DNA from: Stutzerimonas stutzeri
GTDB taxonomy: Bacteria > Pseudomonadota > Gammaproteobacteria > Pseudomonadales > Pseudomonadaceae
Direction: 5' to 3'
Assembly (NCBI RefSeq): GCF_024448715.1
Contig: NZ_JAMOHZ010000006.1
Span: forward strand, 124,001-188,000
DNA: 64,000 bases
In this document: piece by piece, positions 1 to 64,000 of the stretch
How positions within the stretch are numbered: the first letter of the stretch is position 1
Layout of the letters: each line of letters begins with the position of its first letter
Notes under the pieces: generated by a model
Database searches by the model: none
What the model saw: only the letters and a program-made list of their open reading frames with translations
Told to the model about the DNA's origin: nothing
Program-made: the position numbers and the translations under genes

Positions 1-1369
1 ACGGCAGGTTGCGCTCATGCAACAGTCGACTGAGAAAAGCTCGATAGAGCAATCCGAGGGCTTCGCGTGGCTGTTTATCCCAAAGCCGCTCCACTTCGCC
101 GGGAACGTCCTGTGGAAGGCTTTCGGGCAGCATATCGAGACCGAACAAGATGGCCGGCGCGGGCGGGCGAGGGCTATCGGATGGTCGGTGGAGTCGCCCG
201 ACGTAGAGCCTGATCCACTCTCGATAACGCCAGAATACAAATGTGATCAGGCCGAACAGAGCGGCCCAGAGCAGAATCTCTATGCCCGTTGCGACATGGT
301 CGAAGCCGCGTTGCAGGCCGCTGCCGTTAAGCAGTTGTTCTAACAAACGCGCCAGCCAGCCAGCCTCTGAATCGTGCTGTTCCTCGCCAAAACGCCAGCG
401 GGTAACCGTTTCGCGGTTTCTGAATGGTGGTTGATCCAGCAGCTCGGCGATCCGTTCGCTGGCGGCCTGGCTGGTCAATGGCTGGTTGAGTAATCGGCTG
501 CTTTCCGGGCTCGGCTCGGCTGTCTTCTGTTCAGCTTGAGCAGTCGGAGGCGCTGCCTGGGCGTCGTCGATCGGTGGGATCAACAGCAGGCTCAGGCCGA
601 GCAAAAGTGCCGGTAGCACGGCTTTCAGCCGTTCCTGCAATCGGCGGAAGCTCAACTCGATATCCCAGGCCTCGAGTACGGTTCGTCGATTGAGATAAAG
701 GCTGAAACCGCTGGCGACATAGATCGGCTCCCAGACCACCAATGCCAGCACGTACAAAAGGTTGGAGAAGTGCTCGAACCAGAGCCAGTCGCCGTCCAGT
801 TTCAGCAGGTCCTGCCACTTCCATTCAGCCAGTAGTTGCGACGGGATCAATACGTAAAGCAATGCCAGAGCGCCCAGCCACAAACCGCTCTCCAGATGGA
901 CGCCGGCGATGGTCAGCCAGCGTGCTGCGCTGGTGTCACGTTGTTTCAGGACGACCAGCCGTTGACGCCGCGCGGAGCCGGACAACTCTTCAAGCTGCAG
1001 AACCGGCAGGTCGAAACTGCGGGTCAGGCTGAAGCGGCGCCAAGTGATGCTGGAAAACCACTGCGAACGCAGCAGTCCGGGAAGCGCCTGGAAACTGCGG
1101 CGCATTGTCGGGATATCACCGAACAACGAGCGGGAGACGATGAAAAGCGGCAGGCGCTCATAGAGTGGCTTGAACCACCAGAACAGCAGCAACGACAGGC
1201 TAGGGTGCTGCCAGAACACCAGACTGAACAGGGCGAATAGCGGCAGGGTCAGCAGTGCCCAACTGAACATCAGCAGTCCGGCCTGTCGCCGAGCCAGTAG
1301 GATGCCGAGGTCCAGCGCTTCCCAGGCACTGCGCGGGCGAATCTCCATGCTCGCGTCAGTCAGGCGCAT
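1..1369 (-). CDS. DUF4129 domain-containing membrane protein (C-terminus cut by window edge)
   Basis: Translation from the ATG at 1369 stays open for 456 codons to the left edge, so the gene is incomplete. It starts MRLTDASMEIRPRSAW and has hydrophobic segments at about residues 30-65, 165-185, 205-225 and 260-280, an Ala/Pro/Gln-rich stretch, and another membrane segment near residue 375. The last visible part (EREALGLLYRAFLSRLL-like) resembles the conserved DUF4129 core. An AGGA sits 8 bases before the ATG. It overlaps the SpoIIM-like gene upstream by 14 bases and so belongs to an RDD-SpoIIM-DUF4129 operon, which in pseudomonads usually continues into DUF4350, MoxR ATPase and DUF58 genes. 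That set is generally thought to act at the envelope, but the function is unknown. A second in-frame ATG seven codons in is a less likely start. Confidence 0.8.
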   Translation of the reverse strand, partial: MRLTDASMEIRPRSAWEALDLGILLARRQAGLLMFSWALLTLPLFALFSLVFWQHPSLSLLLFWWFKPLYERLPLFIVSRSLFGDIPTMRRSFQALPGLLRSQWFSSITWRRFSLTRSFDLPVLQLEELSGSARRQRLVVLKQRDTSAARWLTIAGVHLESGLWLGALALLYVLIPSQLLAEWKWQDLLKLDGDWLWFEHFSNLLYVLALVVWEPIYVASGFSLYLNRRTVLEAWDIELSFRRLQERLKAVLPALLLGLSLLLIPPIDDAQAAPPTAQAEQKTAEPSPESSRLLNQPLTSQAASERIAELLDQPPFRNRETVTRWRFGEEQHDSEAGWLARLLEQLLNGSGLQRGFDHVATGIEILLWAALFGLITFVFWRYREWIRLYVGRLHRPSDSPRPPAPAILFGLDMLPESLPQDVPGEVERLWDKQPREALGLLYRAFLSRLLHERNLP

Positions 1370-2339
1370 GGGTGTTCCTGCCGCTCAACAAGAAATACAG
1401 GCCGACCAGCAGCCACAGTAGCGCGCCCACAGCATATTTCACTGGCGCAGAAGGATAGGTCATCGACGACCAGTAGGCCTCGATGAACGCGGCGATCAGC
1501 AACAGCACAGTGGCGCCGATTATCAATCGCACCGTCTTGGCTGCTGCCAGCCGTAACGCTTCAGTTCGTGTCAGCCGACCTGGCGCAACGAGCGCGGCGC
1601 CCAGTTTCAACCCCGCTGCGCCAGCAAAGGTAATGGCTGTCAGCTCGAAGGCACCGTGACCTACGACGAACGACCAGAACGGCTGATGATAGCCAATCCC
1701 GGTCAGGTGGCCGGCAACCGCACCGATCATCAGTCCGTTGAAAAGCAGGTAGAACAGGCTGCCGACGCCGAATAGCAAGCCGCCAGCAAACGTCTGGAAG
1801 GCGATCCCGATGTTGTGCATGACGTAATAGCCGAACATCACCCAATCGTCACCGGACTCTCGTTCGCCGAAGCGACCAAGGCGGCTGGTGTCTGGGTCGT
1901 ACATCGCTTCCATCTGAGCGACCTGTTCCGGGTCGATCAGGCTGTAGACCAGCTCCGGGTACGCCAGCACCAGCGCGCCCATGCCCAGCAGGCTGGCATA
2001 GAACAGCAGGCTTGCGACTGCCACGTATCGCCATTCATCGCGGACCAGCCTGCCGAAGCCACCCAGGAAAAAGCCGAGCAAACGACCCGTCAGCGGGCTG
2101 CGATGGCGGTACAGCTGTTGGTGCCCGCGCTGCACCAACAGCTGCAGGTTATCGATCGAATGAGTGCTGTAACCACGCGTCTGAGCCAACGCGAGCTGCT
2201 GGCAAAGTCGCCGATAGGCCGCCGGAAACTCAGCAATTAAGGTAGATGAGGGCTTTTTGCCGCGCTCGAACGCATCGAGCGTTTCGTCAAACACTTGCCA
2301 TTCGGTTTGGTGCCGGCTTTCGAATTGGCTCTGTTTCAT
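1356..2339 (-). CDS. SpoIIM-family (DUF95) integral membrane protein
   Basis: This 327-residue protein has a soluble, charged N-terminus of about 100 residues followed by multiple hydrophobic segments, including a Gly-rich stretch around AVAGHLTGIGYHQPFWSF and VGHGAFELTA that is typical of the SpoIIM/DUF95 family. The family name comes from a Bacillus sporulation protein; pseudomonads do not sporulate, and here it accompanies RDD and DUF4129 proteins. The start overlaps the stop of the RDD gene by four bases (ATGA), which indicates translational coupling, and its own end overlaps the DUF4129 gene by 14 bases. The family assignment is good. The cellular role is unknown. Confidence 0.85.
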   Translation of the reverse strand: MKQSQFESRHQTEWQVFDETLDAFERGKKPSSTLIAEFPAAYRRLCQQLALAQTRGYSTHSIDNLQLLVQRGHQQLYRHRSPLTGRLLGFFLGGFGRLVRDEWRYVAVASLLFYASLLGMGALVLAYPELVYSLIDPEQVAQMEAMYDPDTSRLGRFGERESGDDWVMFGYYVMHNIGIAFQTFAGGLLFGVGSLFYLLFNGLMIGAVAGHLTGIGYHQPFWSFVVGHGAFELTAITFAGAAGLKLGAALVAPGRLTRTEALRLAAAKTVRLIIGATVLLLIAAFIEAYWSSMTYPSAPVKYAVGALLWLLVGLYFLLSGRNTHAPD

Positions 2340-3091
2340 GCGGGGCCCACCAGGCCGCGGGCGATGCCATTGATATACGCTTGTGCCTGCTCCGGCGGGA
2401 CCTGCAGCGGCCCCGAGAGGATCGCCGCCAGCTCCTGGCGACGCTCCGGCGACAGGCTCGATTGGCGCTCGGCGAAGCTAATCAGCGCACGTTGTTCGGT
2501 CAGTTCCAGCGGGAAGGGCGCGGCGATGGCGTCGACCGCCGGAAGCGTTGGCGCGGGAATGCTCCGCTCGCGATAAACCACCAGTGTGCCGGCGGCCAAA
2601 TCCCCAAGCCTTTTGAAGGATGGGTGCCAGAGGCAGGAGAGGGCCCCGAGGAAATAGCCGAAAGGGAGCATGTCGATGAAACGCAGCAGGTTGCGCGTCA
2701 GCGATGACGTCCAGCCGATCGGTGTCCCGTCATCGTGGACCACCTTCAGCCCCAACCAGTACTTGCCAGGTGTCCTGCCTTGATTGAGGACTTCGAACAG
2801 CACCATGTACCACCATTGAACCAGGAACAGCAGCAGCGCGCCGACGCCCATCCCGAATTTGCCCAACAGCGCAAAACCCACTCCCAACAGGGCCAGTATG
2901 GCTCCGCGAATCAGCAGATCCAGGGCAAACGCCAGCGCTCGCGGGACCAACCCAGCCGGACGGAGCAGCAGATCGATACCTTCCGGCGTTTCGACCCGGT
3001 GTGTGTTGTCCAGTAGCGCTTCGGATGCTGAGGCGGGAGGCAATGAATTGGCTCGTTTAACGGTATCGGTGAGCCTGCTGCAGCTCATCAT
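2336..3091 (-). CDS. RDD family membrane protein
   Basis: This 251-residue protein is the first gene of the minus-strand operon. After about 30 polar residues comes the motif VETPEGIDLLLRPAG and then the RDD-type segment LVPRALAFALDLLIRGAIL with Arg and Asp flanking the first membrane helix, a second helix pair, and the conserved GRTPGKYWLGLKVV motif. The C-terminal 80 residues are soluble. RDD proteins are multi-pass membrane proteins of mostly unknown, sometimes transport-related, function. The two Met codons at the start (MM) leave a one-codon ambiguity. The gene is divergent from sbcB, with 233 bases between them. Confidence 0.85.
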   Translation of the reverse strand: MMSCSRLTDTVKRANSLPPASASEALLDNTHRVETPEGIDLLLRPAGLVPRALAFALDLLIRGAILALLGVGFALLGKFGMGVGALLLFLVQWWYMVLFEVLNQGRTPGKYWLGLKVVHDDGTPIGWTSSLTRNLLRFIDMLPFGYFLGALSCLWHPSFKRLGDLAAGTLVVYRERSIPAPTLPAVDAIAAPFPLELTEQRALISFAERQSSLSPERRQELAAILSGPLQVPPEQAQAYINGIARGLVGPA

Positions 3092-3324
3092 GGTTTGGTC
3101 AATTGATCGAACCTAGTGCTGGAGCAGCCGGTTTTGGCGGGCATGAAAGCATCGAACGGATAATTCGGCCAGAGCCTACGAAGAATTTTGAGGCGAAATG
3201 CTGGCGCCTGCACACGACTGCAGCGCCATTGTGCATAGCGCCTCGCGTCTGCGACGCAGGCGATGCGGCCAGCAGTTGCTCGGGCGCGCTAGACTGGCGC
3301 CAGACGACCGAGAAGGAATCTCCC

Positions 3325-4752
3325 GTGACATCCAGCATCTTCTGGTACGACTTTGAAACAACCGGTATTTCTCCACGTTGCGATCGGCCTCTTCAGGTCG
3401 CCGGGATCCGCACCAACGAGGCATTAGAAGAAATTGGCGAGCCGCTGAATATCTATTGCCGCCTCAGCGATGACATCCTGCCGCATCCGGCGGCATGCCT
3501 GGTAACCGGCATAATCCCGGCGACCTTGGCTGAGAAGGGGTTATGCGAAGCCGAATTCATTGGGCGGCTGCATCAGGAATTGGCGCTACCCGGCACCTGC
3601 GGCGCGGGTTACAACAGCTTGCGTTTCGATGACGAAGTGCTGCGCTACAGCCTGTACCGCAACTTCTTCGATCCTTATGCCCGCGAGTGGCAAGGCGGCA
3701 ATAGCCGTTGGGACCTGATCGATCTCGTCCGCACGGCCTATGCGCTGCGTCCGGAAGGGCTGGTCTGGCCAGAGGAAGACGGCCGGGTGACGCTCAAGCT
3801 AGAACGTCTGAGTGTGGCCAATGGACTCGAACATTTGCAGGCGCACGATGCCTTGTCCGATGTGCGAGCGACCATCGCCCTGGCGCGGTTGATACGTGAG
3901 CGCCAACCGAGGCTCTACGACTATTTATACAAGCTGCGCCGGAAGAACGCGGTGATCGAGCAGATCGAACTGTTGAAACCGTTGGTGCATATTTCAGGGC
4001 GCTTCTCTGCTACCCGGCACTACTTGTCGGTGGTACTGCCGCTGGCCTGGCATCCGCGCAACCGTAATGCACTGATCGTTTGCGATCTAAATTCCGAGTG
4101 CGCGCCCTTATGGGAAGACAAAGCCGAGGATCTTCGTGTACGGCTTTATACGCGTCGTGAAGATCTCGGCGAGAAACTTCCGACTCCGCTGAAACTGGTG
4201 CATGTGAATCGCTGCCCGGTGCTTGCGCCAATGAAAGTGCTGCGTGATTCCGATATCGATCGCTTGGGGCTGGATCTGGAATGTTGCGAGTTCAGGGCAC
4301 GCGATCTGCGCAGCCGACGGGCAGACTGGGAAGCGAAGCTCGCCGACATCTATCAGGAAGAGGTTTTCGCAGGTTCGGCTGATCCGGAACAGCAACTTTA
4401 CGATGGCTTCCTAGGCGAACGAGACCGGCGGCTTTGTGATCAGGTCAGAACTCTTGCGTCGTCGCAAAGTTCGGGCGGCGTGTTCCCGTTTGACGACGCC
4501 CGTTTGCCTGAACTGCATTTTCGTTATCGCGCCCGTAATTTCCCAGAGTGCCTGTCGGCAGCGGAGAAACTGCAATGGGACGAATTTTGCCGGCAGCGCT
4601 TAACTGCCCCCGAGTTTGGTGCGCCCAATACCTTGACTCAGTTCGAAACATGCGTTCAGGCACTGCTGGCCTCGGCGAGCCCGGAACAAGCGCAGTTGCT
4701 ACGCCAGTGGTCCATGCATGCTGACAGCTTGCGTGACCGTTACATTCGCTGA
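3325..4752 (+). CDS. sbcB: exodeoxyribonuclease I (SbcB)
   Basis: Exonuclease I degrades single-stranded DNA 3'-to-5' and acts in mismatch repair and recombination. The open frame extends upstream to 3103, but the conserved protein begins (M)TSSIFWYDFETTGISP at the GTG at 3325, preceded by AGAAGGA 7 bases upstream. From there it is 475 residues, the same length as the E. coli enzyme. The DEDD exonuclease signature is visible: DFETTG at residues 9-14, the GYNSLRFDDEVLR motif near residue 95 and the HDALSDVRATIALA motif near residue 175, followed by the SH3-like and helical C-terminal regions of ExoI. It is convergent with mvaT, with a shared bidirectional terminator between them. Confidence 0.97.
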   Translation: MTSSIFWYDFETTGISPRCDRPLQVAGIRTNEALEEIGEPLNIYCRLSDDILPHPAACLVTGIIPATLAEKGLCEAEFIGRLHQELALPGTCGAGYNSLRFDDEVLRYSLYRNFFDPYAREWQGGNSRWDLIDLVRTAYALRPEGLVWPEEDGRVTLKLERLSVANGLEHLQAHDALSDVRATIALARLIRERQPRLYDYLYKLRRKNAVIEQIELLKPLVHISGRFSATRHYLSVVLPLAWHPRNRNALIVCDLNSECAPLWEDKAEDLRVRLYTRREDLGEKLPTPLKLVHVNRCPVLAPMKVLRDSDIDRLGLDLECCEFRARDLRSRRADWEAKLADIYQEEVFAGSADPEQQLYDGFLGERDRRLCDQVRTLASSQSSGGVFPFDDARLPELHFRYRARNFPECLSAAEKLQWDEFCRQRLTAPEFGAPNTLTQFETCVQALLASASPEQAQLLRQWSMHADSLRDRYIR

Positions 4753-4775
4753 CTGCTGCGCCTATCGGCAGATAC

Positions 4776-4827
4776 AAAAAAGCCATCTGACGCAGCATGC
4801 CTTGGCATGAAGCGTCAGATGGCTTTT
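4776..4827. terminator. bidirectional intrinsic terminator between sbcB and mvaT
   Basis: The arms AAAAGCCATCTGACGC and GCGTCAGATGGCTTTT are perfect inverted repeats around a loop that itself contains a small GCATGCC/GGCATG hairpin. A-runs and T-runs flank it on both sides, so it can terminate sbcB on the plus strand and mvaT on the minus strand. Confidence 0.92.
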
Positions 4828-4843
4828 AGGCGTAGCGTGCCAA

Positions 4844-5221
4844 TTAACCGAGCAGAGTGGCCCAGCCTTCAACCTCATCGGAGCCCCACTGCGCTTTCCA
4901 TTCTTTCAAGGTCTTGTGATTGCCACCTTTTGTTTCAATCACTTCGCCGTTATGCGGGTTCTTATATTGCTTCACTCGGCGGGCACGTTTGGCCGTAGCC
5001 GGCGCTTTGGTTGCGCGCTGTGCCTTGTTGCTTCTGGCGTCCGGATCAAGCAGGGCGATGATATCGCGAAGAGATTTTTGGTATTCGCCCATCAATTCAC
5101 GCAGTTTGCCTTCGAACTCAAGCTCCTTTTTCAGCTTGTCGTCTGCGGAAAGAGACTTCAGGCGTTCCTGAAGTTCCTTGATAGCTTCTTCAGTGGCGCG
5201 GTATTCGTTGATCAGCGACAT
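4844..5221 (-). CDS. mvaT: MvaT-type H-NS family nucleoid-associated silencer
   Basis: MvaT is the Pseudomonas functional equivalent of H-NS: it oligomerises along AT-rich DNA and silences foreign and virulence genes. The open frame extends 21 codons further upstream, but the conserved protein begins MSLINEYRATEEAIKELQER at 5221, where an AAGGA lies 7 bases upstream. That gives 125 residues, close to the 124 of P. aeruginosa MvaT. Residues 1-60 form the coiled-coil oligomerisation region (LQERLKSL...LKKELEFEGKLREL). The basic linker KRARRVKQYKNP leads into the AT-pincer DNA-binding domain with ETKGGNHKTLKEWKAQWG. The gene is divergent from purU across a 467-base intergenic region. Confidence 0.96.
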   Translation of the reverse strand: MSLINEYRATEEAIKELQERLKSLSADDKLKKELEFEGKLRELMGEYQKSLRDIIALLDPDARSNKAQRATKAPATAKRARRVKQYKNPHNGEVIETKGGNHKTLKEWKAQWGSDEVEGWATLLG

Positions 5222-5688
5222 GTCACATCCTTGGTATAGGTTTGAACGCAAGTGTTGGTAATCATAGACAGCTGCAATGCACAAGTAAATATTCTTTGAA
5301 TAAAGTTTAACCGCGCTCCTGCCTTTGCTTGATTCTAACGTCGTTCAGTTAGTTCGTTCGGGTTGCGGATAGTACTCGTCAAAAAAACTAGCGCTTGAAC
5401 GAGCGCATCGTTGTTATATCTACAGCGGATTTGTCCGCAGTAGAGGTTGTAGCGTCGCGATACCTCTACGGCGCCGTTCGCGTAGTTGACACCGCGCCAT
5501 GCTCGGCTTTGTCGCAGTGCTAAAAACTCCCCATGTAAACCAGGCGAATGAGCCGTTTCCTGTCGTATATCCGGTGCAATGCCACCTAGCCACGAGGTAG
5601 CGGGGTGCTGGACCTGCTCGATAATGTGGCTGCAGTTTTTTTCGCTGCGCTAGAATGCGGGTCTTTTTGTAAGTCGGAGTTACTTTTA
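5222..5688. other. mvaT-purU intergenic region with three tandem hairpins
   Basis: No convincing coding sequence lies here. Three inverted repeats follow one another: GCGCT/AGCGC at 5391-5406, GCGGA/TCCGC with a TTTG loop at 5425-5438, and a perfect 8-bp stem GTAGAGGT/ACCTCTAC with a 14-base loop at 5440-5469. No T-run follows, so they are not simple terminators. They could be a structured RNA, an attenuator or operator sites. A plausible -10 for purU is TAGAAT at 5651-5656; I do not see a good -35. Confidence 0.45.
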
Positions 5689-6540
5689 ATGCGTACATTC
5701 AGGCTGGTTATTGCCTGTCCCGATGGCGTTGGCATCGTTGCCAAGGTCAGCAATTTCTTGGCTACTTACAATGGCTGGATCACCGAAGCCAATCACCACT
5801 CCGACCATCAGAGCGGCTGGTTCTTCATGCGCCATGAAATTCGCGCCGACTCGCTGCCTTTCGATCTTGAAGGTTTCCGTCAGGCATTTGCTCCTATAGC
5901 ACGCGAGTTTTCCATGGAATGGCGCATCACCGACTCGGAGCAGCGCAAGCGCGTCGTGTTGATGGCCAGTCGGGAATCGCATTGTCTCGCCGATCTCTTG
6001 CACCGTTGGCATAGCGGTGAGTTGGATTGTGAAATTCCCTGCGTTATTTCCAACCACAACGACTTGCGTAGCATGGTCGAGTGGCATGGAATCCCATATT
6101 TTCACGTGCCCGTCGAACCGGGGCGCAAGGAGCAAGCGTTTGCCGAGGTGTCGCGTCTGGTGCGAGAACAGCAGGCCGATGTCATTGTGCTTGCGCGTTA
6201 TATGCAGATTTTGCCGTCCGAGTTGTGCGAAGAGTTCGCTCAACGCGTGATCAACATTCACCACAGCTTCCTGCCTTCGTTCGTCGGGGCCAAACCGTAC
6301 CACCAAGCCTCGCTGCGGGGCGTCAAGCTCATTGGTGCGACCTGTCATTACGTTACCGAAGAACTAGACGCCGGCCCGATAATCGAGCAGGACGTGGTGC
6401 GCATCAGCCACCGCGACAGTGTCGAAGACATGGTTCGTCTGGGTAAGGATGTGGAAAAGATGGTGCTATCGCGCGGTCTGCGCTATCACTTGCAGGAACG
6501 TGTGCTGGTCCATAGCAACAAGACCATGGTTTTCAACTGA
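5689..6540 (+). CDS. purU: formyltetrahydrofolate deformylase (PurU)
   Basis: PurU hydrolyses 10-formyl-THF to THF and formate, balancing one-carbon pools and feeding formate to PurT (also in this window). The start is the ATG at 5689 (MRTFRLVIACPDGVGIVAKV), with GGAG 10 bases upstream; the frame stays open further upstream to 5605. The protein has 283 residues: an N-terminal ACT domain (about 1-80) containing the PDGVGIVAKVSNFL motif, then a formyltransferase-fold domain with the catalytic-type motif INIHHSFLPSFVGAKPYHQA around residues 205-225 and a conserved Asp in TEELDAGPIIEQD. It stands alone, downstream of its own putative promoter. Confidence 0.95.
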   Translation: MRTFRLVIACPDGVGIVAKVSNFLATYNGWITEANHHSDHQSGWFFMRHEIRADSLPFDLEGFRQAFAPIAREFSMEWRITDSEQRKRVVLMASRESHCLADLLHRWHSGELDCEIPCVISNHNDLRSMVEWHGIPYFHVPVEPGRKEQAFAEVSRLVREQQADVIVLARYMQILPSELCEEFAQRVINIHHSFLPSFVGAKPYHQASLRGVKLIGATCHYVTEELDAGPIIEQDVVRISHRDSVEDMVRLGKDVEKMVLSRGLRYHLQERVLVHSNKTMVFN

Positions 6541-6567
6541 CCCGTCGTCATCGGCGCGGGAGCGTGT

Positions 6568-6768
6568 ATGACCGATCTACTGAAAAAGGCAGGCGCAACA
6601 GCACCGCCGATCATTGGTAGCGGGTGTACGCAACGCTACGATCCCGAACACCTTGGGCCGGAACTCGGCACGGACTTTCCTGGTGCCGAAGCGCTGTGGA
6701 AGCGTCACCAACCCGATGCCGAAGTGGCTGTTGATGACGTTGCTTCCACTGTCCCGGCTAGCGATTGA
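6568..6768 (+). CDS. possible small hypothetical protein (66 aa)
   Basis: A 66-codon frame begins MTDLLKKAGATAPP with GGGAG five bases before the ATG, directly after purU. Its stop codon overlaps a TTG that could start the following HerA-like frame (TTGA), an arrangement seen in translationally coupled genes. I recognise no domain, and the sequence is polar and acidic toward the end (PDAEVAVDDVASTVPASD). It may be a real small gene or a chance frame in the 299-base purU-herA spacer. Confidence 0.3.
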   Translation: MTDLLKKAGATAPPIIGSGCTQRYDPEHLGPELGTDFPGAEALWKRHQPDAEVAVDDVASTVPASD

Positions 6769-6839
6769 GCAAAAGCATCGGCGCGGCAGCGCTAGCACTG
6801 CCGCGCTCATCCGCAGCTTCCCGTTCTGGAGATGGCCAG

Positions 6840-8306
6840 ATGGAACACAACGATTGCTTGGTGTTGGGCGCTGATGCTGCAGGCGACCCCAATATGCATC
6901 CGCTACGCCTGGCCAACCGTCACGGTTTGATCGCTGGCGCGACGGGCACTGGCAAGACCGTTACCCTGCAACGGCTCGCAGAGCAGTTCAGCGATGCCGG
7001 TATAGCGGTGTTTGCGGCAGATATCAAAGGCGACTTGTGTGGGCTGGGCGCCGCCGGGGTTCCGCAAGGAAAGATCGCCGAGCGTATCTCTAGCATGCCC
7101 TGGCTCAAGCATCAGCCGCAGGCCTATCCCGTTACCTTATGGGACGTGCATGGCGTGAGCGGACATCCGTTGCGTACCACCTTGACCGAGATGGGGCCGC
7201 TCTTGCTAGGCAACTTGCTCGAACTGACGGATAGCCAGCAAGCGGCTCTCTATGCCGCGTTCAAGGTGGCCGATCGCGAGGCGCTACTGCTTCTGGACCT
7301 GAAGGATCTCAAAGCACTACTCGCCCACCTCAAGCAGAACCCCGAGGTGCTAGGTGATGACGCCGCCTTGCTGACCGGTGCCTCGTCCCAAGCCCTGTTA
7401 CGGCGGCTGGCGACGCTGGAACAGCAGGGCGCCGAGGCGCTGTTCGGCGAACCGGCATTGGCGCTGGAAGATGTGCTGCAGCCGCATCACGACGGGCGTG
7501 GCCGGATTCATCTGCTCGATGCCAGTCAGCTCGTGCATCAGGCACCCAAGGTGTATGCGACGTTCCTGTTGTGGTTGCTGGCAGAGTTGTTCGAACAACT
7601 ACCCGAGCGCGGCGATGCGGATCGTCCGTTGCTGGCGCTGTTCTTCGACGAGGCACACCTGCTGTTCAACGATGCCCCGAGAGCTTTGCAAGACCGGTTG
7701 GTGCAGGTCGTTCGGTTGATACGCTCGAAAGGCGTTGGCGTCTATTTCGTCACCCAGTCGCCGGCAGATTTGCCGGATGAAGTGTTAGCTCAGTTGGGCC
7801 TGCGCATTCAACACGGCCTACGGGCCTATACGATCAAGGAGCAGAAAGCCTTGCGTGCCGTGGCAGAAGGGTTTCGAGCCAATCCTGCATTCTCTGCGCT
7901 GGACTCGCTGGTCGATCTTGGAATCGGCGAAGCCCTGGTTGGCGGGCTCGAGGACAAGGGCACGCCTGCCATGGTGCAACGCGTGGCTATCGCGCCGCCT
8001 CAGTCGCGTGTGGGGCCGCTCGATGATCATGAAAGACGTGCGCTGATTGCCAGTTCACCGTTGCGTACTCGCTACGATAAAGCGATCGATCGCGAATCCG
8101 CCTACGAAATATTGCTCAGCCGGGCGAAACAGGCGACAAATGCCGAGCCGCAGGCGAAAGCGGCGACGCAGAAAGATGATGCAGGAGATGCTTTCGGCGA
8201 TCTCGCCGGGCGAGTGTTCAAAAGCGCTGTGCGTCAGGCGGCCAACCAGCTAGGCCGGCAATTGGTACGAGGATTGATGGGCTCGCTATTTGGCGGAAAA
8301 CGCTGA
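6840..8306 (+). CDS. HerA-like (DUF853) P-loop ATPase/helicase
   Basis: This 489-residue P-loop protein belongs to the HerA/DUF853 family common in proteobacteria, often annotated as a helicase HerA-like protein. Walker A is GATGTGKT at residues 33-40, right after the PLRLANRHGLIA stretch. Walker B is LLALFFDEAHLLF near residue 265, followed by the sensor-like motif GVGVYFVTQSPADLPDEVL. The C-terminus is Ala/Gln/Lys-rich and ends in hydrophobic Gly-rich residues (VRGLMGSLFGGKR). I chose the ATG at 6840, with GGAG eight bases upstream, because homologues begin just before the NRHG motif. The frame is open to a TTG at 6765, which would add 25 low-complexity residues. The biological substrate is unknown. 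Confidence 0.85.
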   Translation: MEHNDCLVLGADAAGDPNMHPLRLANRHGLIAGATGTGKTVTLQRLAEQFSDAGIAVFAADIKGDLCGLGAAGVPQGKIAERISSMPWLKHQPQAYPVTLWDVHGVSGHPLRTTLTEMGPLLLGNLLELTDSQQAALYAAFKVADREALLLLDLKDLKALLAHLKQNPEVLGDDAALLTGASSQALLRRLATLEQQGAEALFGEPALALEDVLQPHHDGRGRIHLLDASQLVHQAPKVYATFLLWLLAELFEQLPERGDADRPLLALFFDEAHLLFNDAPRALQDRLVQVVRLIRSKGVGVYFVTQSPADLPDEVLAQLGLRIQHGLRAYTIKEQKALRAVAEGFRANPAFSALDSLVDLGIGEALVGGLEDKGTPAMVQRVAIAPPQSRVGPLDDHERRALIASSPLRTRYDKAIDRESAYEILLSRAKQATNAEPQAKAATQKDDAGDAFGDLAGRVFKSAVRQAANQLGRQLVRGLMGSLFGGKR

Positions 8307-8370
8307 TCGGGGCGGCAATGCTGCCTGGGCCACTCGTCCGCCCGTTGTGCCTGTCATGGCAGCACGGTAC

Positions 8371-8592
8371 CTAGAGGTCGTTTTTATTTGACTGAGAAGG
8401 CTGTTGCGACAGCTCTTTTTCAATCTTTTGTAATTCTTCTTTGAAAACCTGATCGTGAATAGTTGGCTTTTTGCGCCAAGGCTTGCGTTCAGGATCGGGT
8501 TGAGCAGCGTAGGTGGTTATCTCGCCTCCGTATACGGCCTGGAAGCGGTTGGCCTGTCGTTCCAGTTCGGCGCGTAGTTCTTCTTTTGTCAC
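8371..8592 (-). CDS. small conserved-looking hypothetical protein
   Basis: The reading frame encodes a highly charged protein, (M)TKEELRAELERQANRFQAVY...ELQKIEKELSQQ, with two predicted helical or coiled-coil stretches around a Pro-rich centre (AQPDPERKPWRKKPTIHD). I take the GTG at 8592 as the start, with AAGGA about 11 bases upstream, giving 73 residues. An upstream ATG at 8637 would give 88. The composition looks like a genuine protein, but no known domain is recognised. It is convergent with the HerA-like gene and separated from algA by a terminator. Confidence 0.6.
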   Translation of the reverse strand: MTKEELRAELERQANRFQAVYGGEITTYAAQPDPERKPWRKKPTIHDQVFKEELQKIEKELSQQPSQSNKNDL

Positions 8593-8967
8593 TTCTTGAT
8601 CTGTCCTTTTCGATAGTTCGAATATACCTGCAAGCACAGGTTGAGGCGCCCCAAGCAGCAGATCGGCACGTGCGATGCGACTCGGCGGTTGGTTTATTTA
8701 ATGGACTGGCTGGCTCTATTGCAAGCGGATGGCGAAAAACAAGTGTAAGCGAAATTAGTATGTGCCGCATGCAGTAGGGCGTCTAGGTTGGTGCTGGCGG
8801 AGCATCGACTAATTGCGTGCTCGGTTACACCGAAGGATTGAATTAGTGATTTCGCGAGCCGCGTCTCCCTTGATTGCTGTCTTCCATTCCGACGCTGAGC
8901 AGCAACCGCTATTAACCCGATAGAGGCCTGCGCTGGTCAGCCGATTAATTCGGATCGTCCCAGATAT
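8593..8967. other. intergenic region with no gene seen
   Basis: About 375 bases upstream of the small minus-strand gene. I see no credible reading frame with a ribosome-binding site, no tRNA and no strong hairpin until the algA terminator at its right end. Confidence 0.5.
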
Positions 8968-9000
8968 AAAAAAACCGCGCCTGATCCTCGGCGCGGTTGT
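8968..9000 (-). terminator. intrinsic terminator of the algA-type gene
   Basis: Perfect 9-bp arms AACCGCGCC and GGCGCGGTT around an 8-base loop. On the minus strand they are followed by a run of seven T, 16 bases after the algA stop codon. Confidence 0.93.
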
Positions 9001-9015
9001 TTATATCTCAGCCAA

Positions 9016-10461
9016 TTACCGTGCTGATTGGCTCGCCACGTTATCGTGGGCGCGTCCGTACACATCGTCTAATCGCTCGATGTCATCTTCACCGAGATAG
9101 CTGCCTGACTGTACTTCGATGATCTCTAGCGGAATCTTGCCGGGGTTGGCCAGCCGGTGAATGGACGTCACCGGAATGTAGGTCGATTGGTTCTCGGTCA
9201 GCAGGAAGGTCTTGTCATTGCAGGTAACCTGGGCGGTGCCGGATACGACGATCCAATGTTCAGCACGGTGATGGTGCATTTGCAGTGACAATTGCGCTCC
9301 CGGGTTGACGCATATCCGCTTGACCTGGAAGCGACCGCCCATATCGACCGAGTCATACCAGCCCCAAGGGCGATACACGGCGCAATGATTGACCGTTTCG
9401 GAGCGCTTCATGGCGTCGAGCTTGTTCACCAGCTTCTTGACATCTTGGACTTTGTCCTTGTGCGCGATCATCGTCGCGTCTTTGGTCTCGACCACAACGA
9501 TATTGTCCAGACCGACCACGGTCACCAGCTTGCCGTTGCCGTGAACAAGGCAGTTGCGGCTGTCTTCGACAATCACGTCGCCTTTGGTCACGTTGCCATT
9601 TTCGTCCTTTTCCAGCACGTCGTATAGCGAAGACCAGGAGCCAACATCGCTCCAGCCTGCCGACATGGGCACTACGCACGCCAGTGCGGTTTTTTCCATT
9701 ACTGCGTAATCGATCGAGTCGTCAGGGCAGCAGGCGAAGGTCTCTGGATCGATCAGTACTTCGTCACCATTTTTGGCGCTGCGCTCCAGCGCGGCTCCGC
9801 AGGTGTCGTAAATGTCCGGATCATGTTTCTTAAGTTCTTCTAGGAATACACTGGCGCGGAACAGAAACATGCCGCTATTCCAATAGTAATCACCCGACTC
9901 AACATACTGTTGAGCACGCGCTTCGTCAGGTTTCTCGACGAAATTGGTAACACGGTTAACGCCTTCCGGCAGGCCATTGCGCTCGTTGTGATCGCACTTG
10001 ATATAGCCGTAACCGGTCTCAGGACTGGTTGCAGGAATGCCAAACAGTACCATCTCGCCGTTTTCCGCAGCGTTGGTGGCCAAGGCCAGCGAACGCTGGA
10101 ACGCTTTATGGTCCTCGATCACATGGTCCGCTGGCAGGACCAGCAGCAGCTCGTCACGGCCATCCTCGAGCAGTTTCATCGCCGCAATGGCGATCGCAGG
10201 CGCGGTGTTGCGACCGAATGGCTCGAGCATAAGGCCTTGAATGCCCAGCTTGCGTGCCGCCAGCTGCTCTTTGACGATAAAGCGGTGTTCTTTGTTGCAT
10301 ACCAGCAGGGGCGGCTGCATGCCTTCGAAGGCGAGACGCTCGATAGTCTGCTGGAACAGCGTCTGTTCAGCCGTCAGTGCGAGGAACTGCTTGGGGAACG
10401 CTTTGCGTGAAAGAGGCCAGAGCCGAGAGCCGCTGCCGCCTGAGAGGATGACCGGAATCAT
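9016..10461 (-). CDS. algA: bifunctional mannose-1-phosphate guanylyltransferase / mannose-6-phosphate isomerase
   Basis: This AlgA/ManC/WbpW-type enzyme isomerises fructose-6-P to mannose-6-P and converts mannose-1-P plus GTP to GDP-mannose for exopolysaccharide or O-antigen synthesis. The start MIPVILSGGSGSRLWPLSRK at 10461 has a CAGGAG seven bases upstream; the frame extends 15 codons further without support. The protein is 481 residues, the length of P. aeruginosa AlgA. The nucleotidyltransferase signature GGSGSRLWP and KAFPKQF lies at residues 8-26. The C-terminal cupin/type II PMI domain has QMHHHRAEHWIVVSG near residue 405. No other alginate or psl gene is adjacent, so which polysaccharide it serves is unclear and the symbol could equally be manC or wbpW. 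Confidence 0.92.
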   Translation of the reverse strand: MIPVILSGGSGSRLWPLSRKAFPKQFLALTAEQTLFQQTIERLAFEGMQPPLLVCNKEHRFIVKEQLAARKLGIQGLMLEPFGRNTAPAIAIAAMKLLEDGRDELLLVLPADHVIEDHKAFQRSLALATNAAENGEMVLFGIPATSPETGYGYIKCDHNERNGLPEGVNRVTNFVEKPDEARAQQYVESGDYYWNSGMFLFRASVFLEELKKHDPDIYDTCGAALERSAKNGDEVLIDPETFACCPDDSIDYAVMEKTALACVVPMSAGWSDVGSWSSLYDVLEKDENGNVTKGDVIVEDSRNCLVHGNGKLVTVVGLDNIVVVETKDATMIAHKDKVQDVKKLVNKLDAMKRSETVNHCAVYRPWGWYDSVDMGGRFQVKRICVNPGAQLSLQMHHHRAEHWIVVSGTAQVTCNDKTFLLTENQSTYIPVTSIHRLANPGKIPLEIIEVQSGSYLGEDDIERLDDVYGRAHDNVASQSAR

Positions 10462-11175
10462 GTTGTTTCTCCTGAATCGTTGAGAAGGGGAGTTCTTCTT
10501 GTCCATTTAGGTGGCGTAGAGGTTTGTGCTCGCCATGCGCTTCTTGGTCGGGCCTCCAGGATGCCGCGCGCCGTCAAGCTGTGTTTTCTCGCGAGAAAAC
10601 TACCGTCGGAACGAACTGCGCGCTCCGAGCCTGAATATGGGATTGTTGCCTGGTTGTTGATCGCAGCCGGATTTGAAATAGCGGTGTCGAGCGCCGCTCC
10701 AGAGTGAGAGGCGACATGCCCTCTATCGGTCTGACGTAAACGGGCCTGCACTGTCTTCGGGCGGACGCTGCCTGATTGGCACCGGTGCGCTTGGCACAGT
10801 GCGGTCATTACCGGCACTGCTTTGGTTCGGCCGATCTGACCTCGGCTAGTCGCGCCTGGTGATCCTGAAAGATAGCCATGGCTGACGTTTTGAAAGCATT
10901 GTTCTGAATTCCGCTGCACGTTCATGTGCGACGTCCCTTTCCATCTGGAATTGTCGGTACGCGCTTATGATTGTCGGTGCCTTCGGATAGTTCCCTGGTG
11001 GACGGCCGCTGATCGGAGAGTTTTTTGAGGTCGTAGGACGGGAGCTGTCAGGCGGTGTGGTAGACGTAACTGTGACCCCAGTAGCGGCGACGAATGGCGC
11101 CTGCGTCGGTGCTGTGCGTAGCGAGAAAACGCCCGCCTCTGCTTGCCATTCGAGCGAGGCGGCAATTCTTTAAGG
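10462..11175. other. long algA-yaaA intergenic region with an 18-base perfect palindrome
   Basis: No supported gene is visible in these 714 bases; the short frames present lack ribosome-binding sites and recognisable products. The notable element is the perfect palindrome GTTTTCTCGCGAGAAAAC at 10583-10600, 122 bases upstream of the algA start. A half-copy, GCGAGAAAAC, recurs near 11121-11130. The region must also hold the algA promoter, which I could not place. Confidence 0.5.
10583..10600. promoter_or_regulatory. 18-base perfect palindrome upstream of algA
   Basis: GTTTTCTCGCGAGAAAAC equals its own reverse complement. Perfect symmetry with no spacer favours a dimeric protein-binding site over a transcript hairpin, and no T-run follows on either strand. 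Its location suggests an operator for algA. The cognate regulator is unknown. Confidence 0.5.
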
Positions 11176-11946
11176 TTAAGTGTCACGCAGGAACACTAGG
11201 TGATCGGTCGATGAATCATCCGGGCTGTAGCGGTAGCCGTCGTAAGCGAAATTCTTCAGCTGTTCGGGCTGCTCGATGCGTTCCTTGATAACGTAGCGAC
11301 TCATCAGGCCGCGCGCTTTCTTGGCGTAGAAGCTAATGATTTTGTACTGACCGTTTTTCAGGTCCTTGAAGTCGACGTCGATCACTCGCGCATTCAGGGC
11401 CTTGCGTTTGACCGCGCCGAAGTATTCATTCGAGGCAAGGTTGAGTAATACATCGTCACCCTGTGACGCCAGCGCTTCGTTAAGCCAGCCGCTGATGCGT
11501 TCGCCCCAGAATGCATAGAGATCCTTGCCGCGTGCATTGGCTAGTTTGGTTCCCATTTCCAGCCGGTAGGGCTGCATCAGGTCGAGCGGGCGCAGGATGC
11601 CGTAAAGCCCGGACAACATTCGCAGATGTTTCTGAGCGAAATCGAAGTCCTGCTCGGAAAAATCGCTGGCGTTCAATCCGGTATAGACGTCTCCCTTGAA
11701 CGCGAGCAGTGCCTGCTTGGCATTGCCCGGGGTGAATTCCGCTGTCCAGCCGCCGAAACGAGCGACGTTCAGGGCGGCGAGCTTGTCCGAAAGGTGCATC
11801 AGTTCGCTGACCTGCTGGGGTGAAAGGTCGCGCAATTGATCGATCAGTTGCTGGGCGTGGTCGAGATGTTCGGGTTGGGTGAAGCGTTTGGTCGTCGGTG
11901 GGGTGTCGTAATCCAGGGTCTTGGCCGGCGAAATCACCATCAGCAT
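11176..11946 (-). CDS. yaaA: peroxide stress protein YaaA (DUF328/UPF0246)
   Basis: This 256-residue protein begins [17 protein letters not shown], the hallmark of the YaaA family, and contains the conserved [42 protein letters not shown] and [12 protein letters not shown] motifs. In E. coli YaaA lowers free intracellular iron and limits Fenton damage during peroxide stress; the fold binds DNA. A strong AAAGGAGA lies six bases before the ATG. The gene is divergent from the dmeF-type exporter. Confidence 0.95.
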
Positions 11947-12025
11947 ATCGGTCTCCTTTGAAGGGCGCTGATTTTAGGCTTATAGCTGGGTGAGGCTCCA
12001 CCTATGGCCCCGATTAACCGAGAGG

Positions 12026-12057
12026 TTGACCTTGCCCCGGTGTTAAGGAACAAGCTT
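12026..12057 (+). promoter_or_regulatory. candidate MerR-family promoter/operator for dmeF
   Basis: TTGACC at 12026-12031 and AAGCTT at 12052-12057 are separated by 20 bases containing the imperfect dyad CCTTGCCCCGGTGTTAAGG. MerR-family metal regulators act on promoters with over-long 19-20 base spacers carrying such a CCTTG...AAGG dyad. The -10 hexamer is poor and the regulator gene is not nearby, so this is tentative. Confidence 0.4.
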
Positions 12058-12079
12058 GTCCCCTCGAAGAGGAGCGCTT

Positions 12080-13063
<984 letters not shown>

Positions 13064-13181
13064 GCCTAGCTGCCCATCGGAAGCCAGCCAAGCGTTTTTC
13101 GTCGTTCCGATAAAAAAACGTCGTCTGGTAGAAAAAGACTTTTTACTGTCATCCATTTTGCGGTATTACCTTTCATCAAGA

Positions 13182-13305
13182 CCGCCGAAACCTGCACTCA
13201 CAGGTGGCGGCCTCTGGGTGGCCCCAGGCCCCTGCTACCCAAGTCCGCTCACCTTGCGCACGGTGGTTTTCTCTACGGCGGAGTGCATTCGGCTCTCCGT
13301 CGTCC
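13182..13305 (+). promoter_or_regulatory. hairpin-rich leader upstream of the PhoH-like gene
   Basis: Stems CCGCC/GGCGG with inner ACCTG/CAGGT (13182-13210), then CTGGG/CCCAG (about 13214-13226) and an imperfect CGGCGGAG/CTCTCCGTCG stem (about 13277-13301), lie in succession in the 264-base spacer between dmeF and the phoH-like gene. They could form a structured 5' untranslated region. I do not recognise a known riboswitch. Confidence 0.35.
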
Positions 13306-13327
13306 GGCTCCGAAAAGGTGATCGCGT

Positions 13328-14716
13328 ATGGATGACTACGGCAGACCCCGCGCAACTCAGCCCACCCTCTACGTTCTTGATACCAACGTTCTGATTCACG
13401 ATCCCAATGCGTTGTTGAATTTTCAGGAGCATCAGGTCGCCATCCCAATGACCGTGCTCGAAGAGCTTGATCAACTCAAGACCGGCAAGCACAGCGTGGC
13501 GGCTGAGTGCCGTCAAGCCATTCGCTTGATCGACAAGGTGCTCGGCGATGCCACCCCCGAAGAAGTCGAGCTGGGCGTACCGATCCAGCGAGAGAAGAGC
13601 GGGCCCTGTGGCAGCCTGTCGATTCTGATGAGCAAAGGCGCCGACTCCAGCGCGCTTCCAGAAGATCTCAACGACAACAAGATCATCAATCAGGTCGTGG
13701 ATCTGCAGCGGCGCAGCGCTGGCGTTCCGGTGGTGTTAGTTACCAACGACATCAATATGCGTTTGAAGGCGCGCGCCTGTGGCGTTGCCTCGGAGGATTA
13801 CCACACCGACAAGCTAGTGGACGACGTTGGCCAGCTATCGCGCGGCTACCACAGCCTGAGCGGGTCGTTCTGGGATCGTGTCAGCAAGGTCGACACACAC
13901 CAAGGTCACGGCCGGACCTGGCATCGGGTCCAACTGATCGACAATCTGCCTGCCGTGCACATCAATGAGTTCATCCTCGACGAGCAAGGCTTTGTCGGCT
14001 GGGTCAAGGGCATCAAGGCGGACGAGTTGCTCTTGCTCGATATGCACCAGGAACCATTGTTGCACCAGGAGGCATGGGGGCTGCGCCCTCGCGATATCCA
14101 TCAGGCCTTGGCGCTGTTCGCCTTGCTTGATCCAGATATTCATCTGGTCAATCTGTCGGGTGCCGCAGGATCCGGCAAGACCATCCTGGCCTTGGCCGCG
14201 GCCATCGAGCAGACCGTGGTGAGCAAACGTTACCGGCGAATCATTGCGACACGCAGCGTGCAGGGGCTGGATGAGGACATCGGCTTTCTGCCTGGCACCG
14301 AAGCGGAGAAGATGGAACCCTGGCTCGGCGCAATTACCGACAACCTCGAAGCGCTGCATATGGATGACGAGAGCACCCATGGCAGTGTCGATTACATCCT
14401 GCAAAAGGTGCCGTTGCAGTTCAAATCCCTTAACTACATTCGCGGCCGCAGCTTTCAGCAGAGTCTGATCCTGATCGACGAATGCCAAAACCTCACGCCG
14501 CACCAGATGAAAACCATCATCACACGGGCAGGGAGCGGATCGAAGGTGGTTTGCCTGGGTAATCTTGCGCAGATCGACACGCCTTATCTATCCGCAACCA
14601 GTTCGGGATTGACCTATCTCACGGAGCGTTTCAAAGACTTCCCGCACGGCATGCACATCACCTTGCAAGGCGTGCCTCGTTCGGTACTTGCCGAATACGC
14701 CGAGGCTCACATGTAA
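13328..14716 (+). CDS. PhoH-like PIN-domain ATPase
   Basis: This 462-residue protein joins an N-terminal PIN ribonuclease domain (YVLDTNVLIHDPNAL at residues 14-28, LVTNDINMRLKA near residue 140) to a C-terminal PhoH P-loop ATPase with Walker A GAAGSGKTILAL near residue 280 and LILIDECQNLTPHQMK as Walker B near residue 380. The PhoH2 architecture couples RNA unwinding to cleavage in mycobacteria; the role in pseudomonads is not established. The ATG at 13328 has AAGGTG eight bases upstream. It is separated by 96 bases from moaC, to which it is probably unrelated. Confidence 0.92.
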   Translation: MDDYGRPRATQPTLYVLDTNVLIHDPNALLNFQEHQVAIPMTVLEELDQLKTGKHSVAAECRQAIRLIDKVLGDATPEEVELGVPIQREKSGPCGSLSILMSKGADSSALPEDLNDNKIINQVVDLQRRSAGVPVVLVTNDINMRLKARACGVASEDYHTDKLVDDVGQLSRGYHSLSGSFWDRVSKVDTHQGHGRTWHRVQLIDNLPAVHINEFILDEQGFVGWVKGIKADELLLLDMHQEPLLHQEAWGLRPRDIHQALALFALLDPDIHLVNLSGAAGSGKTILALAAAIEQTVVSKRYRRIIATRSVQGLDEDIGFLPGTEAEKMEPWLGAITDNLEALHMDDESTHGSVDYILQKVPLQFKSLNYIRGRSFQQSLILIDECQNLTPHQMKTIITRAGSGSKVVCLGNLAQIDTPYLSATSSGLTYLTERFKDFPHGMHITLQGVPRSVLAEYAEAHM

Positions 14717-14760
14717 GCCAGCGCGTGCCGCCCGACGGGGCCGGCAGCGGAGGGTGCGGT

Positions 14761-14788
14761 GCGGCATATTGTGTATACAATGTGCCGC
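14761..14788 (+). promoter_or_regulatory. 28-base inverted repeat before the moaC ribosome-binding site
   Basis: Arms GCGGCATATTGT and ACAATGTGCCGC surround GTAT. In RNA all 12 positions pair, counting one U-G wobble. In DNA the core ATTGTGTATACAAT is nearly palindromic and resembles GntR-type sites. It ends 11 bases before the GGAG of moaC and has no following T-run. It could be an operator or a translational control hairpin. Confidence 0.5.
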
Positions 14789-14812
14789 ATTGATATTCGG
14801 AGTCGCCTGCTT

Positions 14813-15283
14813 ATGCTTACTCACCTCGATTCCCAAGGGCGCGCCAATATGGTCGACGTCACCGCCAAGGCCGTTACGGCACGTGAAGCGGTGGCGGAGG
14901 CGAAAGTGCGCATGCGTCCTGAAACTCTGCAAATGATCCAGCAGGGCGGCCACCCCAAGGGTGATGTATTCGCAGTTGCCCGCATCGCTGGAATCCAGGC
15001 GGCAAAGAAGACTCATGAGCTGATTCCCCTTTGTCATCCGCTGCTGCTGACCAGTATCAAGGTCGAACTGCAACCGGAAGGGGGCGACTGCGTGCGGATA
15101 GAGGCACGCTGCAAACTGGCCGGTCAGACCGGCGTGGAGATGGAAGCGCTGACTGCCGCGAGCATCGCCGCTTTGACCCTCTATGACATGTGCAAGGCCG
15201 TCGATAAGGGTATGGTCGTGGAGAGTGTCCGACTGCTGGAAAAGCTAGGCGGAAAAAGCGGACATTGGCAGGTGCAGGCATGA
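14813..15283 (+). CDS. moaC: cyclic pyranopterin monophosphate synthase MoaC
   Basis: MoaC, with MoaA, converts GTP to cyclic pyranopterin monophosphate, the first intermediate of molybdenum cofactor synthesis. The protein starts [19 protein letters not shown] at 14813, with GGAG ten bases upstream, and has 156 residues. The conserved [28 protein letters not shown] block and the EMEALTAAS(I)[14 protein letters not shown] block with the catalytic Lys/Asp region are present. The stop overlaps the moaD start by four bases (ATGA). Confidence 0.96.
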
Positions 15284-15528
15284 TTCAGGTGCAGTACTTC
15301 GCGCGCTATCGTGAGGCGTTTGGCCTCGATACCGAGCAGCTGGAATGGGATTCGTCACTTCGGCAGGTCGACGATCTCAGGCGGCGACTGCTGGCGCGAG
15401 GTAACGAATGGACTGTACTGGGCGAACAGAACCTGATGTGCGCGCGCAATCAGGAGTTGTGCGGGCTCGACGAGCCGCTGGTCGATGGCGATGAAGTGGC
15501 ATTCTTTCCCACCGTGACTGGAGGCTGA
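15280..15528 (+). CDS. moaD: molybdopterin synthase sulfur carrier subunit MoaD
   Basis: This 82-residue ubiquitin-like protein starts [15 protein letters not shown] and ends in the required Gly-Gly tail (FFPTVTGG), whose C-terminus is thiocarboxylated to donate sulfur to precursor Z. Start and stop overlap or abut neighbours: four bases shared with moaC, two bases before moaE. It is the central gene of a moaCDE operon; moaA and moaB are not in this window. Confidence 0.95.
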
Positions 15529-15530
15529 GC

Positions 15531-15986
15531 ATGAATGTGCGTGTACAGCAGGCGCCGTTCGATCCAGGTGCAGAGCTCAACGCGTTGCACGCAGCCAACC
15601 TTGGCATCGGCGCGGTAACCGGCTTTGTCGGCTTCGTTCGCGATTTCAACGATGGGCATGACGTCGCCGGGATGTTTCTCGAGCACGCACCGGGAATGAC
15701 GGAGAAGGCGCTGCAGAAAATCGTCGAGGAGGCCACCGCGCGTTGGCCCTTGCTGCACCTGGAAATCCTGCACCGAGTCGGTCGGCTCGAGCCCGGTGAG
15801 CCGATCGTCTTCGTCGGCGCCGCCAGCGCACACCGTGAGGCTGCATTCGATGGTTGCCGGTTCGTCATGGATTATTTGAAAACCCGCGCGCCGTTCTGGA
15901 AGAAGGAAGATACCCCGTCAGGACCGCGCTGGGTCGAAGGTCGCTGTAGCGACCAAGCCGCTGCGGAGCGGTGGCGTCAGGGATAG
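15531..15986 (+). CDS. moaE: molybdopterin synthase catalytic subunit MoaE
   Basis: MoaE, paired with thiocarboxylated MoaD, makes molybdopterin from cyclic pyranopterin monophosphate. The 151 residues contain the family motifs GAVTGFVGFVRDFNDGHDV, LEHAPGMTEKAL, LHRVGRLEPGEPIVFVGAASAHR and the C-terminal catalytic-Lys region DYLKTRAPFWKKE. It is the last gene of moaCDE and is followed by a bidirectional terminator shared with rhlB. Confidence 0.96.
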   Translation: MNVRVQQAPFDPGAELNALHAANLGIGAVTGFVGFVRDFNDGHDVAGMFLEHAPGMTEKALQKIVEEATARWPLLHLEILHRVGRLEPGEPIVFVGAASAHREAAFDGCRFVMDYLKTRAPFWKKEDTPSGPRWVEGRCSDQAAAERWRQG

Positions 15987-16147
15987 CAAGCCAGCCGAAG
16001 GTGATCTGCAGCTTTAGGAACAACGTGAAAGCATCGACAGAGCGCCCAGGTAGGGAGCTTCCTCTATTATGCTCTCTGTCATTGACGCCTGCGCCCATCA
16101 GCGAGAAGCGAGCTCGGGAGATCCGCAGTACCATCAGGTACGGGCGA

Positions 16148-16184
16148 AAAAAAGGCGAAGCCGCTGCCGGCTTCGCTTTTTTGT
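16148..16184. terminator. bidirectional intrinsic terminator between moaE and rhlB
   Basis: The stem GCGAAGCCG/CGGCTTCGC is flanked by an A-run on the left and a T-run (CTTTTTTG) on the right. It lies between the convergent moaE and rhlB genes. Confidence 0.92.
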
Positions 16185-16207
16185 TTAAGTATTTGTTCCA
16201 AAGCTTG

Positions 16208-17602
16208 TCAGCGCTTGGCCGGGACCGCAGCCAGCAGTTCGGCGGGAGGCATCTCGCAACTGATCTTGCGCCCCAGAAGTGCTTCGATCGCCGGCAGGGC
16301 AAAGGCATCATCTTCCCCGGCAAAGCTGATCGAAGTGCCGCTGGCGCCGGCCCGACCTGTGCGGCCGATGCGATGCACGTAGTCGTCCGGCACTTCTGGC
16401 AGAGTGAAGTTGATCACGTGGCTGATGCCATCGACATGAATGCCGCGGCCTGCCACATCGGTCGCCACCATTACGCGAATCTTGCCTTCGCGGAAGCCTT
16501 CCAATGCACGAATGCGCTTGTGTTGCGGGACGTCACCGGACATCTGGACGGCGCTTATACCGTCGCGAGTGAGGCGCTCCTCAATGCGGCGCACCTCGTC
16601 CTTGCGATTGGCGAATACCATCACTCGGGTCCAGTCATTCTGGGTGATGAGGTTGTACAACAGCTTGTACTTATCGCTTCCCGCTACGGCGTAGACATGT
16701 TGCTCGACGGTGTCGCTCGCAACATTCACCGCTTCGATTTCGACGATTGCCGGGTCCGTTGTCCACTGCTTGGCCAGATTCATCACGTCTTCGGTGAACG
16801 TAGCGGAGAACAGCAGAGTTTGGCGTTCGCTCTTGGGTGGGGTCTGGCGGATGATTTGGCGGACCTGCGGAATGAACCCCATGTCGAGCATGCGATCCGC
16901 TTCGTCGAGGACCAGAACCTCAACCATATCCAAGTGCACTTCGCCGCGCTGATTGAAGTCCAGCAGGCGCCCCGGTGTAGCCACGAGAATGTCGCAATAG
17001 CGGGATTCCAGAGCTTTGAGCTGTTTGTCGAAATCCATGCCTCCGACGAAGCTCATCACACTCAGGCCGGTGTACTTGGTTAGATTCAGCGCATCGTTGG
17101 CGATCTGCACGACCAGTTCCCGCGTCGGCGCGATGATCAGCGCGCGCGGCTCGCCCATGTAGCGATCGCCGGGTGGTGGGGTCTGTAACAGCTGGGTGAT
17201 GGTGGAAATCAAAAAGGCTGCAGTCTTGCCGGTGCCGGTCTGGGCGCGGCCGATCGCATCTCGACCCTTGAGGGTAAACCCCAACACCTGGGCCTGGATC
17301 GGTGTGCAGTAAGGGAATCCAAGATCATGGACGGCGTGCATTAGCTCCGGAGCGAGCTTGAAATCATGAAAACGTGTCTTGCCTTCGGCGGGCTCGACCT
17401 TGAAGTCTTCCAGTTTCCACGCAGGTGCAGGCGGTGCGGCGGGCTTGCGTGCACGTTCAGGGCGCGGCTTGGTTGCTACCGCTGAAGCATCGGAACGCGC
17501 AGGGCGAGGGTTATCGGTGCTTTTCGAGGTGTTGCTGATGGGCTGGGCGGCGGGTAGCTCGGCCTGGCCTTTGCCAAAAATTTTTTTGAGTGCTTCGAGC
17601 AC
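16208..17602 (-). CDS. rhlB: ATP-dependent DEAD-box RNA helicase RhlB
   Basis: RhlB unwinds structured RNA, and in E. coli it works in the RNA degradosome. The motifs are complete: [29 protein letters not shown] ([15 protein letters not shown]), SAT, and HRIGRTGR in the second RecA domain. An Ala/Pro/Arg-rich low-complexity segment of about 50 residues follows the N-terminus. I chose the GTG at 17602 ([12 protein letters not shown]) because TTGCAT and TTTATA spaced by 18 bases, a good promoter, lie just upstream, inside the alternative frame that opens at the ATG 17650. The ribosome-binding site (GAGAAG, very close) is weak, so the ATG (480 residues) remains possible. Confidence 0.93.
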
Positions 17603-17725
17603 GGGCTTCTCGTCTGTGTCTATAAAGGTTTGCCCGCCAGTGTAATGCAAGAAGCAGATACGGCGAAGATTTGCTCGGAACTGGCATCGAACTTGGGCTG
17701 GTCATGCTATCGGCGCGGTTGTAGG

Positions 17726-18661
17726 TCAGCCGCAAACGCGGTTTCGCCCCCGCTTCTTGGCCTGATAAAGCGCTTGGTCGGCGATGTGAATTAGCGTCCT
17801 CAGGTCGTCCTTCGGTTGCATCGGCGCGACACCGACGGAAATCGTCACGCCAGGCAGAACCCCTATAGGTGAGCGGAACGATTTTATATCTTCGAGGCTC
17901 TGGCGCAGGCGTTCGCCAATGTTGCGAGCATCTTCGAGTGACATGTCGGGAAGCAAAATCACGAACTCCTCGCCACCGTAGCGCACCAGGCTGTCTGCTG
18001 GACGCAGCAGCTTGCTGAGCGTGTCGACGACAAGGCACAACGCATGGTCGCCGGCCAGATGGCCATGTCTATCGTTGTAATCCTTGAAGCGATCGACATC
18101 GAGCATAAGGATCGATAGCGGTTGTCCGCTGAAGGCGCAGCGGGTGCTCTCGCGCGTGTAGATATGTTCGAGCCAACGGCGATTGAAGGAGCCGGTTAGG
18201 GTGTCGACGTTGGCGTTCTGCTCGCTGTTGATGATCAGCCGATCACTCAGGCGAACACGTTGGCAAAGCAGTTCGGCAAGGTTCTGCATCAGCTTGGGGG
18301 ACCGGGTAAGCAGTGGCATCGAGCGACGATGCAGACGCAGCAGTACCGAAGGCACGAGCGAGACGACGTAGGCCGACGGCGGCAGATTGTCCATGAAGCT
18401 GATTTCGCCGGCACAATCGCCTGGGCCGATGGCGCGTACCTGATGGCTTTCGAGCGAATCCAGGTGAACGGCCAGCTCGCCGTCGAGGACCAGATAAAGA
18501 TAGTGATTGTGTTCGAGTGGTGAAAGCAGGACCTCGCCAGCCCCGACCAGGCACGGTTCGAAGAACTCCTGCAGCAGCCGCAGGCACGGCTCGTCCACAT
18601 GATCTAGCAGTCGTGCCTGTTTCAGGTGCTGCATTTCGGCCCGCCATTCGGCAAGCTTCAT
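17726..18661 (-). CDS. cyclic-nucleotide-binding-domain diguanylate cyclase
   Basis: This 311-residue protein has an N-terminal CRP-like cNMP-binding fold (about residues 25-120; LDGELAVHLDS and GPGDCAGEISFMDNLPPSAYV) and a C-terminal GGDEF domain. The active-site motif is GGEEF at residues 229-233, with the metal-binding Asp in LMLDVDRFKDYND, so it should make c-di-GMP. The product-inhibition I-site RPAD (220-223) is intact five residues before GGEEF. There is no membrane segment, so it is predicted to be cytosolic. The ligand of the N-terminal domain is unknown. It is monocistronic between rhlB and the esterase. Confidence 0.92.
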   Translation of the reverse strand: MKLAEWRAEMQHLKQARLLDHVDEPCLRLLQEFFEPCLVGAGEVLLSPLEHNHYLYLVLDGELAVHLDSLESHQVRAIGPGDCAGEISFMDNLPPSAYVVSLVPSVLLRLHRRSMPLLTRSPKLMQNLAELLCQRVRLSDRLIINSEQNANVDTLTGSFNRRWLEHIYTRESTRCAFSGQPLSILMLDVDRFKDYNDRHGHLAGDHALCLVVDTLSKLLRPADSLVRYGGEEFVILLPDMSLEDARNIGERLRQSLEDIKSFRSPIGVLPGVTISVGVAPMQPKDDLRTLIHIADQALYQAKKRGRNRVCG

Positions 18662-18875
18662 GACTGCAACATCCGGCTGGATGGCGTCTTTGTCATGGTT
18701 ATCGCTAGCGCCCCGTAACTACTGGCTGGTCGGCTTCGTCTGACCGCAATGAGCGCTACAACTGCAGGCGCATCAAGTTTTTTCTGCCCATGCCAAGCGT
18801 AGCTTTATTTGGCCATCCGGACAGGCGCGCAGCGTCACAAATTTCTTAGCGGAATGAGCCGCTGTTCAAGCGCAG

Positions 18876-19613
<738 letters not shown>

Positions 19614-19665
19614 TCATAGCCTTGCTATGAAGCGCGCCGCGGCTCCAGAAGGCGCTGTTGCGATC

Positions 19666-19681
19666 TGGTACGCCACTTGCT
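19666..19681 (+). promoter_or_regulatory. candidate sigma-54 (RpoN) promoter for aapJ
   Basis: TGGTACG-N4-TTGCT matches the -24/-12 consensus TGGCACG-N4-TTGCW with a single substitution and the exact GG-N10-GC spacing. Sigma-54 control of acidic amino-acid transport through AauRS is known in pseudomonads. The leader to the aapJ start would be about 190 bases. Confidence 0.6.
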
Positions 19682-19852
19682 TTGCCGCTGGTACCTAATG
19701 CGCCGATGTCGTCGGCACTGTCGCAGATAAGCGCATCGGGAGAAGTTGCCGATAACCAATCGGCGGCTAGACTCAGGTCAGGCTCTTCTGTCATGTCGGT
19801 TGATGCGTGTCGATTGGCAACCTGTGATGCAGGTAGAAGACCCCGACCCCGT

Positions 19853-19860
19853 AAGAATAA
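19853..19860 (+). promoter_or_regulatory. candidate Crc/Hfq CA-motif ahead of aapJ
   Basis: AAGAATAA fits AANAANAA, the RNA site bound by Hfq/Crc in Pseudomonas catabolite repression. It lies about 10 bases before the GGAGG of aapJ, where binding would block translation. Confidence 0.5.
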
Positions 19861-19879
19861 AAGCAAACTGGAGGTTTCG

Positions 19880-20908
19880 ATGATAAGGGCAAAATCCACA
19901 CTGGCCGTGCTTAGTGCCGCGACACTTTTGGGCGCCAGCGGCTTGGCTCAGGCAGGGGCGACTCTGGATGCGGTCAAGAGCAAAGGTTTCGTGCAGTGCG
20001 GCGTCAGCGACGGGCTGCCGGGCTTCTCCTACACCGATGCCAAGGGCGAATACAAGGGAATCGATGTGGATGTATGCCGCGCGGTAGCGGCTGCGGTATT
20101 TGGTGATGCCAGTAAAGTCAAGTTCAGCCCGCTGACGGCCAAGGAGCGTTTCACCGCGCTGCAATCTGGTGAAATCGATGTGCTTTCGCGAAATACCACC
20201 TGGACCAGCTCTCGTGACTCGGCGATGGGACTTAACTTTACCGGCGTGACCTATTACGACGGCCAGGGATTTCTTGTAAATAAGGAACTCGGCGTATCCA
20301 GTGCCAAAGAACTCGACGGTGCGACCGTATGCATCCAGGCCGGTACCACTACCGAGCTGAACCTCTCCGACTACTTCCGCGCCAATAGTCTCAAGTACAC
20401 CCCAATCACCTACGACACGTCCGATGAAAGCGCCAAGTCGCTGGAGTCCGGCCGTTGCGACGTGCTCACTTCCGATCAGTCCCAGCTGTACGCCCAGCGC
20501 ATCAAGCTAGCCAAGCCGGACGCCTATATCGTGCTGCCGGAAGTCATCTCCAAGGAACCGCTCGGCCCTGCGGTGCGTCAGGGGGACGAAGAATGGTTCG
20601 ATATCGTGCGCTGGTCGCTGCTGGCCATGATCAACGCCGAGGAGCTGGGGATAACCGCGGCTAATGTCGAAGGAAAAGCCAAAACTACTAAGAATCCCGA
20701 CGTTGCGCGTTTGCTCGGCATCGAGGGTGAATATGGTAAGGATCTGAAGCTGCCGAAGGATTGGGCGGTGCAAATCGTCAAGCAGGTCGGCAATTATGGC
20801 GAAGTGTTCGAGCGCAACATTGGCTCCGGCAGCGACCTTAAGATCGAACGCGGTCTGAATGCGCTCTGGACCAATGGAGGCCTGCAGTACGCACCGCCGG
20901 TGCGCTGA
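19880..20908 (+). CDS. aapJ: amino-acid ABC transporter periplasmic binding protein AapJ
   Basis: This 342-residue polar amino-acid binding protein belongs to the AapJ/BztA family (general L-amino-acid uptake, glutamate/aspartate and others). It starts at the ATG 19880 with GGAGG just upstream; the frame is open to 19658. The signal peptide is MIRAKSTLAVLSAATLLGAS followed by GLAQA, with cleavage after AQA. The mature protein has the SBP_bac_3 features LDAVKSKGFVQCGVSDGLPGFSY, GIDVDVCRAVAAAVFGD, and the family-typical NTTWTSSRDSAMGLNFTGVT and SDQSQLYAQR. The four aap genes follow in order with one strand. Predicted control: sigma-54 and Crc/Hfq. Confidence 0.95.
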   Translation: MIRAKSTLAVLSAATLLGASGLAQAGATLDAVKSKGFVQCGVSDGLPGFSYTDAKGEYKGIDVDVCRAVAAAVFGDASKVKFSPLTAKERFTALQSGEIDVLSRNTTWTSSRDSAMGLNFTGVTYYDGQGFLVNKELGVSSAKELDGATVCIQAGTTTELNLSDYFRANSLKYTPITYDTSDESAKSLESGRCDVLTSDQSQLYAQRIKLAKPDAYIVLPEVISKEPLGPAVRQGDEEWFDIVRWSLLAMINAEELGITAANVEGKAKTTKNPDVARLLGIEGEYGKDLKLPKDWAVQIVKQVGNYGEVFERNIGSGSDLKIERGLNALWTNGGLQYAPPVR

Positions 20909-20916
20909 TCGAGCCG

Positions 20917-20974
20917 GGCCAGCGAGCGCTGGCCTTGTTTCAAGGATGAGCGCTGCCGGTGCCCTTGCACCGGC
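20917..20974 (+). terminator. two strong hairpins between aapJ and aapQ (attenuator/mRNA stabiliser)
   Basis: GGCCAGC-GAGC-GCTGGCC (20917-20934, followed by TTGTTT) and GCCGGTGC-CCTT-GCACCGGC (20955-20974) are perfect hairpins in the 86-base spacer. Such structures after a binding-protein gene usually give partial termination or protect the upstream message, so the binding protein is made in excess over the permeases. Confidence 0.75.
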
Positions 20975-20994
20975 GCGTCGTATGAGGTTTCTTA

Positions 20995-22179
20995 ATGCGA
21001 ACCATCGCCAAAACGGGAGCAGCGCGCGGCTCGCTGCTCACGGATCCACAGGCGCGCGCCTGGTTGTTTCAGATTGTCGCGGTAATAACGGTAGTAGGGA
21101 TCGGCTGGTTCCTGTTCTACAACACCCAAACCAACCTCGCCCACCGAGGCATCACCTCGGGCTTCGGCTTTCTCGACAATGCCGCCGGCTTCGGCATCTC
21201 CCAACATCTGATCGACTACAGCGAAAGCGATTCCTATGGACGGGTGTTCTGGGTCGGCTTGCTTAACACGCTGTTAGTTAGTGTCATCGGCATCGTTCTG
21301 GCGACCATCATCGGATTCGTACTCGGTGTGGCGCGACTATCGCCTAACTGGCTGATCCGTCAAATCGCTACGGTCTATATCGAGACCTTCCGCAACATCC
21401 CGCCGCTGCTGCAGATCTTCTTCGTGTACTTCGCCGTGATTGGCCCTTTGCCCGGCCCAAGGGACAGTCTGAGCTTGTGGGGCGTTATCTTCGTCAACAA
21501 CCGCGGGGTGCAGATGCCTTCACCCAGCGCGGGGGAAGGCTTCTGGCCGTTCTGGGGCGCGATGTTCGTGGCGCTGGTAGCCATCGTCATGCTAAATCGC
21601 TGGGCCCGCGCGCGACGCCACGCTACCGGGCAGACCTTTCCAGTGTTCTGGGCCAGTCTGGCGCTGTTTGTCGGGATTCCGGGGCTCTGCTCGCTGCTGC
21701 TTGGCGCGCCGTTTCTGTGGGAAATTCCGGAGCTGCAACGCTTCAACATCCGTGGCGGTTGGGTGGTAATACCGGAGCTGGTGTCGATTGTGCTGGCGCT
21801 GTCCATCTATACCGCGGCCTTTATCGGAGAAACCGTACGCGCCGGGATTCAGTCGGTCAGCCACGGGCAGACCGAAGCCGCCGCCTCGTTGGGTCTTCGT
21901 CCGGGACGTGTATTGCGACTGGTCATCATCCCCCAGGCAATGCGCGTGATCATCCCGCCGCTGACCAGCCAATACCTCAATCTTGCGAAAAATTCTTCGC
22001 TGGCGGCTGCCATCGGCTATCCGGATATGGTGTCGCTATTTGCCGGTACGGTGCTCAATCAGACCGGTCAGGCCATTGAAACCATGGCCATCACCATGAG
22101 CGTGTATCTGGCGATCAGCATTAGCATTTCGCTGCTGATGAATGGGTACAACAAGCGCATTGCGCTGATCGAGCGGTAA
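20995..22179 (+). CDS. aapQ: amino-acid ABC transporter permease AapQ
   Basis: This 394-residue inner-membrane permease has the family-specific extended N-terminal region (NTQTNLAHRGITSGFGFLDNAAGFGISQ) and a long periplasmic insert before the second group of helices. The coupling (EAA) loop appears as GQTEAAASLGLRPGRVLRLVIIPQAMR near residue 300. Length and architecture match AapQ/BztB. It is followed ten bases later by aapM. Confidence 0.94.
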   Translation: MRTIAKTGAARGSLLTDPQARAWLFQIVAVITVVGIGWFLFYNTQTNLAHRGITSGFGFLDNAAGFGISQHLIDYSESDSYGRVFWVGLLNTLLVSVIGIVLATIIGFVLGVARLSPNWLIRQIATVYIETFRNIPPLLQIFFVYFAVIGPLPGPRDSLSLWGVIFVNNRGVQMPSPSAGEGFWPFWGAMFVALVAIVMLNRWARARRHATGQTFPVFWASLALFVGIPGLCSLLLGAPFLWEIPELQRFNIRGGWVVIPELVSIVLALSIYTAAFIGETVRAGIQSVSHGQTEAAASLGLRPGRVLRLVIIPQAMRVIIPPLTSQYLNLAKNSSLAAAIGYPDMVSLFAGTVLNQTGQAIETMAITMSVYLAISISISLLMNGYNKRIALIER

Positions 22180-22189
22180 GGACGAGCGC

Positions 22190-23287
22190 ATGACGACCCA
22201 TACTTTTAAACCGGACCTGCCGGCACCTTCCACCAACATTGGTGTGATCGGCTGGATGCGGGCCAATCTGTTCTCCAGTTGGATCAATACGCTACTCACC
22301 TTGGTGGGGCTTTATCTGATCTGGTTGATCGTGCCGCCGATCCTCGACTGGGCCATCATCAAGGCCGACTGGACCGGAGAGACACGAGCCGACTGTACGC
22401 GTGAAGGCGCATGCTGGGTGTTCGTCCAGACGCGCTTCAGCCAGTTCATGTACGGTTTCTATCCATCAGAGTTGCGCTGGCGCGTGGATGCGACAGCCTG
22501 GCTCGCCGTCATCGGCGCCGCGCCGCTATTCCTCCGACAAATGCGGAACAAGGCGCGTTACGGCATAGGCTTTCTGCTGCTCTATCCGTTGCTCGCCTAC
22601 TGGCTGCTGCATGGTGGCTTCCTGGGCCTGGAAATGGTCCCGACCAGCCGCTGGGGCGGGTTGATGTTGACCATCGTCATCGCTGCTGTCGGCATCGCCG
22701 GAGCCTTGCCGATGGGCATTCTGCTGGCGCTCGGCCGTCGCTCGGACATGCCTGCGATTCGCGTGCTGTGCGTGACTTTCATCGAGTTTTGGCGCGGCGT
22801 GCCACTCATCACCGTGCTGTTCATGTCATCGGTCATGTTGCCGCTATTTCTGCCCGAAGAAATGAACCTCGACAAGCTCATGCGGGCCATGGTGATGGTG
22901 ATTTTCTTCGAGGCCGCATATATCGCCGAAGTCGTGCGCGGCGGGCTACAAGCGATACCCAAGGGCCAGTATGAGGCGGCCGCCGCGATGGGGTTGGGCT
23001 ATTGGCGCAGCATGATCCTGGTGATCCTGCCGCAAGCACTGAAGATGGTCATTCCCGGCATCGTCAATACGTTTATCGCCCTGTTCAAAGACACCAGTCT
23101 GGTGATCATCATCGGTCTGTTCGACTTTCTCAACAGCATCAAGCGCGCCACCGCCGACCCTGCCTGGCTGGGCATGTCGACCGAGGGCTATGTATTCGCC
23201 GCGCTGGTCTACTGGATTTTCTGTTTTGGCATGTCGCGCTATTCCATGCATTTGGAACGCAAGCTCGACACCGGTCACCGGAATTAG
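22190..23287 (+). CDS. aapM: amino-acid ABC transporter permease AapM
   Basis: This 365-residue permease partner of AapQ has several membrane helices, the marker FIEFWRGVPLITVLFM and the EAA loop QYEAAAAMGLGYWRSMILVILPQALK near residue 270. The start MTTHTFKPDLPAPSTN at 22190 is ten bases after aapQ, and aapP begins nine bases after its stop with AGGAG in the gap. Confidence 0.94.
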   Translation: MTTHTFKPDLPAPSTNIGVIGWMRANLFSSWINTLLTLVGLYLIWLIVPPILDWAIIKADWTGETRADCTREGACWVFVQTRFSQFMYGFYPSELRWRVDATAWLAVIGAAPLFLRQMRNKARYGIGFLLLYPLLAYWLLHGGFLGLEMVPTSRWGGLMLTIVIAAVGIAGALPMGILLALGRRSDMPAIRVLCVTFIEFWRGVPLITVLFMSSVMLPLFLPEEMNLDKLMRAMVMVIFFEAAYIAEVVRGGLQAIPKGQYEAAAAMGLGYWRSMILVILPQALKMVIPGIVNTFIALFKDTSLVIIIGLFDFLNSIKRATADPAWLGMSTEGYVFAALVYWIFCFGMSRYSMHLERKLDTGHRN

Positions 23288-23296
23288 GAGAGGCAC

Positions 23297-24073
23297 ATGA
23301 ACGATACATCTCTGCAACCCAAACAGCCTGAACGCGCCGGCGAGCCGGTCATCCAGATGCACGGCGTACACAAATGGTTCGGGCAGTTTCACGTGCTCAA
23401 GGACATCAACCTGAATGTCACCCAGGGCGAGCGCATCGTGCTATGCGGGCCATCCGGCTCAGGCAAGTCCACCACCATTCGCTGCCTCAATCGGCTTGAA
23501 GAGCATCAGCAAGGTCGCATCGTAATCAACGGTGTCGAGTTGACCAACGACCTCAAGCAGATCGAGGCGATCCGCAGCGAAGTCGGCATGGTCTTCCAGC
23601 ATTTCAACTTATTCCCGCATCTCACCGTACTACAAAACTGCACCCTGGCACCGATGTGGGTGCGCAAGCTGCCGCGGCGTCAGGCTGAGGAAATTGCCAT
23701 GCACTATTTGGAGCGTGTGCGCATACCGGAACAAGCCGATAAGTATCCGGGGCAGCTCTCGGGTGGTCAGCAGCAGCGTGTCGCGATTGCTCGTGCGCTG
23801 TGCATGAAGCCGAAAATCATGCTGTTCGACGAGCCCACCTCCGCGCTAGATCCGGAGATGGTCAAGGAAGTGCTGGACACCATGGTCGGCCTCGCCGAAA
23901 GCGGCATGACCATGCTTTGCGTGACCCACGAAATGGGCTTCGCCCGTACCGTCGCCGATCGAGTGATCTTCATGGACAAGGGCGAGATCGTAGAGGAAGC
24001 CGACCCAGAGACCTTCTTCACCAATCCGAACAACGAGCGGACCAAGCTGTTTTTGAGTCAGATATTGCATTAG
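23297..24073 (+). CDS. aapP: amino-acid ABC transporter ATP-binding protein AapP
   Basis: This 258-residue ATPase energises AapQM. Motifs: Walker [10 protein letters not shown] near residue 52, Q-loop [11 protein letters not shown], signature [15 protein letters not shown], Walker [15 protein letters not shown], and the switch His in CVTHEMGFA. It is the last gene of aapJQMP. Its final 24 coding bases are duplicated 141 bases downstream (see the repeat entry), so the gene end lies inside or beside a REP-type rearrangement. Confidence 0.96.
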
Positions 24074-24210
24074 GGCGGCAGGCCACAGGCTTCAGGGCAT
24101 AGGGTGGGCCGGGCGGCGCTCCGCTTCAGCCCACCAGAAACACCGGTAATCATCCCAATGTGGTGGGCTAAAGCCCACCCTACAGTGCTGTTTTTGAGTC
24201 AGATATTGCA
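24046..24210 (+). repeat. 24-base direct duplication of the aapP 3' end
   Basis: The 24 bases GCTGTTTTTGAG...CAGATATTGCA at 24046-24069, the end of aapP, recur exactly at 24187-24210. The 141-base period contains the GTGGGC inverted-repeat element. This looks like an insertion or duplication event, with the second copy being non-coding debris. Confidence 0.9.
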
Positions 24211-24256
24211 CTGAAGCTCGACGTGAAAGGCAGGCGTAGGTGGGCTTCAGCCCACC
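24100..24256. repeat. REP-like GTGGGCT/AGCCCAC palindromic repeats
   Basis: An 83-base unit (24100-24182) begins TAGGGTGGGC and ends GCCCACCCTA. It contains one long-armed palindrome (24103-24135) and one tight one, GGTGGGCTAAAGCCCACC (24162-24179). A third, GGTGGGCTTCAGCCCACC, is at 24239-24256. Such elements are abundant in P. stutzeri intergenic DNA and are often mobilised by RAYT transposases; none is encoded here. The remainder up to purL (24257-24390) holds only a possible -10 TAGAAT at 24346-24351. Confidence 0.85.
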
Positions 24257-24390
24257 GGCAGGGCTACGATGCGGGGCGGACGTTTCGCGCCAGCTGTTAC
24301 CTAATCGCTTCAGCTTCCAGCTGCCCCTTGCCCTCCGTCATGAGCTAGAATACGCGCCCCCGACTGCTCCCCTCCGAGGCTGTTCCGACG

Positions 24391-27300
24391 ATGTTGATCC
24401 TGCGCGGCGCTCCCGCTCTTTCCGCCTTCCGTCACGGTAAGCTCCTGGCACAATTGACCGAGAAGGTCCCCGCTGTCAGCGGGCTGTACGCCGAGTTTGC
24501 TCATTTCGCCGAAGTATCCGGCGCGCTTGGCGCGGATGAGCAGCAAGTATTGGCTCGACTGCTGAAGTACGGTCCAAGCGTCCCGGTTGAGGAGCCAGCC
24601 GGTCGCCTATTCCTGGTCGTGCCGCGCTTCGGCACCATTTCTCCATGGTCGAGCAAGGCCAGCGATATTGCCCGTAACTGCGGCCTGGACAAGATCCAGC
24701 GACTCGAGCGGGGCATCGCCTATCACGTCGCGGGAAGCTTTTCCGAGGCTGAAGCAGCGCAAATCTCCGCGGTTCTGCATGATCGCATGACTCAACTGGT
24801 GATCGAGCAGTTCGAGGACGCGGCGAACCTGTTCAGCCATGCCCAGCCCAAGCCGCTCAGCGCCGTCGATGTGCTGGCTGGCGGTCGCGCTGCGCTGGAG
24901 AAAGCCAACGTTGAGCTAGGCCTGGCACTGGCGGACGATGAAATCGAGTATCTGGTGGACAGCTTCACCACTTTGGGACGTAACCCGCACGACATCGAAT
25001 TGATGATGTTCGCTCAGGCCAATTCCGAGCATTGCCGTCACAAGATTTTCAACGCCAGCTGGGATATCGATGGCGAAAGCCAGGAGAAATCCCTGTTCGG
25101 TATGATCAAGAATACCTTCCAGCTGTACGGTGAGGGCGTGTTGTCCGCCTACAAGGACAACGCTGCGGTGATCGTCGGTAATGTCGCGGGGCGCTTCTAC
25201 CCGAACGCCGAAACCGGTGAATACGCGGCGAATCAGGAACCCGTGCACATCCTGATGAAGGTCGAAACCCACAACCACCCGACGGCGATTGCACCGTTCC
25301 CCGGCGCAGCCACCGGCTCTGGCGGCGAGATCCGCGATGAGGGCGCCACAGGCCGTGGCGCCAAGCCAAAGGCCGGCCTGACCGGGTTCACCGTTTCCAA
25401 CCTGAACATTCCAGGCTTCGAGCAGCCTTGGGAAGTACCTTACGGCAAGCCCGAACGCATCGTTACGCCGCTCGACATCATGATCGAAGGCCCTCTGGGC
25501 GGCGCGGCGTTCAATAACGAATTCGGTCGGCCGGCGCTGAGCGGTTACTTCCGTACGTTCGAGCAATCCATCGATACGCCGCGCGGCTCGGAAGTGCGTG
25601 GCTACCACAAGCCGATCATGCTGGCGGGTGGCATGGGCAACATTCGTGAAGATCATGTGCAGAAGGCTGAAATATCGGTTGGCGGCAAGCTGATCGTATT
25701 GGGCGGCCCGGCGATGCTGATCGGTCTTGGTGGCGGCGCGGCGTCGTCCATGGCCACCGGCAGCAGCTCGGCGGACCTGGATTTTGCCTCGGTACAGCGC
25801 GACAACCCCGAGATGGAGCGCCGCTGCCAGGAAGTCATCGACCGCTGCTGGCAGCTGGGCGAAAACAATCCGATCAAGTTCATCCACGACGTCGGTGCGG
25901 GTGGCCTATCCAATGCTTTCCCGGAGCTGGTCAATGATGGCGGTCGCGGTGGCCGCTTCGAGCTGCGCAACGTCCCTAACGACGAGCCGGGCATGGCACC
26001 GCTGGAGATCTGGTGTAACGAGTCCCAGGAGCGCTACGTGCTCTCGGTGGATGCCGCCGATCTCGAACGTTTCGAGGCGATCTGCAAGCGCGAGCGCTGC
26101 CCCTTCGCCGTCGTGGGTGAAGCCACTGCCGAGCCGCATCTGACCGTTTCCGACAACCATTTTGGTAACAATCCGGTCGACATGCCGCTCAACGTGCTGC
26201 TCGGCAAGGCGCCGCGCATGCACCGCAGTGCCGTCCGCGAAGCCGAGCTGGGTGATGATTTCGCCGCGGATCAGGTCGATCTGGGCGAGGCGGTCACTCG
26301 TGTTCTGCATCACCCGGCGGTAGCCAGCAAAAGCTTTTTGATCACCATCGGTGATCGCAGCATCACCGGTATGGTTGCCCGCGATCAGATGGTCGGTCCG
26401 TGGCAGGTTCCGGTGGCCGATTGCGCGGTGACCGCTACAAGTTATGACGTCTACACTGGCGAAGCGATGGCCATGGGCGAGCGCACGCCGCTGGCGTTGC
26501 TCGATGCCCCCGCCTCGGGACGCATGGCGATCGGCGAGACGCTGACCAACCTTGCTGCCGCACGTATCGAGAAGATTTCCGACATCAAACTGTCTGCCAA
26601 CTGGATGGCTGCTGCTGGCCACCCAGGCGAAGACGCGCGCCTGTACGACACGGTCAAGGCCGTCGGTATGGAGCTGTGCCCGGAGTTGGGCATCACCATT
26701 CCGGTGGGCAAGGACTCGATGTCGATGAAGACCCGCTGGACCGACGAGGACGTCGAGAAGAGCGTGACGTCGCCGTTGTCGCTGGTCGTGTCCGGCTTTG
26801 CCCCAGTGGCCGATATTCGCGAGACCCTGACGCCGCAGCTGCGGCTGGACAAGGGCGAGACCGACCTGATTCTTGTGGATCTCGGTCGCGGCCAGAACCG
26901 TATGGGTGGTTCGATCCTGGCTCAGGTTTACGGACAGATCGGTCGCCAGGCGCCGGATGTGGACGACGCCGAAGACCTGCAGGCGTTCTTTGCGGTCATT
27001 CAAGGTCTGAATGCCGATGGTTTGCTGCTGGCCTATCACGACCGTTCCGATGGCGGTCTGCTGACCACCGCGCTGGAGATGGCGTTTGCTGGTCACTGTG
27101 GCCTCAACCTCAGCCTTGATGCTCTGGTAGAGAGCACCACGGAAATTTCCGCTGTGCTGTTCAACGAGGAATTGGGCGCACTGATTCAGGTCCGCCAGGG
27201 CGACACCGAAGTGGTTCTGGCGCAGTTCAGCGCCGCCGGTCTGGCTGACTGCGTCGCCGTGGTCGGTCAGCCGATCAACAACGGCCACGTGGCGATCAAG

Positions 27301-28287
27301 TTCGACGGCGCCGACGTGTTTAGCGGCGACCGTCGTTTGCTACAGCGTCAGTGGTCCGAAACCAGCTACCAGATCCAGCGCCTGCGTGACAATGTCGATT
27401 GTGCCGATCAGGAATTCGATGCGCTGCTCGAGGAAGACAACCCAGGGCTCAGCGTCAATCTAGGGTTTGACGTCAACGAGAATATCGCGGCGCCGTATAT
27501 CAAGCGTGGCGTAAGGCCCGAGGTGGCGATCCTGCGCGAGCAGGGCGTCAACGGTCAGACCGAAATGGCTGCTGCGTTCGACCGCGCTGGTTTCGCTGCC
27601 GTCGACGTGCACATGAGCGACATCCTGTCGGGGCGCATCAGTCTCGATCGGTTCAAGGGGCTGGTTGCCTGTGGTGGCTTCTCCTATGGCGACGTGCTCG
27701 GCGCAGGTGAAGGTTGGGCCAAGTCGATTCTGTTCAATGGCCGCGCCCGTGAAGACTTCAGCGCCTTCTTCGAGCGCAAGGACAGCTTCGCGCTGGGCGT
27801 TTGCAACGGCTGTCAGATGCTTTCGAACTTGCATGAACTGGTACCTGGCAGCGAGTCCTGGCCGCACTTCGTGCGTAACCGTTCCGAGCAGTTCGAGGCG
27901 CGCGTGGCCATGGTTCAGGTGCAGGATTCGCCATCGATTTTCCTGCAGGGCATGGCCGGCTCGCGTCTGCCCATCGCCATTGCGCATGGGGAAGGGCACG
28001 CGGAATTCGAAAGCGAAGAAGCACTGCTAGAAGCCGATCTGTCCGGCACCGTGGCGCTGCGTTACATCGATAATTACGGCAAGGTTACTGAGCGTTATCC
28101 GGCCAACCCGGGCGGTTCGCCGCGTGGCATTACAGGTCTCACCACCCGCGACGGTCGTGTAACCATCATGATGCCGCACCCGGAGCGCGTCTTCCGCGCG
28201 GTGACCAACTCCTGGCACCCGGATGAATGGCAAGAAGATGGTGGCTGGATGCGCATGTTCCGCAATGCGCGGGTCTGGGTCGACTGA
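24391..28287 (+). CDS. purL: phosphoribosylformylglycinamidine synthase (large single-chain PurL)
   Basis: PurL converts FGAR, glutamine and ATP to FGAM in purine synthesis. The 1298-residue, single-chain form typical of Gammaproteobacteria starts [18 protein letters not shown]. It has the N-terminal PurS-like and linker regions, two AIRS-related synthase halves ([14 protein letters not shown] near 213, [28 protein letters not shown] near 293, [12 protein letters not shown]-type motif near 775) and the C-terminal class I glutaminase with the nucleophile Cys1138 in [12 protein letters not shown] and the His-Glu pair in MPHPERVF. The purine pathway also appears through purT and purU in this window. 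A terminator follows the stop codon. Confidence 0.97.
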
Positions 28288-28307
28288 CCCGGTATCTGGA
28301 AGAAGGA

Positions 28308-28344
28308 AAGCTCGGAAGCGTGCAGGCGCTCCGGGCTTTTTTCT
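28308..28344 (+). terminator. intrinsic terminator of purL
   Basis: The stem AGCTCGGAAGCG/CGCTCCGGGCT (one bulge, one wobble) with a short loop is followed by TTTTTTC, about 20 bases after the purL stop. Confidence 0.85.
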
Positions 28345-28497
28345 TAACTGTGATCTGGGTCGAACGTAGTGGCTGAACCAAGCACTTAGGGCTGCGTCTG
28401 ATGCAACCGGCCGGCAGAAGAAGCCGGTCCGGCCATTGAAAGCCGTTTGCTATCCTGCGGGGAGTTGCTCCGCTGATAGTTCTTTTCGGAGATGTTG

Positions 28498-28815
28498 ATG
28501 TACAAGCTGTGTTTCTATGTTCCGGAAAGTCATCTGGACGCAGTTAAAAAGGCGGTTTTTACAGCCGGCGCCGGACGTATCGGTGCATATGACAGCTGTT
28601 GCTGGCAGGTTCTTGGACACGGACAGTATCGGCCGCTCGAGGGCAGTCAGCCGTTTCTCGGCCAGCACGGCCAGGTACAGTCGGTATCGGAATGGAAGGT
28701 CGAATTGGTGGTGGCTGACGAGCTGATTCACGACAGCGTCAAGGCGCTCAAGCGAGCGCATCCGTACGAGACGCCTGCTTTCGAGGTGTGGCGGCTCTCT
28801 GACATGCAATTCTGA
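28498..28815 (+). CDS. NIF3/YqfO-like (CutA-like fold) small protein
   Basis: This 105-residue protein, MYKLCFYVPESHLDAVKKAVF, corresponds to the stand-alone C-terminal-like (YqfO insert) domain of Nif3-family proteins. It has the conserved GRIGAYDSCCWQVLGHGQYRPLEGSQP stretch and the ending HPYETPAFEVWRL. I chose the ATG at 28498, with GGAG six bases upstream, over the ATG two codons earlier that overlaps the ribosome-binding site. It is monocistronic, with a terminator behind it. The biochemical role is unknown. Confidence 0.88.
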   Translation: MYKLCFYVPESHLDAVKKAVFTAGAGRIGAYDSCCWQVLGHGQYRPLEGSQPFLGQHGQVQSVSEWKVELVVADELIHDSVKALKRAHPYETPAFEVWRLSDMQF

Positions 28816-28828
28816 TTGATGTTGAGCG

Positions 28829-28863
28829 AAAACCCCGGGCCGCCGCCGCGACTCGGGGTTTTT
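28829..28863. terminator. bidirectional intrinsic terminator between the Nif3-like gene and ohr
   Basis: AAAACCCCG and CGGGGTTTTT pair around a GC-rich 16-base loop. The flanking A and T runs serve both convergent genes. Confidence 0.9.
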
Positions 28864-28885
28864 CATTGTGCCGACGAGTGCAAGA

Positions 28886-29314
28886 TCAAACGCTGACGTT
28901 CAGGCGCACTTCGATATTCCCGCGAGTCGCATTGGAATAAGGACATACCTTGTGTGCGGCTTCGGTGAGTTGCTCGGCGGTTGCCTGGTCCAGGCCAGGC
29001 AGACTGACATTCAGCTCAACTTCGAGCCCAAACCCACCCGGAATCTGGCCGATGCCAACCTTGCCGTTGACCGCAGTATCGGCGGGCAACTGTTGCTTCA
29101 GCTGGCTGGCGGTGAACTTGAGCGCGCCGATAAAGCATGCCGAATATCCCGCGGCAAACAGTTGCTCAGGATTGGTGCCATCGCCGCCCTGGCCGCCCAG
29201 TTCACGAGGGGTTGAAAGCTTTACGTCTAGCAGCCCGTCGGAAGATACAGCACGTCCGTCACGGCCTCCGGTAGCAGTTGCAGTAGCGGTATAGAGAGCC
29301 TCGATGGTTTGCAT
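28886..29314 (-). CDS. ohr: organic hydroperoxide resistance protein Ohr
   Basis: Ohr is a thiol peroxidase that reduces organic and fatty-acid hydroperoxides. The 142 residues carry the two catalytic cysteines, Cys60 in [14 protein letters not shown] and the second in [14 protein letters not shown] near residue 125, plus the active-site Arg and Glu motifs ([13 protein letters not shown]). GAAGGAAG precedes the ATG. An AT-rich operator-like dyad lies just upstream, and its likely regulator OhrR is encoded next on the same strand. Confidence 0.97.
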
Positions 29315-29348
29315 GGTTCACTTCCTTCATTGAGTATTGAGCAATTAA

Positions 29349-29378
29349 ATTATCGCGATAATATTTATCGCGCAAGTT
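29349..29378. promoter_or_regulatory. candidate OhrR operator/promoter for ohr
   Basis: The perfect dyad ATTATCGCGATAAT (29349-29362) is followed by a second TATCGCG half-site (29366-29372). On the minus strand TTGCGC and TAATTT, 17 bases apart, form a promoter that these elements overlap, as expected for OhrR repression released by hydroperoxides. Confidence 0.6.
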
Positions 29379-29452
29379 AAATCCAAGGCCGCATGACAAA
29401 TGCCGTTTGCCTTTTGAGAGACGCGCAGGCTGCGGACGCTGTCCGCTTGCGA

Positions 29453-29902
29453 TCAGGTTGTTTTTAGCAAGGCGCTGCGAAGGGAGACGAGCTGGTTGCG
29501 CAGGGCCAGAAGCGCTTCGGGCGATTGGCCGGTGCACTCAACCATGCAGGAAGGAAAATCTTTGGCGCGCTGCTTGAGGGCACGCCCGGCATCGGTAAGG
29601 TGAAGTTCGACCACGCGTTCATCAGTATTGCTGCGGGTCCGGCTGATCAGTCCTTCAGCTTCCAGGCGCTTAAGCAGCGGCGTCAGCGAGCCGGGCTCGG
29701 TCAGCAAGCGGGCGCTGATTTCACTGACGGTCAGGCCATCGCGCTCCCACAACACGAGCATCGCCAGATACTGCGGGTACGTCAGGCCGATGCTCTGCAG
29801 CAACGGTTTGTAGGTCTTGGTCATCTGCAGCGAGGCGGAATAGAGCGCAAAGCACAGCTGATTATCCAGCTGCAATTGCTCATCGGAGAAAGGCGTCGTC
29901 AT
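29453..29902 (-). CDS. ohrR: MarR-family hydroperoxide-sensing repressor OhrR
   Basis: This 149-residue winged-helix repressor of ohr has the OhrR hallmark [26 protein letters not shown], where the Cys (residue 17) is the peroxide sensor, then [15 protein letters not shown] and the MarR wing [21 protein letters not shown] use the ATG at 29902 (MTTPFSDEQ). A GTG ten codons upstream keeps the frame open, and neither has a strong ribosome-binding site. It is co-oriented with ohr, 138 bases upstream of it. Confidence 0.93.
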
Positions 29903-30019
29903 GGCTGACCGAGTGGTAGAAAGTGGGTTCACGTTAACGCGTGTCTTTGCTTCCTGCCAAGCTCGGTTTACTGGCTAGTGGCCTGTGCGGTTAGTTGGTA
30001 GTCGATTGACTCGCTGGCA

Positions 30020-30520
30020 CTAGGGTCGAATCTCAATCAAGGTACCGTCCTGTACCAGATTCCAGATCTCGCGCATGTCGTCGTTCTTCAGTGCGATGCA
30101 GCCTTCGGTCCAGTCGAGGGTATGGAAGAACCATTCCGGATACTCTTCATCGAGGGGGGTGCCGTGGAGCATGATCATGCTGCCTGGTCGTAAGCCTTCA
30201 CTGCTGGCTCGGGTGAGATCTTTAGCGTTCGGGTAGGAGATGTGCATCGCCAGGTTGTATTTGTCCGAGCTCTTGCGCCAATCGATCCAATAGAGCCCCT
30301 CTGGCGTGCGTTGATCGCCTTCGCGCTGCTTGGGCCCCGGCTGCTTACCCAGCGAGACGCGATAGCTCTTCATCGTGACGCCTCGGCTGATCAAGTGCAG
30401 CTTGCGCTCGGATTTGACTACCAGAACCTTGTCGATGAAGGACTCATCGAACGTTGGCGCTGAGGTGGCATGGGATAGGGCGGCAAATGTGAAGCAGAAA
30501 ATCGCTAACAGCCAGCGCAT
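30020..30520 (-). CDS. L,D-transpeptidase (YkuD) family periplasmic protein
   Basis: This 166-residue protein has a signal peptide (MRWLLAIFCFTFAALSHA) and a YkuD domain. The conserved segments are KSERKLHLISRG, GDQRTPEGLYWIDWRK, MIMLHGTPLDEEYP and the active-site HTLDWTEGCIALKNDDM with Cys141. YkuD enzymes make or cut 3-3 peptidoglycan crosslinks or attach lipoproteins; this short class is often called a murein L,D-transpeptidase family protein. It lies 26 bases after the Nudix gene on the same strand, so the two may be cotranscribed. Confidence 0.9.
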   Translation of the reverse strand: MRWLLAIFCFTFAALSHATSAPTFDESFIDKVLVVKSERKLHLISRGVTMKSYRVSLGKQPGPKQREGDQRTPEGLYWIDWRKSSDKYNLAMHISYPNAKDLTRASSEGLRPGSMIMLHGTPLDEEYPEWFFHTLDWTEGCIALKNDDMREIWNLVQDGTLIEIRP

Positions 30521-30546
30521 TGGAGCTTTCCTGAATCCTTACAGCA

Positions 30547-31101
30547 TCAAACCTGTTTACGCGCCACCCGCATTGCTTCGATGGCTTCGTTGCGCACCGG
30601 GAAGGTCTGCTGCACCCGGTCGGCGAAGAAGTATTCTAGGGTACGGCCTACGGTCGGAAAAGCGAGTGCCGACCAAGGGATTTCGGTCTGCCGAAAAAGC
30701 TTGACCTCAAGGCTCTCGATGCCGGCGCAGAATTGCTCATCGACCAGCTCGGCGCGAAAGAACATGTAGACCTGGTTGATATACGGCAGATCGAACACGG
30801 TATAGAGCTGCAGGTCCGTGACCTTGGCGCAGGCTTCTTCCAGCGTCTCTCGCTCCGCTGCTTGTTGTACGGTCTCGCCGTTTTCCATGAAGCCAGCCGG
30901 CAATGTCCAGTATCCGCGTCGTGGCTCGATTGCGCGTCGGCAGAGCAGCACATGGTCTTCCCAGACGGGCAAGCAACCGGCGACGATCCGCGGATTTTGG
31001 TAGTGGATCGTATTGCATGATTCACAGACAAAACGGGCTCTGTTGTCGCCTTCGGGGATCAATTCCAGTATCGAGCCACCGCATTGGCTGCAGAATTTCA
31101 T
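30547..31101 (-). CDS. Nudix hydrolase with N-terminal zinc ribbon
   Basis: This 184-residue protein begins MKFCSQCGGSILE and has a second Cys pair in FVCESCNTIHYQNPR, a four-Cys zinc ribbon as in NADH pyrophosphatase-like Nudix proteins. The Nudix box is GFMENGETVQQAAERETLEE, but it ends ACAKV where the consensus has xGU. The catalytic Glu residues are retained. The substrate is probably a dinucleotide or ADP-sugar, but this is inferred from family only. Confidence 0.88.
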   Translation of the reverse strand: MKFCSQCGGSILELIPEGDNRARFVCESCNTIHYQNPRIVAGCLPVWEDHVLLCRRAIEPRRGYWTLPAGFMENGETVQQAAERETLEEACAKVTDLQLYTVFDLPYINQVYMFFRAELVDEQFCAGIESLEVKLFRQTEIPWSALAFPTVGRTLEYFFADRVQQTFPVRNEAIEAMRVARKQV

Positions 31102-31328
31102 CGCGATTCCTTCGTATGATGGGCCGATCGCTCTACCTGCATTTAACCCGATGACAGGTTAGTGCTGAGAGCGACGTCGGGACAAAAAGTTTTCCATGGC
31201 GGGCGATGGCTGATACAGGCGTGGGCCGTCTCCGTTGAAGATGCATGCGCCGGGTTTTAGCTTTGCCCGTCTTGGGCGCCTCGGTGATTCATGCCATGAT
31301 GCCAGTCAAAGACAGAAAGAGAAGTTTC

Positions 31329-31943
31329 ATGCTGGACAAGATTCTCCAACGGGTGCGCGACTACTCCCCGCATCTTCTGGAGCCGGAAGCCCGGATGCCC
31401 GAGGCGGCGGTATTGATGCCGATTACCCGTGGTGACTCGCCGGAGCTGGTGTTGACTCTTCGTGCCAGTGGTTTATCCACACACGGCGGGGAGGTGGCGT
31501 TTCCGGGCGGTCGCCGTGATCCGGAAGACCGCGACCTGATCGACACAGCCCTGCGCGAGGCCGAGGAGGAGGTTGGTCTGGCACCGGGGATCGTGGAAAT
31601 CATCGGGCCTCTCAGTAGCCTTGTGTCCCGCCATGGCATTCATGTCACCCCTTACGTCGGGATCGTGCCGGACTACGTCGAGTATCGTGCGAATGATGCC
31701 GAAATAGCCTCGGTCTTTTCCGTACCCTTGGATTTCTTCTGTCAGGGGCAGCGCGAGGTCACCCACCGAATTGATTATCAGGGCGGCGCCTGGTACGTCC
31801 CGTCTTACCGTTATGGCGAATACAAAATCTGGGGGCTGACGGCCATCATGATCGTTGAGCTGGTAAACCTGGTGTACGACGCCGGAATCGAGCTGCGCCA
31901 ACCTCCCGCTTCCTTTGTCGATCTTAGCCAGAAGAGGTCATGA
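31329..31943 (+). CDS. CoA pyrophosphatase-type Nudix hydrolase (NudL-like)
   Basis: The 204-residue protein starts [20 protein letters not shown]. The CoA-pyrophosphatase pattern [27 protein letters not shown] merges into the Nudix box [11 protein letters not shown], followed by [19 protein letters not shown], all typical of NudL/YeaB enzymes that cleave CoA to phosphopantetheine and 3',5'-ADP. The ATG at 31329 follows GAGAAG; the frame is open to 31245. It overlaps the carbonic anhydrase gene by four bases, starting a three-gene coupled set. Confidence 0.92.
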
Positions 31944-32470
31944 CCGTGAAATATCGTCTGGGTGATTCCCGCGTTGAAGCCCATTCACAAAGCTGGGTGG
32001 CCCCGAACGCCACATTGGTCGGCAAGATTCGCCTGGATGCCGGTGCCAGCGTCTGGTTTGGCGCCGTGCTGCGTGGCGACAATGAGCTGATCCATATCGG
32101 TGAGAACAGCAATGTGCAGGACGGGAGCGTCATGCATACCGATATGGGTCACCCGCTAACGCTCGGCACTGGCGTTACTGTTGGTCATAACGCGATGCTG
32201 CACGGTTGCACCGTAGGCGACTACAGCCTTGTCGGTATCAATGCGGTGATTCTCAACGGGGCGAAGATCGGCAAGTACTGCATCATCGGCGCAAACACGC
32301 TGATCGCCGAAGGCAAGGAAATCCCTGATGGCTCGCTGGTTGTAGGTTCGCCGGGCAAGGTGGTTCGCGAGCTGACCGAGCAGCAGAAGAAGATGCTCGA
32401 AGCCAGCGCTGCGCATTACGTGCACAACGCCCAGCGTTACGCCCGTGATCTGTCGGAACAAGACGATTGA
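31940..32470 (+). CDS. gamma-class carbonic anhydrase family protein (YrdA-like)
   Basis: This 176-residue left-handed beta-helix protein has hexapeptide repeats ([65 protein letters not shown]). The three metal-ligand His residues are in VMHTD, GHNAML and LHGC. The family includes true carbonic anhydrases and inactive paralogues; activity cannot be judged from sequence alone. The ATGA overlap with the NudL-like gene and the TTGA overlap with the DUF1289 gene imply a coupled operon. Confidence 0.92.
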
Positions 32471-32658
32471 GCGCTCAGGAAAAGCCTGTTGCCTCTCCTT
32501 GCGTAAGTATCTGCGCATTGGATGAAGATGATATCTGCACCGGCTGCCAGCGCAGTGTCGACGAGATCCTTCGCTGGAGTCGCATGGACAATGCCGAGCG
32601 GCGCGACGTGCTGCAGCGCTGCCACGAGCGAGCGCGGGCGAGTGGTCTGCTGCTCTAA
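32467..32658 (+). CDS. DUF1289 family small Cys-rich protein
   Basis: This 63-residue protein has the DUF1289 pattern [25 protein letters not shown]...W...ERRDVLQRC, with four Cys probably binding a metal or Fe-S cluster. The start is a TTG at 32467 overlapping the stop of the carbonic anhydrase gene (TTGA). The function is unknown. Confidence 0.9.
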
Positions 32659-32716
32659 CGCCGATGCGCAACGTATCGTCTGCGGCTTTGAATACGGTCA
32701 AATAACGAGGAATACC

Positions 32717-33898
32717 ATGCCCCGAATAGGCACTCCGCTGTCTGCCAGCGCTACTCGCGTGCTGCTCTGTGGTTCCGGTGAGCTTGGCAAAGAGCTGGTC
32801 ATCGAGCTTCAACGTCTAGGCGTCGAAGTCATTGCGGTGGACCGTTACGCCAATGCACCAGCCATGCAGGTCGCCCACCGTCATCATGTGATCGACATGC
32901 TCGATGGCGCGGCGCTGCGGACGATCATCGAGCAGGAACGGCCGCATTTCATCGTGCCGGAAATCGAAGCGATCGCTACCGCGACGCTGGTCGAATTGGA
33001 GGGCGAAGGTTATACGGTAATCCCGACCGCAAGGGCCGCACAGCTGACCATGAATCGTGAAGGTATACGCCGGCTGGCTGCCGAAGAGCTTGGGCTTCCC
33101 ACATCGCCTTATCGCTTCGCGGACTCGCTGGACGAATGTCTTGCGGCCGTTTCAGTTCTCGGCTTTCCGTGCCTGATCAAGCCCGTCATGAGTTCATCCG
33201 GCAAGGGCCAGTCGGTTCTTCGCAGCGAAGCCGATATTGCACGCGCCTGGGAGTACGCCCAGGCTGGAGGCCGCGCTGGGAAGGGGCGAGTGATCGTCGA
33301 GGGGTTCATCGATTTCGATTATGAAATCACTCTGCTGACCGTCCGCCATGCGAGCGGAACCACGTTCTGCCAGCCCGTCGGGCATCGTCAGGAGAAAGGT
33401 GATTATCAGGAGTCCTGGCAGCCGCAGCCGATGAGTTCCGGGGCGATGGCCGAGGCCGAGCGAATTGCTCTGGCCGTAACCGATGCTCTGGACGGACGCG
33501 GCATTTTCGGTGTCGAACTGTTCGTTAAGGGTGATCAGGTGTGGTTCTGCGAGGTTTCGCCTCGGCCGCACGATACCGGTCTAGTGACGCTGATCTCTCA
33601 GGATCTGTCCGAGTTCGCCTTGCATGCGCGGGCGATTCTCGGTTTGCCAATCCCGGCAATTCGGCAGTTCGGCCCGTCCGCTTCGGCCGTGGTACTGGTG
33701 GAAGGCGAATCCGCACAAGTGAGCTTCGGTAATCTGGCAGCGGCCATGGCCGAGCCGGATACCTCGCTGCGGCTGTTCGGCAAGCCTGGTGTCAGTGGGC
33801 AGCGGCGAATGGGTGTCGCCTTGGCCCGTGATGAGTCGATTGAGGCGGCGCGCGCAAAGGCGCTGCGAGCCGCGTCGGCGATCGATACGCAATTTTAG
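32717..33898 (+). CDS. purT: formate-dependent phosphoribosylglycinamide formyltransferase 2 (PurT)
   Basis: PurT formylates GAR using formate and ATP, a folate-independent purine step that can use the formate made by PurU. From [26 protein letters not shown] at 32717 (GAGGA upstream) it has 393 residues, the normal length. The ATP-grasp fold shows [33 protein letters not shown] and the metal-binding [14 protein letters not shown]. The frame extends upstream to 32522 through the DUF1289 gene in another phase and is not coding there. Confidence 0.97.
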
Positions 33899-33923
33899 AT
33901 ATAAGCGGGTCTGAGTGGCGCGG

Positions 33924-35210
33924 CTATTGCGCGTCGTTCGATGGTGCTGGGGTGCTCTCGATGACCCACGCACGCACGCTTTTAACGCGGTTGTCGGCCG
34001 CCTGCAGAATCTCCAGGCGGTACTGGTCGATCTGCAGGCAAATGCCGCTGTCTGGAATGTGCTCCAGTGCCTCGGTTATCAATCCGTTGAGGGTCTTGGG
34101 GCCGTCGCAGGGCAGCTGCCAGCCGAGTGCGCGGTTCACTTCACGCAGGTAGGCGGCGCCATCGATCACCTGGGTGCCGTCCTCCTGCGGGTGTATGTCT
34201 GGACTGCGCAAGGCGTCCTGATTGCTGAACTCGCCGACGATCTCTTCAAGTATGTCTTCCAGTGTGACGATACCGAGCACATCGCCGTATTCGTCGACGA
34301 CGATGCCGATGCGGCGTTTCTGCTTCTGGAAATTCAGCAGTTGTGTCGACAAAGGCGTGCTTTCGGGTACGAAGTAAGGCTCGTTGCAGGCTTCCAGCAG
34401 GTTTTCCCGTGTCAATTGATCGTGGCTGAGCAGGCGCGCTATTTGGCGCATGTGCACGATGCCTTCGATCTGGTTGATATCCTTGCGAAACACCGGAAGG
34501 CGGGTATGCGGCGTAGTGCGCAACTGGGTCACTATGGTTTCCAGGTCGTCCTCGAGATCGATGCCGGTGACCTCATTGCGCGGGATCATGATGTCGTCGA
34601 CGGTCACCCGCTCCAGATCGAGAATGCCGAGCAGCATGCTCTGTCGATTCAGCGGCAGATCGCTGCCGGATTCGCGAACCACGCTGCGCAGCTCTTCGGT
34701 GGACAGGCTGTCGGTGCCTTTCTTTGACGGATCCACGCCGAGCAGCTTGAGCAGCCCGTTACTAATCCAGCCGAGCAGTGCGACCAGCGGGTACATCACC
34801 TTCTGCAGCACCAGTAACGGCAGGCTGACCGGATAGGCGATCGCCTCGGGGCGCAGTGCCGCCAGCGTCTTGGGTGTTATCTCACCGAAGATTAGCAAGA
34901 TGATCGTCAGGCCAATCGTAGCAATGGCGATCCCTGCCTCGCCCCAAAGCTGCATCGCCAGGACCGTCGCGATCGACGAGGCGAGAATATTGACGAAATT
35001 GTTACCTACCAGAATGGTGCCGAGCAGGCGATCAGGCCTGGAAAGCAGGTCGATGGCTCGTTTGGCTCCGCGGTGACCTTCTTTGGCCTGGTGGCGAAGA
35101 CGGTAACGGTTGAGGCTGAGCATTCCGGTTTCGGAGCTAGAGAAGAACGCCGAGCACAGAAGCAGGAAGACCAGCAAACCGACCAAAAAGCCGGGGTGTA
35201 GATTTTCCAC
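33924..35210 (-). CDS. CNNM/CorB-type (HlyC/CorC family) membrane transporter
   Basis: This 428-residue protein has an N-terminal DUF21/CNNM membrane domain (residues 1-190; LLLCSAFFSSSETGMLSLNRYRLR, LLGTILVGNNFVNILASSIAT, LIFGEITPKTLAAL), a CBS pair (about 205-330; DIMIPRNEVTGIDLED, VDEYGDVLGIVTLEDILEEIVGE) and a C-terminal CorC_HlyC domain. Family members are involved in magnesium/cobalt efflux or resistance. It is on the minus strand, nine bases after the CcsA-like gene, with which it forms an operon. Confidence 0.92.
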   Translation of the reverse strand: MENLHPGFLVGLLVFLLLCSAFFSSSETGMLSLNRYRLRHQAKEGHRGAKRAIDLLSRPDRLLGTILVGNNFVNILASSIATVLAMQLWGEAGIAIATIGLTIILLIFGEITPKTLAALRPEAIAYPVSLPLLVLQKVMYPLVALLGWISNGLLKLLGVDPSKKGTDSLSTEELRSVVRESGSDLPLNRQSMLLGILDLERVTVDDIMIPRNEVTGIDLEDDLETIVTQLRTTPHTRLPVFRKDINQIEGIVHMRQIARLLSHDQLTRENLLEACNEPYFVPESTPLSTQLLNFQKQKRRIGIVVDEYGDVLGIVTLEDILEEIVGEFSNQDALRSPDIHPQEDGTQVIDGAAYLREVNRALGWQLPCDGPKTLNGLITEALEHIPDSGICLQIDQYRLEILQAADNRVKSVRAWVIESTPAPSNDAQ

Positions 35211-35219
35211 TTGGTTGCC

Positions 35220-36020
35220 TTAGATATGCAGGATGAATTCGCGGACCAGCTTGCTGCCGAAGTAGGCCAACATCAGCAGGCAGAAGCCCGCAAGCGTCCA
35301 GCGGATGGCCTTGTAGCCACGCCAGCCAAGCTGGTGGCGCCCCCACAGCAGTAGGCCGAAGACTACCCAGGCAATGACCGATAGCAACGTCTTGTGCACC
35401 AGATGCTGGGCGAACAGGTTGTCGAGAAACAGCCAGCCGGAGATCAGCGAGGCCGAAAGCAGCAGCCAGCCGGCCAGCAGGAAGCCGAACAGCAGGCTTT
35501 CCATGGTCTGCAAAGGCGGGAAATTCTTGATCAGGCCGGACGGGTGCTTGTGCCTGAGATGGTGGTCCTGCAGTAGAAGCAACAGCGATTGAAATACCGC
35601 AATCGTGAGCATCCCATAGGCAAGGATGGAAAACAGGATGTGAGCCAGAATTCCCGGCTGCTCGCTGATGGCGGGCACAGTGCCGGACGGGGCGAACTGG
35701 GCGAAAAGTACTGTCAGGCAGCCCAGTGGGAAAAGCAATAGCAGCAGATTTTCGACCGGCATTCGATACAGCGCGAGCAGGATCAAAAGGATCACTGCCG
35801 CGGCTATCAGGCTCGATGCAGTAAAGAAATCCAGATGCAGGCCGCTCGGCGAGAGCAGTTGAATAAACAGGCTCACTCCGTGCGCAATCAGCGCCAGTGC
35901 GCCTAATGCGAGAAGCAGACGTTTATCCGGCACGGTACGTTGTGCCAGGCGCAGGCCTTGATATCCGGTGACGCCAGCGTAAAGACAGGCAGCAGCCAGG
36001 CTCGGTAGCAAAGGGTGCAT
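35220..36020 (-). CDS. CcsA/YpjD-type cytochrome c assembly family membrane protein
   Basis: From MHPLLPSLAAACLYAGVTGYQG at 36020 the protein has 266 residues and about eight membrane helices. It carries the HILFSILAYGMLTIAVFQSLLLL and LHKTLLSVIAWVVFGLLLWGR-like segments of the CcsA/HemX fold, including conserved His residues. In this genomic position (next to ffh) the gene is usually called ypjD or ccsA-like; a haem-handling role is inferred. The frame stays open 64 codons upstream with no support. It is divergent from ffh. Confidence 0.87.
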   Translation of the reverse strand: MHPLLPSLAAACLYAGVTGYQGLRLAQRTVPDKRLLLALGALALIAHGVSLFIQLLSPSGLHLDFFTASSLIAAAVILLILLALYRMPVENLLLLLFPLGCLTVLFAQFAPSGTVPAISEQPGILAHILFSILAYGMLTIAVFQSLLLLLQDHHLRHKHPSGLIKNFPPLQTMESLLFGFLLAGWLLLSASLISGWLFLDNLFAQHLVHKTLLSVIAWVVFGLLLWGRHQLGWRGYKAIRWTLAGFCLLMLAYFGSKLVREFILHI

Positions 36021-36287
36021 AGGTCCGTTAACAGGCTTGAAAGGCGCTGAGTGTGGCACAAACACCTGGCGTGCAAAAGCGTGCGAATGCAGGGGTTGGC
36101 TGCCGTTGTTTATTGATTGTTGTGTTGCCGGATCGGTAGGGCTCCTTGCGTGTCGCCGACGCCTTGCGGTGCATTTAACCGGAGTTGGTTCGGCAGTCAC
36201 GATCAAAAGCATTGATGCGGGGTACCGGCATAGGGGTCGCAGCTTCTATAATCGGTGCCTTAACCACATCCAGCGTGGAAACGGCAC

Positions 36288-37667
36288 ATGTTTGAAAACC
36301 TAACTGATCGCCTCTCGCAAACGCTTCGCCACGTCACAGGCAAGGCCAAGCTGACCGAAGACAACGTCAAAGACACGCTGCGTGAAGTGCGAATGGCGCT
36401 GCTCGAAGCGGACGTCGCGCTGCCAGTGGTCAAGGATTTCGTCGCCAAGGTCAAGGATCGGGCCGTCGGTACGGAGGTTTCCAAGAGCCTGACACCTGGT
36501 CAGGCTTTCGTGAAAATTGTTCGCGCCGAGCTGGAAGAGCTAATGGGCGCGGCAAACGAAGACCTTGCCTTGAGCGTGGTGCCGCCGGCCGTGGTATTGA
36601 TGGCCGGCCTGCAGGGTGCGGGCAAGACCACAACGGTTGGAAAGTTGGCGCGCTTCCTTAGGGAGCGCAAGAAGAAATCGGTGTTGGTGGTTTCTGCGGA
36701 CGTTTATCGCCCGGCGGCAATCAAGCAGCTGGAAACGCTGGCTGCGGAAGTAGGAGTGACCTTCTTCCCCTCGGATATCAGCCAGAAGCCGGTCGAAATC
36801 GCTCAGGCGGCAATTCGCGAAGCCAAACTCAAATATATAGATGTGGTACTGGTCGATACCGCCGGGCGCCTGGCCATTGATGCCGAGATGATGGCGGAGA
36901 TCCAGGCCGTTCACGCGGCGATCAATCCGGCCGAGACACTATTCGTGGTTGATGCCATGACTGGTCAGGACGCCGCCAACACCGCGAAAGCTTTCGGGGA
37001 GGCGCTGCCGCTGACTGGCGTGGTGCTTACCAAGGTTGACGGTGATGCGCGCGGTGGTGCGGCCTTGTCAGTGCGGCATATCACCGGCAAGCCGATCAAG
37101 TTCCTCGGCATGGGCGAAAAGAGCGACGCGCTCGAACCCTTCCACCCGGATCGGATTGCCTCGCGCATTCTTGGCATGGGCGACGTCCTCAGCTTGATCG
37201 AGCAGGCCGAGCAAACCCTGGACCGGGAAAAAGCTGAGAAGCTCACCAAGAAACTAAAAAAGGGTAAAGGCTTCGATCTCGAGGATTTCCGCGATCAGCT
37301 TCAGCAAATGAAGAACATGGGCGGTCTTGGTGGGTTGATGGACAAGCTGCCTGCGATCGGAGGCATGAATCTGTCGCAGATGGGCAGCGCGCAAGGAGCA
37401 GCTGAGAAACAGTTCAAACAGATGGAAGCGATCATCAACTCGATGACGCCCGTCGAGCGGCGCAATCCGGACATCATCAGCGGTTCCCGCAAGCGTCGCA
37501 TAGCCATGGGGTCCGGCACACAGGTGCAGGATATCGGCCGGCTTATCAAGCAACATAAACAGATGCAGAAGATGATGAAAAAGGTCAGCGGCAAAGGCGG
37601 CATGGCGAAGATGATGCGCGGCATGGGCGGCATGCTCCCGGGCGGCGGCGGGATGCCCAAATTCTGA
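36288..37667 (+). CDS. ffh: signal recognition particle protein Ffh
   Basis: Ffh binds 4.5S RNA and the signal sequences of nascent membrane proteins and docks with FtsY. The 459 residues show the N domain (MFENLTDRLSQTLRHVTGKAK), the G domain with GLQGAGKTTTVGKLARFL (near 107), DTAGR (near 190), TKVDGDARGG (near 247), and the Met-rich M domain ending in MMRGMGGMLPGGGGMPKF. A TATAAT at 36247-36252 is a plausible -10, without a good -35. It precedes the rpsP operon by 186 bases. Confidence 0.97.
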   Translation: MFENLTDRLSQTLRHVTGKAKLTEDNVKDTLREVRMALLEADVALPVVKDFVAKVKDRAVGTEVSKSLTPGQAFVKIVRAELEELMGAANEDLALSVVPPAVVLMAGLQGAGKTTTVGKLARFLRERKKKSVLVVSADVYRPAAIKQLETLAAEVGVTFFPSDISQKPVEIAQAAIREAKLKYIDVVLVDTAGRLAIDAEMMAEIQAVHAAINPAETLFVVDAMTGQDAANTAKAFGEALPLTGVVLTKVDGDARGGAALSVRHITGKPIKFLGMGEKSDALEPFHPDRIASRILGMGDVLSLIEQAEQTLDREKAEKLTKKLKKGKGFDLEDFRDQLQQMKNMGGLGGLMDKLPAIGGMNLSQMGSAQGAAEKQFKQMEAIINSMTPVERRNPDIISGSRKRRIAMGSGTQVQDIGRLIKQHKQMQKMMKKVSGKGGMAKMMRGMGGMLPGGGGMPKF

Positions 37668-37758
37668 TTCCTCGCGTTGCGGGCGGCTCTTCGCCAAGCG
37701 CCCGCCGAAGTGGAATAGGCCTGCTGCCAAGGCCTGTGGTTGTTTTTGAAAAAGCCAT

Positions 37759-37786
37759 TTGCAAAAGTCCGGATAATCCTTAGAAT
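37759..37786 (+). promoter_or_regulatory. sigma-70 promoter of the rpsP operon
   Basis: TTGCAA (37759-37764) and TAGAAT (37781-37786) are separated by 16 bases, 68 bases before the rpsP start. A GGCC-rich inverted repeat (about 37790-37813) follows in the leader. Confidence 0.65.
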
Positions 37787-37853
37787 ATGCGGCCTTTCGG
37801 GCCTTGGGCCCTGCATTCAGATTTGCTGTACCGACTACAGGAACGATGTTCAC

Positions 37854-38105
37854 ATGGTAACTATTCGTCTCGCCCGTGGCGGCTCCAAGAAGCGCCCTTT
37901 CTACCACCTGACCGTGACCAACAGCCGCAACCCGCGCGATGGTCGCTTCGTTGAGCGTATCGGTTTCTTCAATCCGGTCGCCTCGGGTGCGGAAGTGAAG
38001 CTCTCTGTAAATCAGGAGCGTGCCACTTATTGGCTGAGCCAGGGCGCACAGCCGTCTGAGCGCGTTGCTCAGCTGCTGAAGGAAGCTGCCAAGGCTGCTG
38101 CCTGA
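37854..38105 (+). CDS. rpsP: 30S ribosomal protein S16
   Basis: This 83-residue protein, [21 protein letters not shown], has the classical bS16 signature and normal length. The ATG at 37854 follows CAGGAA; the longer frame from 37740 has no support. It is the first gene of rpsP-rimM-trmD-rplS, whose spacings are 5, 5 and 44 bases. Confidence 0.98.
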
Positions 38106-38110
38106 AACAC

Positions 38111-38647
38111 ATGAACGCAACGTCAGACCCGGCCGAAGACCTGATCGTCATCGGCAAGATCGTTTCGGTGCATGGCGTGCGTGGTGACGTAAAGGTCTAT
38201 TCCTTTACTGATCCGATCGACAATCTGCTGGACTATCGTCGCTGGACGCTGAGGCGAGGCGAGGAGGTCAAGCAGGTTGAGCTGGTCAAGGGCCGCCTGC
38301 AGGGCAAGATCCTGGTGGCTACGCTGAAAGGGTTGAGTGATCGCGAAGAGGCACGTACTTACGCCGATTTCGACATCTGCATACCCCGAAGCGAACTCCC
38401 TGCCTTGACCGGTGACGAGTATTACTGGTTCCAACTTCAGGGCCTGACGGTCATCAACCAGCTCGGGCAAGTGCTCGGTCGGGTAGACCATCTGCTGGAG
38501 ACAGGGGCCAACGATGTCCTGGTGGTCAAACCGTTCGACGGTAGCCTGGATGATCGTGAACGTCTGTTGCCTTATACCGACCCCTGTGTCTTGAAGGTCG
38601 ATCTGGGGGCAGGCGAGATGCATGTTGAATGGGACGCGGATTTCTGA
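38111..38647 (+). CDS. rimM: 16S rRNA processing/ribosome maturation factor RimM
   Basis: This 178-residue protein has an N-terminal RimM domain ([26 protein letters not shown]) and a C-terminal PRC-barrel ([37 protein letters not shown]). It acts in 30S head maturation by binding S19. It starts five bases after rpsP stops and ends five bases before trmD. Confidence 0.97.
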
Positions 38648-38652
38648 CCGAC

Positions 38653-39405
38653 ATGCCCAGTCTTCGTGTCGAAGTGATCAGCCTGTTTCCGGACATGTTC
38701 GCTGCTATCCGTGACTACGGTATTACCAGTCGCGCGGTGAAGCAGGGGTTGCTCCGGCTACAGTGTTGGAATCCGCGAGCCTATACCGAAGATCGCCACC
38801 AGACGGTGGATGATCGACCTTTCGGTGGAGGTCCCGGCATGGTGATGAAGATCAAGCCGCTGGAAGCTGCTCTTGCGGATGCCAGAGAAGCTGCAGGCGA
38901 CAAGGCGAAAGTTATCTATCTCTCGCCACAGGGGCGCCAGCTTAAACAGGCTGATGTTCGCGACCTGGCGAAAGACGAGGCACTCATCCTCATCGCGGGT
39001 CGTTACGAAGGTATCGACGAGCGTTTTATCGAAGCGCATGTCGACGAGGAATGGTCGATCGGCGACTACGTATTATCCGGTGGTGAGTTGCCGGCGATGG
39101 TGCTGATCGATGCAGTGACCCGATTGCTCCCTGGGGCCTTGGGTCATGCTGATTCTGCTGAGGAGGATTCGTTTACCGACGGCCTGCTCGACTGTCCGCA
39201 TTACACGCGACCGGAAGTGTATGCGGATAAACGTGTTCCTGAGGTGCTGCTTAGCGGCAACCACGAACACATCCGGCGCTGGCGTTTGCAACAGTCCCTC
39301 GGAAGGACTTGGGAGCGCCGTGTCGATCTTCTGGATAGCCGCTCGCTTTCTGGGGAAGAACAAAAGCTGCTGAAGGAATACATCCATCAGCGGGACGATA
39401 GTTAA
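38653..39405 (+). CDS. trmD: tRNA (guanine-N1)-methyltransferase TrmD
   Basis: TrmD makes m1G37 in tRNAs and prevents frameshifting. From [19 protein letters not shown] at 38653 it has 250 residues. The SPOUT knot motifs are present: [27 protein letters not shown], and [15 protein letters not shown] followed by [12 protein letters not shown]. The frame could open at 38629 inside rimM, but the conserved start and operon spacing favour 38653. Confidence 0.97.
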
Positions 39406-39449
39406 CGTATCGATGGCACGCCAGACGGCTTGTCTCAGGAGCACACAGC

Positions 39450-39800
39450 ATGACCAACAAGATTATCCAGGCGCTCGAAGCCGAGCAGATGACCAAAGAA
39501 TTGCCTCCGTTCGCCCCCGGTGACACCGTTGTCGTCCAGGTGAAGGTAAAGGAAGGTGAGCGTGAGCGTCTGCAGGCCTTCGAAGGCGTCGTTATCGGTA
39601 AGCGTAACCGCGGCCTGAACAGCGCATTCACCGTTCGTAAGATTTCTAACGGCGTTGGCGTTGAGCGTACCTTCCAGTACTACAGCCCGATGGTCGACAG
39701 CCTCAGCGTCAAGCGCCGTGGTGATGTTCGCAAAGCCAAGCTGTACTACCTCCGCGCGCTTTCCGGCAAGGCAGCCCGCATCAAGGAAAAGCTTTCCTGA
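39450..39800 (+). CDS. rplS: 50S ribosomal protein L19
   Basis: This 116-residue bL19 contains [31 protein letters not shown] and [24 protein letters not shown] precedes the ATG. It is the last gene of the rpsP operon and is followed by a strong terminator. Confidence 0.98.
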
Positions 39801-39817
39801 GGAAGGCTTTCTTGTGG

Positions 39818-39848
39818 AAAAAGCAGCCTACGGGCTGCTTTTTTTTTG
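39818..39848 (+). terminator. intrinsic terminator of the rpsP-rplS operon
   Basis: AAGCAGCC-TACG-GGCTGCTT with a tight UACG-type tetraloop, followed by a run of nine or more T. Confidence 0.95.
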
Positions 39849-40186
39849 CGCTCAGTTTCGGCTGCATTCAATGCATCGCAACTTAATGATTGCTGCCGGT
39901 GTGGCGGCGTGAAAACAAACAGGCTCATAGCACGGTAGTGATCGATTCCTGCGGGTTCAATCGTCGAACTGGCCGTCGCGTGGTTCGCGTCGGTAATACC
40001 AGTCTCAAGGCGGATGTCAAAGCCTGTGTGGCGGCCGCGCGCTTGCTATCAGGCCCGCTTCAGCTTCGTTGCAGGGGTGACGGTAATCGACCCGTGCACT
40101 GTTGCCGCACGTTGATGATTGATTCTGGCGGAACTGACGCGGCCTATGGAACACTAGCGCGCTTTCACCTCTGCCGACATTCCATC
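39849..40186 (+). other. intergenic region upstream of xerD
   Basis: The xerD frame stays open back to 39890, but no conserved protein sequence or ribosome-binding site supports the extension. I see no other gene, terminator or strong repeat in these 338 bases. The xerD promoter must lie here. Confidence 0.5.
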
Positions 40187-41083
40187 ATGCCCGCACTTGA
40201 CGACCCGGTAATCGACCGCTTTCTCGATGCCCTTTGGCTCGAGAAGGGATTATCGGATAACACGCGCGAGGCCTATCGCAGCGACCTGGCATTGTTTAAC
40301 GGCTGGCTCGACGCGCGCGGCGTACGCTTGGTCGATGCAGGGCGCGAGATGATCCTGGATCATCTCGCCTGGCGTCTGGCTAGCAACTACAAGGCCCGCT
40401 CTACTGCGCGGTTGCTTTCTGGGTTGCGTGGCTTCTACCGGTTCCTCCTGCGCGAAGGTTCGATCTCGGTTGACCCTACGCTACGGGTCGATCTGCCGCA
40501 GCTCGGGCGTCCGCTGCCCAAAACGTTGTCCGAGGCTGATGTCGAGGCCCTGTTGGCCGCTCCTGATATCGGCGAGTCGCTGGGAATGCGCGATCGCGCG
40601 ATGCTGGAAGTTCTTTATGCGTCTGGCCTGCGTGTGACTGAGCTGGTCAGTCTCAGCCTGGAGCAGATCAATCCTCGCCAGGGTGTGCTGCGTACCTTCG
40701 GCAAGGGCAATAAAGAGCGTTTGGTGCCGCTGGGCGAGGAGGCTATGCACTGGCTGACGCGCTATCTGCGCGATGCTCGCGGGAACCTCCTGGCCGGTAA
40801 GGTCAGCGATGTGGTCTTTCCCAGCCAGCGTGGCGACCAGATGACGCGCCAGACGTTCTGGCATCGAATCAAACTGCACGCCAAGGTCGCTGGGATAGCG
40901 GTATCGATCTCACCGCATACGCTGCGTCATGCGTTCGCCACGCATCTGCTCAACCACGGCGCGGATCTTCGCACCGTGCAGATGCTGCTCGGCCACAGTG
41001 ATTTATCCACCACCCAGATATACACGCACATCGCTCGCGCGCGCCTGCAGGACCTGCATGCGCAGCACCACCCGCGTGGCTGA
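40187..41083 (+). CDS. xerD: site-specific tyrosine recombinase XerD
   Basis: XerD, with XerC, resolves chromosome dimers at dif under FtsK control. From MPALDDPVIDRFLDALWLEKGL at 40187 it has 298 residues, as in E. coli. The N-terminal SAM-like domain (LSDNTREAYRSDLALFNGWL) is followed by the catalytic domain with Arg in YASGLRVTELVSLSL, Lys in GKGNKERLVPL, His-x-x-Arg in SPHTLRHAFATHLLNHGADL, and His/Tyr in LLGHSDLSTTQIYTH. All catalytic residues are present. dsbC follows, as in other pseudomonads. Confidence 0.97.
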   Translation: MPALDDPVIDRFLDALWLEKGLSDNTREAYRSDLALFNGWLDARGVRLVDAGREMILDHLAWRLASNYKARSTARLLSGLRGFYRFLLREGSISVDPTLRVDLPQLGRPLPKTLSEADVEALLAAPDIGESLGMRDRAMLEVLYASGLRVTELVSLSLEQINPRQGVLRTFGKGNKERLVPLGEEAMHWLTRYLRDARGNLLAGKVSDVVFPSQRGDQMTRQTFWHRIKLHAKVAGIAVSISPHTLRHAFATHLLNHGADLRTVQMLLGHSDLSTTQIYTHIARARLQDLHAQHHPRG

Positions 41084-41210
41084 GCGATGACGTTGGTAAG
41101 GTGCCTCGTAGGCCGCAAGCCAGCGAGCGAAGCCCTGGCGTCGTGCGCCGGATGGCAGTGCCTATGTTAATCTGCGCCTCTTTCCTCGATCGAAGTCGCC
41201 AGGAGATTCC

Positions 41211-41936
41211 ATGCGCGTGATTCGTTTTTTTGCTGCCGCGACCATCGGTCTGGCCAGCTCCGTTGTCCTGGCTGCGGACGCCGACAAGGCGATCCGTGAC
41301 TCGCTGCATTCCATTCAGCCTGACATGCCGATCGAAGCGATTGCCGAAAGCCCCATGGATGGCGTTTACCAGGTGCAGCTCAAGGGCGGGCGTCAACTCT
41401 ACGCCAGCGCTGACGGGCAGTTTCTGATCCAGGGTTACATGTTCCAATTCAAGGACGGCCAAGCGATCAACCTGACCGAGCAGGCCCAGAGTCGTTCGGT
41501 TGCCAAGACGATCGAGGCCATTCCTACCAGCGAGATGGTGGTATTCGCCCCCGAGAAACCGAAGACACATATCACGGTGTTTACCGATACCGATTGCGGC
41601 TATTGCCAGAAGCTGCACAGCGAAGTGCCTGAGCTGAATCGTTTGGGTGTCGAGGTTCGCTATATGGCTTTTCCAAGGCAGGGTATGGGCAGCCACGGCG
41701 CCAATACGCTGGCTAGCGTTTGGTGCGCCAAGGATCGTCAGGCTGCGATGAACAAGGCCAAGGCGCGCGAGGAAGTCTCTACCGCCAGCTGCGACAATCC
41801 CGTGGCCGAGCAGTACGAGTTGGGTCAGTTGCTCGGTGTTCAAGGCACCCCGGCAATCATTCTCGCTGACGGCCAGATCATCCCCGGTTACCAGCCTGCA
41901 CCACAGCTTGCTGCGCTCGCGCTGAAGGCGAAGTGA
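41211..41936 (+). CDS. dsbC: periplasmic thiol:disulfide isomerase DsbC
   Basis: DsbC reshuffles wrong disulfides in the periplasm. The 241-residue precursor has the signal peptide MRVIRFFAAATIGLASSVVLA, an N-terminal dimerisation domain, and a thioredoxin fold with the active site CGYC (Cys129-Cys132) in FTDTDCGYCQKLHSEV and cis-Pro in GVQGTPAIILADG. AGGAGA precedes the ATG. The xerD-dsbC-hom-thrC order is standard for Pseudomonas, with a GFA gene inserted here. Confidence 0.96.
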   Translation: MRVIRFFAAATIGLASSVVLAADADKAIRDSLHSIQPDMPIEAIAESPMDGVYQVQLKGGRQLYASADGQFLIQGYMFQFKDGQAINLTEQAQSRSVAKTIEAIPTSEMVVFAPEKPKTHITVFTDTDCGYCQKLHSEVPELNRLGVEVRYMAFPRQGMGSHGANTLASVWCAKDRQAAMNKAKAREEVSTASCDNPVAEQYELGQLLGVQGTPAIILADGQIIPGYQPAPQLAALALKAK

Positions 41937-41942
41937 TCCTGG

Positions 41943-41979
41943 GGAGGGCGCCTTCAGTCTGAAAGACGCCCTCCTGTTT
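41943..41979 (+). terminator. intrinsic terminator of dsbC
   Basis: GGAGGGCG/CGCCCTCC arms with additional inner pairing (CTTC/GAAAG) and a following TGTTTG, just after the dsbC stop. Confidence 0.75.
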
Positions 41980-42044
41980 GACGCTGCCTGAACTGTTCTG
42001 CGCCTCGCGTTCAAAGCCTGAAGGCATACCAAGGAGGCGCGAAG

Positions 42045-42542
42045 ATGAAGCTCGAAGGTTCCTGTCACTGCAAGGCCGTGCGTTTTTCGCTCGAGTCGGC
42101 CGAACCTTATCCATTCATGCGGTGCTATTGCACCATCTGCCGCAAGACGGCTGGGGCGGGCGGCTATGCGATCAATTTGGGTGGTGATCATCGAACGTTG
42201 ACCGTCGAAGGGCGCGAGCATCTGAGCATCTATCAGGCGAAGATGGTTGATGCGCAAACGGGCGCAACCACCACCAGCGATGGCCAGCGTCATTTCTGCA
42301 AGCATTGTGGCAGTGCGCTCTGGTTGTGGGATCCGAATTGGCCGGATCTGGTTCACCCTCACGCATCCGCTATCGATACAGATTTGCCGAGTCCTCCTGA
42401 GTCGACCCACCTGATGCTGGCTTCGAAAGCCTCATGGGTCGAACCGCAGATTGGCCCTGACGATCGCTGTTTCGATGAGTACCCGGACGAGTCGCTCGCA
42501 CAATGGCATCAGCGCCTGGGACTGCGAGACCATTCCGGGTAG
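42045..42542 (+). CDS. GFA-family zinc-binding protein
   Basis: This 165-residue protein belongs to the glutathione-dependent formaldehyde-activating enzyme (GFA/CENP-V) fold. Zinc ligands are visible in SCHCKAVRF, MRCYCTICRKTAGAGGYAIN and HFCKHCGSALWLWDP. The family binds zinc and sometimes glutathione; enzymatic function is mostly unproven. GGAGGCGCGAAG precedes the ATG. It sits between dsbC and hom with its own short spacers and seems unrelated to either. Confidence 0.92.
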   Translation: MKLEGSCHCKAVRFSLESAEPYPFMRCYCTICRKTAGAGGYAINLGGDHRTLTVEGREHLSIYQAKMVDAQTGATTTSDGQRHFCKHCGSALWLWDPNWPDLVHPHASAIDTDLPSPPESTHLMLASKASWVEPQIGPDDRCFDEYPDESLAQWHQRLGLRDHSG

Positions 42543-42656
42543 CGGCGAGGCGCGTCCGCATCCCGCCGATTTGACTAAATCCCGCGCGCTTCGTAATGTG
42601 CGACTCTTTTGTTCGGCCGCTGTACTCGGCCGTTCGCTGGCAATGGAGAGTGCAGC

Positions 42657-43961
42657 TTGAAACCGGTCAAAGTTGGCATCTGTGGGCTGGGAACCGTCGG
42701 TAGCGGTACCTTCAATGTGCTTGAGCGCAACGCTGCCGAGATTGCTCGCCGGGCCGGACGTGGAATCGAGGTTGCGCAGATTGCTGCACGCCGCCCGAAC
42801 CCCAAATGCGACACCGGTGACACCCCGATTACCGCTGATATCTTCGGCGTGGCAAACAACCCCGAAATCGACATCGTCGTCGAGCTGATCGGCGGTTACA
42901 CCCTGGCCCGTGAGTTGGTCCTCAAGGCCATCGAAAACGGCAAACATGTAGTTACCGCGAACAAGGCTTTGATCGCGGTGCACGGTAACGAAATCTTCGC
43001 CAGGGCTCGTGAGAAAGGTGTCATCGTCGCGTTCGAAGCCTCGGTTGCCGGCGGCATCCCGGTGATCAAGGCGATTCGTGAAGGCTTGGCGGGTAATCAG
43101 ATCAACTGGCTGGCCGGCATCATCAACGGGACCGGTAACTTCATCCTCACCGAAATGCGCGAGAAGGGCCGCACCTTCGAAGACGTGCTCGCAGAAGCGC
43201 AGGAGCTGGGTTACGCCGAGGCCGATCCGACCTTCGACGTCGAGGGCATCGACGCCGCCCATAAGCTGACCATCCTCGCTTCTATCGCCTTTGGCGTGCC
43301 CCTGCAATTCGAAAAGGCTTACACCGAAGGCATTTCGCGCTTGACCACCGCCGACGTCAATTACGCCGAGGCCCTGGGTTATCGCATCAAGCATTTAGGA
43401 GTTGCGCGCAGCACAGCCTGTGGAATCGAATTGCGCGTGCACCCGACGCTCATTCCGGCCGATCGCTTGATTGCTAACGTCAACGGCGTCATGAATGCTG
43501 TAATGGTCAATGGCGACGCCGTCGGCTCCACGTTGTACTACGGCGCCGGCGCCGGTATGGAGCCGACCGCGTCGGCCGTAGTGGCTGACTTGGTCGACGT
43601 GGCTCGCGCGCTCACCACCGACCCGAACAATCGCGTCCCGCATCTGGCGTTCCAGCCCGACTCGCTCTCGGCACACCCGATCCTTCCGATCAGCGCCTGC
43701 GAAAGTGCCTATTATTTGCGCATTCAGGCCAAGGATCATCCTGGCGTTCTGGCTCAAGTCGCGACCATTCTTTCCGAGCGCGGGATCAACATCGAGTCGA
43801 TCATGCAGAAGGAAGCCGAAGAGCACGATGGCTTGGTGCCGATGATTCTGGTTACCCACCGGGTTCTGGAAAAGCGCATCGACGACGCTATTGCGGCCCT
43901 CGAGCAGCTCGAAGGAGTCAGTGGCGACGTCGTGCGGATTCGCGTGGAACAGCTGAATTAA
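42657..43961 (+). CDS. hom: homoserine dehydrogenase
   Basis: Hom reduces aspartate semialdehyde to homoserine for threonine and methionine synthesis. The start is a TTG at 42657, (M)KPVKVGICGLGTVGSGTFNVL, with GGAG eight bases upstream. This gives 434 residues, as in P. aeruginosa; the upstream extension to 42609 is not conserved. Features: Rossmann GLGTVG, VTANKALI, the catalytic region AGIINGTGNFILTEM and EADPTFDVEGIDAAHKL, and a C-terminal ACT domain (YYLRIQAKDHPGVLAQVATIL) for feedback by threonine. It is followed by thrC after an 85-base spacer with an inverted repeat. Confidence 0.97.
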   Translation: MKPVKVGICGLGTVGSGTFNVLERNAAEIARRAGRGIEVAQIAARRPNPKCDTGDTPITADIFGVANNPEIDIVVELIGGYTLARELVLKAIENGKHVVTANKALIAVHGNEIFARAREKGVIVAFEASVAGGIPVIKAIREGLAGNQINWLAGIINGTGNFILTEMREKGRTFEDVLAEAQELGYAEADPTFDVEGIDAAHKLTILASIAFGVPLQFEKAYTEGISRLTTADVNYAEALGYRIKHLGVARSTACGIELRVHPTLIPADRLIANVNGVMNAVMVNGDAVGSTLYYGAGAGMEPTASAVVADLVDVARALTTDPNNRVPHLAFQPDSLSAHPILPISACESAYYLRIQAKDHPGVLAQVATILSERGINIESIMQKEAEEHDGLVPMILVTHRVLEKRIDDAIAALEQLEGVSGDVVRIRVEQLN

Positions 43962-43965
43962 TTGG

Positions 43966-44027
43966 AGCTGGAAGCCGGAAGCTGAAAGCCAAAGTGGATC
44001 TCAGGCTTCAGCTTCGGGCTTCAGGCT
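43966..44027. repeat. imperfect inverted repeat in the hom-thrC spacer
   Basis: Arms of about 24 bases (AGCTGGAAGCCGGAAGCTGA... and its near complement ...TTCAGCTTCGGGCTTCAGGC) flank a 13-base loop. Part of the motif (GCTTCAGCTTCCAGCTGCC) also occurs before purL at about 24308-24326, so this is a dispersed intergenic repeat that would form a hairpin in the hom-thrC transcript. Confidence 0.75.
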
Positions 44028-44046
44028 CAAACCTAAGGTTAAAAAA

Positions 44047-45456
44047 ATGCGCTACATCAGTACCCGTGGCCAGGCGCCCGCCCTGAATTTTGAAGACGTG
44101 CTGCTCGCCGGGCTGGCCAGCGACGGCGGTCTCTACGTACCGGAAAACCTGCCACGCTTCACTGTCGAGGAAATCGCATCGTGGTCGGGTCTGCCGTATC
44201 ACGAACTGGCATTCAAGGTGATGCGGCCGTTCGTGACCGGCAGTATCCCGGACGCCGATTTCAAGCAGATTCTCGAAGAGACCTACGGTGTTTTCGCGCA
44301 TAACGCAGTCGCGCCCCTGCGTCAGCTGAACGGCAACGAGTGGGTCCTGGAGCTGTTTCATGGCCCGACCCTGGCGTTCAAGGATTTCGCCCTGCAGCTG
44401 CTCGGACGCTTGCTCGATTACGTACTGGCGAAGCGCGGGGAGCGCGTGGTCATCATCGGTGCGACCTCAGGCGATACCGGCTCGGCGGCGATCGAAGGCT
44501 GCCGCCGCTGCGACAACGTCGATATCTTCATTCTTCACCCGCACAACCGTGTTTCTGAAGTGCAGCGTCGTCAGATGACGACTATTTTCGGCGACAACAT
44601 CCATAACATCGCAATCGAAGGCAACTTCGATGATTGCCAAGAGATGGTCAAGGATAGCTTCGCCGACCAGGGCTTCCTCAAAGGCACTCGTCTGGTAGCG
44701 GTGAACTCGATCAACTGGGCACGGATCATGGCCCAGATCGTTTACTACTTCCATGCGGCGCTGCAGCTAGGTGGTCCGGCACGCTCCGTGGCGTTCTCTG
44801 TTCCGACAGGTAATTTCGGCGACATCTTTGCCGGTTATCTGGCGCGCAATATGGGGCTGCCGATCAGTCAACTGGTGGTCGCGACCAACCGCAACGACAT
44901 CCTGCATCGTTTCATGAGTGGCAACCGCTACGACAAGGACACCCTGCATCCTTCGCTGTCGCCCTCCATGGATATCATGGTGTCGTCCAACTTCGAGCGC
45001 CTGCTGTTCGATCTGCACGGTCGCAACGGCGCGGCGGTGGGCGAGCTGATGAGTTCCTTCAAGGCTACCGGCAAGCTGTCGGTCGAAGAGGAACGCTGGA
45101 CCGAGGCCCGCAAGCTGTTCGATTCGCTGGCCGTGGACGACGAACAGACTTGCAAGACCATCGCCCAGGTATTCGATACGACCGGCGAGCTGCTCGATCC
45201 ACATACCGCCATCGGTGTCTACGCCGCGCGCGAATGCCGCCGCAGCCTGTCAACGCCGATGGTGACACTGGGCACCGCACATCCGGTGAAATTCCCTGAG
45301 GCGGTCGAGAAGGCTGGCGTTGGCAAGGCGCTTGAGCTTCCGAGCCATCTTGCCGATTTGTTCGAGCGGCCGGAGCGCTGCACGGTGCTGGCCAACGACC
45401 TCAAGGCCATGCAAGCCTTTGTCGGCGAGCACGGCAATCGCGGCAAGCCGCTGTAA
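44047..45456 (+). CDS. thrC: threonine synthase
   Basis: ThrC converts phosphohomoserine to threonine using PLP. The 469 residues begin MRYISTRGQAPALNFEDVLLAGLASDGGLYVPE. The PLP-binding Lys is in HGPTLAFKDFALQLLGRLL, and GATSGDTGSAAIEG binds phosphate. The spacing after hom and the shared pathway suggest a hom-thrC operon. No clear terminator follows; 191 bases separate it from the convergent GntR gene. Confidence 0.97.
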   Translation: MRYISTRGQAPALNFEDVLLAGLASDGGLYVPENLPRFTVEEIASWSGLPYHELAFKVMRPFVTGSIPDADFKQILEETYGVFAHNAVAPLRQLNGNEWVLELFHGPTLAFKDFALQLLGRLLDYVLAKRGERVVIIGATSGDTGSAAIEGCRRCDNVDIFILHPHNRVSEVQRRQMTTIFGDNIHNIAIEGNFDDCQEMVKDSFADQGFLKGTRLVAVNSINWARIMAQIVYYFHAALQLGGPARSVAFSVPTGNFGDIFAGYLARNMGLPISQLVVATNRNDILHRFMSGNRYDKDTLHPSLSPSMDIMVSSNFERLLFDLHGRNGAAVGELMSSFKATGKLSVEEERWTEARKLFDSLAVDDEQTCKTIAQVFDTTGELLDPHTAIGVYAARECRRSLSTPMVTLGTAHPVKFPEAVEKAGVGKALELPSHLADLFERPERCTVLANDLKAMQAFVGEHGNRGKPL

Positions 45457-45647
45457 CTTGTAGCTAACCAGTCCGATGGAATGCGCTTGGTGTCGGTGAT
45501 GAGCTAAGCGCAAGCCGGTCGGCTCTTGTCGAAAACGCTGTGCTTCACCGGAGTGTCGTCGCTTGCCTTGCTCGGCTGCCCCTCTTCCAACGGCGAAGCG
45601 ATGGTCTGACGTTACAACGCCTGAGCTCAGAAACTCCACAGCGACCA

Positions 45648-46307
45648 TCAGTCCGCGACGATTACTCCCGCTAGATTGACCGCTTCCAGCTTGTGGCTGA
45701 GGTGTCCTCTGAGGATGCTGCCCAAGCGCATCCCGTCACGATCCCGTAGTGCATCGATCATTTCCTCGTGGTCGTTCACCGCTTTGCGCCAAAAGTCTTC
45801 GTTCATTTCCATCGTGTAGCGGATCCTCTTCACCCGCTGGCTGAGGTTGTTGTACATCTCCAGCAGGATCGGGTTTCCAGAAGCCAGCAAAATCCTTTCA
45901 TGTATCTGCTGGTTGGCTTGGAAATAAGCCTGCAGGTCCTTGCGCTCGTAGTAGTCGATCATTTTTTGGTGAAGCTCGCAAAGGGCTGCCAGCTCTTCGT
46001 CGTTCAGGCGACAGCAGGCGGCTTCGCCGGCCAGCCCTTCCAGGGCCGCCATGACATCGTAGGTATGTTTCACATCGCTCAGAGACAGGCGGCTCACGCG
46101 CGCTCCCCGATTCGGCAGAATTTCTACCAATCCTTCTGAGGTAAGAACCTTCAGTGCCTCGCGAAGCGGCGTTCTGGAAATGCCGAACGTCTCGCAAAGC
46201 TGTTTCTCTGAAATCTTTTCGCCTGCTACCAGCGAGCCGTGCTCAATTAATTCACGAATTCGGTTTGCAGCTTCCTGATACAGAATCTTGTGTTGGATTT
46301 TTTCCAA
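45648..46307 (-). CDS. GntR-family (FadR/FCD subgroup) transcriptional regulator
   Basis: This 219-residue regulator has an N-terminal winged helix (AANRIRELIEHGSLVAGEKISEKQLCETFGISRTPLREALKVLTSEGLVE) and a C-terminal FCD ligand-binding domain (about 80-205; MAALEGLAGEAACCRLNDEELAALCELHQKM, Asp/His metal-site residues in QQIHERILLASGN). The start is a TTG at 46307, with AGGA about ten bases upstream. It is divergent from the GlcG-like/TRAP/CoA-transferase cluster and is therefore its probable regulator. The ligand is likely the transported acid or its CoA product, but this is inference. Confidence 0.9.
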   Translation of the reverse strand: MEKIQHKILYQEAANRIRELIEHGSLVAGEKISEKQLCETFGISRTPLREALKVLTSEGLVEILPNRGARVSRLSLSDVKHTYDVMAALEGLAGEAACCRLNDEELAALCELHQKMIDYYERKDLQAYFQANQQIHERILLASGNPILLEMYNNLSQRVKRIRYTMEMNEDFWRKAVNDHEEMIDALRDRDGMRLGSILRGHLSHKLEAVNLAGVIVAD

Positions 46308-46384
46308 GGGAGCTTATTCCTGATAAGGCACACCGTTAGCTGCATCACGTCCATTGTTGATATCAGTGAAAGGTCTGCTAGCGT

Positions 46385-46401
46385 TTGAATTAAGAATACA
46401 A
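46385..46401. promoter_or_regulatory. candidate operator for the GntR/FCD regulator
   Basis: TTGAATT-AAG-AATACAA is a 17-base near-palindrome (7-bp arms, one mismatch) in the AT-rich divergent region between the regulator and the GlcG-like gene, a usual place and size for an FCD-regulator site. Confidence 0.4.
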
Positions 46402-46547
46402 AATAGGCGAAAAGTGCGACAGAAGAAAAAAGTGGAACACAAAAGGTAGCGTGCATATGCCAGGTCAGAACTTGGCTCCGTGCCGTTGCCTCAGTACTCG
46501 TTTTGATCAGTTCGCCTGGCTCTGCCGGGCCCATCAAAGGAAATAAC

Positions 46548-47009
46548 ATGGCTGGCAAGGTTTATCGTTCGAGCGTAGTCATATCACGAGCAAAAGCCCG
46601 GCAAATCATCGATGCTGCGTTCGCGGAGGCTAGAGCCAAGGAGATGGAACCGCTGACCCTATTCGTTATGGATGCGGGCGGCAACCTCATCGCGGCCGAA
46701 CGCGAAGATGGCTGTGCCCCGTTGCGCTTTCCGGTTGCCAGGGGCAAAGCCTTCGCCGCGCTGGGTAACGGCGTATCCAGCCGCACGGTCGGCGAGCGAA
46801 ACGAATCGCGTCCGGCTTTTCTGGCCTCTGTGGCAGCGGCGTCAGGCGGGCACTTCGTGCCCGTACCGGGCGGCGTACTGATTCTCTCGAACAATGACGA
46901 AGTGATCGGCGCCGTCGGGGCTAGCGGCGCATCCTCCGATGAGGACGAGCAAGTAGCCATCCTGGGTATAGAAGCTGCGGGGTTACGGGCCGGTATCGTT
47001 CCAGCCTGA
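46548..47009 (+). CDS. GlcG/HbpS-family haem-binding-like protein
   Basis: From MAGKVYRSSVVISRAKARQIID at 46548 (AAAGGAAATAAC upstream) it has 153 residues and the GlcG/HbpS fold: ARAKEMEPLTLFVMDAGGNLIAAEREDG, PVARGKAFAALGNGVSSRTVGER, GGVLILSNNDEVIGAVGASGASSDEDEQVA. Members include GlcG in glycolate oxidase operons, HbpS haem-binding sensors and PduO C-terminal domains. No signal peptide is seen, so it is likely cytosolic. It is the first gene after the divergent regulator and is separated from dctP by 449 bases. Its role in the cluster is unknown. Confidence 0.88.
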   Translation: MAGKVYRSSVVISRAKARQIIDAAFAEARAKEMEPLTLFVMDAGGNLIAAEREDGCAPLRFPVARGKAFAALGNGVSSRTVGERNESRPAFLASVAAASGGHFVPVPGGVLILSNNDEVIGAVGASGASSDEDEQVAILGIEAAGLRAGIVPA

Positions 47010-47458
47010 CGCCCATCTCCAGCGCTAATGGCGGCCGGCGCTGCTGGTCGCCTCTCAATGCTCCGGCTCTTCATGACCATGATCGCTTTCGGCTGGCGAT
47101 TAGTGTCAGGTATGGGCGCTCATTTCATTTGCGGCCCGTTATGTTCTAACGTCTGCGCCGCTAATAATTCTTCCTGAACCAATCCTAGCCAGGACCGACG
47201 AGCCCTTTGCCGACTTCCTGCGCTCCGCCTTGTCCGGCGTAAGGGATGCTCATGGCTGTTTTTCTTACCTCATTTCTGGCGTACCGCAAAAAGCTGGTCT
47301 AACGTCTGAATCGGGTTATGAATAATGAATTCATTTTTGTTCCCAGCGTGCGTAGCCGGTTTAGCCGCCGCCGGCCTTGCAGTCAGAGCGATGGGTCCGT
47401 CCTGACTGTAAAGATGGTACTGCGGTACGCCTCAATAAAAACAAGAGTGGAGGTCAGC
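47010..47458 (+). other. long leader/intergenic region ahead of dctP
   Basis: These 449 bases hold no supported gene; the open dctP frame upstream of 47459 lacks a signal-peptide start or ribosome-binding site. An 11-base direct repeat, TCTAACGTCTG, occurs at 47145-47155 and 47298-47308, and a perfect ATGAATTCAT dyad lies near 47328-47337. Either could be a regulatory site. The Crc-type motif is listed separately. Confidence 0.45.
47434..47444 (+). promoter_or_regulatory. candidate Crc/Hfq CA-motif ahead of dctP
   Basis: AATAAAAACAA contains two overlapping matches to AANAANAA (47434-47441 and 47437-47444), five bases before the GGAGG of dctP. It suggests catabolite repression of the transporter. 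Confidence 0.5.
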
Positions 47459-48436
47459 ATGAAAATATTGAAAACAGCTTTGATCGCATCCCTGTTCGGT
47501 CTAGCCACATCAGCAGTCCAGGCGGCCGAACTCCAGATCAAATTCGGCCACGTGGGCGGACCGGGATCACTGTTCGAAATCACAGCCAATAAATTCGCCG
47601 AGACCGTTAACGAAAAGCTCACGGGCAAGGCCAAGGTCGTGATCTACGGCTCCAGCCAGCTGGGCAGCGATTCTCAGATGCTTAACAAGCTCAAGCTGGG
47701 TTCGCTGGATCTGGCTCTGCCATCGACGGTGATGAGCAGCGTGGCGCCGGAGTTCTCCTTGTTCGAAATGCCGTACCTGATCACCGATCGCGATCATATG
47801 AAGCGTGTTCGAGACGAGCTGGTGCGCGACGTGATGTACAAGACCGCCGAAGACAAGGGGTACCGGATCATTGGCGTGTGGGAAAACGGCTTCCGGCAAA
47901 TCACCAACAACTCCCGGCCGATCGTCGTGCCGGAGGATCTCGAAGGGCTCAAGCTGCGCACGCCCAACGGCATATGGCGTGTCGAGATGTTCAAGAGCTA
48001 CGGCGCTAGCCCGGCTCCGATGGCACTCTCCGAAGCCTTTGTCGCGCTGCAGACTGGCGCCATGGACGGTCAGGAAAACCCCTTGGTGCAGATTTATTCC
48101 CAGCGCTTTCACGAAGTGCAGAAATACCTCTCCATGTCCAACCACGTCTATACCCCTGCGTTCGTTCTCGCTGGTGCCAGTTGGAAGCGTTTTCCAGAGG
48201 AAGTGAGGAAGGTGCTGAGCGACGCTGCTGTAGAAGCAGAGGCCTATGCGCTGGAACAAGGGGCGCAGCTCGATGAAAGCCTCGTCAAGAAAATGGAGGA
48301 GGCAGGCATGGAAGTGAACAAGGTTGATCAACAAGCCTTCATCGACGGATCCAAGGCCATCTACGCGAAATTCGCTGAAGAAGTCGAAGGTGGGCAGGAA
48401 ATGCTCGACGAGGTCGAACAGCTTCGCCAGATGTAA
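47459..48436 (+). CDS. TRAP transporter periplasmic solute-binding protein (DctP family)
   Basis: The 325-residue precursor has the signal peptide MKILKTALIASLFGLATSAVQA followed by AELQIKFGHVGGPGSLFEITANKFAETV. DctP features include LGSDSQMLNKLKLGSLDLALPS, ENGFRQITNNSRPI, EGLKLRTPNGIWRVEMFKSYGASPAPMALSEAFVALQTGAMDGQENP with the conserved ligand-carboxylate Arg (LKLRTP) and Asn (QENP). TRAP systems of this kind usually carry C4-dicarboxylates, 2-oxo or 2-hydroxy acids and sugar acids. The ATG at 47459 follows GTGGAGG. It is the first of three transporter genes; the actual ligand is unknown. Confidence 0.93.
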   Translation: MKILKTALIASLFGLATSAVQAAELQIKFGHVGGPGSLFEITANKFAETVNEKLTGKAKVVIYGSSQLGSDSQMLNKLKLGSLDLALPSTVMSSVAPEFSLFEMPYLITDRDHMKRVRDELVRDVMYKTAEDKGYRIIGVWENGFRQITNNSRPIVVPEDLEGLKLRTPNGIWRVEMFKSYGASPAPMALSEAFVALQTGAMDGQENPLVQIYSQRFHEVQKYLSMSNHVYTPAFVLAGASWKRFPEEVRKVLSDAAVEAEAYALEQGAQLDESLVKKMEEAGMEVNKVDQQAFIDGSKAIYAKFAEEVEGGQEMLDEVEQLRQM

Positions 48437-48510
48437 CCGACTTCGTGGCTGCAGATCGCATTCTGACTTACGCCTGAGCACGTGGTGCTCAGGTCGACCG
48501 GAGAGAGCTG

Positions 48511-49044
48511 ATGGATTCCTTTACCGCTTTCAGAAAGGGTTTTTCCAAACTTCTGGAAATCATCGTAGTGGCCAACGTAGTTGCTTTGACGTTGGTCGTT
48601 ACAGTCGGCTTCGCATCGCGGCTGGCCGGTTCGCCGTTCAGCTGGTACGACGAGGTGGCGTCCGTCGGCCTGGCCTGGCTCACCTATTACGGCGCGGCGT
48701 TGGCCGCGGCGAAGGGCGCCCACATCGGTTGCCCTAGCGTAATCAATTACTTCTCTCCAGCGCTGCGCTTGCCGATCGCTCTGGTCGCGGAGGCGATCAC
48801 GATCGGCTTCTTCGTGCTGCTGGCCTATACCGGCATGCAGGTCGTGCTCATCCTGGAAGGCTCCTCACTGGTCAGCCTCACCAACGTCTCGCTGCAGTTG
48901 ACGCAATCGGTGCTGCCGATCGGGTCGGTACTTTTCATCATCGCTGAGATCTTGCGATTGCCTGAGGTGATCAAGAGCGCGAAAGGCGATGGGTTCGTCG
49001 ATCACGAACTGGAAGAAGTGGGCGTCAAGCCGGTGAAGGCATGA
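48511..49044 (+). CDS. TRAP transporter small permease (DctQ family)
   Basis: This 177-residue protein has four membrane helices (about 20-40, 55-75, 90-115, 130-150) and the DctQ marker SWYDEVASVGLAWLTYYGAALAAAKGAHIGCP. It starts at the ATG 48511 after GGAGAG, 74 bases after dctP, and is followed by the large permease. Confidence 0.92.
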   Translation: MDSFTAFRKGFSKLLEIIVVANVVALTLVVTVGFASRLAGSPFSWYDEVASVGLAWLTYYGAALAAAKGAHIGCPSVINYFSPALRLPIALVAEAITIGFFVLLAYTGMQVVLILEGSSLVSLTNVSLQLTQSVLPIGSVLFIIAEILRLPEVIKSAKGDGFVDHELEEVGVKPVKA

Positions 49045-49095
49045 CCAGGACATTTCAGAGCGAGCGCTTGCTACGGCGCTCGGGAGAATAACAAG

Positions 49096-50382
49096 ATGAT
49101 AATCCTTTACATGTTTCTGGGGCTGATAGCCCTCATCCTGATCAATGTTCCTGTCGCCATATCGCTAGGCATCGTCGGTGCGGTTGCAATCTTTTCCAGC
49201 TATGGGGCGCTGGCCCTTCCCAACATCGGAATGGTGATGTACGACGGGACGACCAGCTTTCCGCTTATTGCCATCCCGCTTTTCATTCTCGCTGGCGCGA
49301 TCATGAATGCCTCGAGCATTTCCCGGCGGCTGATCGATCTGGCCTCGGCGATGCTCGGATTCATCAAGGGTGGGTTGTCGATGGTGACCATCGGTGCCTC
49401 GATCTTCTTCGCGGAGATTTCCGGTTCGGCGGTGGCGGGCGTATCGGCTATCGGCAGCATCATGATCCCGGCGATGACTCAGAAGGGATATTCGAAGGAA
49501 TTCGCGGCGGCATTGTCATCCTCGGCAGCCAGCCTGGCGATCATCCTGCCACCATCGATTCCGATGATTCTCTACGCCGTGATGTCTGGGGAGTCGGTGG
49601 TGAAGATGTTCGTCGCCGGCATCTTCCCAGGCTTGCTCGGTGCCATGGGGCTGGCGGGTATGTGCTATTACCTGGCCAGGAAGAACAACTTTCCATCCGA
49701 AGGGGCCTTCCAGACCAAGCGGTTGTGGGAAGCGTTCAAGGGAGCAATCTGGGCGCTGTCGATTCCGGTGATCATCCTTGGCGGAATCTTTGGCGGAATC
49801 GTCACGGCGACCGAAGGAGCGGCGTTAGCGGTGGTGGTGGCGATCTTCATCAGTGCCTTTGTCTATCGCGAGTTCACGCTGCGCACGTTCTACAAGGCGT
49901 GCCTCGATGCCGGCGTGCAGACTGCGGTAGTGATGCTGCTGGTGGCGAGCTCCGCCGTGGTTGGCCTCTACCTGACTGAAACGCAGCTGCCGCAGCAGCT
50001 CGCCAGCTCCATCAGCGAGTGGACCAGCAACAAGTACGTGATCCTGGCGCTGCTTAACATCATCTTCCTGATTCTCGGCGTCTTCCTGCATTCTGCGGCC
50101 GCGATCATCTTGGTCGTTCCAATCGTTCTGCCGCTGGTACTAGCGGTAGGCATCGATCCGATTCATTTCGGTCTGATCGTCACGCTCAACCTGGCCATTG
50201 GTCAGCAAACTCCGCCGGTTGCCAGTGTGCTGATCGCGTCCTGTTCGATCGCCAAGTCCGATATCTGGGCCACCACCCGTACCAATCTGTGGTTCCTTGG
50301 GGTGCTCTTCGCGATTCTGCTGATCAACACCTACATCCCGGCCATTGCCATGGTTCTGGTGAATTTCGTTTACGGCGCGTGA
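49096..50382 (+). CDS. TRAP transporter large permease (DctM family)
   Basis: This 428-residue protein is made of about twelve hydrophobic segments and has the DctM family motifs FPLIAIPLFILAGAIMN, AEISGSAVAGVSAIGSIMIPAM, LSSSAASLAIILPPSIPMILYAV and NLAIGQQTPPVASVL. It completes the DctPQM sodium-coupled importer. The crotonase-fold gene begins 26 bases after its stop. Confidence 0.95.
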   Translation: MIILYMFLGLIALILINVPVAISLGIVGAVAIFSSYGALALPNIGMVMYDGTTSFPLIAIPLFILAGAIMNASSISRRLIDLASAMLGFIKGGLSMVTIGASIFFAEISGSAVAGVSAIGSIMIPAMTQKGYSKEFAAALSSSAASLAIILPPSIPMILYAVMSGESVVKMFVAGIFPGLLGAMGLAGMCYYLARKNNFPSEGAFQTKRLWEAFKGAIWALSIPVIILGGIFGGIVTATEGAALAVVVAIFISAFVYREFTLRTFYKACLDAGVQTAVVMLLVASSAVVGLYLTETQLPQQLASSISEWTSNKYVILALLNIIFLILGVFLHSAAAIILVVPIVLPLVLAVGIDPIHFGLIVTLNLAIGQQTPPVASVLIASCSIAKSDIWATTRTNLWFLGVLFAILLINTYIPAIAMVLVNFVYGA

Positions 50383-50408
50383 GCGGCATCGAGCAAGAGG
50401 AGACGAAG

Positions 50409-51203
50409 ATGAGTGATATGTCTCAAGGGCAGGTCGACTGTCGCATCGAGCAGGGCGTCGCCTGGGTTGGCTTCAACCGGCCGGATAGCCGCAATGCGAT
50501 GACCTGGACCATGTACGACTCGCTGGAGCGCTTGTGCAGCGAGCTGGAGGCCGATCCCGCGGTCGTAGCGGTGGTGTTTCACGGTTGTGGTGGCAAGGCC
50601 TTCGTTGCTGGCACTGACATCAAGCAATTCGCTGATTTCGAAGGCGGTGAAGCGGGCGTGAACTATGAGCGGCGCATCGACAGCGTGATCGCGGGGCTGG
50701 AAAACCTGCACAAGCCGACCATCGCGATGCTCGAGGGATTCTGTGTCGGTGGCGGCGCGGCCATCGCGCTGGCCTGCGACTTCCGCTATTGCACGCCGTC
50801 GTTGAAGTTTGGCGTACCGATCGCCGAGACACTTGGCAACTGCCTCTCGGTGACAAACGTGTCCCGCCTCATGGATCTGCTCGGCGTACCGCGGACGAAG
50901 GAAGTACTGATGACAGCAAAACTGATCGAGGCGCCCGAGGCGCTATCGGCGGGCCTGGTCAGCGCAGTGTTCGAGCCCGACGCTATCCGTCAGGAGGTCA
51001 GTCGCAAAGCGCAGGCGTTTGCCGGTCGAGCGCCGCTGACCGTGCTGGCCACCAAAGAGGTAATCAACCGGGTGCTGGAGCACCGCCGTACTTCTGCAGA
51101 CTCCAGCGATGACTGGATACGGACCTGTTACGGCAGCCGCGATTTCAAGGCCGCCGTCGACAAGTTCGTCAGTAAGACCTCGTTCGAATGGACCGGTGAG
51201 TAA
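50409..51203 (+). CDS. crotonase-fold protein lacking both classical hydratase glutamates
   Basis: This 264-residue protein of the enoyl-CoA hydratase/isomerase superfamily starts at the ATG 50409 after GAGGAGACGAAG. Oxyanion-hole elements are present: GTDIKQF (about residue 65) and EGFCVGGGAAIALACDFRY (about 110-128). Where rat mitochondrial hydratase has Glu144 (GGGCELAMMCD) this protein has Ala (GGGAAIALACD), and where it has Glu164 (FGQPE) this one reads FGVPI, continuing AETLGNCLS. A simple syn-hydration is therefore unlikely; isomerase, dehydratase, thioesterase, decarboxylase or C-C lyase chemistry is possible. The next gene is a CaiB/BaiF transferase, recalling CaiB-CaiD partnerships. 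Confidence 0.88.
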   Translation: MSDMSQGQVDCRIEQGVAWVGFNRPDSRNAMTWTMYDSLERLCSELEADPAVVAVVFHGCGGKAFVAGTDIKQFADFEGGEAGVNYERRIDSVIAGLENLHKPTIAMLEGFCVGGGAAIALACDFRYCTPSLKFGVPIAETLGNCLSVTNVSRLMDLLGVPRTKEVLMTAKLIEAPEALSAGLVSAVFEPDAIRQEVSRKAQAFAGRAPLTVLATKEVINRVLEHRRTSADSSDDWIRTCYGSRDFKAAVDKFVSKTSFEWTGE

Positions 51204-51236
51204 CGTCTCGTCGATCCCAGTGCTGGAGAGCCAAGC

Positions 51237-52424
51237 ATGCTTCCGCTAAGCAACGTAAAAATTCTGGATATCTCGCAAATCATGGCGGGCCCTTACTGCA
51301 CGATGGTGCTGGGCGACCTCGGAGCCGAGGTCATCAAGGTGGAAAAATCCAATGGTGGTGACGACAGTCGGCAAATGGGTCCCTATGTAAACGGCGAGTC
51401 CACATGTTTTTTTCAGATCAACCGAAACAAGAAGAGCATTTCGCTGAATCTGAAGGATCAACGGGCCAGGGATATTTTCTATCGACTGGCCGCTGATGCC
51501 GACGTCATCGTCGAGAATTACCGGCCGGGCGTGACGCAATCGCTGGAGATCGACTACGAGACGATCCGTGCAATCAATCCAGGGATTATCTATTGCTCGA
51601 TCTCCGGCTATGGCCAGACCGGCCCTTACAGCAATAAGGGTGGCTTCGACCTCGTCGCCCAAGGCATGAGCGGCCTGATGTCGATGACTGGCGAACCCGG
51701 CAAGCGTCCGCTGAAGACCGGTATCGCCGTCTATGACATCGGGGCTGGCCTTACCGCGATCTATTCGATTCTCGCCGCTTACATCCACAAGCAGAACACC
51801 GGGGAAGGGCAGCACATCGATATCGCCATCACCGAGTGCGGGCTGCCTTGGTTCGCCTGGGAAGCGGCGGCGTATTTCGCCAACGGTACCGTGCCGCAGC
51901 CCACGGGATCGCGTCACCGCATCTCGGCGCCATATCAGGCCGTCAGGACTCAGGACGGCTACCTGATGCTCGGCTGCGCCAATCAGCGAACCTGGGAGCG
52001 TCTCTGTCGCGATGTGATTGCGCGTGAGGATCTGCTTGGCGACGAGCGCTTTGTCACTAACAGCGACCGTGCACGCAACGTCGAAACGCTCGAAAACATC
52101 CTCGAAGAGATTCTGTCCCAGCAGCCCATGAAGCACTGGCTCGATCTGTGCGACACGGCCGGGGTACCGGCAGGGCCGATCAACGACTTCGCCCAGGCCA
52201 TGCACGACGAACATTATTTGGCGCGCGGCATGGTTCAGGAAGTCAGACATCCGGTGATAGGCAGCATGAAGACGATCGGCTTTCCCGCCAAGTTCTCCCG
52301 AACGCCTTTGGAAATCCGTCGACCGGCTCCGTTGTTCGCCGAGCACACCGATGAGGTGCTACACGGAATCGGCATGACCGATGAGGATATCGGCAGTCTG
52401 CGAAGTGAGGGCTGCATCCGCTGA
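51237..52424 (+). CDS. CaiB/BaiF-family (class III) CoA-transferase
   Basis: This 395-residue protein, LSNVKILDISQIMAGPYCTMVLGDLGAEVIKVE, has the full class III CoA-transferase pattern: DVIVENYRPGV, SISGYGQTGPYSNKGGFDLVAQGMSGLM, the catalytic Asp167 in TGIAVYDIGAGLTAIY, and the C-terminal VPAGPINDFAQAMHDEH. These enzymes move CoA between carboxylic acids, for example carnitine, formyl/oxalate, itaconate, malate, glutarate. The donor and acceptor cannot be read from sequence. It starts 33 bases after the crotonase gene; 70 AT-rich bases follow before the aminotransferase. Confidence 0.93.
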   Translation: MLPLSNVKILDISQIMAGPYCTMVLGDLGAEVIKVEKSNGGDDSRQMGPYVNGESTCFFQINRNKKSISLNLKDQRARDIFYRLAADADVIVENYRPGVTQSLEIDYETIRAINPGIIYCSISGYGQTGPYSNKGGFDLVAQGMSGLMSMTGEPGKRPLKTGIAVYDIGAGLTAIYSILAAYIHKQNTGEGQHIDIAITECGLPWFAWEAAAYFANGTVPQPTGSRHRISAPYQAVRTQDGYLMLGCANQRTWERLCRDVIAREDLLGDERFVTNSDRARNVETLENILEEILSQQPMKHWLDLCDTAGVPAGPINDFAQAMHDEHYLARGMVQEVRHPVIGSMKTIGFPAKFSRTPLEIRRPAPLFAEHTDEVLHGIGMTDEDIGSLRSEGCIR

Positions 52425-52470
52425 TAGAAAATCTATTTTTCGTTAGTTATGAATTCAAAACTCAAAATAC

Positions 52471-52478
52471 AAAAACAA
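52471..52478 (+). promoter_or_regulatory. candidate Crc/Hfq CA-motif ahead of the class V aminotransferase
   Basis: AAAAACAA matches AANAANAA, six bases before GGAG. The leader AAAAACAAGA is shared base for base with the dctP leader. The spacer 52425-52494 is unusually AT-rich and contains AATTCAA (52452-52458) and AATACAA (52466-52472), which resemble the half-sites at 46385-46401. Confidence 0.5.
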
Positions 52479-52494
52479 GATTTGGAGAATCGCT

Positions 52495-53703
52495 ATGTTG
52501 AAGCTCGATTTTCATCCGTCCGGCCGTCATTTTCTGCAGATCCCCGGACCTTCACCGGTTCCGGACCGCATCTTGCGGGCTATGAGCCTGCCCACTATTG
52601 ATCATCGTGGACCGGAGTTCGGTGCATTGGGTCGCGAACTGCTAAGCAAGATCCGTCAGGTGTTCAAGACCCAGCAGCCCGTGGTGATCTACCCCGCATC
52701 CGGTACCGGGGCTTGGGAGGCGGCGTTGGTCAATACGCTGTCGGCTGGCGACCGGGTATTGATGTTCGAAACCGGTCACTTCGCCACGCTGTGGGAAAAG
52801 ATGGCCCGACGCTTGGGACTCGAGCCCGAATTCATCGGGCTACCGGGCTACGAAGGCTGGCGACGTGGTGTGCAGGCCGACATGATCGAGCGGCGCCTGA
52901 AAGAGGACAGCAGCCACACCATCAAGGCTGTCTGTGTGGTGCACAACGAGACGTCCACCGGCGTGACCAGCGACATCGCGGCAGTGCGTCGTGCCATCGA
53001 TGCGGTCAAGCATCCGGCGCTGCTGCTGGTAGATACCATTTCCGGCCTGGCCTGCGCTGATTATCAGCACGACGCCTGGGGCGTGGACGTCACTATCTCC
53101 GGCTCGCAGAAGGGCCTGATGCTGCCGCCTGGTATCAGCTTCAACGCGGTATCTGAGAAGGCAATCGAGGTCAGCCGCAGCGCGCAGCTGCCGAAGAGCT
53201 TCTGGGCCTGGGACGAAATACTCGAACTAAACCGCAGCGGCTACTGGCCATACACACCCAACACCAACCTGTTGTACGGGCTGAACGAAGCGCTCGACAT
53301 GCTGCTGCAAGAGGGGCTCGATCATGTCTTTGCACGCCACCAGCGTTGGGCTGCCGGCGTGCGTACGGCCGTCGCGTGCTGGGGGCTGGAGGTGCAGTGT
53401 CAAGATGCAAGCGTCTTCTCACCAGTGCTGACCGGTGTGGTAATGCCGGAAGGCATCGATGCCGACGAGGTTCGCAGCCTGATCTACCGCCGTTTCGACC
53501 TTTCGTTGGGCACCGGGCTGGGCAAGGCGAGGGGCAAGATGTTCCGCATCGGGCACCTGGGTGATTGCAACGATCTCACCCTGATCGCCACCCTCGGCGG
53601 TTGCGAGGCCGGCCTCAAGATGTCCGGTGTGTCGCTCAAGGGGAGCGGTGTGCTCGCCGCACTGGATTACTTCGCAGCGAACCCGCTGGACTACGCGCGT
53701 TGA
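52495..53703 (+). CDS. class V PLP aminotransferase (serine/alanine/aspartate-glyoxylate type)
   Basis: The 402-residue protein starts MLKLDFHPSGRHFLQIPGPSPVPDRIL, the family IPGP motif, followed by TIDHRGPEF. PLP site: the phosphate loop YPASGTGAWEAAL, Asp180 in LLLVDTISGL and Lys206 in ISGSQKGLMLPPG. The end GTGLGKARGKMFRIGHLGDCNDL is typical of serine-glyoxylate aminotransferases and of BhcA-type aspartate-glyoxylate enzymes. The likely reaction is amination of glyoxylate or another small 2-oxo acid. It precedes the FAD/Fe-S dehydrogenase by 34 bases, so a 2-hydroxyacid to 2-oxoacid to amino-acid sequence is plausible. The exact substrates are unknown. Confidence 0.9.
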   Translation: MLKLDFHPSGRHFLQIPGPSPVPDRILRAMSLPTIDHRGPEFGALGRELLSKIRQVFKTQQPVVIYPASGTGAWEAALVNTLSAGDRVLMFETGHFATLWEKMARRLGLEPEFIGLPGYEGWRRGVQADMIERRLKEDSSHTIKAVCVVHNETSTGVTSDIAAVRRAIDAVKHPALLLVDTISGLACADYQHDAWGVDVTISGSQKGLMLPPGISFNAVSEKAIEVSRSAQLPKSFWAWDEILELNRSGYWPYTPNTNLLYGLNEALDMLLQEGLDHVFARHQRWAAGVRTAVACWGLEVQCQDASVFSPVLTGVVMPEGIDADEVRSLIYRRFDLSLGTGLGKARGKMFRIGHLGDCNDLTLIATLGGCEAGLKMSGVSLKGSGVLAALDYFAANPLDYAR

Positions 53704-53737
53704 CATCCCCCTTTGACGGCAGACATGGGAGGTCCTG

Positions 53738-56737
53738 ATGACTTCGTTTACCGAACCCAGAATACCGGCGAGCAAGGTGTCGTCAGAACGTGCTTCGGCG
53801 CTGGCAGCGCGGCTACAGCGCGAAATTGCCGGCGAGGTAATGTTCGATTCGGCGTCACGTGGCCGCTACGCAACTGACGCTTCGATCTATCAGATCACGC
53901 CGGTCGGTGTGGTAATCCCGCGTCACCAGCATGACCTGCAGGTAGCACTGGATATCGCCCGAGATGCCAAGGTTCCGCTGCTGGCGCGCGGTGGCGGCAC
54001 CAGCCAGTGCGGCCAGACCGTGGGTGACGCGCTGATCGTCGATACCAGCCGCTGGCTGAATCAGATCGTCGAGTTCGACCCAGACAACCTGACGGTAGTG
54101 GTCGAGCCGGGCGTAGTGCTCGATGACCTGAACCGCTGGCTCAAGCCGCACGGGCTGTGGTTTCCGGTGGACGTGTCGACGTCTGCCCAGTGCACCCTGG
54201 GTGGTATGGCAGGCAACAATTCCTGCGGCTCGCGTTCAATTCGCTACGGCAACATGGTGCACAACGTCTTGGGCATCGATGCGTTGCTGGCCGATGGCAG
54301 CGAAGCGCGCTTCGGTCTGCTCCATGAGCTGGCACCGGGTGACCGGGTACGCCAGCTCGCCCGCGAGGTGCAGCGTATCGCCGAGCGCGAACATGCCAAT
54401 ATCCGTGAGCACTACCCGAAGGTGCTGCGCCGCGTGGGTGGCTACAACCTCGATCTGTTCGACTGTCAGAACCCGCTCCCCTACGACTCGGGCGGCCAGG
54501 TCAACCTGGCCCACCTGCTGATCGGTTCGGAAGGTACGCTCGCGGTCACCCGGCGGATCAAGCTCAAGCTGGCGCCGCTGCCCCAGCACAAGGTGCTGGC
54601 GGTGGTGAATTTCCCGACCTTCTATCAGGCCATGGACCTGACCCAGCACATCGTCACGCTCGACCCGACGGCGGTCGAACTGGTCGACCGCACGATGATC
54701 GATCTGTCGATGGAGAATCCGTCCTTCAAGCCGGTGATCGAGAAGGCGCTGATTGGCTATCCCGAGGCATTGCTGCTGGTCGAGTTCGCGGGCGAGGAAG
54801 TCGCCGCCCTGCATGAGCAACTCGGCAGGCTGAGCGAGCTGATGGCCGATCTCGGCCTGCCCGGTAGCGTGGTCAAGATGACCGAGTCTGCAGAGCAGAC
54901 AGCGTTATGGAACGTACGCAAGGCCGGCCTGAACATCATGATGAGCATGAAGGGCGACGGCAAACCGGTGTCCTTCATCGAAGACTGCGCGGTGCCGCTG
55001 GAGCATCTGGCCGAATACACCGCCAAGCTCACCGAGGTATTTCACAAGCACGGCACCGAAGGCACCTGGTATGCCCACGCAAGTGTCGGCACTCTGCACG
55101 TACGGCCAATCCTGGACATGCGCCGTGATGGCGCGCAAAAGATGCGCGCCATCGCCGAAGAGGCGTCCGCGCTAGTCCGCGCCTACAAGGGGGCGTTTTC
55201 TGGCGAGCATGGGGATGGCCTGTGCCGCGGAGAATGGGTGGCATGGCAGTTCGGCCCGCAACTCAATGCCGCATTCAAGGAGATCAAGCAGCTATTCGAT
55301 CCGGAAAACCTGCTCAATCCGGGCAAGATCGTCGATACCCCGCGCATGGACGATCATAGCTACTTCCGTTTCCCCAAGACCTATCAACCGATTCCAGTAA
55401 CGCCGGTGCTGGACTGGTCGGAATGGAACGTGCTGCGCGATCCGTTGACCGGCAAGCAGAGCGCGCCCGGAAGTGGCGCCGATCCAACTGGTGGGCTCAT
55501 CGGTGCCGTCGAGATGTGCAACAACAACGGCCACTGTCGCAAGTTCGACGCCGGCACCATGTGCCCCAGCTTCCGGGCGACGCGCAACGAGCAGCATCTG
55601 ACCCGCGGTCGCGCTAACACGCTGCGGCTGGCGTTATCCGGGCAGCTAGGTCCCGATGGATTGGGCAGCGAAGACGTCAAGGCCGCGCTCGATCTGTGTG
55701 TCTCCTGCAAGGGCTGCAGGCGGGAATGCCCGACTGGCGTCGACATGGCGAAGATGAAAATCGAGGCCCGCGCCGCCTGGGCGAAAAATCATCCGATGCC
55801 GCTACGTGAGCGGATGGTGGCTGAAATGCCACGCTATGCGCCCTACGCTCGCCATCTGGCCGGCGTGACAGGCCTCGTCGAGCGCGTGCCGCTGCTGTCG
55901 CAATGGGTCAAGCGCACATTGGGACTGGCCGGGCAGCGTGCGCTGCCGCGCTTCGCAGGCAACTTTCTGGCGACCGCGCCAGCAAGCCGTTCGACACATA
56001 CGCGGGAAGTCCTGCTGTTCGTCGATACCTTCAACAACTACATGGAACCGGAGAATGCGCGAGCGGCCTGTCGCGTACTCGAGGCGGCCGGGTATCGGGT
56101 CCATTTCAATCAGGCGCCATCAGAGCGACCGTTGTGCTGCGGGCGCACTTACCTGGCGTCGGGTCAGGTCGACAAGGCCAAGGCGGAAGCCCGGCGCACG
56201 CTCGACCACCTGCTGCCGTTCGTCGAGCGCGGCGTGAGCATCGTCGGGCTTGAGCCTTCGTGTTTGCTGACCATGCGCGACGAGTTTCTGCGCTACGGTT
56301 ACGGCGAGCAGGCCAAGGCGTTGTCGAAGGCGTCCTTCCTGTTCGAAGAGTTTCTGGTCAGGGAGCAGGCTGCAGGCAATCTGCAGCTCAAGCTCAGGGC
56401 GCTAGACGAACCACGGGCTCTATTGCACGGTCATTGTCATCAAAAGGCATTCGATGCGCTGCGGCCGGTGGAACAGGTGCTGCGTTGGATACCGGATCTG
56501 GAGGTCAGAACGGTCGAAACCTCATGCTGTGGCATGGCTGGAAGCTTTGGCTACGAGCGCGAACACTACGATGCTTCGATGCAGATGGCCGAGCTGGCGC
56601 TGCTACCTGCGGTGCGTAAAGCCGAAGCCGAAGATCTGGTGGTCGCCGATGGTACCAGTTGCCGCCACCAGATCTACGACGGAGCCCAGCGTGAAGCTTT
56701 GCATGTGGCGAGGGTATTGGAGCGGGCGTTGGCCTGA
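53738..56737 (+). CDS. FAD/Fe-S D-2-hydroxyacid dehydrogenase (YdiJ / GlcD-GlcF fusion type)
   Basis: This 999-residue fused enzyme has an N-terminal PCMH FAD domain (about 45-240; VPLLARGGGTSQCGQTVGDALIVD, GGMAGNNSCGSRSIRYGNMVHNVLGID), an FAD-oxidase C domain (about 250-540; LLIGSEGTLAVTRRIKLKL, GAFSGEHGDGLCRGEW), a ferredoxin-like part (CNNNGHCRKF, LDLCVSCKGCRRECPTGVDM near 652) and a C-terminal CCG domain pair (PLCCGRTYLASGQ, LEPSCLL, HGHCHQKAF, SCCGMAGSFGYE). The architecture matches YdiJ, a D-2-hydroxyglutarate/D-lactate-type dehydrogenase feeding the quinone pool. It is the last gene of the TRAP/CoA-transferase cluster. The substrate is inferred only as a D-2-hydroxy acid. Confidence 0.93.
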   Translation: MTSFTEPRIPASKVSSERASALAARLQREIAGEVMFDSASRGRYATDASIYQITPVGVVIPRHQHDLQVALDIARDAKVPLLARGGGTSQCGQTVGDALIVDTSRWLNQIVEFDPDNLTVVVEPGVVLDDLNRWLKPHGLWFPVDVSTSAQCTLGGMAGNNSCGSRSIRYGNMVHNVLGIDALLADGSEARFGLLHELAPGDRVRQLAREVQRIAEREHANIREHYPKVLRRVGGYNLDLFDCQNPLPYDSGGQVNLAHLLIGSEGTLAVTRRIKLKLAPLPQHKVLAVVNFPTFYQAMDLTQHIVTLDPTAVELVDRTMIDLSMENPSFKPVIEKALIGYPEALLLVEFAGEEVAALHEQLGRLSELMADLGLPGSVVKMTESAEQTALWNVRKAGLNIMMSMKGDGKPVSFIEDCAVPLEHLAEYTAKLTEVFHKHGTEGTWYAHASVGTLHVRPILDMRRDGAQKMRAIAEEASALVRAYKGAFSGEHGDGLCRGEWVAWQFGPQLNAAFKEIKQLFDPENLLNPGKIVDTPRMDDHSYFRFPKTYQPIPVTPVLDWSEWNVLRDPLTGKQSAPGSGADPTGGLIGAVEMCNNNGHCRKFDAGTMCPSFRATRNEQHLTRGRANTLRLALSGQLGPDGLGSEDVKAALDLCVSCKGCRRECPTGVDMAKMKIEARAAWAKNHPMPLRERMVAEMPRYAPYARHLAGVTGLVERVPLLSQWVKRTLGLAGQRALPRFAGNFLATAPASRSTHTREVLLFVDTFNNYMEPENARAACRVLEAAGYRVHFNQAPSERPLCCGRTYLASGQVDKAKAEARRTLDHLLPFVERGVSIVGLEPSCLLTMRDEFLRYGYGEQAKALSKASFLFEEFLVREQAAGNLQLKLRALDEPRALLHGHCHQKAFDALRPVEQVLRWIPDLEVRTVETSCCGMAGSFGYEREHYDASMQMAELALLPAVRKAEAEDLVVADGTSCRHQIYDGAQREALHVARVLERALA

Positions 56738-56799
56738 TGTAGCGCTGCTAGCGAGCCCTTGCATCGACGGCGCGGGTTCGCTGCGGTGCCGCTGTGGAG

Positions 56800-56833
56800 C
56801 TGGTTGATTGCCTTCTGAGCAATCAGCTGGTGG
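56800..56833. terminator. possible hairpin terminator between the dehydrogenase gene and rnt
   Basis: TGATTGC-CTTCTGA-GCAATCA, extended imperfectly by AGCTGGT/AGCTGGT, lies between convergent genes. No T-run follows, so terminator function is uncertain. Confidence 0.4.
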
Positions 56834-56842
56834 CGCGGCGGC

Positions 56843-57517
56843 TCACTCGTCGAACTCTTCCCAGCCGCCCATTTCCTTCCAGCGATTGACGATGCCGCAA
56901 AACAGTTCGGCCGTCTTCTCGGTGTCGTAGCGGGCTGAATGCGCTTCGCGTCCGTCGAAATCAATACCCGCCGCCTGGCAGGCCTTGGCCAGAACGGTCT
57001 GGCCGTAGGCGAGGCCGGCAAGGGTAGCGGTGTCGAAGCTGGAAAAAGGATGGAAGGGGTTGCGCTTGATGTCGCAGCGCGCCATGGCCGCGTTGAGGAA
57101 ACCGAGATCGAAGCTGCTGTTGTGGCCGACCAGAATGGCGCGCTTGCAGCCTGCCGACTTAACCGCTTTGCGCACACTGCGGATAATCTCGTTCAGCGCC
57201 TGCGACTCGGGGACGGCCATACGCAGCGGGTGGTCCAGCTTGATGCCGGTGAATTCCAGAGCCGCTGCCTCGATATTGGCGCCCGCGAAGGGTTCCACCC
57301 GGAAGAACAGCGTTTCCTGTGGATAGAGCAGACCCTGTTCATCCATGCCGATGGTCACAGCGGCGATTTCAAGAAGCGCGTCGGTGGCACAGTTGAAGCC
57401 GCCACATTCGACATCGACCACCACCGGTAAAAAGCCACGGAAGCGCCTTGCCATGGGCGATCGCGGCTTGCCGGCGAGATTGCCTTCGAGCTCGTCGTCG
57501 AACTGCTCGTCACTCAT
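56843..57517 (-). CDS. rnt: ribonuclease T
   Basis: RNase T trims 3' ends of tRNAs, 5S and 23S rRNA. From [21 protein letters not shown] at 57517 it has 224 residues, as in P. aeruginosa. It is a DEDDh exonuclease with [36 protein letters not shown] and [20 protein letters not shown]. The Exo I motif reads [10 protein letters not shown], with Cys in place of the usual Thr after the catalytic Glu; the metal-binding Asp and Glu are kept. The start overlaps the pyrC stop by four bases (ATGA), the same order as in P. aeruginosa. Confidence 0.96.
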
Positions 57518-58557
57518 GCGCTTGTCTCCAGCCGCCATTGCAGGGTTTCGCCCGCGCGCAGGGGCACCACGTTATGCTCGCCGAACGGTAGATTGGCCGG
57601 TACGTTCCAGGGTTCGCGTACCAGCGTGATTTGCTCGGTGTTGCGTGGCAGACCATAAAAGTCGGCACCGAAGTGGCTGGCGAAGGCTTCCAGGCGATCC
57701 AGCGCATTGCGCTGTTCGAAGGCCTCGGCATACAGCTCTATCGCCGCGTACGCGGTGTAACAACCGGCGCAGCCACAGGCGTTCTCTTTGGCGTGCTGGG
57801 CATGGGGTGCCGAGTCGGTACCGAGGAAGAACTTCCGGTTACCGCTGGTCGCTGCATCGAGCAGGGCTTCTTGGTGGGTGTTGCGCTTGAGGATCGGCAA
57901 GCAGAAGAAGTGCGGACGAATGCCGCCAACCAGCATGTGATTGCGGTTGTAAAGCAGATGGTGGGCCGTGATCGTCGCACCGACGTTGCTGCTGGCCGCC
58001 TCGACGAACTGCACTGCATCGCGAGTGGTGATGTGCTCGAACACCACCTTGAGGGTTGGGAAACGCTCGGTCACTCGGCTCAGTTGCTCGTCGATGAAGT
58101 ACTTCTCGCGATCGAAGATATCGATCTCCGAACGGGTCACTTCACCGTGCACCAGTAGCGGAAGGCCGACTTCGGCCATGGTTTCCAACACCGGGAAGAT
58201 GTTGTCGATGCGGGTCACGCCAGATGCTGAATTGGTGGTTGCACCGGCCGGATAGAGCTTGGCCGCGTAAACATAACCGCTGGCCTTGGCTGCGCGTATG
58301 TCGTCGGGCTGCGTGCCATCGGTGAGATAAAGCACCATCAGCGGCTCGAAGCTGTTCGCGTCCGGCCTGGCGGAGAGAATGCGCTGACGGTAAGCGTCTG
58401 CCTCCGCGGCGTTGCGTACCGGCGGGACCAGGTTCGGCATGATGATCGCGCGGGCGAACTGGCGAGCAGCATCCGCCACGGTATGCGGCAGCGCTGCGCC
58501 GTCGCGCAGATGAATGTGCCAATCGTCGGGGCGCAGTAGAGTCAGTCGGTCGGACAT
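57514..58557 (-). CDS. pyrC: dihydroorotase (PyrC)
   Basis: PyrC closes carbamoyl-aspartate to dihydroorotate in pyrimidine synthesis. The 347 residues contain the zinc motif [10 protein letters not shown] at 11-20, the carboxylated Lys in [16 protein letters not shown] near 102, HGEVT near 139, and FEHITT near 177, with Asp in [10 protein letters not shown] near 250. Length and motifs are of the E. coli class. It is first in a pyrC-rnt unit, divergent from motY. Confidence 0.97.
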
Positions 58558-58752
58558 GCAGGTTTCCAGGCGGGTAAAACGTGCACGAATGCTACCGTAA
58601 ACGGGGGAAAAAATCGCCGCAGACGGGACGTCAGGGTCCGAAAGAGCCTCTCCGAGGGGCGACCAGGCGTGCTAAACGGATGGCACGCCTGTTCAAGTTT
58701 CCGCTGCCAGCACCGATACCCCGGTTGAATGTTGTTTACCGTGGAGCCTTAC

Positions 58753-59646
58753 GTGCGCCTGCGCCTCTTTGTTCTTGCTTGTCTACTGACTTCGCCGGCC
58801 GATGCCATCACGTTCCAGACACGTCTGGAACGGGTGCAGTGGCAGGTCGATGGCGACCAGTTCGAATGCCGGCTGGTACAACCGGTGGCCGGCTTCGGCA
58901 GGGGCGAGTTCGTTCGGCGCGCTGGTGAGCAGGCCATCTTTCGCTTGCAGTCGCCTGATCGCTGGCTGGGCAATGGCTCGGCGACTCTGCTGGCAGCGGC
59001 TGCGCCTTGGCAGCCGGAGCGTAGCGATATCAACTTGGGCATGGTCTCGGTAGTCGGTGGCGACATCCCGTTCAATAGCTCGCAATTACAGGCCGGGCGG
59101 CTGCTGAGCGGTCTGCTCGACGGGCGCAGCCCCGTGGTGCGTCATCACACGTTGCACGGTGGTGAAGCGCTCGAAGTGCGTCTGCTGCCGGCGCGCTTTG
59201 GCAAGGCGTACGAGGAGTTTCGCGCCTGCACGGCGAAGCTGCTGCCAGTGAATTTCGATCAAATTCGCCAGTCCCAGATCGGCTTTCCCAGCAGTGATGT
59301 GACGCTCGATGCGCTGGGCCAAGCCAAGCTCGATATCATCGTGCAATTTCTCAAGGCCGACCCGAGCGTCAATCACATCCAGCTCGACGGCCATTCCGAC
59401 AATAGCGGCAACCGACTCACCAATCGCGACCTGTCCCGCCGCCGCGCGCTGGCGGTGGAAGAGTATCTAGTCGCCAACGGCGTGCCAAAGGAGCAAATCA
59501 CGCTGCGCTTTCATGGCGAGCGCTATCCACTGGTCCCGAATAACGGCGAAACCAATCGAGCAAAGAATCGCCGGGTCACCCTGCGTCTCGATCGTGCCCC
59601 TGCGAGCACCACAGCCGCCGCCGGGAATGTCGCCCCGTCGTCTTGA
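58753..59646 (+). CDS. motY: flagellar stator-associated protein MotY
   Basis: MotY forms the T-ring that helps hold stator units around the sodium- or proton-driven motor. The C-terminal OmpA-like peptidoglycan-binding domain is clear ([53 protein letters not shown]). The N-terminal domain fits MotY ([26 protein letters not shown]). I chose the GTG at 58753, six bases after GGAG, giving (M)[17 protein letters not shown] as signal peptide and 297 residues. An ATG eight codons upstream lacks a ribosome-binding site. The pyrC-motY-argG neighbourhood matches PA3525-PA3527. Confidence 0.93.
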
Positions 59647-59732
59647 GGCCGAGCGATGCTCACGCCCCTGTAAAACAAACGTCGCGACCAGTAGAATCCC
59701 CGCTTTCCTTACAATCCCGGGAGTGGATGGCA

Positions 59733-60950
59733 ATGGCCGACGTAAAGAAGGTAGTCCTGGCGTATTCCGGTGGCCTGGACACCTCGGTGATCCTCAAGTG
59801 GCTACAAGACACCTATAACTGCGAAGTGGTGACCTTCACCGCCGACCTCGGTCAGGGTGAAGAAGTCGAGCCAGCACGCGCCAAGGCCAAGGCCATGGGT
59901 GTCGAGGAAATTTACATCGACGACCTGCGCGAAGAATTCGTCCGCGATTTCGTCTTCCCGATGTTCCGCGCCAACACCGTTTACGAAGGCGAATACCTGC
60001 TGGGTACTTCCATCGCCCGCCCGCTGATCGCCAAGCGCCTGATCGAGATTGCCAACGAGACCGGTGCCGACGCCATCTCCCACGGCGCGACCGGCAAAGG
60101 CAACGATCAGGTCCGTTTCGAGCTGGGCGCCTATGCGCTGAAGCCGGGCGTCAAGGTCATCGCCCCCTGGCGTGAATGGGATCTGCTCTCCCGCGAGAAG
60201 CTGATGGACTACGCCGCCACGCACGAGATTCCGATCGAGCGCCACGGCAAAAAGAAGTCGCCTTACTCCATGGATGCCAACCTGCTGCACATCTCCTATG
60301 AAGGCGGCGTGCTGGAAGACACCTGGACTGAGCATGAAGAAGACATGTGGCGCTGGACCAAGTCACCGGAAGCCGCACCGGACACCCCGACCTATATCGA
60401 GCTGACCTACCGCAAGGGCGATATCGTCGCCATCGACGGCAAGGACATGACGCCCGCTGAAGTGCTGACCTACCTGAACAAGATTGGCGGCGAGAACGGT
60501 ATCGGTCGTCTGGATATCGTCGAGAACCGCTACGTCGGCATGAAGTCGCGCGGCTGCTACGAAACCCCCGGCGGCACCATCATGCTCAAGGGCCATCGCG
60601 CCATCGAGTCGATCACCCTGGACCGTGAAGTCGCGCATCTGAAAGACGAGCTGATGCCCAAGTACGCCAGCCTGATCTACAACGGCTACTGGTGGAGTCC
60701 TGAGCGCAGCATGCTGCAGCAGATGATCGATGCCTCGCAGGTCAATGTGAACGGTGTGGTACGTCTGAAGCTCTATAAAGGCAATGTCATCGTTACCGGC
60801 CGTAAGTCCGACGATTCGTTGTTCGATGCCAATATCGCTACATTCGAAGATGATGCCGGCGCCTACGATCAGGCTGACGCGGGCGGCTTTATCAAGCTCA
60901 ACGCACTGCGCATGCGCATTGCCGCGAACAAGGGTCGGACGCAGTTCTAA
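59733..60950 (+). CDS. argG: argininosuccinate synthase
   Basis: ArgG joins citrulline and aspartate with ATP in arginine synthesis. From [20 protein letters not shown] at 59733 (GGGAGTGG upstream) it has 405 residues, the standard length. The P-loop-like AYSGGLDTS and the citrulline/aspartate sites [14 protein letters not shown] and [23 protein letters not shown] are present. The longer frame from 59643 overlaps motY and is not conserved. A terminator-like hairpin follows. Confidence 0.98.
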
Positions 60951-60974
60951 AGCAACAGCTGCGCCGCGTCCGAC

Positions 60975-61008
60975 CATAACCCCGGCCATGTGTCGGGGTT
61001 ATGCTTTC
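60975..61008 (+). terminator. intrinsic terminator of argG
   Basis: CATAACCCCG and CGGGGTTATG arms of ten bases around a short loop, then CTTTCTG, lie between argG and gloA. Confidence 0.75.
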
Positions 61009-61048
61009 TGCACAGACACGAGCCTGGCCGAATGAGGAGAAACACACC

Positions 61049-61441
61049 ATGAGACTGCTGCATACCATGCTGCGCGTAGGCGATATGGATAGATCCATTG
61101 CCTTCTATACCGAAGTGCTGGGCATGACGCTGCTACGCCGCAAGGATTATCCGGAAGGCAAGTTCACCTTAGCGTTTGTCGGCTACGGCGACGAAGCGCA
61201 TAACAGCGTGCTGGAGCTGACCCATAACTGGGGCGTCGAGAAATATGATCTGGGCGATGGCTACGGCCATATCGCGCTGGAGGTGGAAGATGTCTACAAG
61301 GCCTGCGAAGACATTCGCAGCCGTGGCGGCAAGATCACCCGCGAGCCGGGACCGATGAAGCACGGCACCAGCATCCTGGCGTTCATCGAGGACCCGGACG
61401 GATACAAGGTTGAATTGCTGTCACCGTCACGTCGGGACTGA
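61049..61441 (+). CDS. gloA: lactoylglutathione lyase (glyoxalase I)
   Basis: GloA converts the methylglyoxal-glutathione hemithioacetal to lactoylglutathione. From [20 protein letters not shown] at 61049 (GAGGAGA upstream) it has 130 residues. The metal ligands His5 (MRLLH), Glu in [10 protein letters not shown], His in [10 protein letters not shown] and Glu in [10 protein letters not shown] are all present, as in the Ni-type bacterial enzymes. A strong bidirectional terminator follows. Confidence 0.97.
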
Positions 61442-61453
61442 AGGTCCGAGCGC

Positions 61454-61480
61454 AAAAAAGCCCCATTTACGGGGCTTTTT
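61454..61480. terminator. bidirectional intrinsic terminator between gloA and the PA3496-like gene
   Basis: AAAAAAGCCCC-ATTTAC-GGGGCTTTTT. The A-run on one side and the T-run on the other serve both convergent genes; it ends four bases before the minus-strand stop codon. Confidence 0.95.
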
Positions 61481-61483
61481 CAG

Positions 61484-61663
61484 TCAGAGGTCAAAGTCGA
61501 ACTCGTTGAGTTGCTTCTGCAAACGACGCTCTTCAAGCAAATTGTCGATAATGCGGCGCTTGGTCAGGTTGGTTTTGGCCACTTCAACCGGAGCTTCTGC
61601 AGTATCGTCTTCGTCCTCGGCGACGAAGTCATCTTCAATCTGGATATCTTCTTTCTCGGACAC
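61484..61663 (-). CDS. PA3496-type small acidic protein (putative envelope-integrity protein)
   Basis: This 59-residue protein is read from a GTG at 61663, with GGAG seven bases upstream. Sequence highlights are the very acidic first half (MSEKEDIQIEDDFVAEDEDD), then APVEVAKTNLTKRRIIDNLLEERRL and the ending NEFDFDL. It matches in size, position (next to nth) and character the P. aeruginosa PA3496 protein, linked by annotation to envelope integrity. It has no signal peptide or membrane segment. The non-ATG start and short length make it easy to miss. It terminates at the hairpin shared with gloA. Confidence 0.85.
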   Translation of the reverse strand: MSEKEDIQIEDDFVAEDEDDTAEAPVEVAKTNLTKRRIIDNLLEERRLQKQLNEFDFDL

Positions 61664-61771
61664 TTATCTACTCCACGGCTAAGGCGCGCTGTTGGCGCAC
61701 CTTATAGCGACAAAACAGAAAGTCGTAAAAAAGATTTTTTCAATCAGCCGATAGGTTTTTGCTCCGGTCAA

Positions 61772-62410
61772 TCAATCGTCGGAAGTCTTGTGCTTGTACT
61801 CGCAGAGGTCCTCGATCCGACAGCTGCCACATTGAGGCTTACGCGCCTTGCAGACGTAGCGGCCATGCAGGATCAGCCAGTGATGGGCGTCGAGCAGGTA
61901 ATCCTTCGGGACGAACTTGATCAGTCGTCGCTCCACCTCCAGCACGTTCTTGCCAGGCGCGATATTGGTGCGGTTGGCGACCCGGAATATATGCGTGTCG
62001 ACGGCCATGGTGAACTGCCGAAAGGCCGTGTTCAGTACGACATTGGCGGTCTTGCGGCCTACGCCTGGCAGGGCTTCGAGATCTTCGCGGTTGTCCGGTA
62101 CCTGGCTGCCGTGCTTCTCGATCAAGATGCGGCAGGTTTCGAGCACGTTCTTGGCCTTGCTCGGGTAGAGACCGATGGTCTTGATGTAGCTGCACAGGCC
62201 GTCGTAGCCGAGTGCATAGATGGCTTCCGGTGTATTGGCGACCGGGTAGAGCTTGGCGGTTGCCTTGTTGACGCCGACGTCGGTGGCCTGGGCGGACAGG
62301 ATCACTGCGATCAACAGCTCGAACGGCGTGCTGTATGCCAGCTCGGTCTTCGGTTCGGGGTTGTCTTCGTGGAAACGGCGAAAGATTTCCAGGCGTTTTG
62401 CAGCATTCAT
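61772..62410 (-). CDS. nth: endonuclease III (Nth)
   Basis: Nth is a DNA glycosylase/AP lyase for oxidised pyrimidines. The 212 residues show the helix-hairpin-helix LPGVGRKTANVVLN with catalytic Lys, the catalytic Asp in VDTHIFRVANR, and the C-terminal [4Fe-4S] motif C-x6-C-x2-C-x5-C (VCKARKPQCGSCRIEDLC). It lies 20 bases after rsxE on the same strand, the usual rsx-nth operon arrangement. Confidence 0.97.
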   Translation of the reverse strand: MNAAKRLEIFRRFHEDNPEPKTELAYSTPFELLIAVILSAQATDVGVNKATAKLYPVANTPEAIYALGYDGLCSYIKTIGLYPSKAKNVLETCRILIEKHGSQVPDNREDLEALPGVGRKTANVVLNTAFRQFTMAVDTHIFRVANRTNIAPGKNVLEVERRLIKFVPKDYLLDAHHWLILHGRYVCKARKPQCGSCRIEDLCEYKHKTSDD

Positions 62411-62429
62411 TACAGCGTTCCATCCAGCA

Positions 62430-63143
62430 TCATTCGATCACTCCGGTGACGCGAACGCGACGGCTTTGTACCGGCGCGTCCGGCTGTATCGCCTTGGCGC
62501 GCTCTGCGAGGTTCTCGTCGATACGGTTTTTCAGTGCAATCAACAGGCCGAGCACGATGAATGCACCGGGCGGCAGGATTGCCAGCAGAAACCCCTTGTA
62601 GTCGCAGAACAGGGTCAGCTGCCAGTCCGCGGCGACTGGGCCGAACAGCAGATGCATGTTGGCGAACAGCGCGCCGGTGCCGACCAGTTCGCGGACGCCA
62701 CCCAGCACCACCAACACCAGCGCGAAACCCAGCCCCATCAGCAGGCCATCGAAGCCTGCAATCAGCGGGTTGTGCTTGGCGGCAAAGCCATCGGCGCGGC
62801 CGAGGATTACGCAGTTAGTGGTGATCAGCGGGATAAAGATGCCGAGAATCTGATACAGCTCATAGGTGTAGGCCTGCATCAGCAGCTCGATGCAGGTCGT
62901 CAGCGCGGCGATGATCATCACAAAAGCCGGCAGGCGCACGGCGGTGTTGACCACGCCGCGCACCAGCGACACGCCAATGTTCGAGCAGATCAGGACCAGC
63001 GCGGTGGCCAGACCGAGACCGAGGGCGTTGACCGCCGAGTTGCTGACCCCGAGCAGCGGGCAGAGCCCTAGCAACTGGACCAGTGCCGGGTTGTTTTTCC
63101 ACAGGCCGTTGATGCTCAGTTCTCGGTAGCTGGGATTGCTCAT
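62430..63143 (-). CDS. rsxE: electron transport complex subunit RsxE/RnfE
   Basis: This 237-residue inner-membrane subunit of the Rnf/Rsx complex couples electron flow between NADH and ferredoxin-type carriers to ion movement, and in E. coli it keeps SoxR reduced. The family motifs [27 protein letters not shown] and [21 protein letters not shown], with six membrane helices, are present; the two Cys in LCPLLG and TTNCVILG are the conserved cluster-associated ones. It overlaps rsxG by four bases. Confidence 0.96.
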
Positions 63144-63910
63144 GGTGTATCGCCTTTCTGCTCGGGCTGCGGGTCGGTGACCTGCAACTCGCCACGGGTC
63201 GCGGCGGCGCCTGCGCGCGAATGGGTTGTCGTTTCGGCAGGCTCCGCTGCGTTTTCCAGCGCATCTTCGGGCGCTATCGGTCTAGTTGACGCGCCGAGCA
63301 GCTCGGCCTTATGCGCGTCGAAATATTTCAGGGCTCGGTGCACCGCACCAACAACGGCGCGAGGAGTGATGGTGGCGCCAGCGAACTGGTCGAAATCACC
63401 GCCATCCTTCTTTACTGCCCAGTCGGACTCGTCGGGATTGCCCAGTGAACGGTTCTCGAAGCTGCGAATCCACGAACTCTTCGCCAGCTCGATTTTGTCG
63501 CCAAGCCCGGGTGTCTCGCGATGACCCACTACACGCACGCCGGCAACTCGTCCGTCCGTATGTACGCCGACGAGCAAATGTATCGCGCCGCTGTATCCAT
63601 CCGGCGCGATGGCTTGGAGAATCACTGCGCTGGGCTTGCCATTCTTGATCGCGACATAAGCGGGCAACGGTCCCTTGGTCCCCAGCAGGGGATCATGCAC
63701 AGCGACGCTGTTGTCGAGGAGCTGGTTGTCGTAGCTGTCTCTGGGCAGGATTTCGTTCAGGGCACGCAGCTGTGCGGCGCGTTCCGACGCCTGGATGCGT
63801 TCGGCGGTGAATTGCTGCAGTAGCGTCACCGCGCCCACGGTCACCACGGCGAACAGACCTAACACCAGGCTGTTCTTGAGCATTGAGCGGCTGAGTTCAG
63901 GAAGGATCAT
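63140..63910 (-). CDS. rsxG: electron transport complex subunit RsxG/RnfG
   Basis: This 256-residue flavoprotein is anchored by one N-terminal helix ([18 protein letters not shown]). The covalent-FMN motif lies in [18 protein letters not shown] with the acceptor Thr at about 180; the usual S/T at the first position is Ala here. [12 protein letters not shown] is also diagnostic. The C-terminal 50 residues are Ala/Glu/Thr-rich and longer than in E. coli. It lies one base after rsxD's stop and overlaps rsxE. Confidence 0.95.
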
Positions 63911-63911
63911 G

Positions 63912-64000
63912 TCATTCGCCCAGCTTGAAGCCGCGCTCGGCCTTGCGGTGGCCGTAGGTGCGCGGGCGGGTGTAGTAGTCGATGGTCGGCGCGCACAGGT
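63912..64000 (-). CDS. rsxD: electron transport complex subunit RsxD/RnfD, C-terminal end (partial)
   Basis: Only the last 28 codons are inside the window: [20 protein letters not shown] then ERGFKLGE and a stop at 63912-63914. This tail, with IDYYTRPR, and its position just upstream of rsxG identify RsxD, a membrane flavoprotein of the Rsx complex. Confidence 0.85.

Follow-up and report, generated by a model that had tools for sequence, protein, structure and literature searches.

A two-module gene island of Stutzerimonas stutzeri and a tentative route from diacids to glyoxylate

Gene content and insertion site

The window, a stretch of 64,000 nucleotides of the Stutzerimonas stutzeri genome, contains an approximately 11-kb set of nine genes flanked by thrC and rnt, comprising a divergent FCD/GntR regulator gene (45648..46307, minus strand; Pfam GntR and FCD, TTG start as called) and eight co-oriented genes. 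An earlier sequence-only reading had proposed eight co-oriented genes behind one divergent FCD regulator between thrC and rnt, with which the open reading frames, strands and coordinates agree. The Pfam families of the nine proteins are GntR plus FCD, HbpS/GlcG, DctP, DctQ, DctM, ECH_1, CoA_transf_3, Aminotran_5 and, in the multidomain last protein, FAD_binding_4, FAD-oxidase_C, Fer4 and CCG. All eight co-oriented genes are on the plus strand and, between dctP and the gene of the YdiJ-like dehydrogenase, follow one another at intervals of 26-74 bp; only dctP itself is set further off, about 450 bp behind glcG. Start codons were corrected to ATG at 46548 for the GlcG-like protein and ATG at 50409 for the crotonase, and that of DctP is probably ATG at 47459. 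No promoter-like site was found by a sigma-70 scan.

The set is regarded as an island because thrC and rnt adjoin in most congeners without it, the distance between them being at most 225 bp (alignment-based gaps) in 26 of the 29 congeners that have no cluster at this site. Gain or loss at one site is part of the favoured reading given below. The same gene order was present at the same site in six other Stutzerimonas loci (L017-L021 and L023) and at a different site in genome G033 (L022), and a match to the crotonase was detected in eight of 36 congeners searched, in one of these (G004) on a short contig. The literature search returned no paper on the gene set and no assigned substrate, in keeping with the earlier description of it as unassigned.

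Protein families encoded by the island

The first plus-strand gene encodes a GlcG/HbpS-like protein (46548..47009; Pfam HbpS-like, E 2.7e-28; NF007275 43.5 bits, cut-off 246). It is followed on the same strand by the genes of a TRAP importer, namely the solute-binding protein DctP (47459..48436; TIGR00787 238.9 bits, cut-off 175), the small permease DctQ (48511..49044; Pfam DctQ) and the large permease DctM (49096..50382; TIGR00786 395.1 bits, cut-off 268). The scores of DctP and DctM both exceed the cut-offs, which upholds the importer family assigned earlier. Residues R111, R146, R167, R174, H31, H113 and H229 of DctP are invariant across 25 sequences; the arginines may be general TRAP residues. 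The cargo is probably a small dianionic diacid, probably hydroxylated, a diacid being favoured because relatives of the CoA-transferase act on dicarboxylates and DctP has several invariant arginines and histidines.

Regarding CoA transfer, the island encodes a class III (CaiB/BaiF) CoA-transferase (51237..52424, plus strand; Pfam CoA_transf_3 445 bits) in which D167 is invariant in 17 of 17 sequences. An invariant aspartate has a known role in class III CoA-transferases, and domain and residue together bear out the class proposed previously. Judged by sequence, the protein is closest to succinate-dicarboxylate transferases, and its closest PDB chain is a succinate-hydroxymethylglutarate CoA-transferase. 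It scored below the cut-offs for succinate-glutarate CoA-transferase (NF052585 323.4 bits, cut-off 750) and for the L-carnitine CoA-transferase CaiB (NF002914 133.8 bits, cut-off 413).

The preceding gene encodes an atypical crotonase of the PRK06144 subfamily (50409..51203, plus strand; NF004796 344.7 bits, above the cut-off of 272), the predicted structure of which has a pLDDT of 92.4. The enoyl-CoA hydratase mechanism involves catalytic glutamates at the Glu144 and Glu164 positions. In the window crotonase these are Ile138 and Glu165, and among the 18 crotonases compared the Glu144 position, within a region that reads FGxPE in the aligned hydratases, is occupied by Ile in 17 and Ala in one and never by Glu. 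Its replacement in 18 of 18 argues against an ordinary enoyl-CoA hydratase mechanism and supports the earlier remark that the crotonase is unusual. The Glu164 position is Glu in 11 (the window protein and ten others), Asp in three, Arg in three and Tyr in one, and this retention in 11 of 18 leaves room for single-Glu chemistry (isomerase, perhaps hydratase). The retro-aldol reaction known for crotonases requires a Glu that is missing here, which counts against the favoured reading given below. The score against the methylmalonyl-CoA decarboxylase YgfG was below the cut-off (NF008506 102.4 bits, cut-off 257), though decarboxylase-like action is still conceivable. Among solved structures the crotonase most resembles those of hydratases, dehydratases and isomerases, including LiuC and AUH.

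The class V glyoxylate-type aminotransferase (52495..53703, plus strand) scored 434.9 bits against NF045640, below the cut-off of 650 for the L-aspartate-glyoxylate aminotransferase BhcA, and in the phylogenetic tree BhcA and SgaA-like sequences lie on one side of a branch and the cluster aminotransferases on the other (SH-aLRT 100). The last gene encodes a YdiJ-like FAD/Fe-S D-2-hydroxyacid dehydrogenase with GlcD-like and GlpC-like parts (53738..56737, plus strand). Neither the E. coli-type D-2-hydroxyglutarate dehydrogenase YdiJ (NF049975 523.6 bits, cut-off 1350) nor the glycolate oxidase GlcD (TIGR00387 206 bits, cut-off 567.9) was accepted as its identity. A canonical GlcD scoring over the cut-off (580 bits) is encoded elsewhere in the same genome, and full-length GlcD-like matches were detected in 28 of 28 aminotransferase-clade genomes tested (440-559 bits, none over the cut-off). 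Glycolate is thus disfavoured as the only substrate of the dehydrogenase, since another glycolate oxidase would be redundant. An HxxxxxxHVRP motif retained in the YdiJ-like enzyme hints that the substrate of this enzyme carries a second acid group.

Modules, operator-like sites and neighbouring genes

The island is composed of two separable modules. Module A, which pairs the aminotransferase with the YdiJ-like dehydrogenase and usually includes GntR, has a wide distribution, while module B, the TRAP importer, crotonase and CaiB, often with GlcG, is optional. The aminotransferase clade was detected in 46 of 398 Proteobacterial genomes sampled (match at E <= 1e-130). Among 129 loci sampled by the presence of this clade, a YdiJ-like gene was found in 106, a GntR homologue (>35% identity) near the aminotransferase gene in 107 and both in 95, while CaiB (>40% identity) was found in 33, so that the aminotransferase mostly occurs without it. 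A crotonase was present in 31 of the 33 CaiB loci, always adjacent and on the same strand, and CaiB accompanied a TRAP importer of the window type in 23 of 27 loci and an MFS transporter in six of 29. In one alphaproteobacterial family, 40 newly fetched loci contained the YdiJ-like gene in 24, GntR in 22 and CaiB in two, at the thresholds used. The two modules are joined, in differing gene orders, in gamma- and alphaproteobacteria and in a Pelagibacter-sized genome; in the Salinicola-like genome G710, GntR-GlcG-TRAP-crotonase-CaiB, where the operator-like sites stand, is about 40 kb away from aminotransferase-YdiJ. CaiB and crotonase are also paired at places away from module A, where other transporters and amidohydrolases accompany them; one such locus has a class V aminotransferase, known by annotation and of no assigned clade, at its edge.

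An operator-like palindrome, TGAAT-N5-ATTCA, stands at three places, ahead of glcG, of dctP and of the aminotransferase gene. The first site (TGAATTAAGAATACA; 46386..46400, plus strand) matches TGAATWWWGAATWCA exactly, as does the second (TGAATAATGAATTCA; 47319..47333, plus strand), while the third (52443..52464, no strand assigned) consists of overlapping matches with two mismatches and one. The window has five operator-like matches where 0.44 would be expected. Within this genome, exact matches to the degenerate pattern number two, and both lie at the island; a longer form has eight exact matches in 24 other aminotransferase-clade genomes, all at the aminotransferase locus, and 22 of 28 cluster-free congeners lack any. 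In other Stutzerimonas and Halomonadaceae loci, the kind from which the motif itself was derived, four of them labelled by hand from coordinates, a site with at most two mismatches precedes glcG in 16 of 16, dctP in 16 of 16 and the aminotransferase gene in 14 of 16. Outside these groups none was found before dctP (0 of 16) or glcG (0 of 7), and at other loci the 300 bp preceding the aminotransferase gene carried a match in 58 of 116 and none in the remaining 58. The whole island is apparently under one dedicated GntR/FCD regulator; both its binding to these sites and the sign of regulation are putative. More than one transcript may be produced, since sites precede three of the genes. A lack of co-expression, which would refute the earlier reading, is made less likely by the operator-like sites that the genes have in common. 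A single linear pathway in one operon, as first proposed, is therefore replaced by two separable modules with three operator-like sites and an aminotransferase mostly lacking CaiB. Used to drive a reporter, the palindrome could offer a direct handle on the inducer.

A link to glyoxylate is suggested by the genes adjoining other loci, on evidence that comes in part from one lineage each, and no glyoxylate genes adjoin the window set itself. The joined island is adjoined by glcD in seven of nine Halomonadaceae loci, an eighth (L058) has glcC, and glcDEFG follow in L218. The genes gcl-hyi-glxR were found in L149 and L169 (Pseudomonas), and BhcC-like DSD1 enzymes in L102, L143, L154 and L220; the aminotransferase gene is surrounded by ureide genes in Aminobacter and Defluviimonas, where no YdiJ-like gene was listed. 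That relatives of the window enzyme adjoin glyoxylate genes strengthens the original view of it as a glyoxylate aminotransferase. In Tateyamaria a complete bhcABCD operon lies directly beside a relative of module A, which is also adjoined by MatB, and in all five genomes fetched of one genus module A has MatA and MatB next to it; no CaiB or crotonase was found at these MatA/MatB-linked loci. MhpD-like genes in the vicinity of module A (at 16 and at 18 loci, with one locus having both) are not accounted for by the favoured pathway.

Known systems and candidate pathways

With the beta-hydroxyaspartate cycle the island has in common a BhcA-related glyoxylate aminotransferase of class V, the Stutzerimonas relatives of the window enzyme being 43-45% identical to BhcA of Tateyamaria, but this enzyme belongs to a separate clade and BhcB, BhcC and BhcD are absent from the nine island proteins checked. 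The earlier statement that the set does not match this cycle thus holds for the island genes themselves, but the Tateyamaria relative of module A does adjoin bhcABCD. The glc operon (GlcCDEFG), which adjoins most Halomonadaceae loci seen, has a similar FCD/GntR regulator, GlcG-like protein and GlcD-like FAD domain, whereas the island has a long YdiJ-like dehydrogenase and adds TRAP, CaiB and crotonase. The itaconate pathway consists of Ict-Ich-Ccl, with TRAP; the island resembles it in having an importer of the TRAP type and a CoA-transferase that would act on a diacid, but profile and Pfam searches of the nine proteins detected neither a CitE-type (S)-citramalyl-CoA lyase nor a MaoC-type hydratase. 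MatA and MatB are not among the window genes and belong to protein families unrelated to CaiB and crotonase, although their activation and decarboxylation of malonate parallels the steps proposed for these. CaiB/CaiD (carnitine) and AcuN/AcuK (acrylate) are CoA-swap pairs of a class III CoA-transferase and a crotonase that need no CoA ligase. The same pairing without a ligase is seen here, the AcuN/AcuK pair of Halomonas HTNK1 being likened by its description in PMC5651017 and not by sequence, but the island CaiB is below the carnitine cut-off and the crotonase lacks the hydratase Glu144.

The favoured reading, given a probability of about 0.45, is of a two-module island under one GntR/FCD regulator in which a CoA-swapped diacid would be converted to glyoxylate and then glycine, all reactions and substrates being putative. 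Module B would import a small, probably hydroxylated, dianionic diacid by TRAP, CaiB would transfer CoA onto it, and the crotonase would decarboxylate or cleave the CoA ester; a ligase or thiolase would be unneeded because CaiB would pass CoA from the product to the next substrate molecule. In module A, the YdiJ-like dehydrogenase would then oxidise the released 2-hydroxy acid (glycolate or a closely related acid), and the aminotransferase would convert glyoxylate to glycine. The leading candidate substrates are tartronate (tartronyl-CoA to glycolyl-CoA and CO2) and tartrate (tartryl-CoA to glyoxylate and glycolyl-CoA). It is rather doubtful that the crotonase is such a decarboxylase or C-C lyase, releasing glycolyl-CoA, in a natural route from dissolved hydroxy-diacids to glyoxylate and glycine that is common to marine and soil Proteobacteria, including one with a Pelagibacter-sized genome. 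Small hydroxy-acids are products of algae and sunlit organic matter, and the route, if true, would be an unrecognised entry of such acids into glyoxylate metabolism beside the glycolate and beta-hydroxyaspartate routes.

Alternatively, the YdiJ-like enzyme might directly oxidise an R-configured 2-hydroxy-diacid ((R,R)- or meso-tartrate, or a D-malate-like acid), with the aminotransferase acting on hydroxypyruvate or oxaloglycolate (to serine or hydroxyaspartate) instead of or besides glyoxylate and CaiB and crotonase only preparing another isomer. The HVRP motif and the GlcD already in the genomes are consistent with this, as are the MFS-ACS transporters and MhpD-like genes adjoining module A, Hyi and GlxR, the BhcC-like DSD1 enzymes and an annotated tartrate dehydrogenase gene that Caballeronia M1242 has about 5 kb beyond the cluster; however, that last link is a single locus, the cluster has no BhcB-like or tartrate dehydratase, and the glc and ureide neighbours indicate C2 glyoxylate, so that this route is considered unlikely. 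Hydration or isomerisation of the AcuN/AcuK or CaiB/CaiD type, in which an unsaturated diacid of the mesaconate type is CoA-loaded, turned into a 2-hydroxy-diacid or isomer by the crotonase, freed, oxidised by the YdiJ-like enzyme and aminated, would fit the paired CoA-swap architecture, a CaiB near mesaconate and glutarate transferases, the solved structures closest to the crotonase and its Glu165, but is improbable given the uniformly replaced Glu144 position and a Glu164 position that is not Glu in seven of 18, and would leave the glyoxylate neighbours unexplained.

That module A uses transported glycolate alone, module B being an unrelated catabolic set merely joined to it, would account for the separability of the modules and for CaiB-crotonase pairs without module A. 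In Stutzerimonas and Halomonadaceae, however, both modules are preceded by the same operator-like sequence, and their joining recurs in different gene orders in gamma- and alphaproteobacteria and a Pelagibacter-sized genome, which makes this quite unlikely. Cleavage of a carboxymethyl (glycolyl) ether such as carboxymethoxysuccinate, CoA-loaded and then split by crotonase-mediated elimination of glycolate, is very improbable: its products, glycolate and fumaryl-CoA, would explain the glycolate/glyoxylate handling without ligase or thiolase, but the wide spread of the genes favours a common natural acid.

The island between thrC and rnt

The cluster comprises a gene encoding a GntR/FCD regulator on the minus strand (45648-46307) and eight genes on the plus strand (46548-56737) encoding a GlcG-like protein, the TRAP components DctP, DctQ and DctM, a crotonase, a class III CoA-transferase (CaiB), a class V aminotransferase and a YdiJ-like FAD/Fe-S dehydrogenase of 999 residues; the gene calls of the window and family profiles bear out the sequence-only reading, which had placed this set, with these strands, between thrC and rnt. 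All of the enzymes can be assigned to known families, most of them scoring under the curated cut-off of a characterised member, and searches of an open-access library, in which most subscription journals are missing, found no paper on this gene combination.

A search for the gene set in other genomes, proposed by the same reading, found it in the same order between thrC and rnt in six Stutzerimonas congeners, with relatives in alphaproteobacteria. The crotonase was matched in 8 of 36 congeners; of the two besides these six, one carries the set elsewhere (G033) and the other has its match on a short contig. Since thrC adjoins rnt in 26 of the 29 congeners without the set at that site, as measured by alignment gaps (no short gap in L342, L346 and L347), the 11-kb cluster is an island that has been acquired or lost at a single site.

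Two modules and an operator-like palindrome

The aminotransferase and the YdiJ-like dehydrogenase are referred to here as module A, and the TRAP system, crotonase and CaiB, often with GlcG, as module B. Among 129 fetched loci, which were selected by a match to the aminotransferase clade of the island, include at least two genomes counted twice (L022/L134 and L105/L168) and lie in several cases on contigs that end early, a homologue of the regulator was detected in 107, the YdiJ-like dehydrogenase in 106 and both in 95. CaiB (>40% identity) was present in 33, with a crotonase directly beside it on the same strand in 31 and none found in L119 and L121; 10 of the 129 loci gave a crotonase-like match but had no CaiB at this threshold. 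CaiB is present in 23 of 27 loci with a TRAP system of the window type as against 6 of 29 with an MFS-ACS transporter, and tripartite tricarboxylate or sodium-symporter systems take the transporter's place in other loci. The modules are split by about 40 kb in G710 (aminotransferase-YdiJ-symporter and GntR-GlcG-TRAP-crotonase-CaiB); Limimaricola and other alphaproteobacteria, as well as a genome of Pelagibacter size (1.2 Mb; L127), have them joined in other gene orders. In 40 further loci of one alphaproteobacterial family, the YdiJ-like gene was detected in 24, GntR in 22 and CaiB in 2 at the thresholds used. Genes at fetched loci were called with a simple finder, plasmid records list their genes incompletely, and one set of relatives comprises the best 80 of 591 loci; UraD, HIUase, PuuD, Gcl, Hyi, GlxR, LldP and GlcC-GlcG were named by eye from protein starts unless a plasmid record names them, as were MatA and MatB in L131 and L127.

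Other genes also adjoin the aminotransferase. A different TRAP system and an amidase are joined to the same aminotransferase clade in eight loci (L207, L194, L204, L206, L109, L176, L221 and L228), most with an MhpD/FAH-like protein and several with an Asp/Glu-racemase (EutA-like) protein. In one alphaproteobacterial genome (L125, 3432-6194) TctC and TctB, beside module A, are separated by genes of methylthioadenosine salvage, read by eye as MtnA, MtnP and a class II aldolase, and in L127 a PcaC-like gene of the carboxymuconolactone decarboxylase family (5754-6125) ends right at the YdiJ-like gene.

Regarding regulation, a TGAAT-N5-ATTCA palindrome, a candidate site for the GntR protein of the island, occurs in the gntR-glcG gap and upstream of both dctP and the aminotransferase gene. 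With up to two mismatches the window has five matches where 0.44 are expected; one of these, with two mismatches (44084-44098), lies inside thrC and is probably due to chance. Another 16 loci from Stutzerimonas and Halomonadaceae, four of them labelled by hand, all have the palindrome at the first two places, and 14 have it at the third; these loci had partly served to define the motif. In the 4.6-Mb genome of the window there are two copies of the degenerate exact pattern, both in the island. Together, 11 genomes with the cluster contain 30 exact matches, of which 21 lie in the island or the split module B; a reversed control gave 4. No close relatives of island genes were found at the nine remaining places (best identities 24% for DctP and 28% for GntR). 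Of 28 cluster-free congeners, 22 have no match and the other six have 10.

In other lineages (Stutzerimonas, Halomonadaceae and loci with <100 bp upstream being excluded) a match with up to two mismatches lies upstream of the aminotransferase gene in 58 of 116 loci, compared with a mean of 1.5 and a maximum of 16 for 60 permuted patterns. Matches were found upstream of YdiJ in 8 of 93 cases, and none upstream of CaiB (0/30), DctP (0/16) or GlcG (0/7). An exact, longer form of the palindrome was found eight times in 24 other genomes of the clade, always at the aminotransferase locus (about 1 kb away in G549). The putative regulator site is therefore widely associated with module A and, in Stutzerimonas and Halomonadaceae, with module B as well.

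Glyoxylate and malonate genes beside module A

The Stutzerimonas aminotransferases are 43-45% identical to BhcA of Tateyamaria, yet fall in a separate clade of a tree from which sequences with stops or <350 residues and then near-identical ones (>=90%) were dropped (137 to 94). A serine-cycle function like that of SgaA was rejected, as the SgaA-like relatives (~48% identity) form another clade; in some loci these relatives also adjoin genes of malyl-CoA lyase/ligase type (by eye), which further disfavours it.

Glyoxylate is the likeliest common metabolite, since genes related to it recur next to module A at other loci, several of the examples coming from one lineage each. In Halomonadaceae glcD adjoins the joined island in seven of nine loci, with glcC intervening in six; at L058 the gene present is glcC, with glcDEFG on L218, a stretch that overlaps it, and no glc gene lies beside the island at L139. 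The opposite flank encodes a lactate/glycolate-type permease in 7/9 and UraD in 6/9. Tateyamaria omphalii has the order TRAP ... MatB, GntR-YdiJ-aminotransferase-TRAP-heme-binding protein, one further gene and bhcDCBA, two Pseudomonas loci (L149 and L169) have aminotransferase-MFS-hydratase-gcl-hyi-glxR, and a BhcC-like DSD1 enzyme is encoded downstream of the cluster in four Burkholderiaceae loci. Ureide genes surround the aminotransferase in Aminobacter and Defluviimonas, with no YdiJ-like gene listed.

Genes for malonyl-CoA synthase (MatB) and malonyl-CoA decarboxylase (MatA) lie directly beside module A in the five fetched genomes of one alphaproteobacterial genus, and the synthase gene without the decarboxylase gene does so in Tateyamaria; these genes lie in L131 (2447-5373), L231, L232, L233, L270 and L224 (256-1773). 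CaiB and crotonase are absent there. The analogy suggests that CaiB and crotonase may parallel MatB and MatA, acting on another acid.

Candidate reactions and rival routes

The cluster crotonases are of two subtypes, PRK06144 and, in L127, one nearer PRK06127. The position of Glu144 is replaced in all 18 crotonases (Ile in 17, Ala in one), which makes an ordinary two-glutamate hydratase unlikely; the position of Glu164 has Glu in 11, the window's among them, Asp in three, Arg in three and Tyr in one, and one-glutamate chemistry is possible for the window enzyme. Decarboxylases of the crotonase superfamily are not known to carry Glu144. Structure searches singled out no substrate, matching the crotonase model at similar Z scores to hydratases, isomerases and a dehydratase, and the DctP model (pLDDT 79) to many TRAP receptors; a malyl-CoA lyase function of the crotonase was also considered. 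The nearest relatives of CaiB are dicarboxylate transferases, and four arginines and three histidines are invariant in DctP, some of them probably general TRAP residues; both findings point weakly to a diacid as the imported substrate. The YdiJ-like enzyme carries an HVRP motif in place of the HPL of glycolate oxidase 9qgz and the HLN of D2HGDH, suggesting that its substrate may have a second acid group.

The best explanation, with a probability of about 0.45, is that modules B and A form a route from a small hydroxy-diacid to glyoxylate, in which tartronate would yield glycolate, to be oxidised to glyoxylate, or, as a close alternative, tartrate would be cleaved to glyoxylate and glycolyl-CoA. 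Glycolate as the sole substrate was lowered because full-length GlcD-like proteins are encoded in all 28 clade-bearing genomes tested; GlcD is also present above cut-off in the genome of the window. These GlcD proteins and the HVRP motif also weigh against the hydroxy-diacid route, which leaves the MhpD-like genes adjoining module A unaccounted for, and CaiB-crotonase pairs occur elsewhere without module A; a tartrate/oxaloglycolate route accounts for some of this counter-evidence better, and is nevertheless unlikely overall. Hydration of the AcuN/AcuK type is made less likely by the replaced Glu144 position, although the Glu retained at 164 in the window crotonase raised it slightly and lowered the probability of the hydroxy-diacid route to its present value; such hydration is still improbable.

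CaiB and crotonase form a portable two-gene module. In the stretches shown, pairs without module A have other transporters and amidohydrolases beside them. L227, L271-L274 and L277 hold CaiB and crotonase without the aminotransferase, next to varied transporters and often to proteins of the amidohydrolase family.
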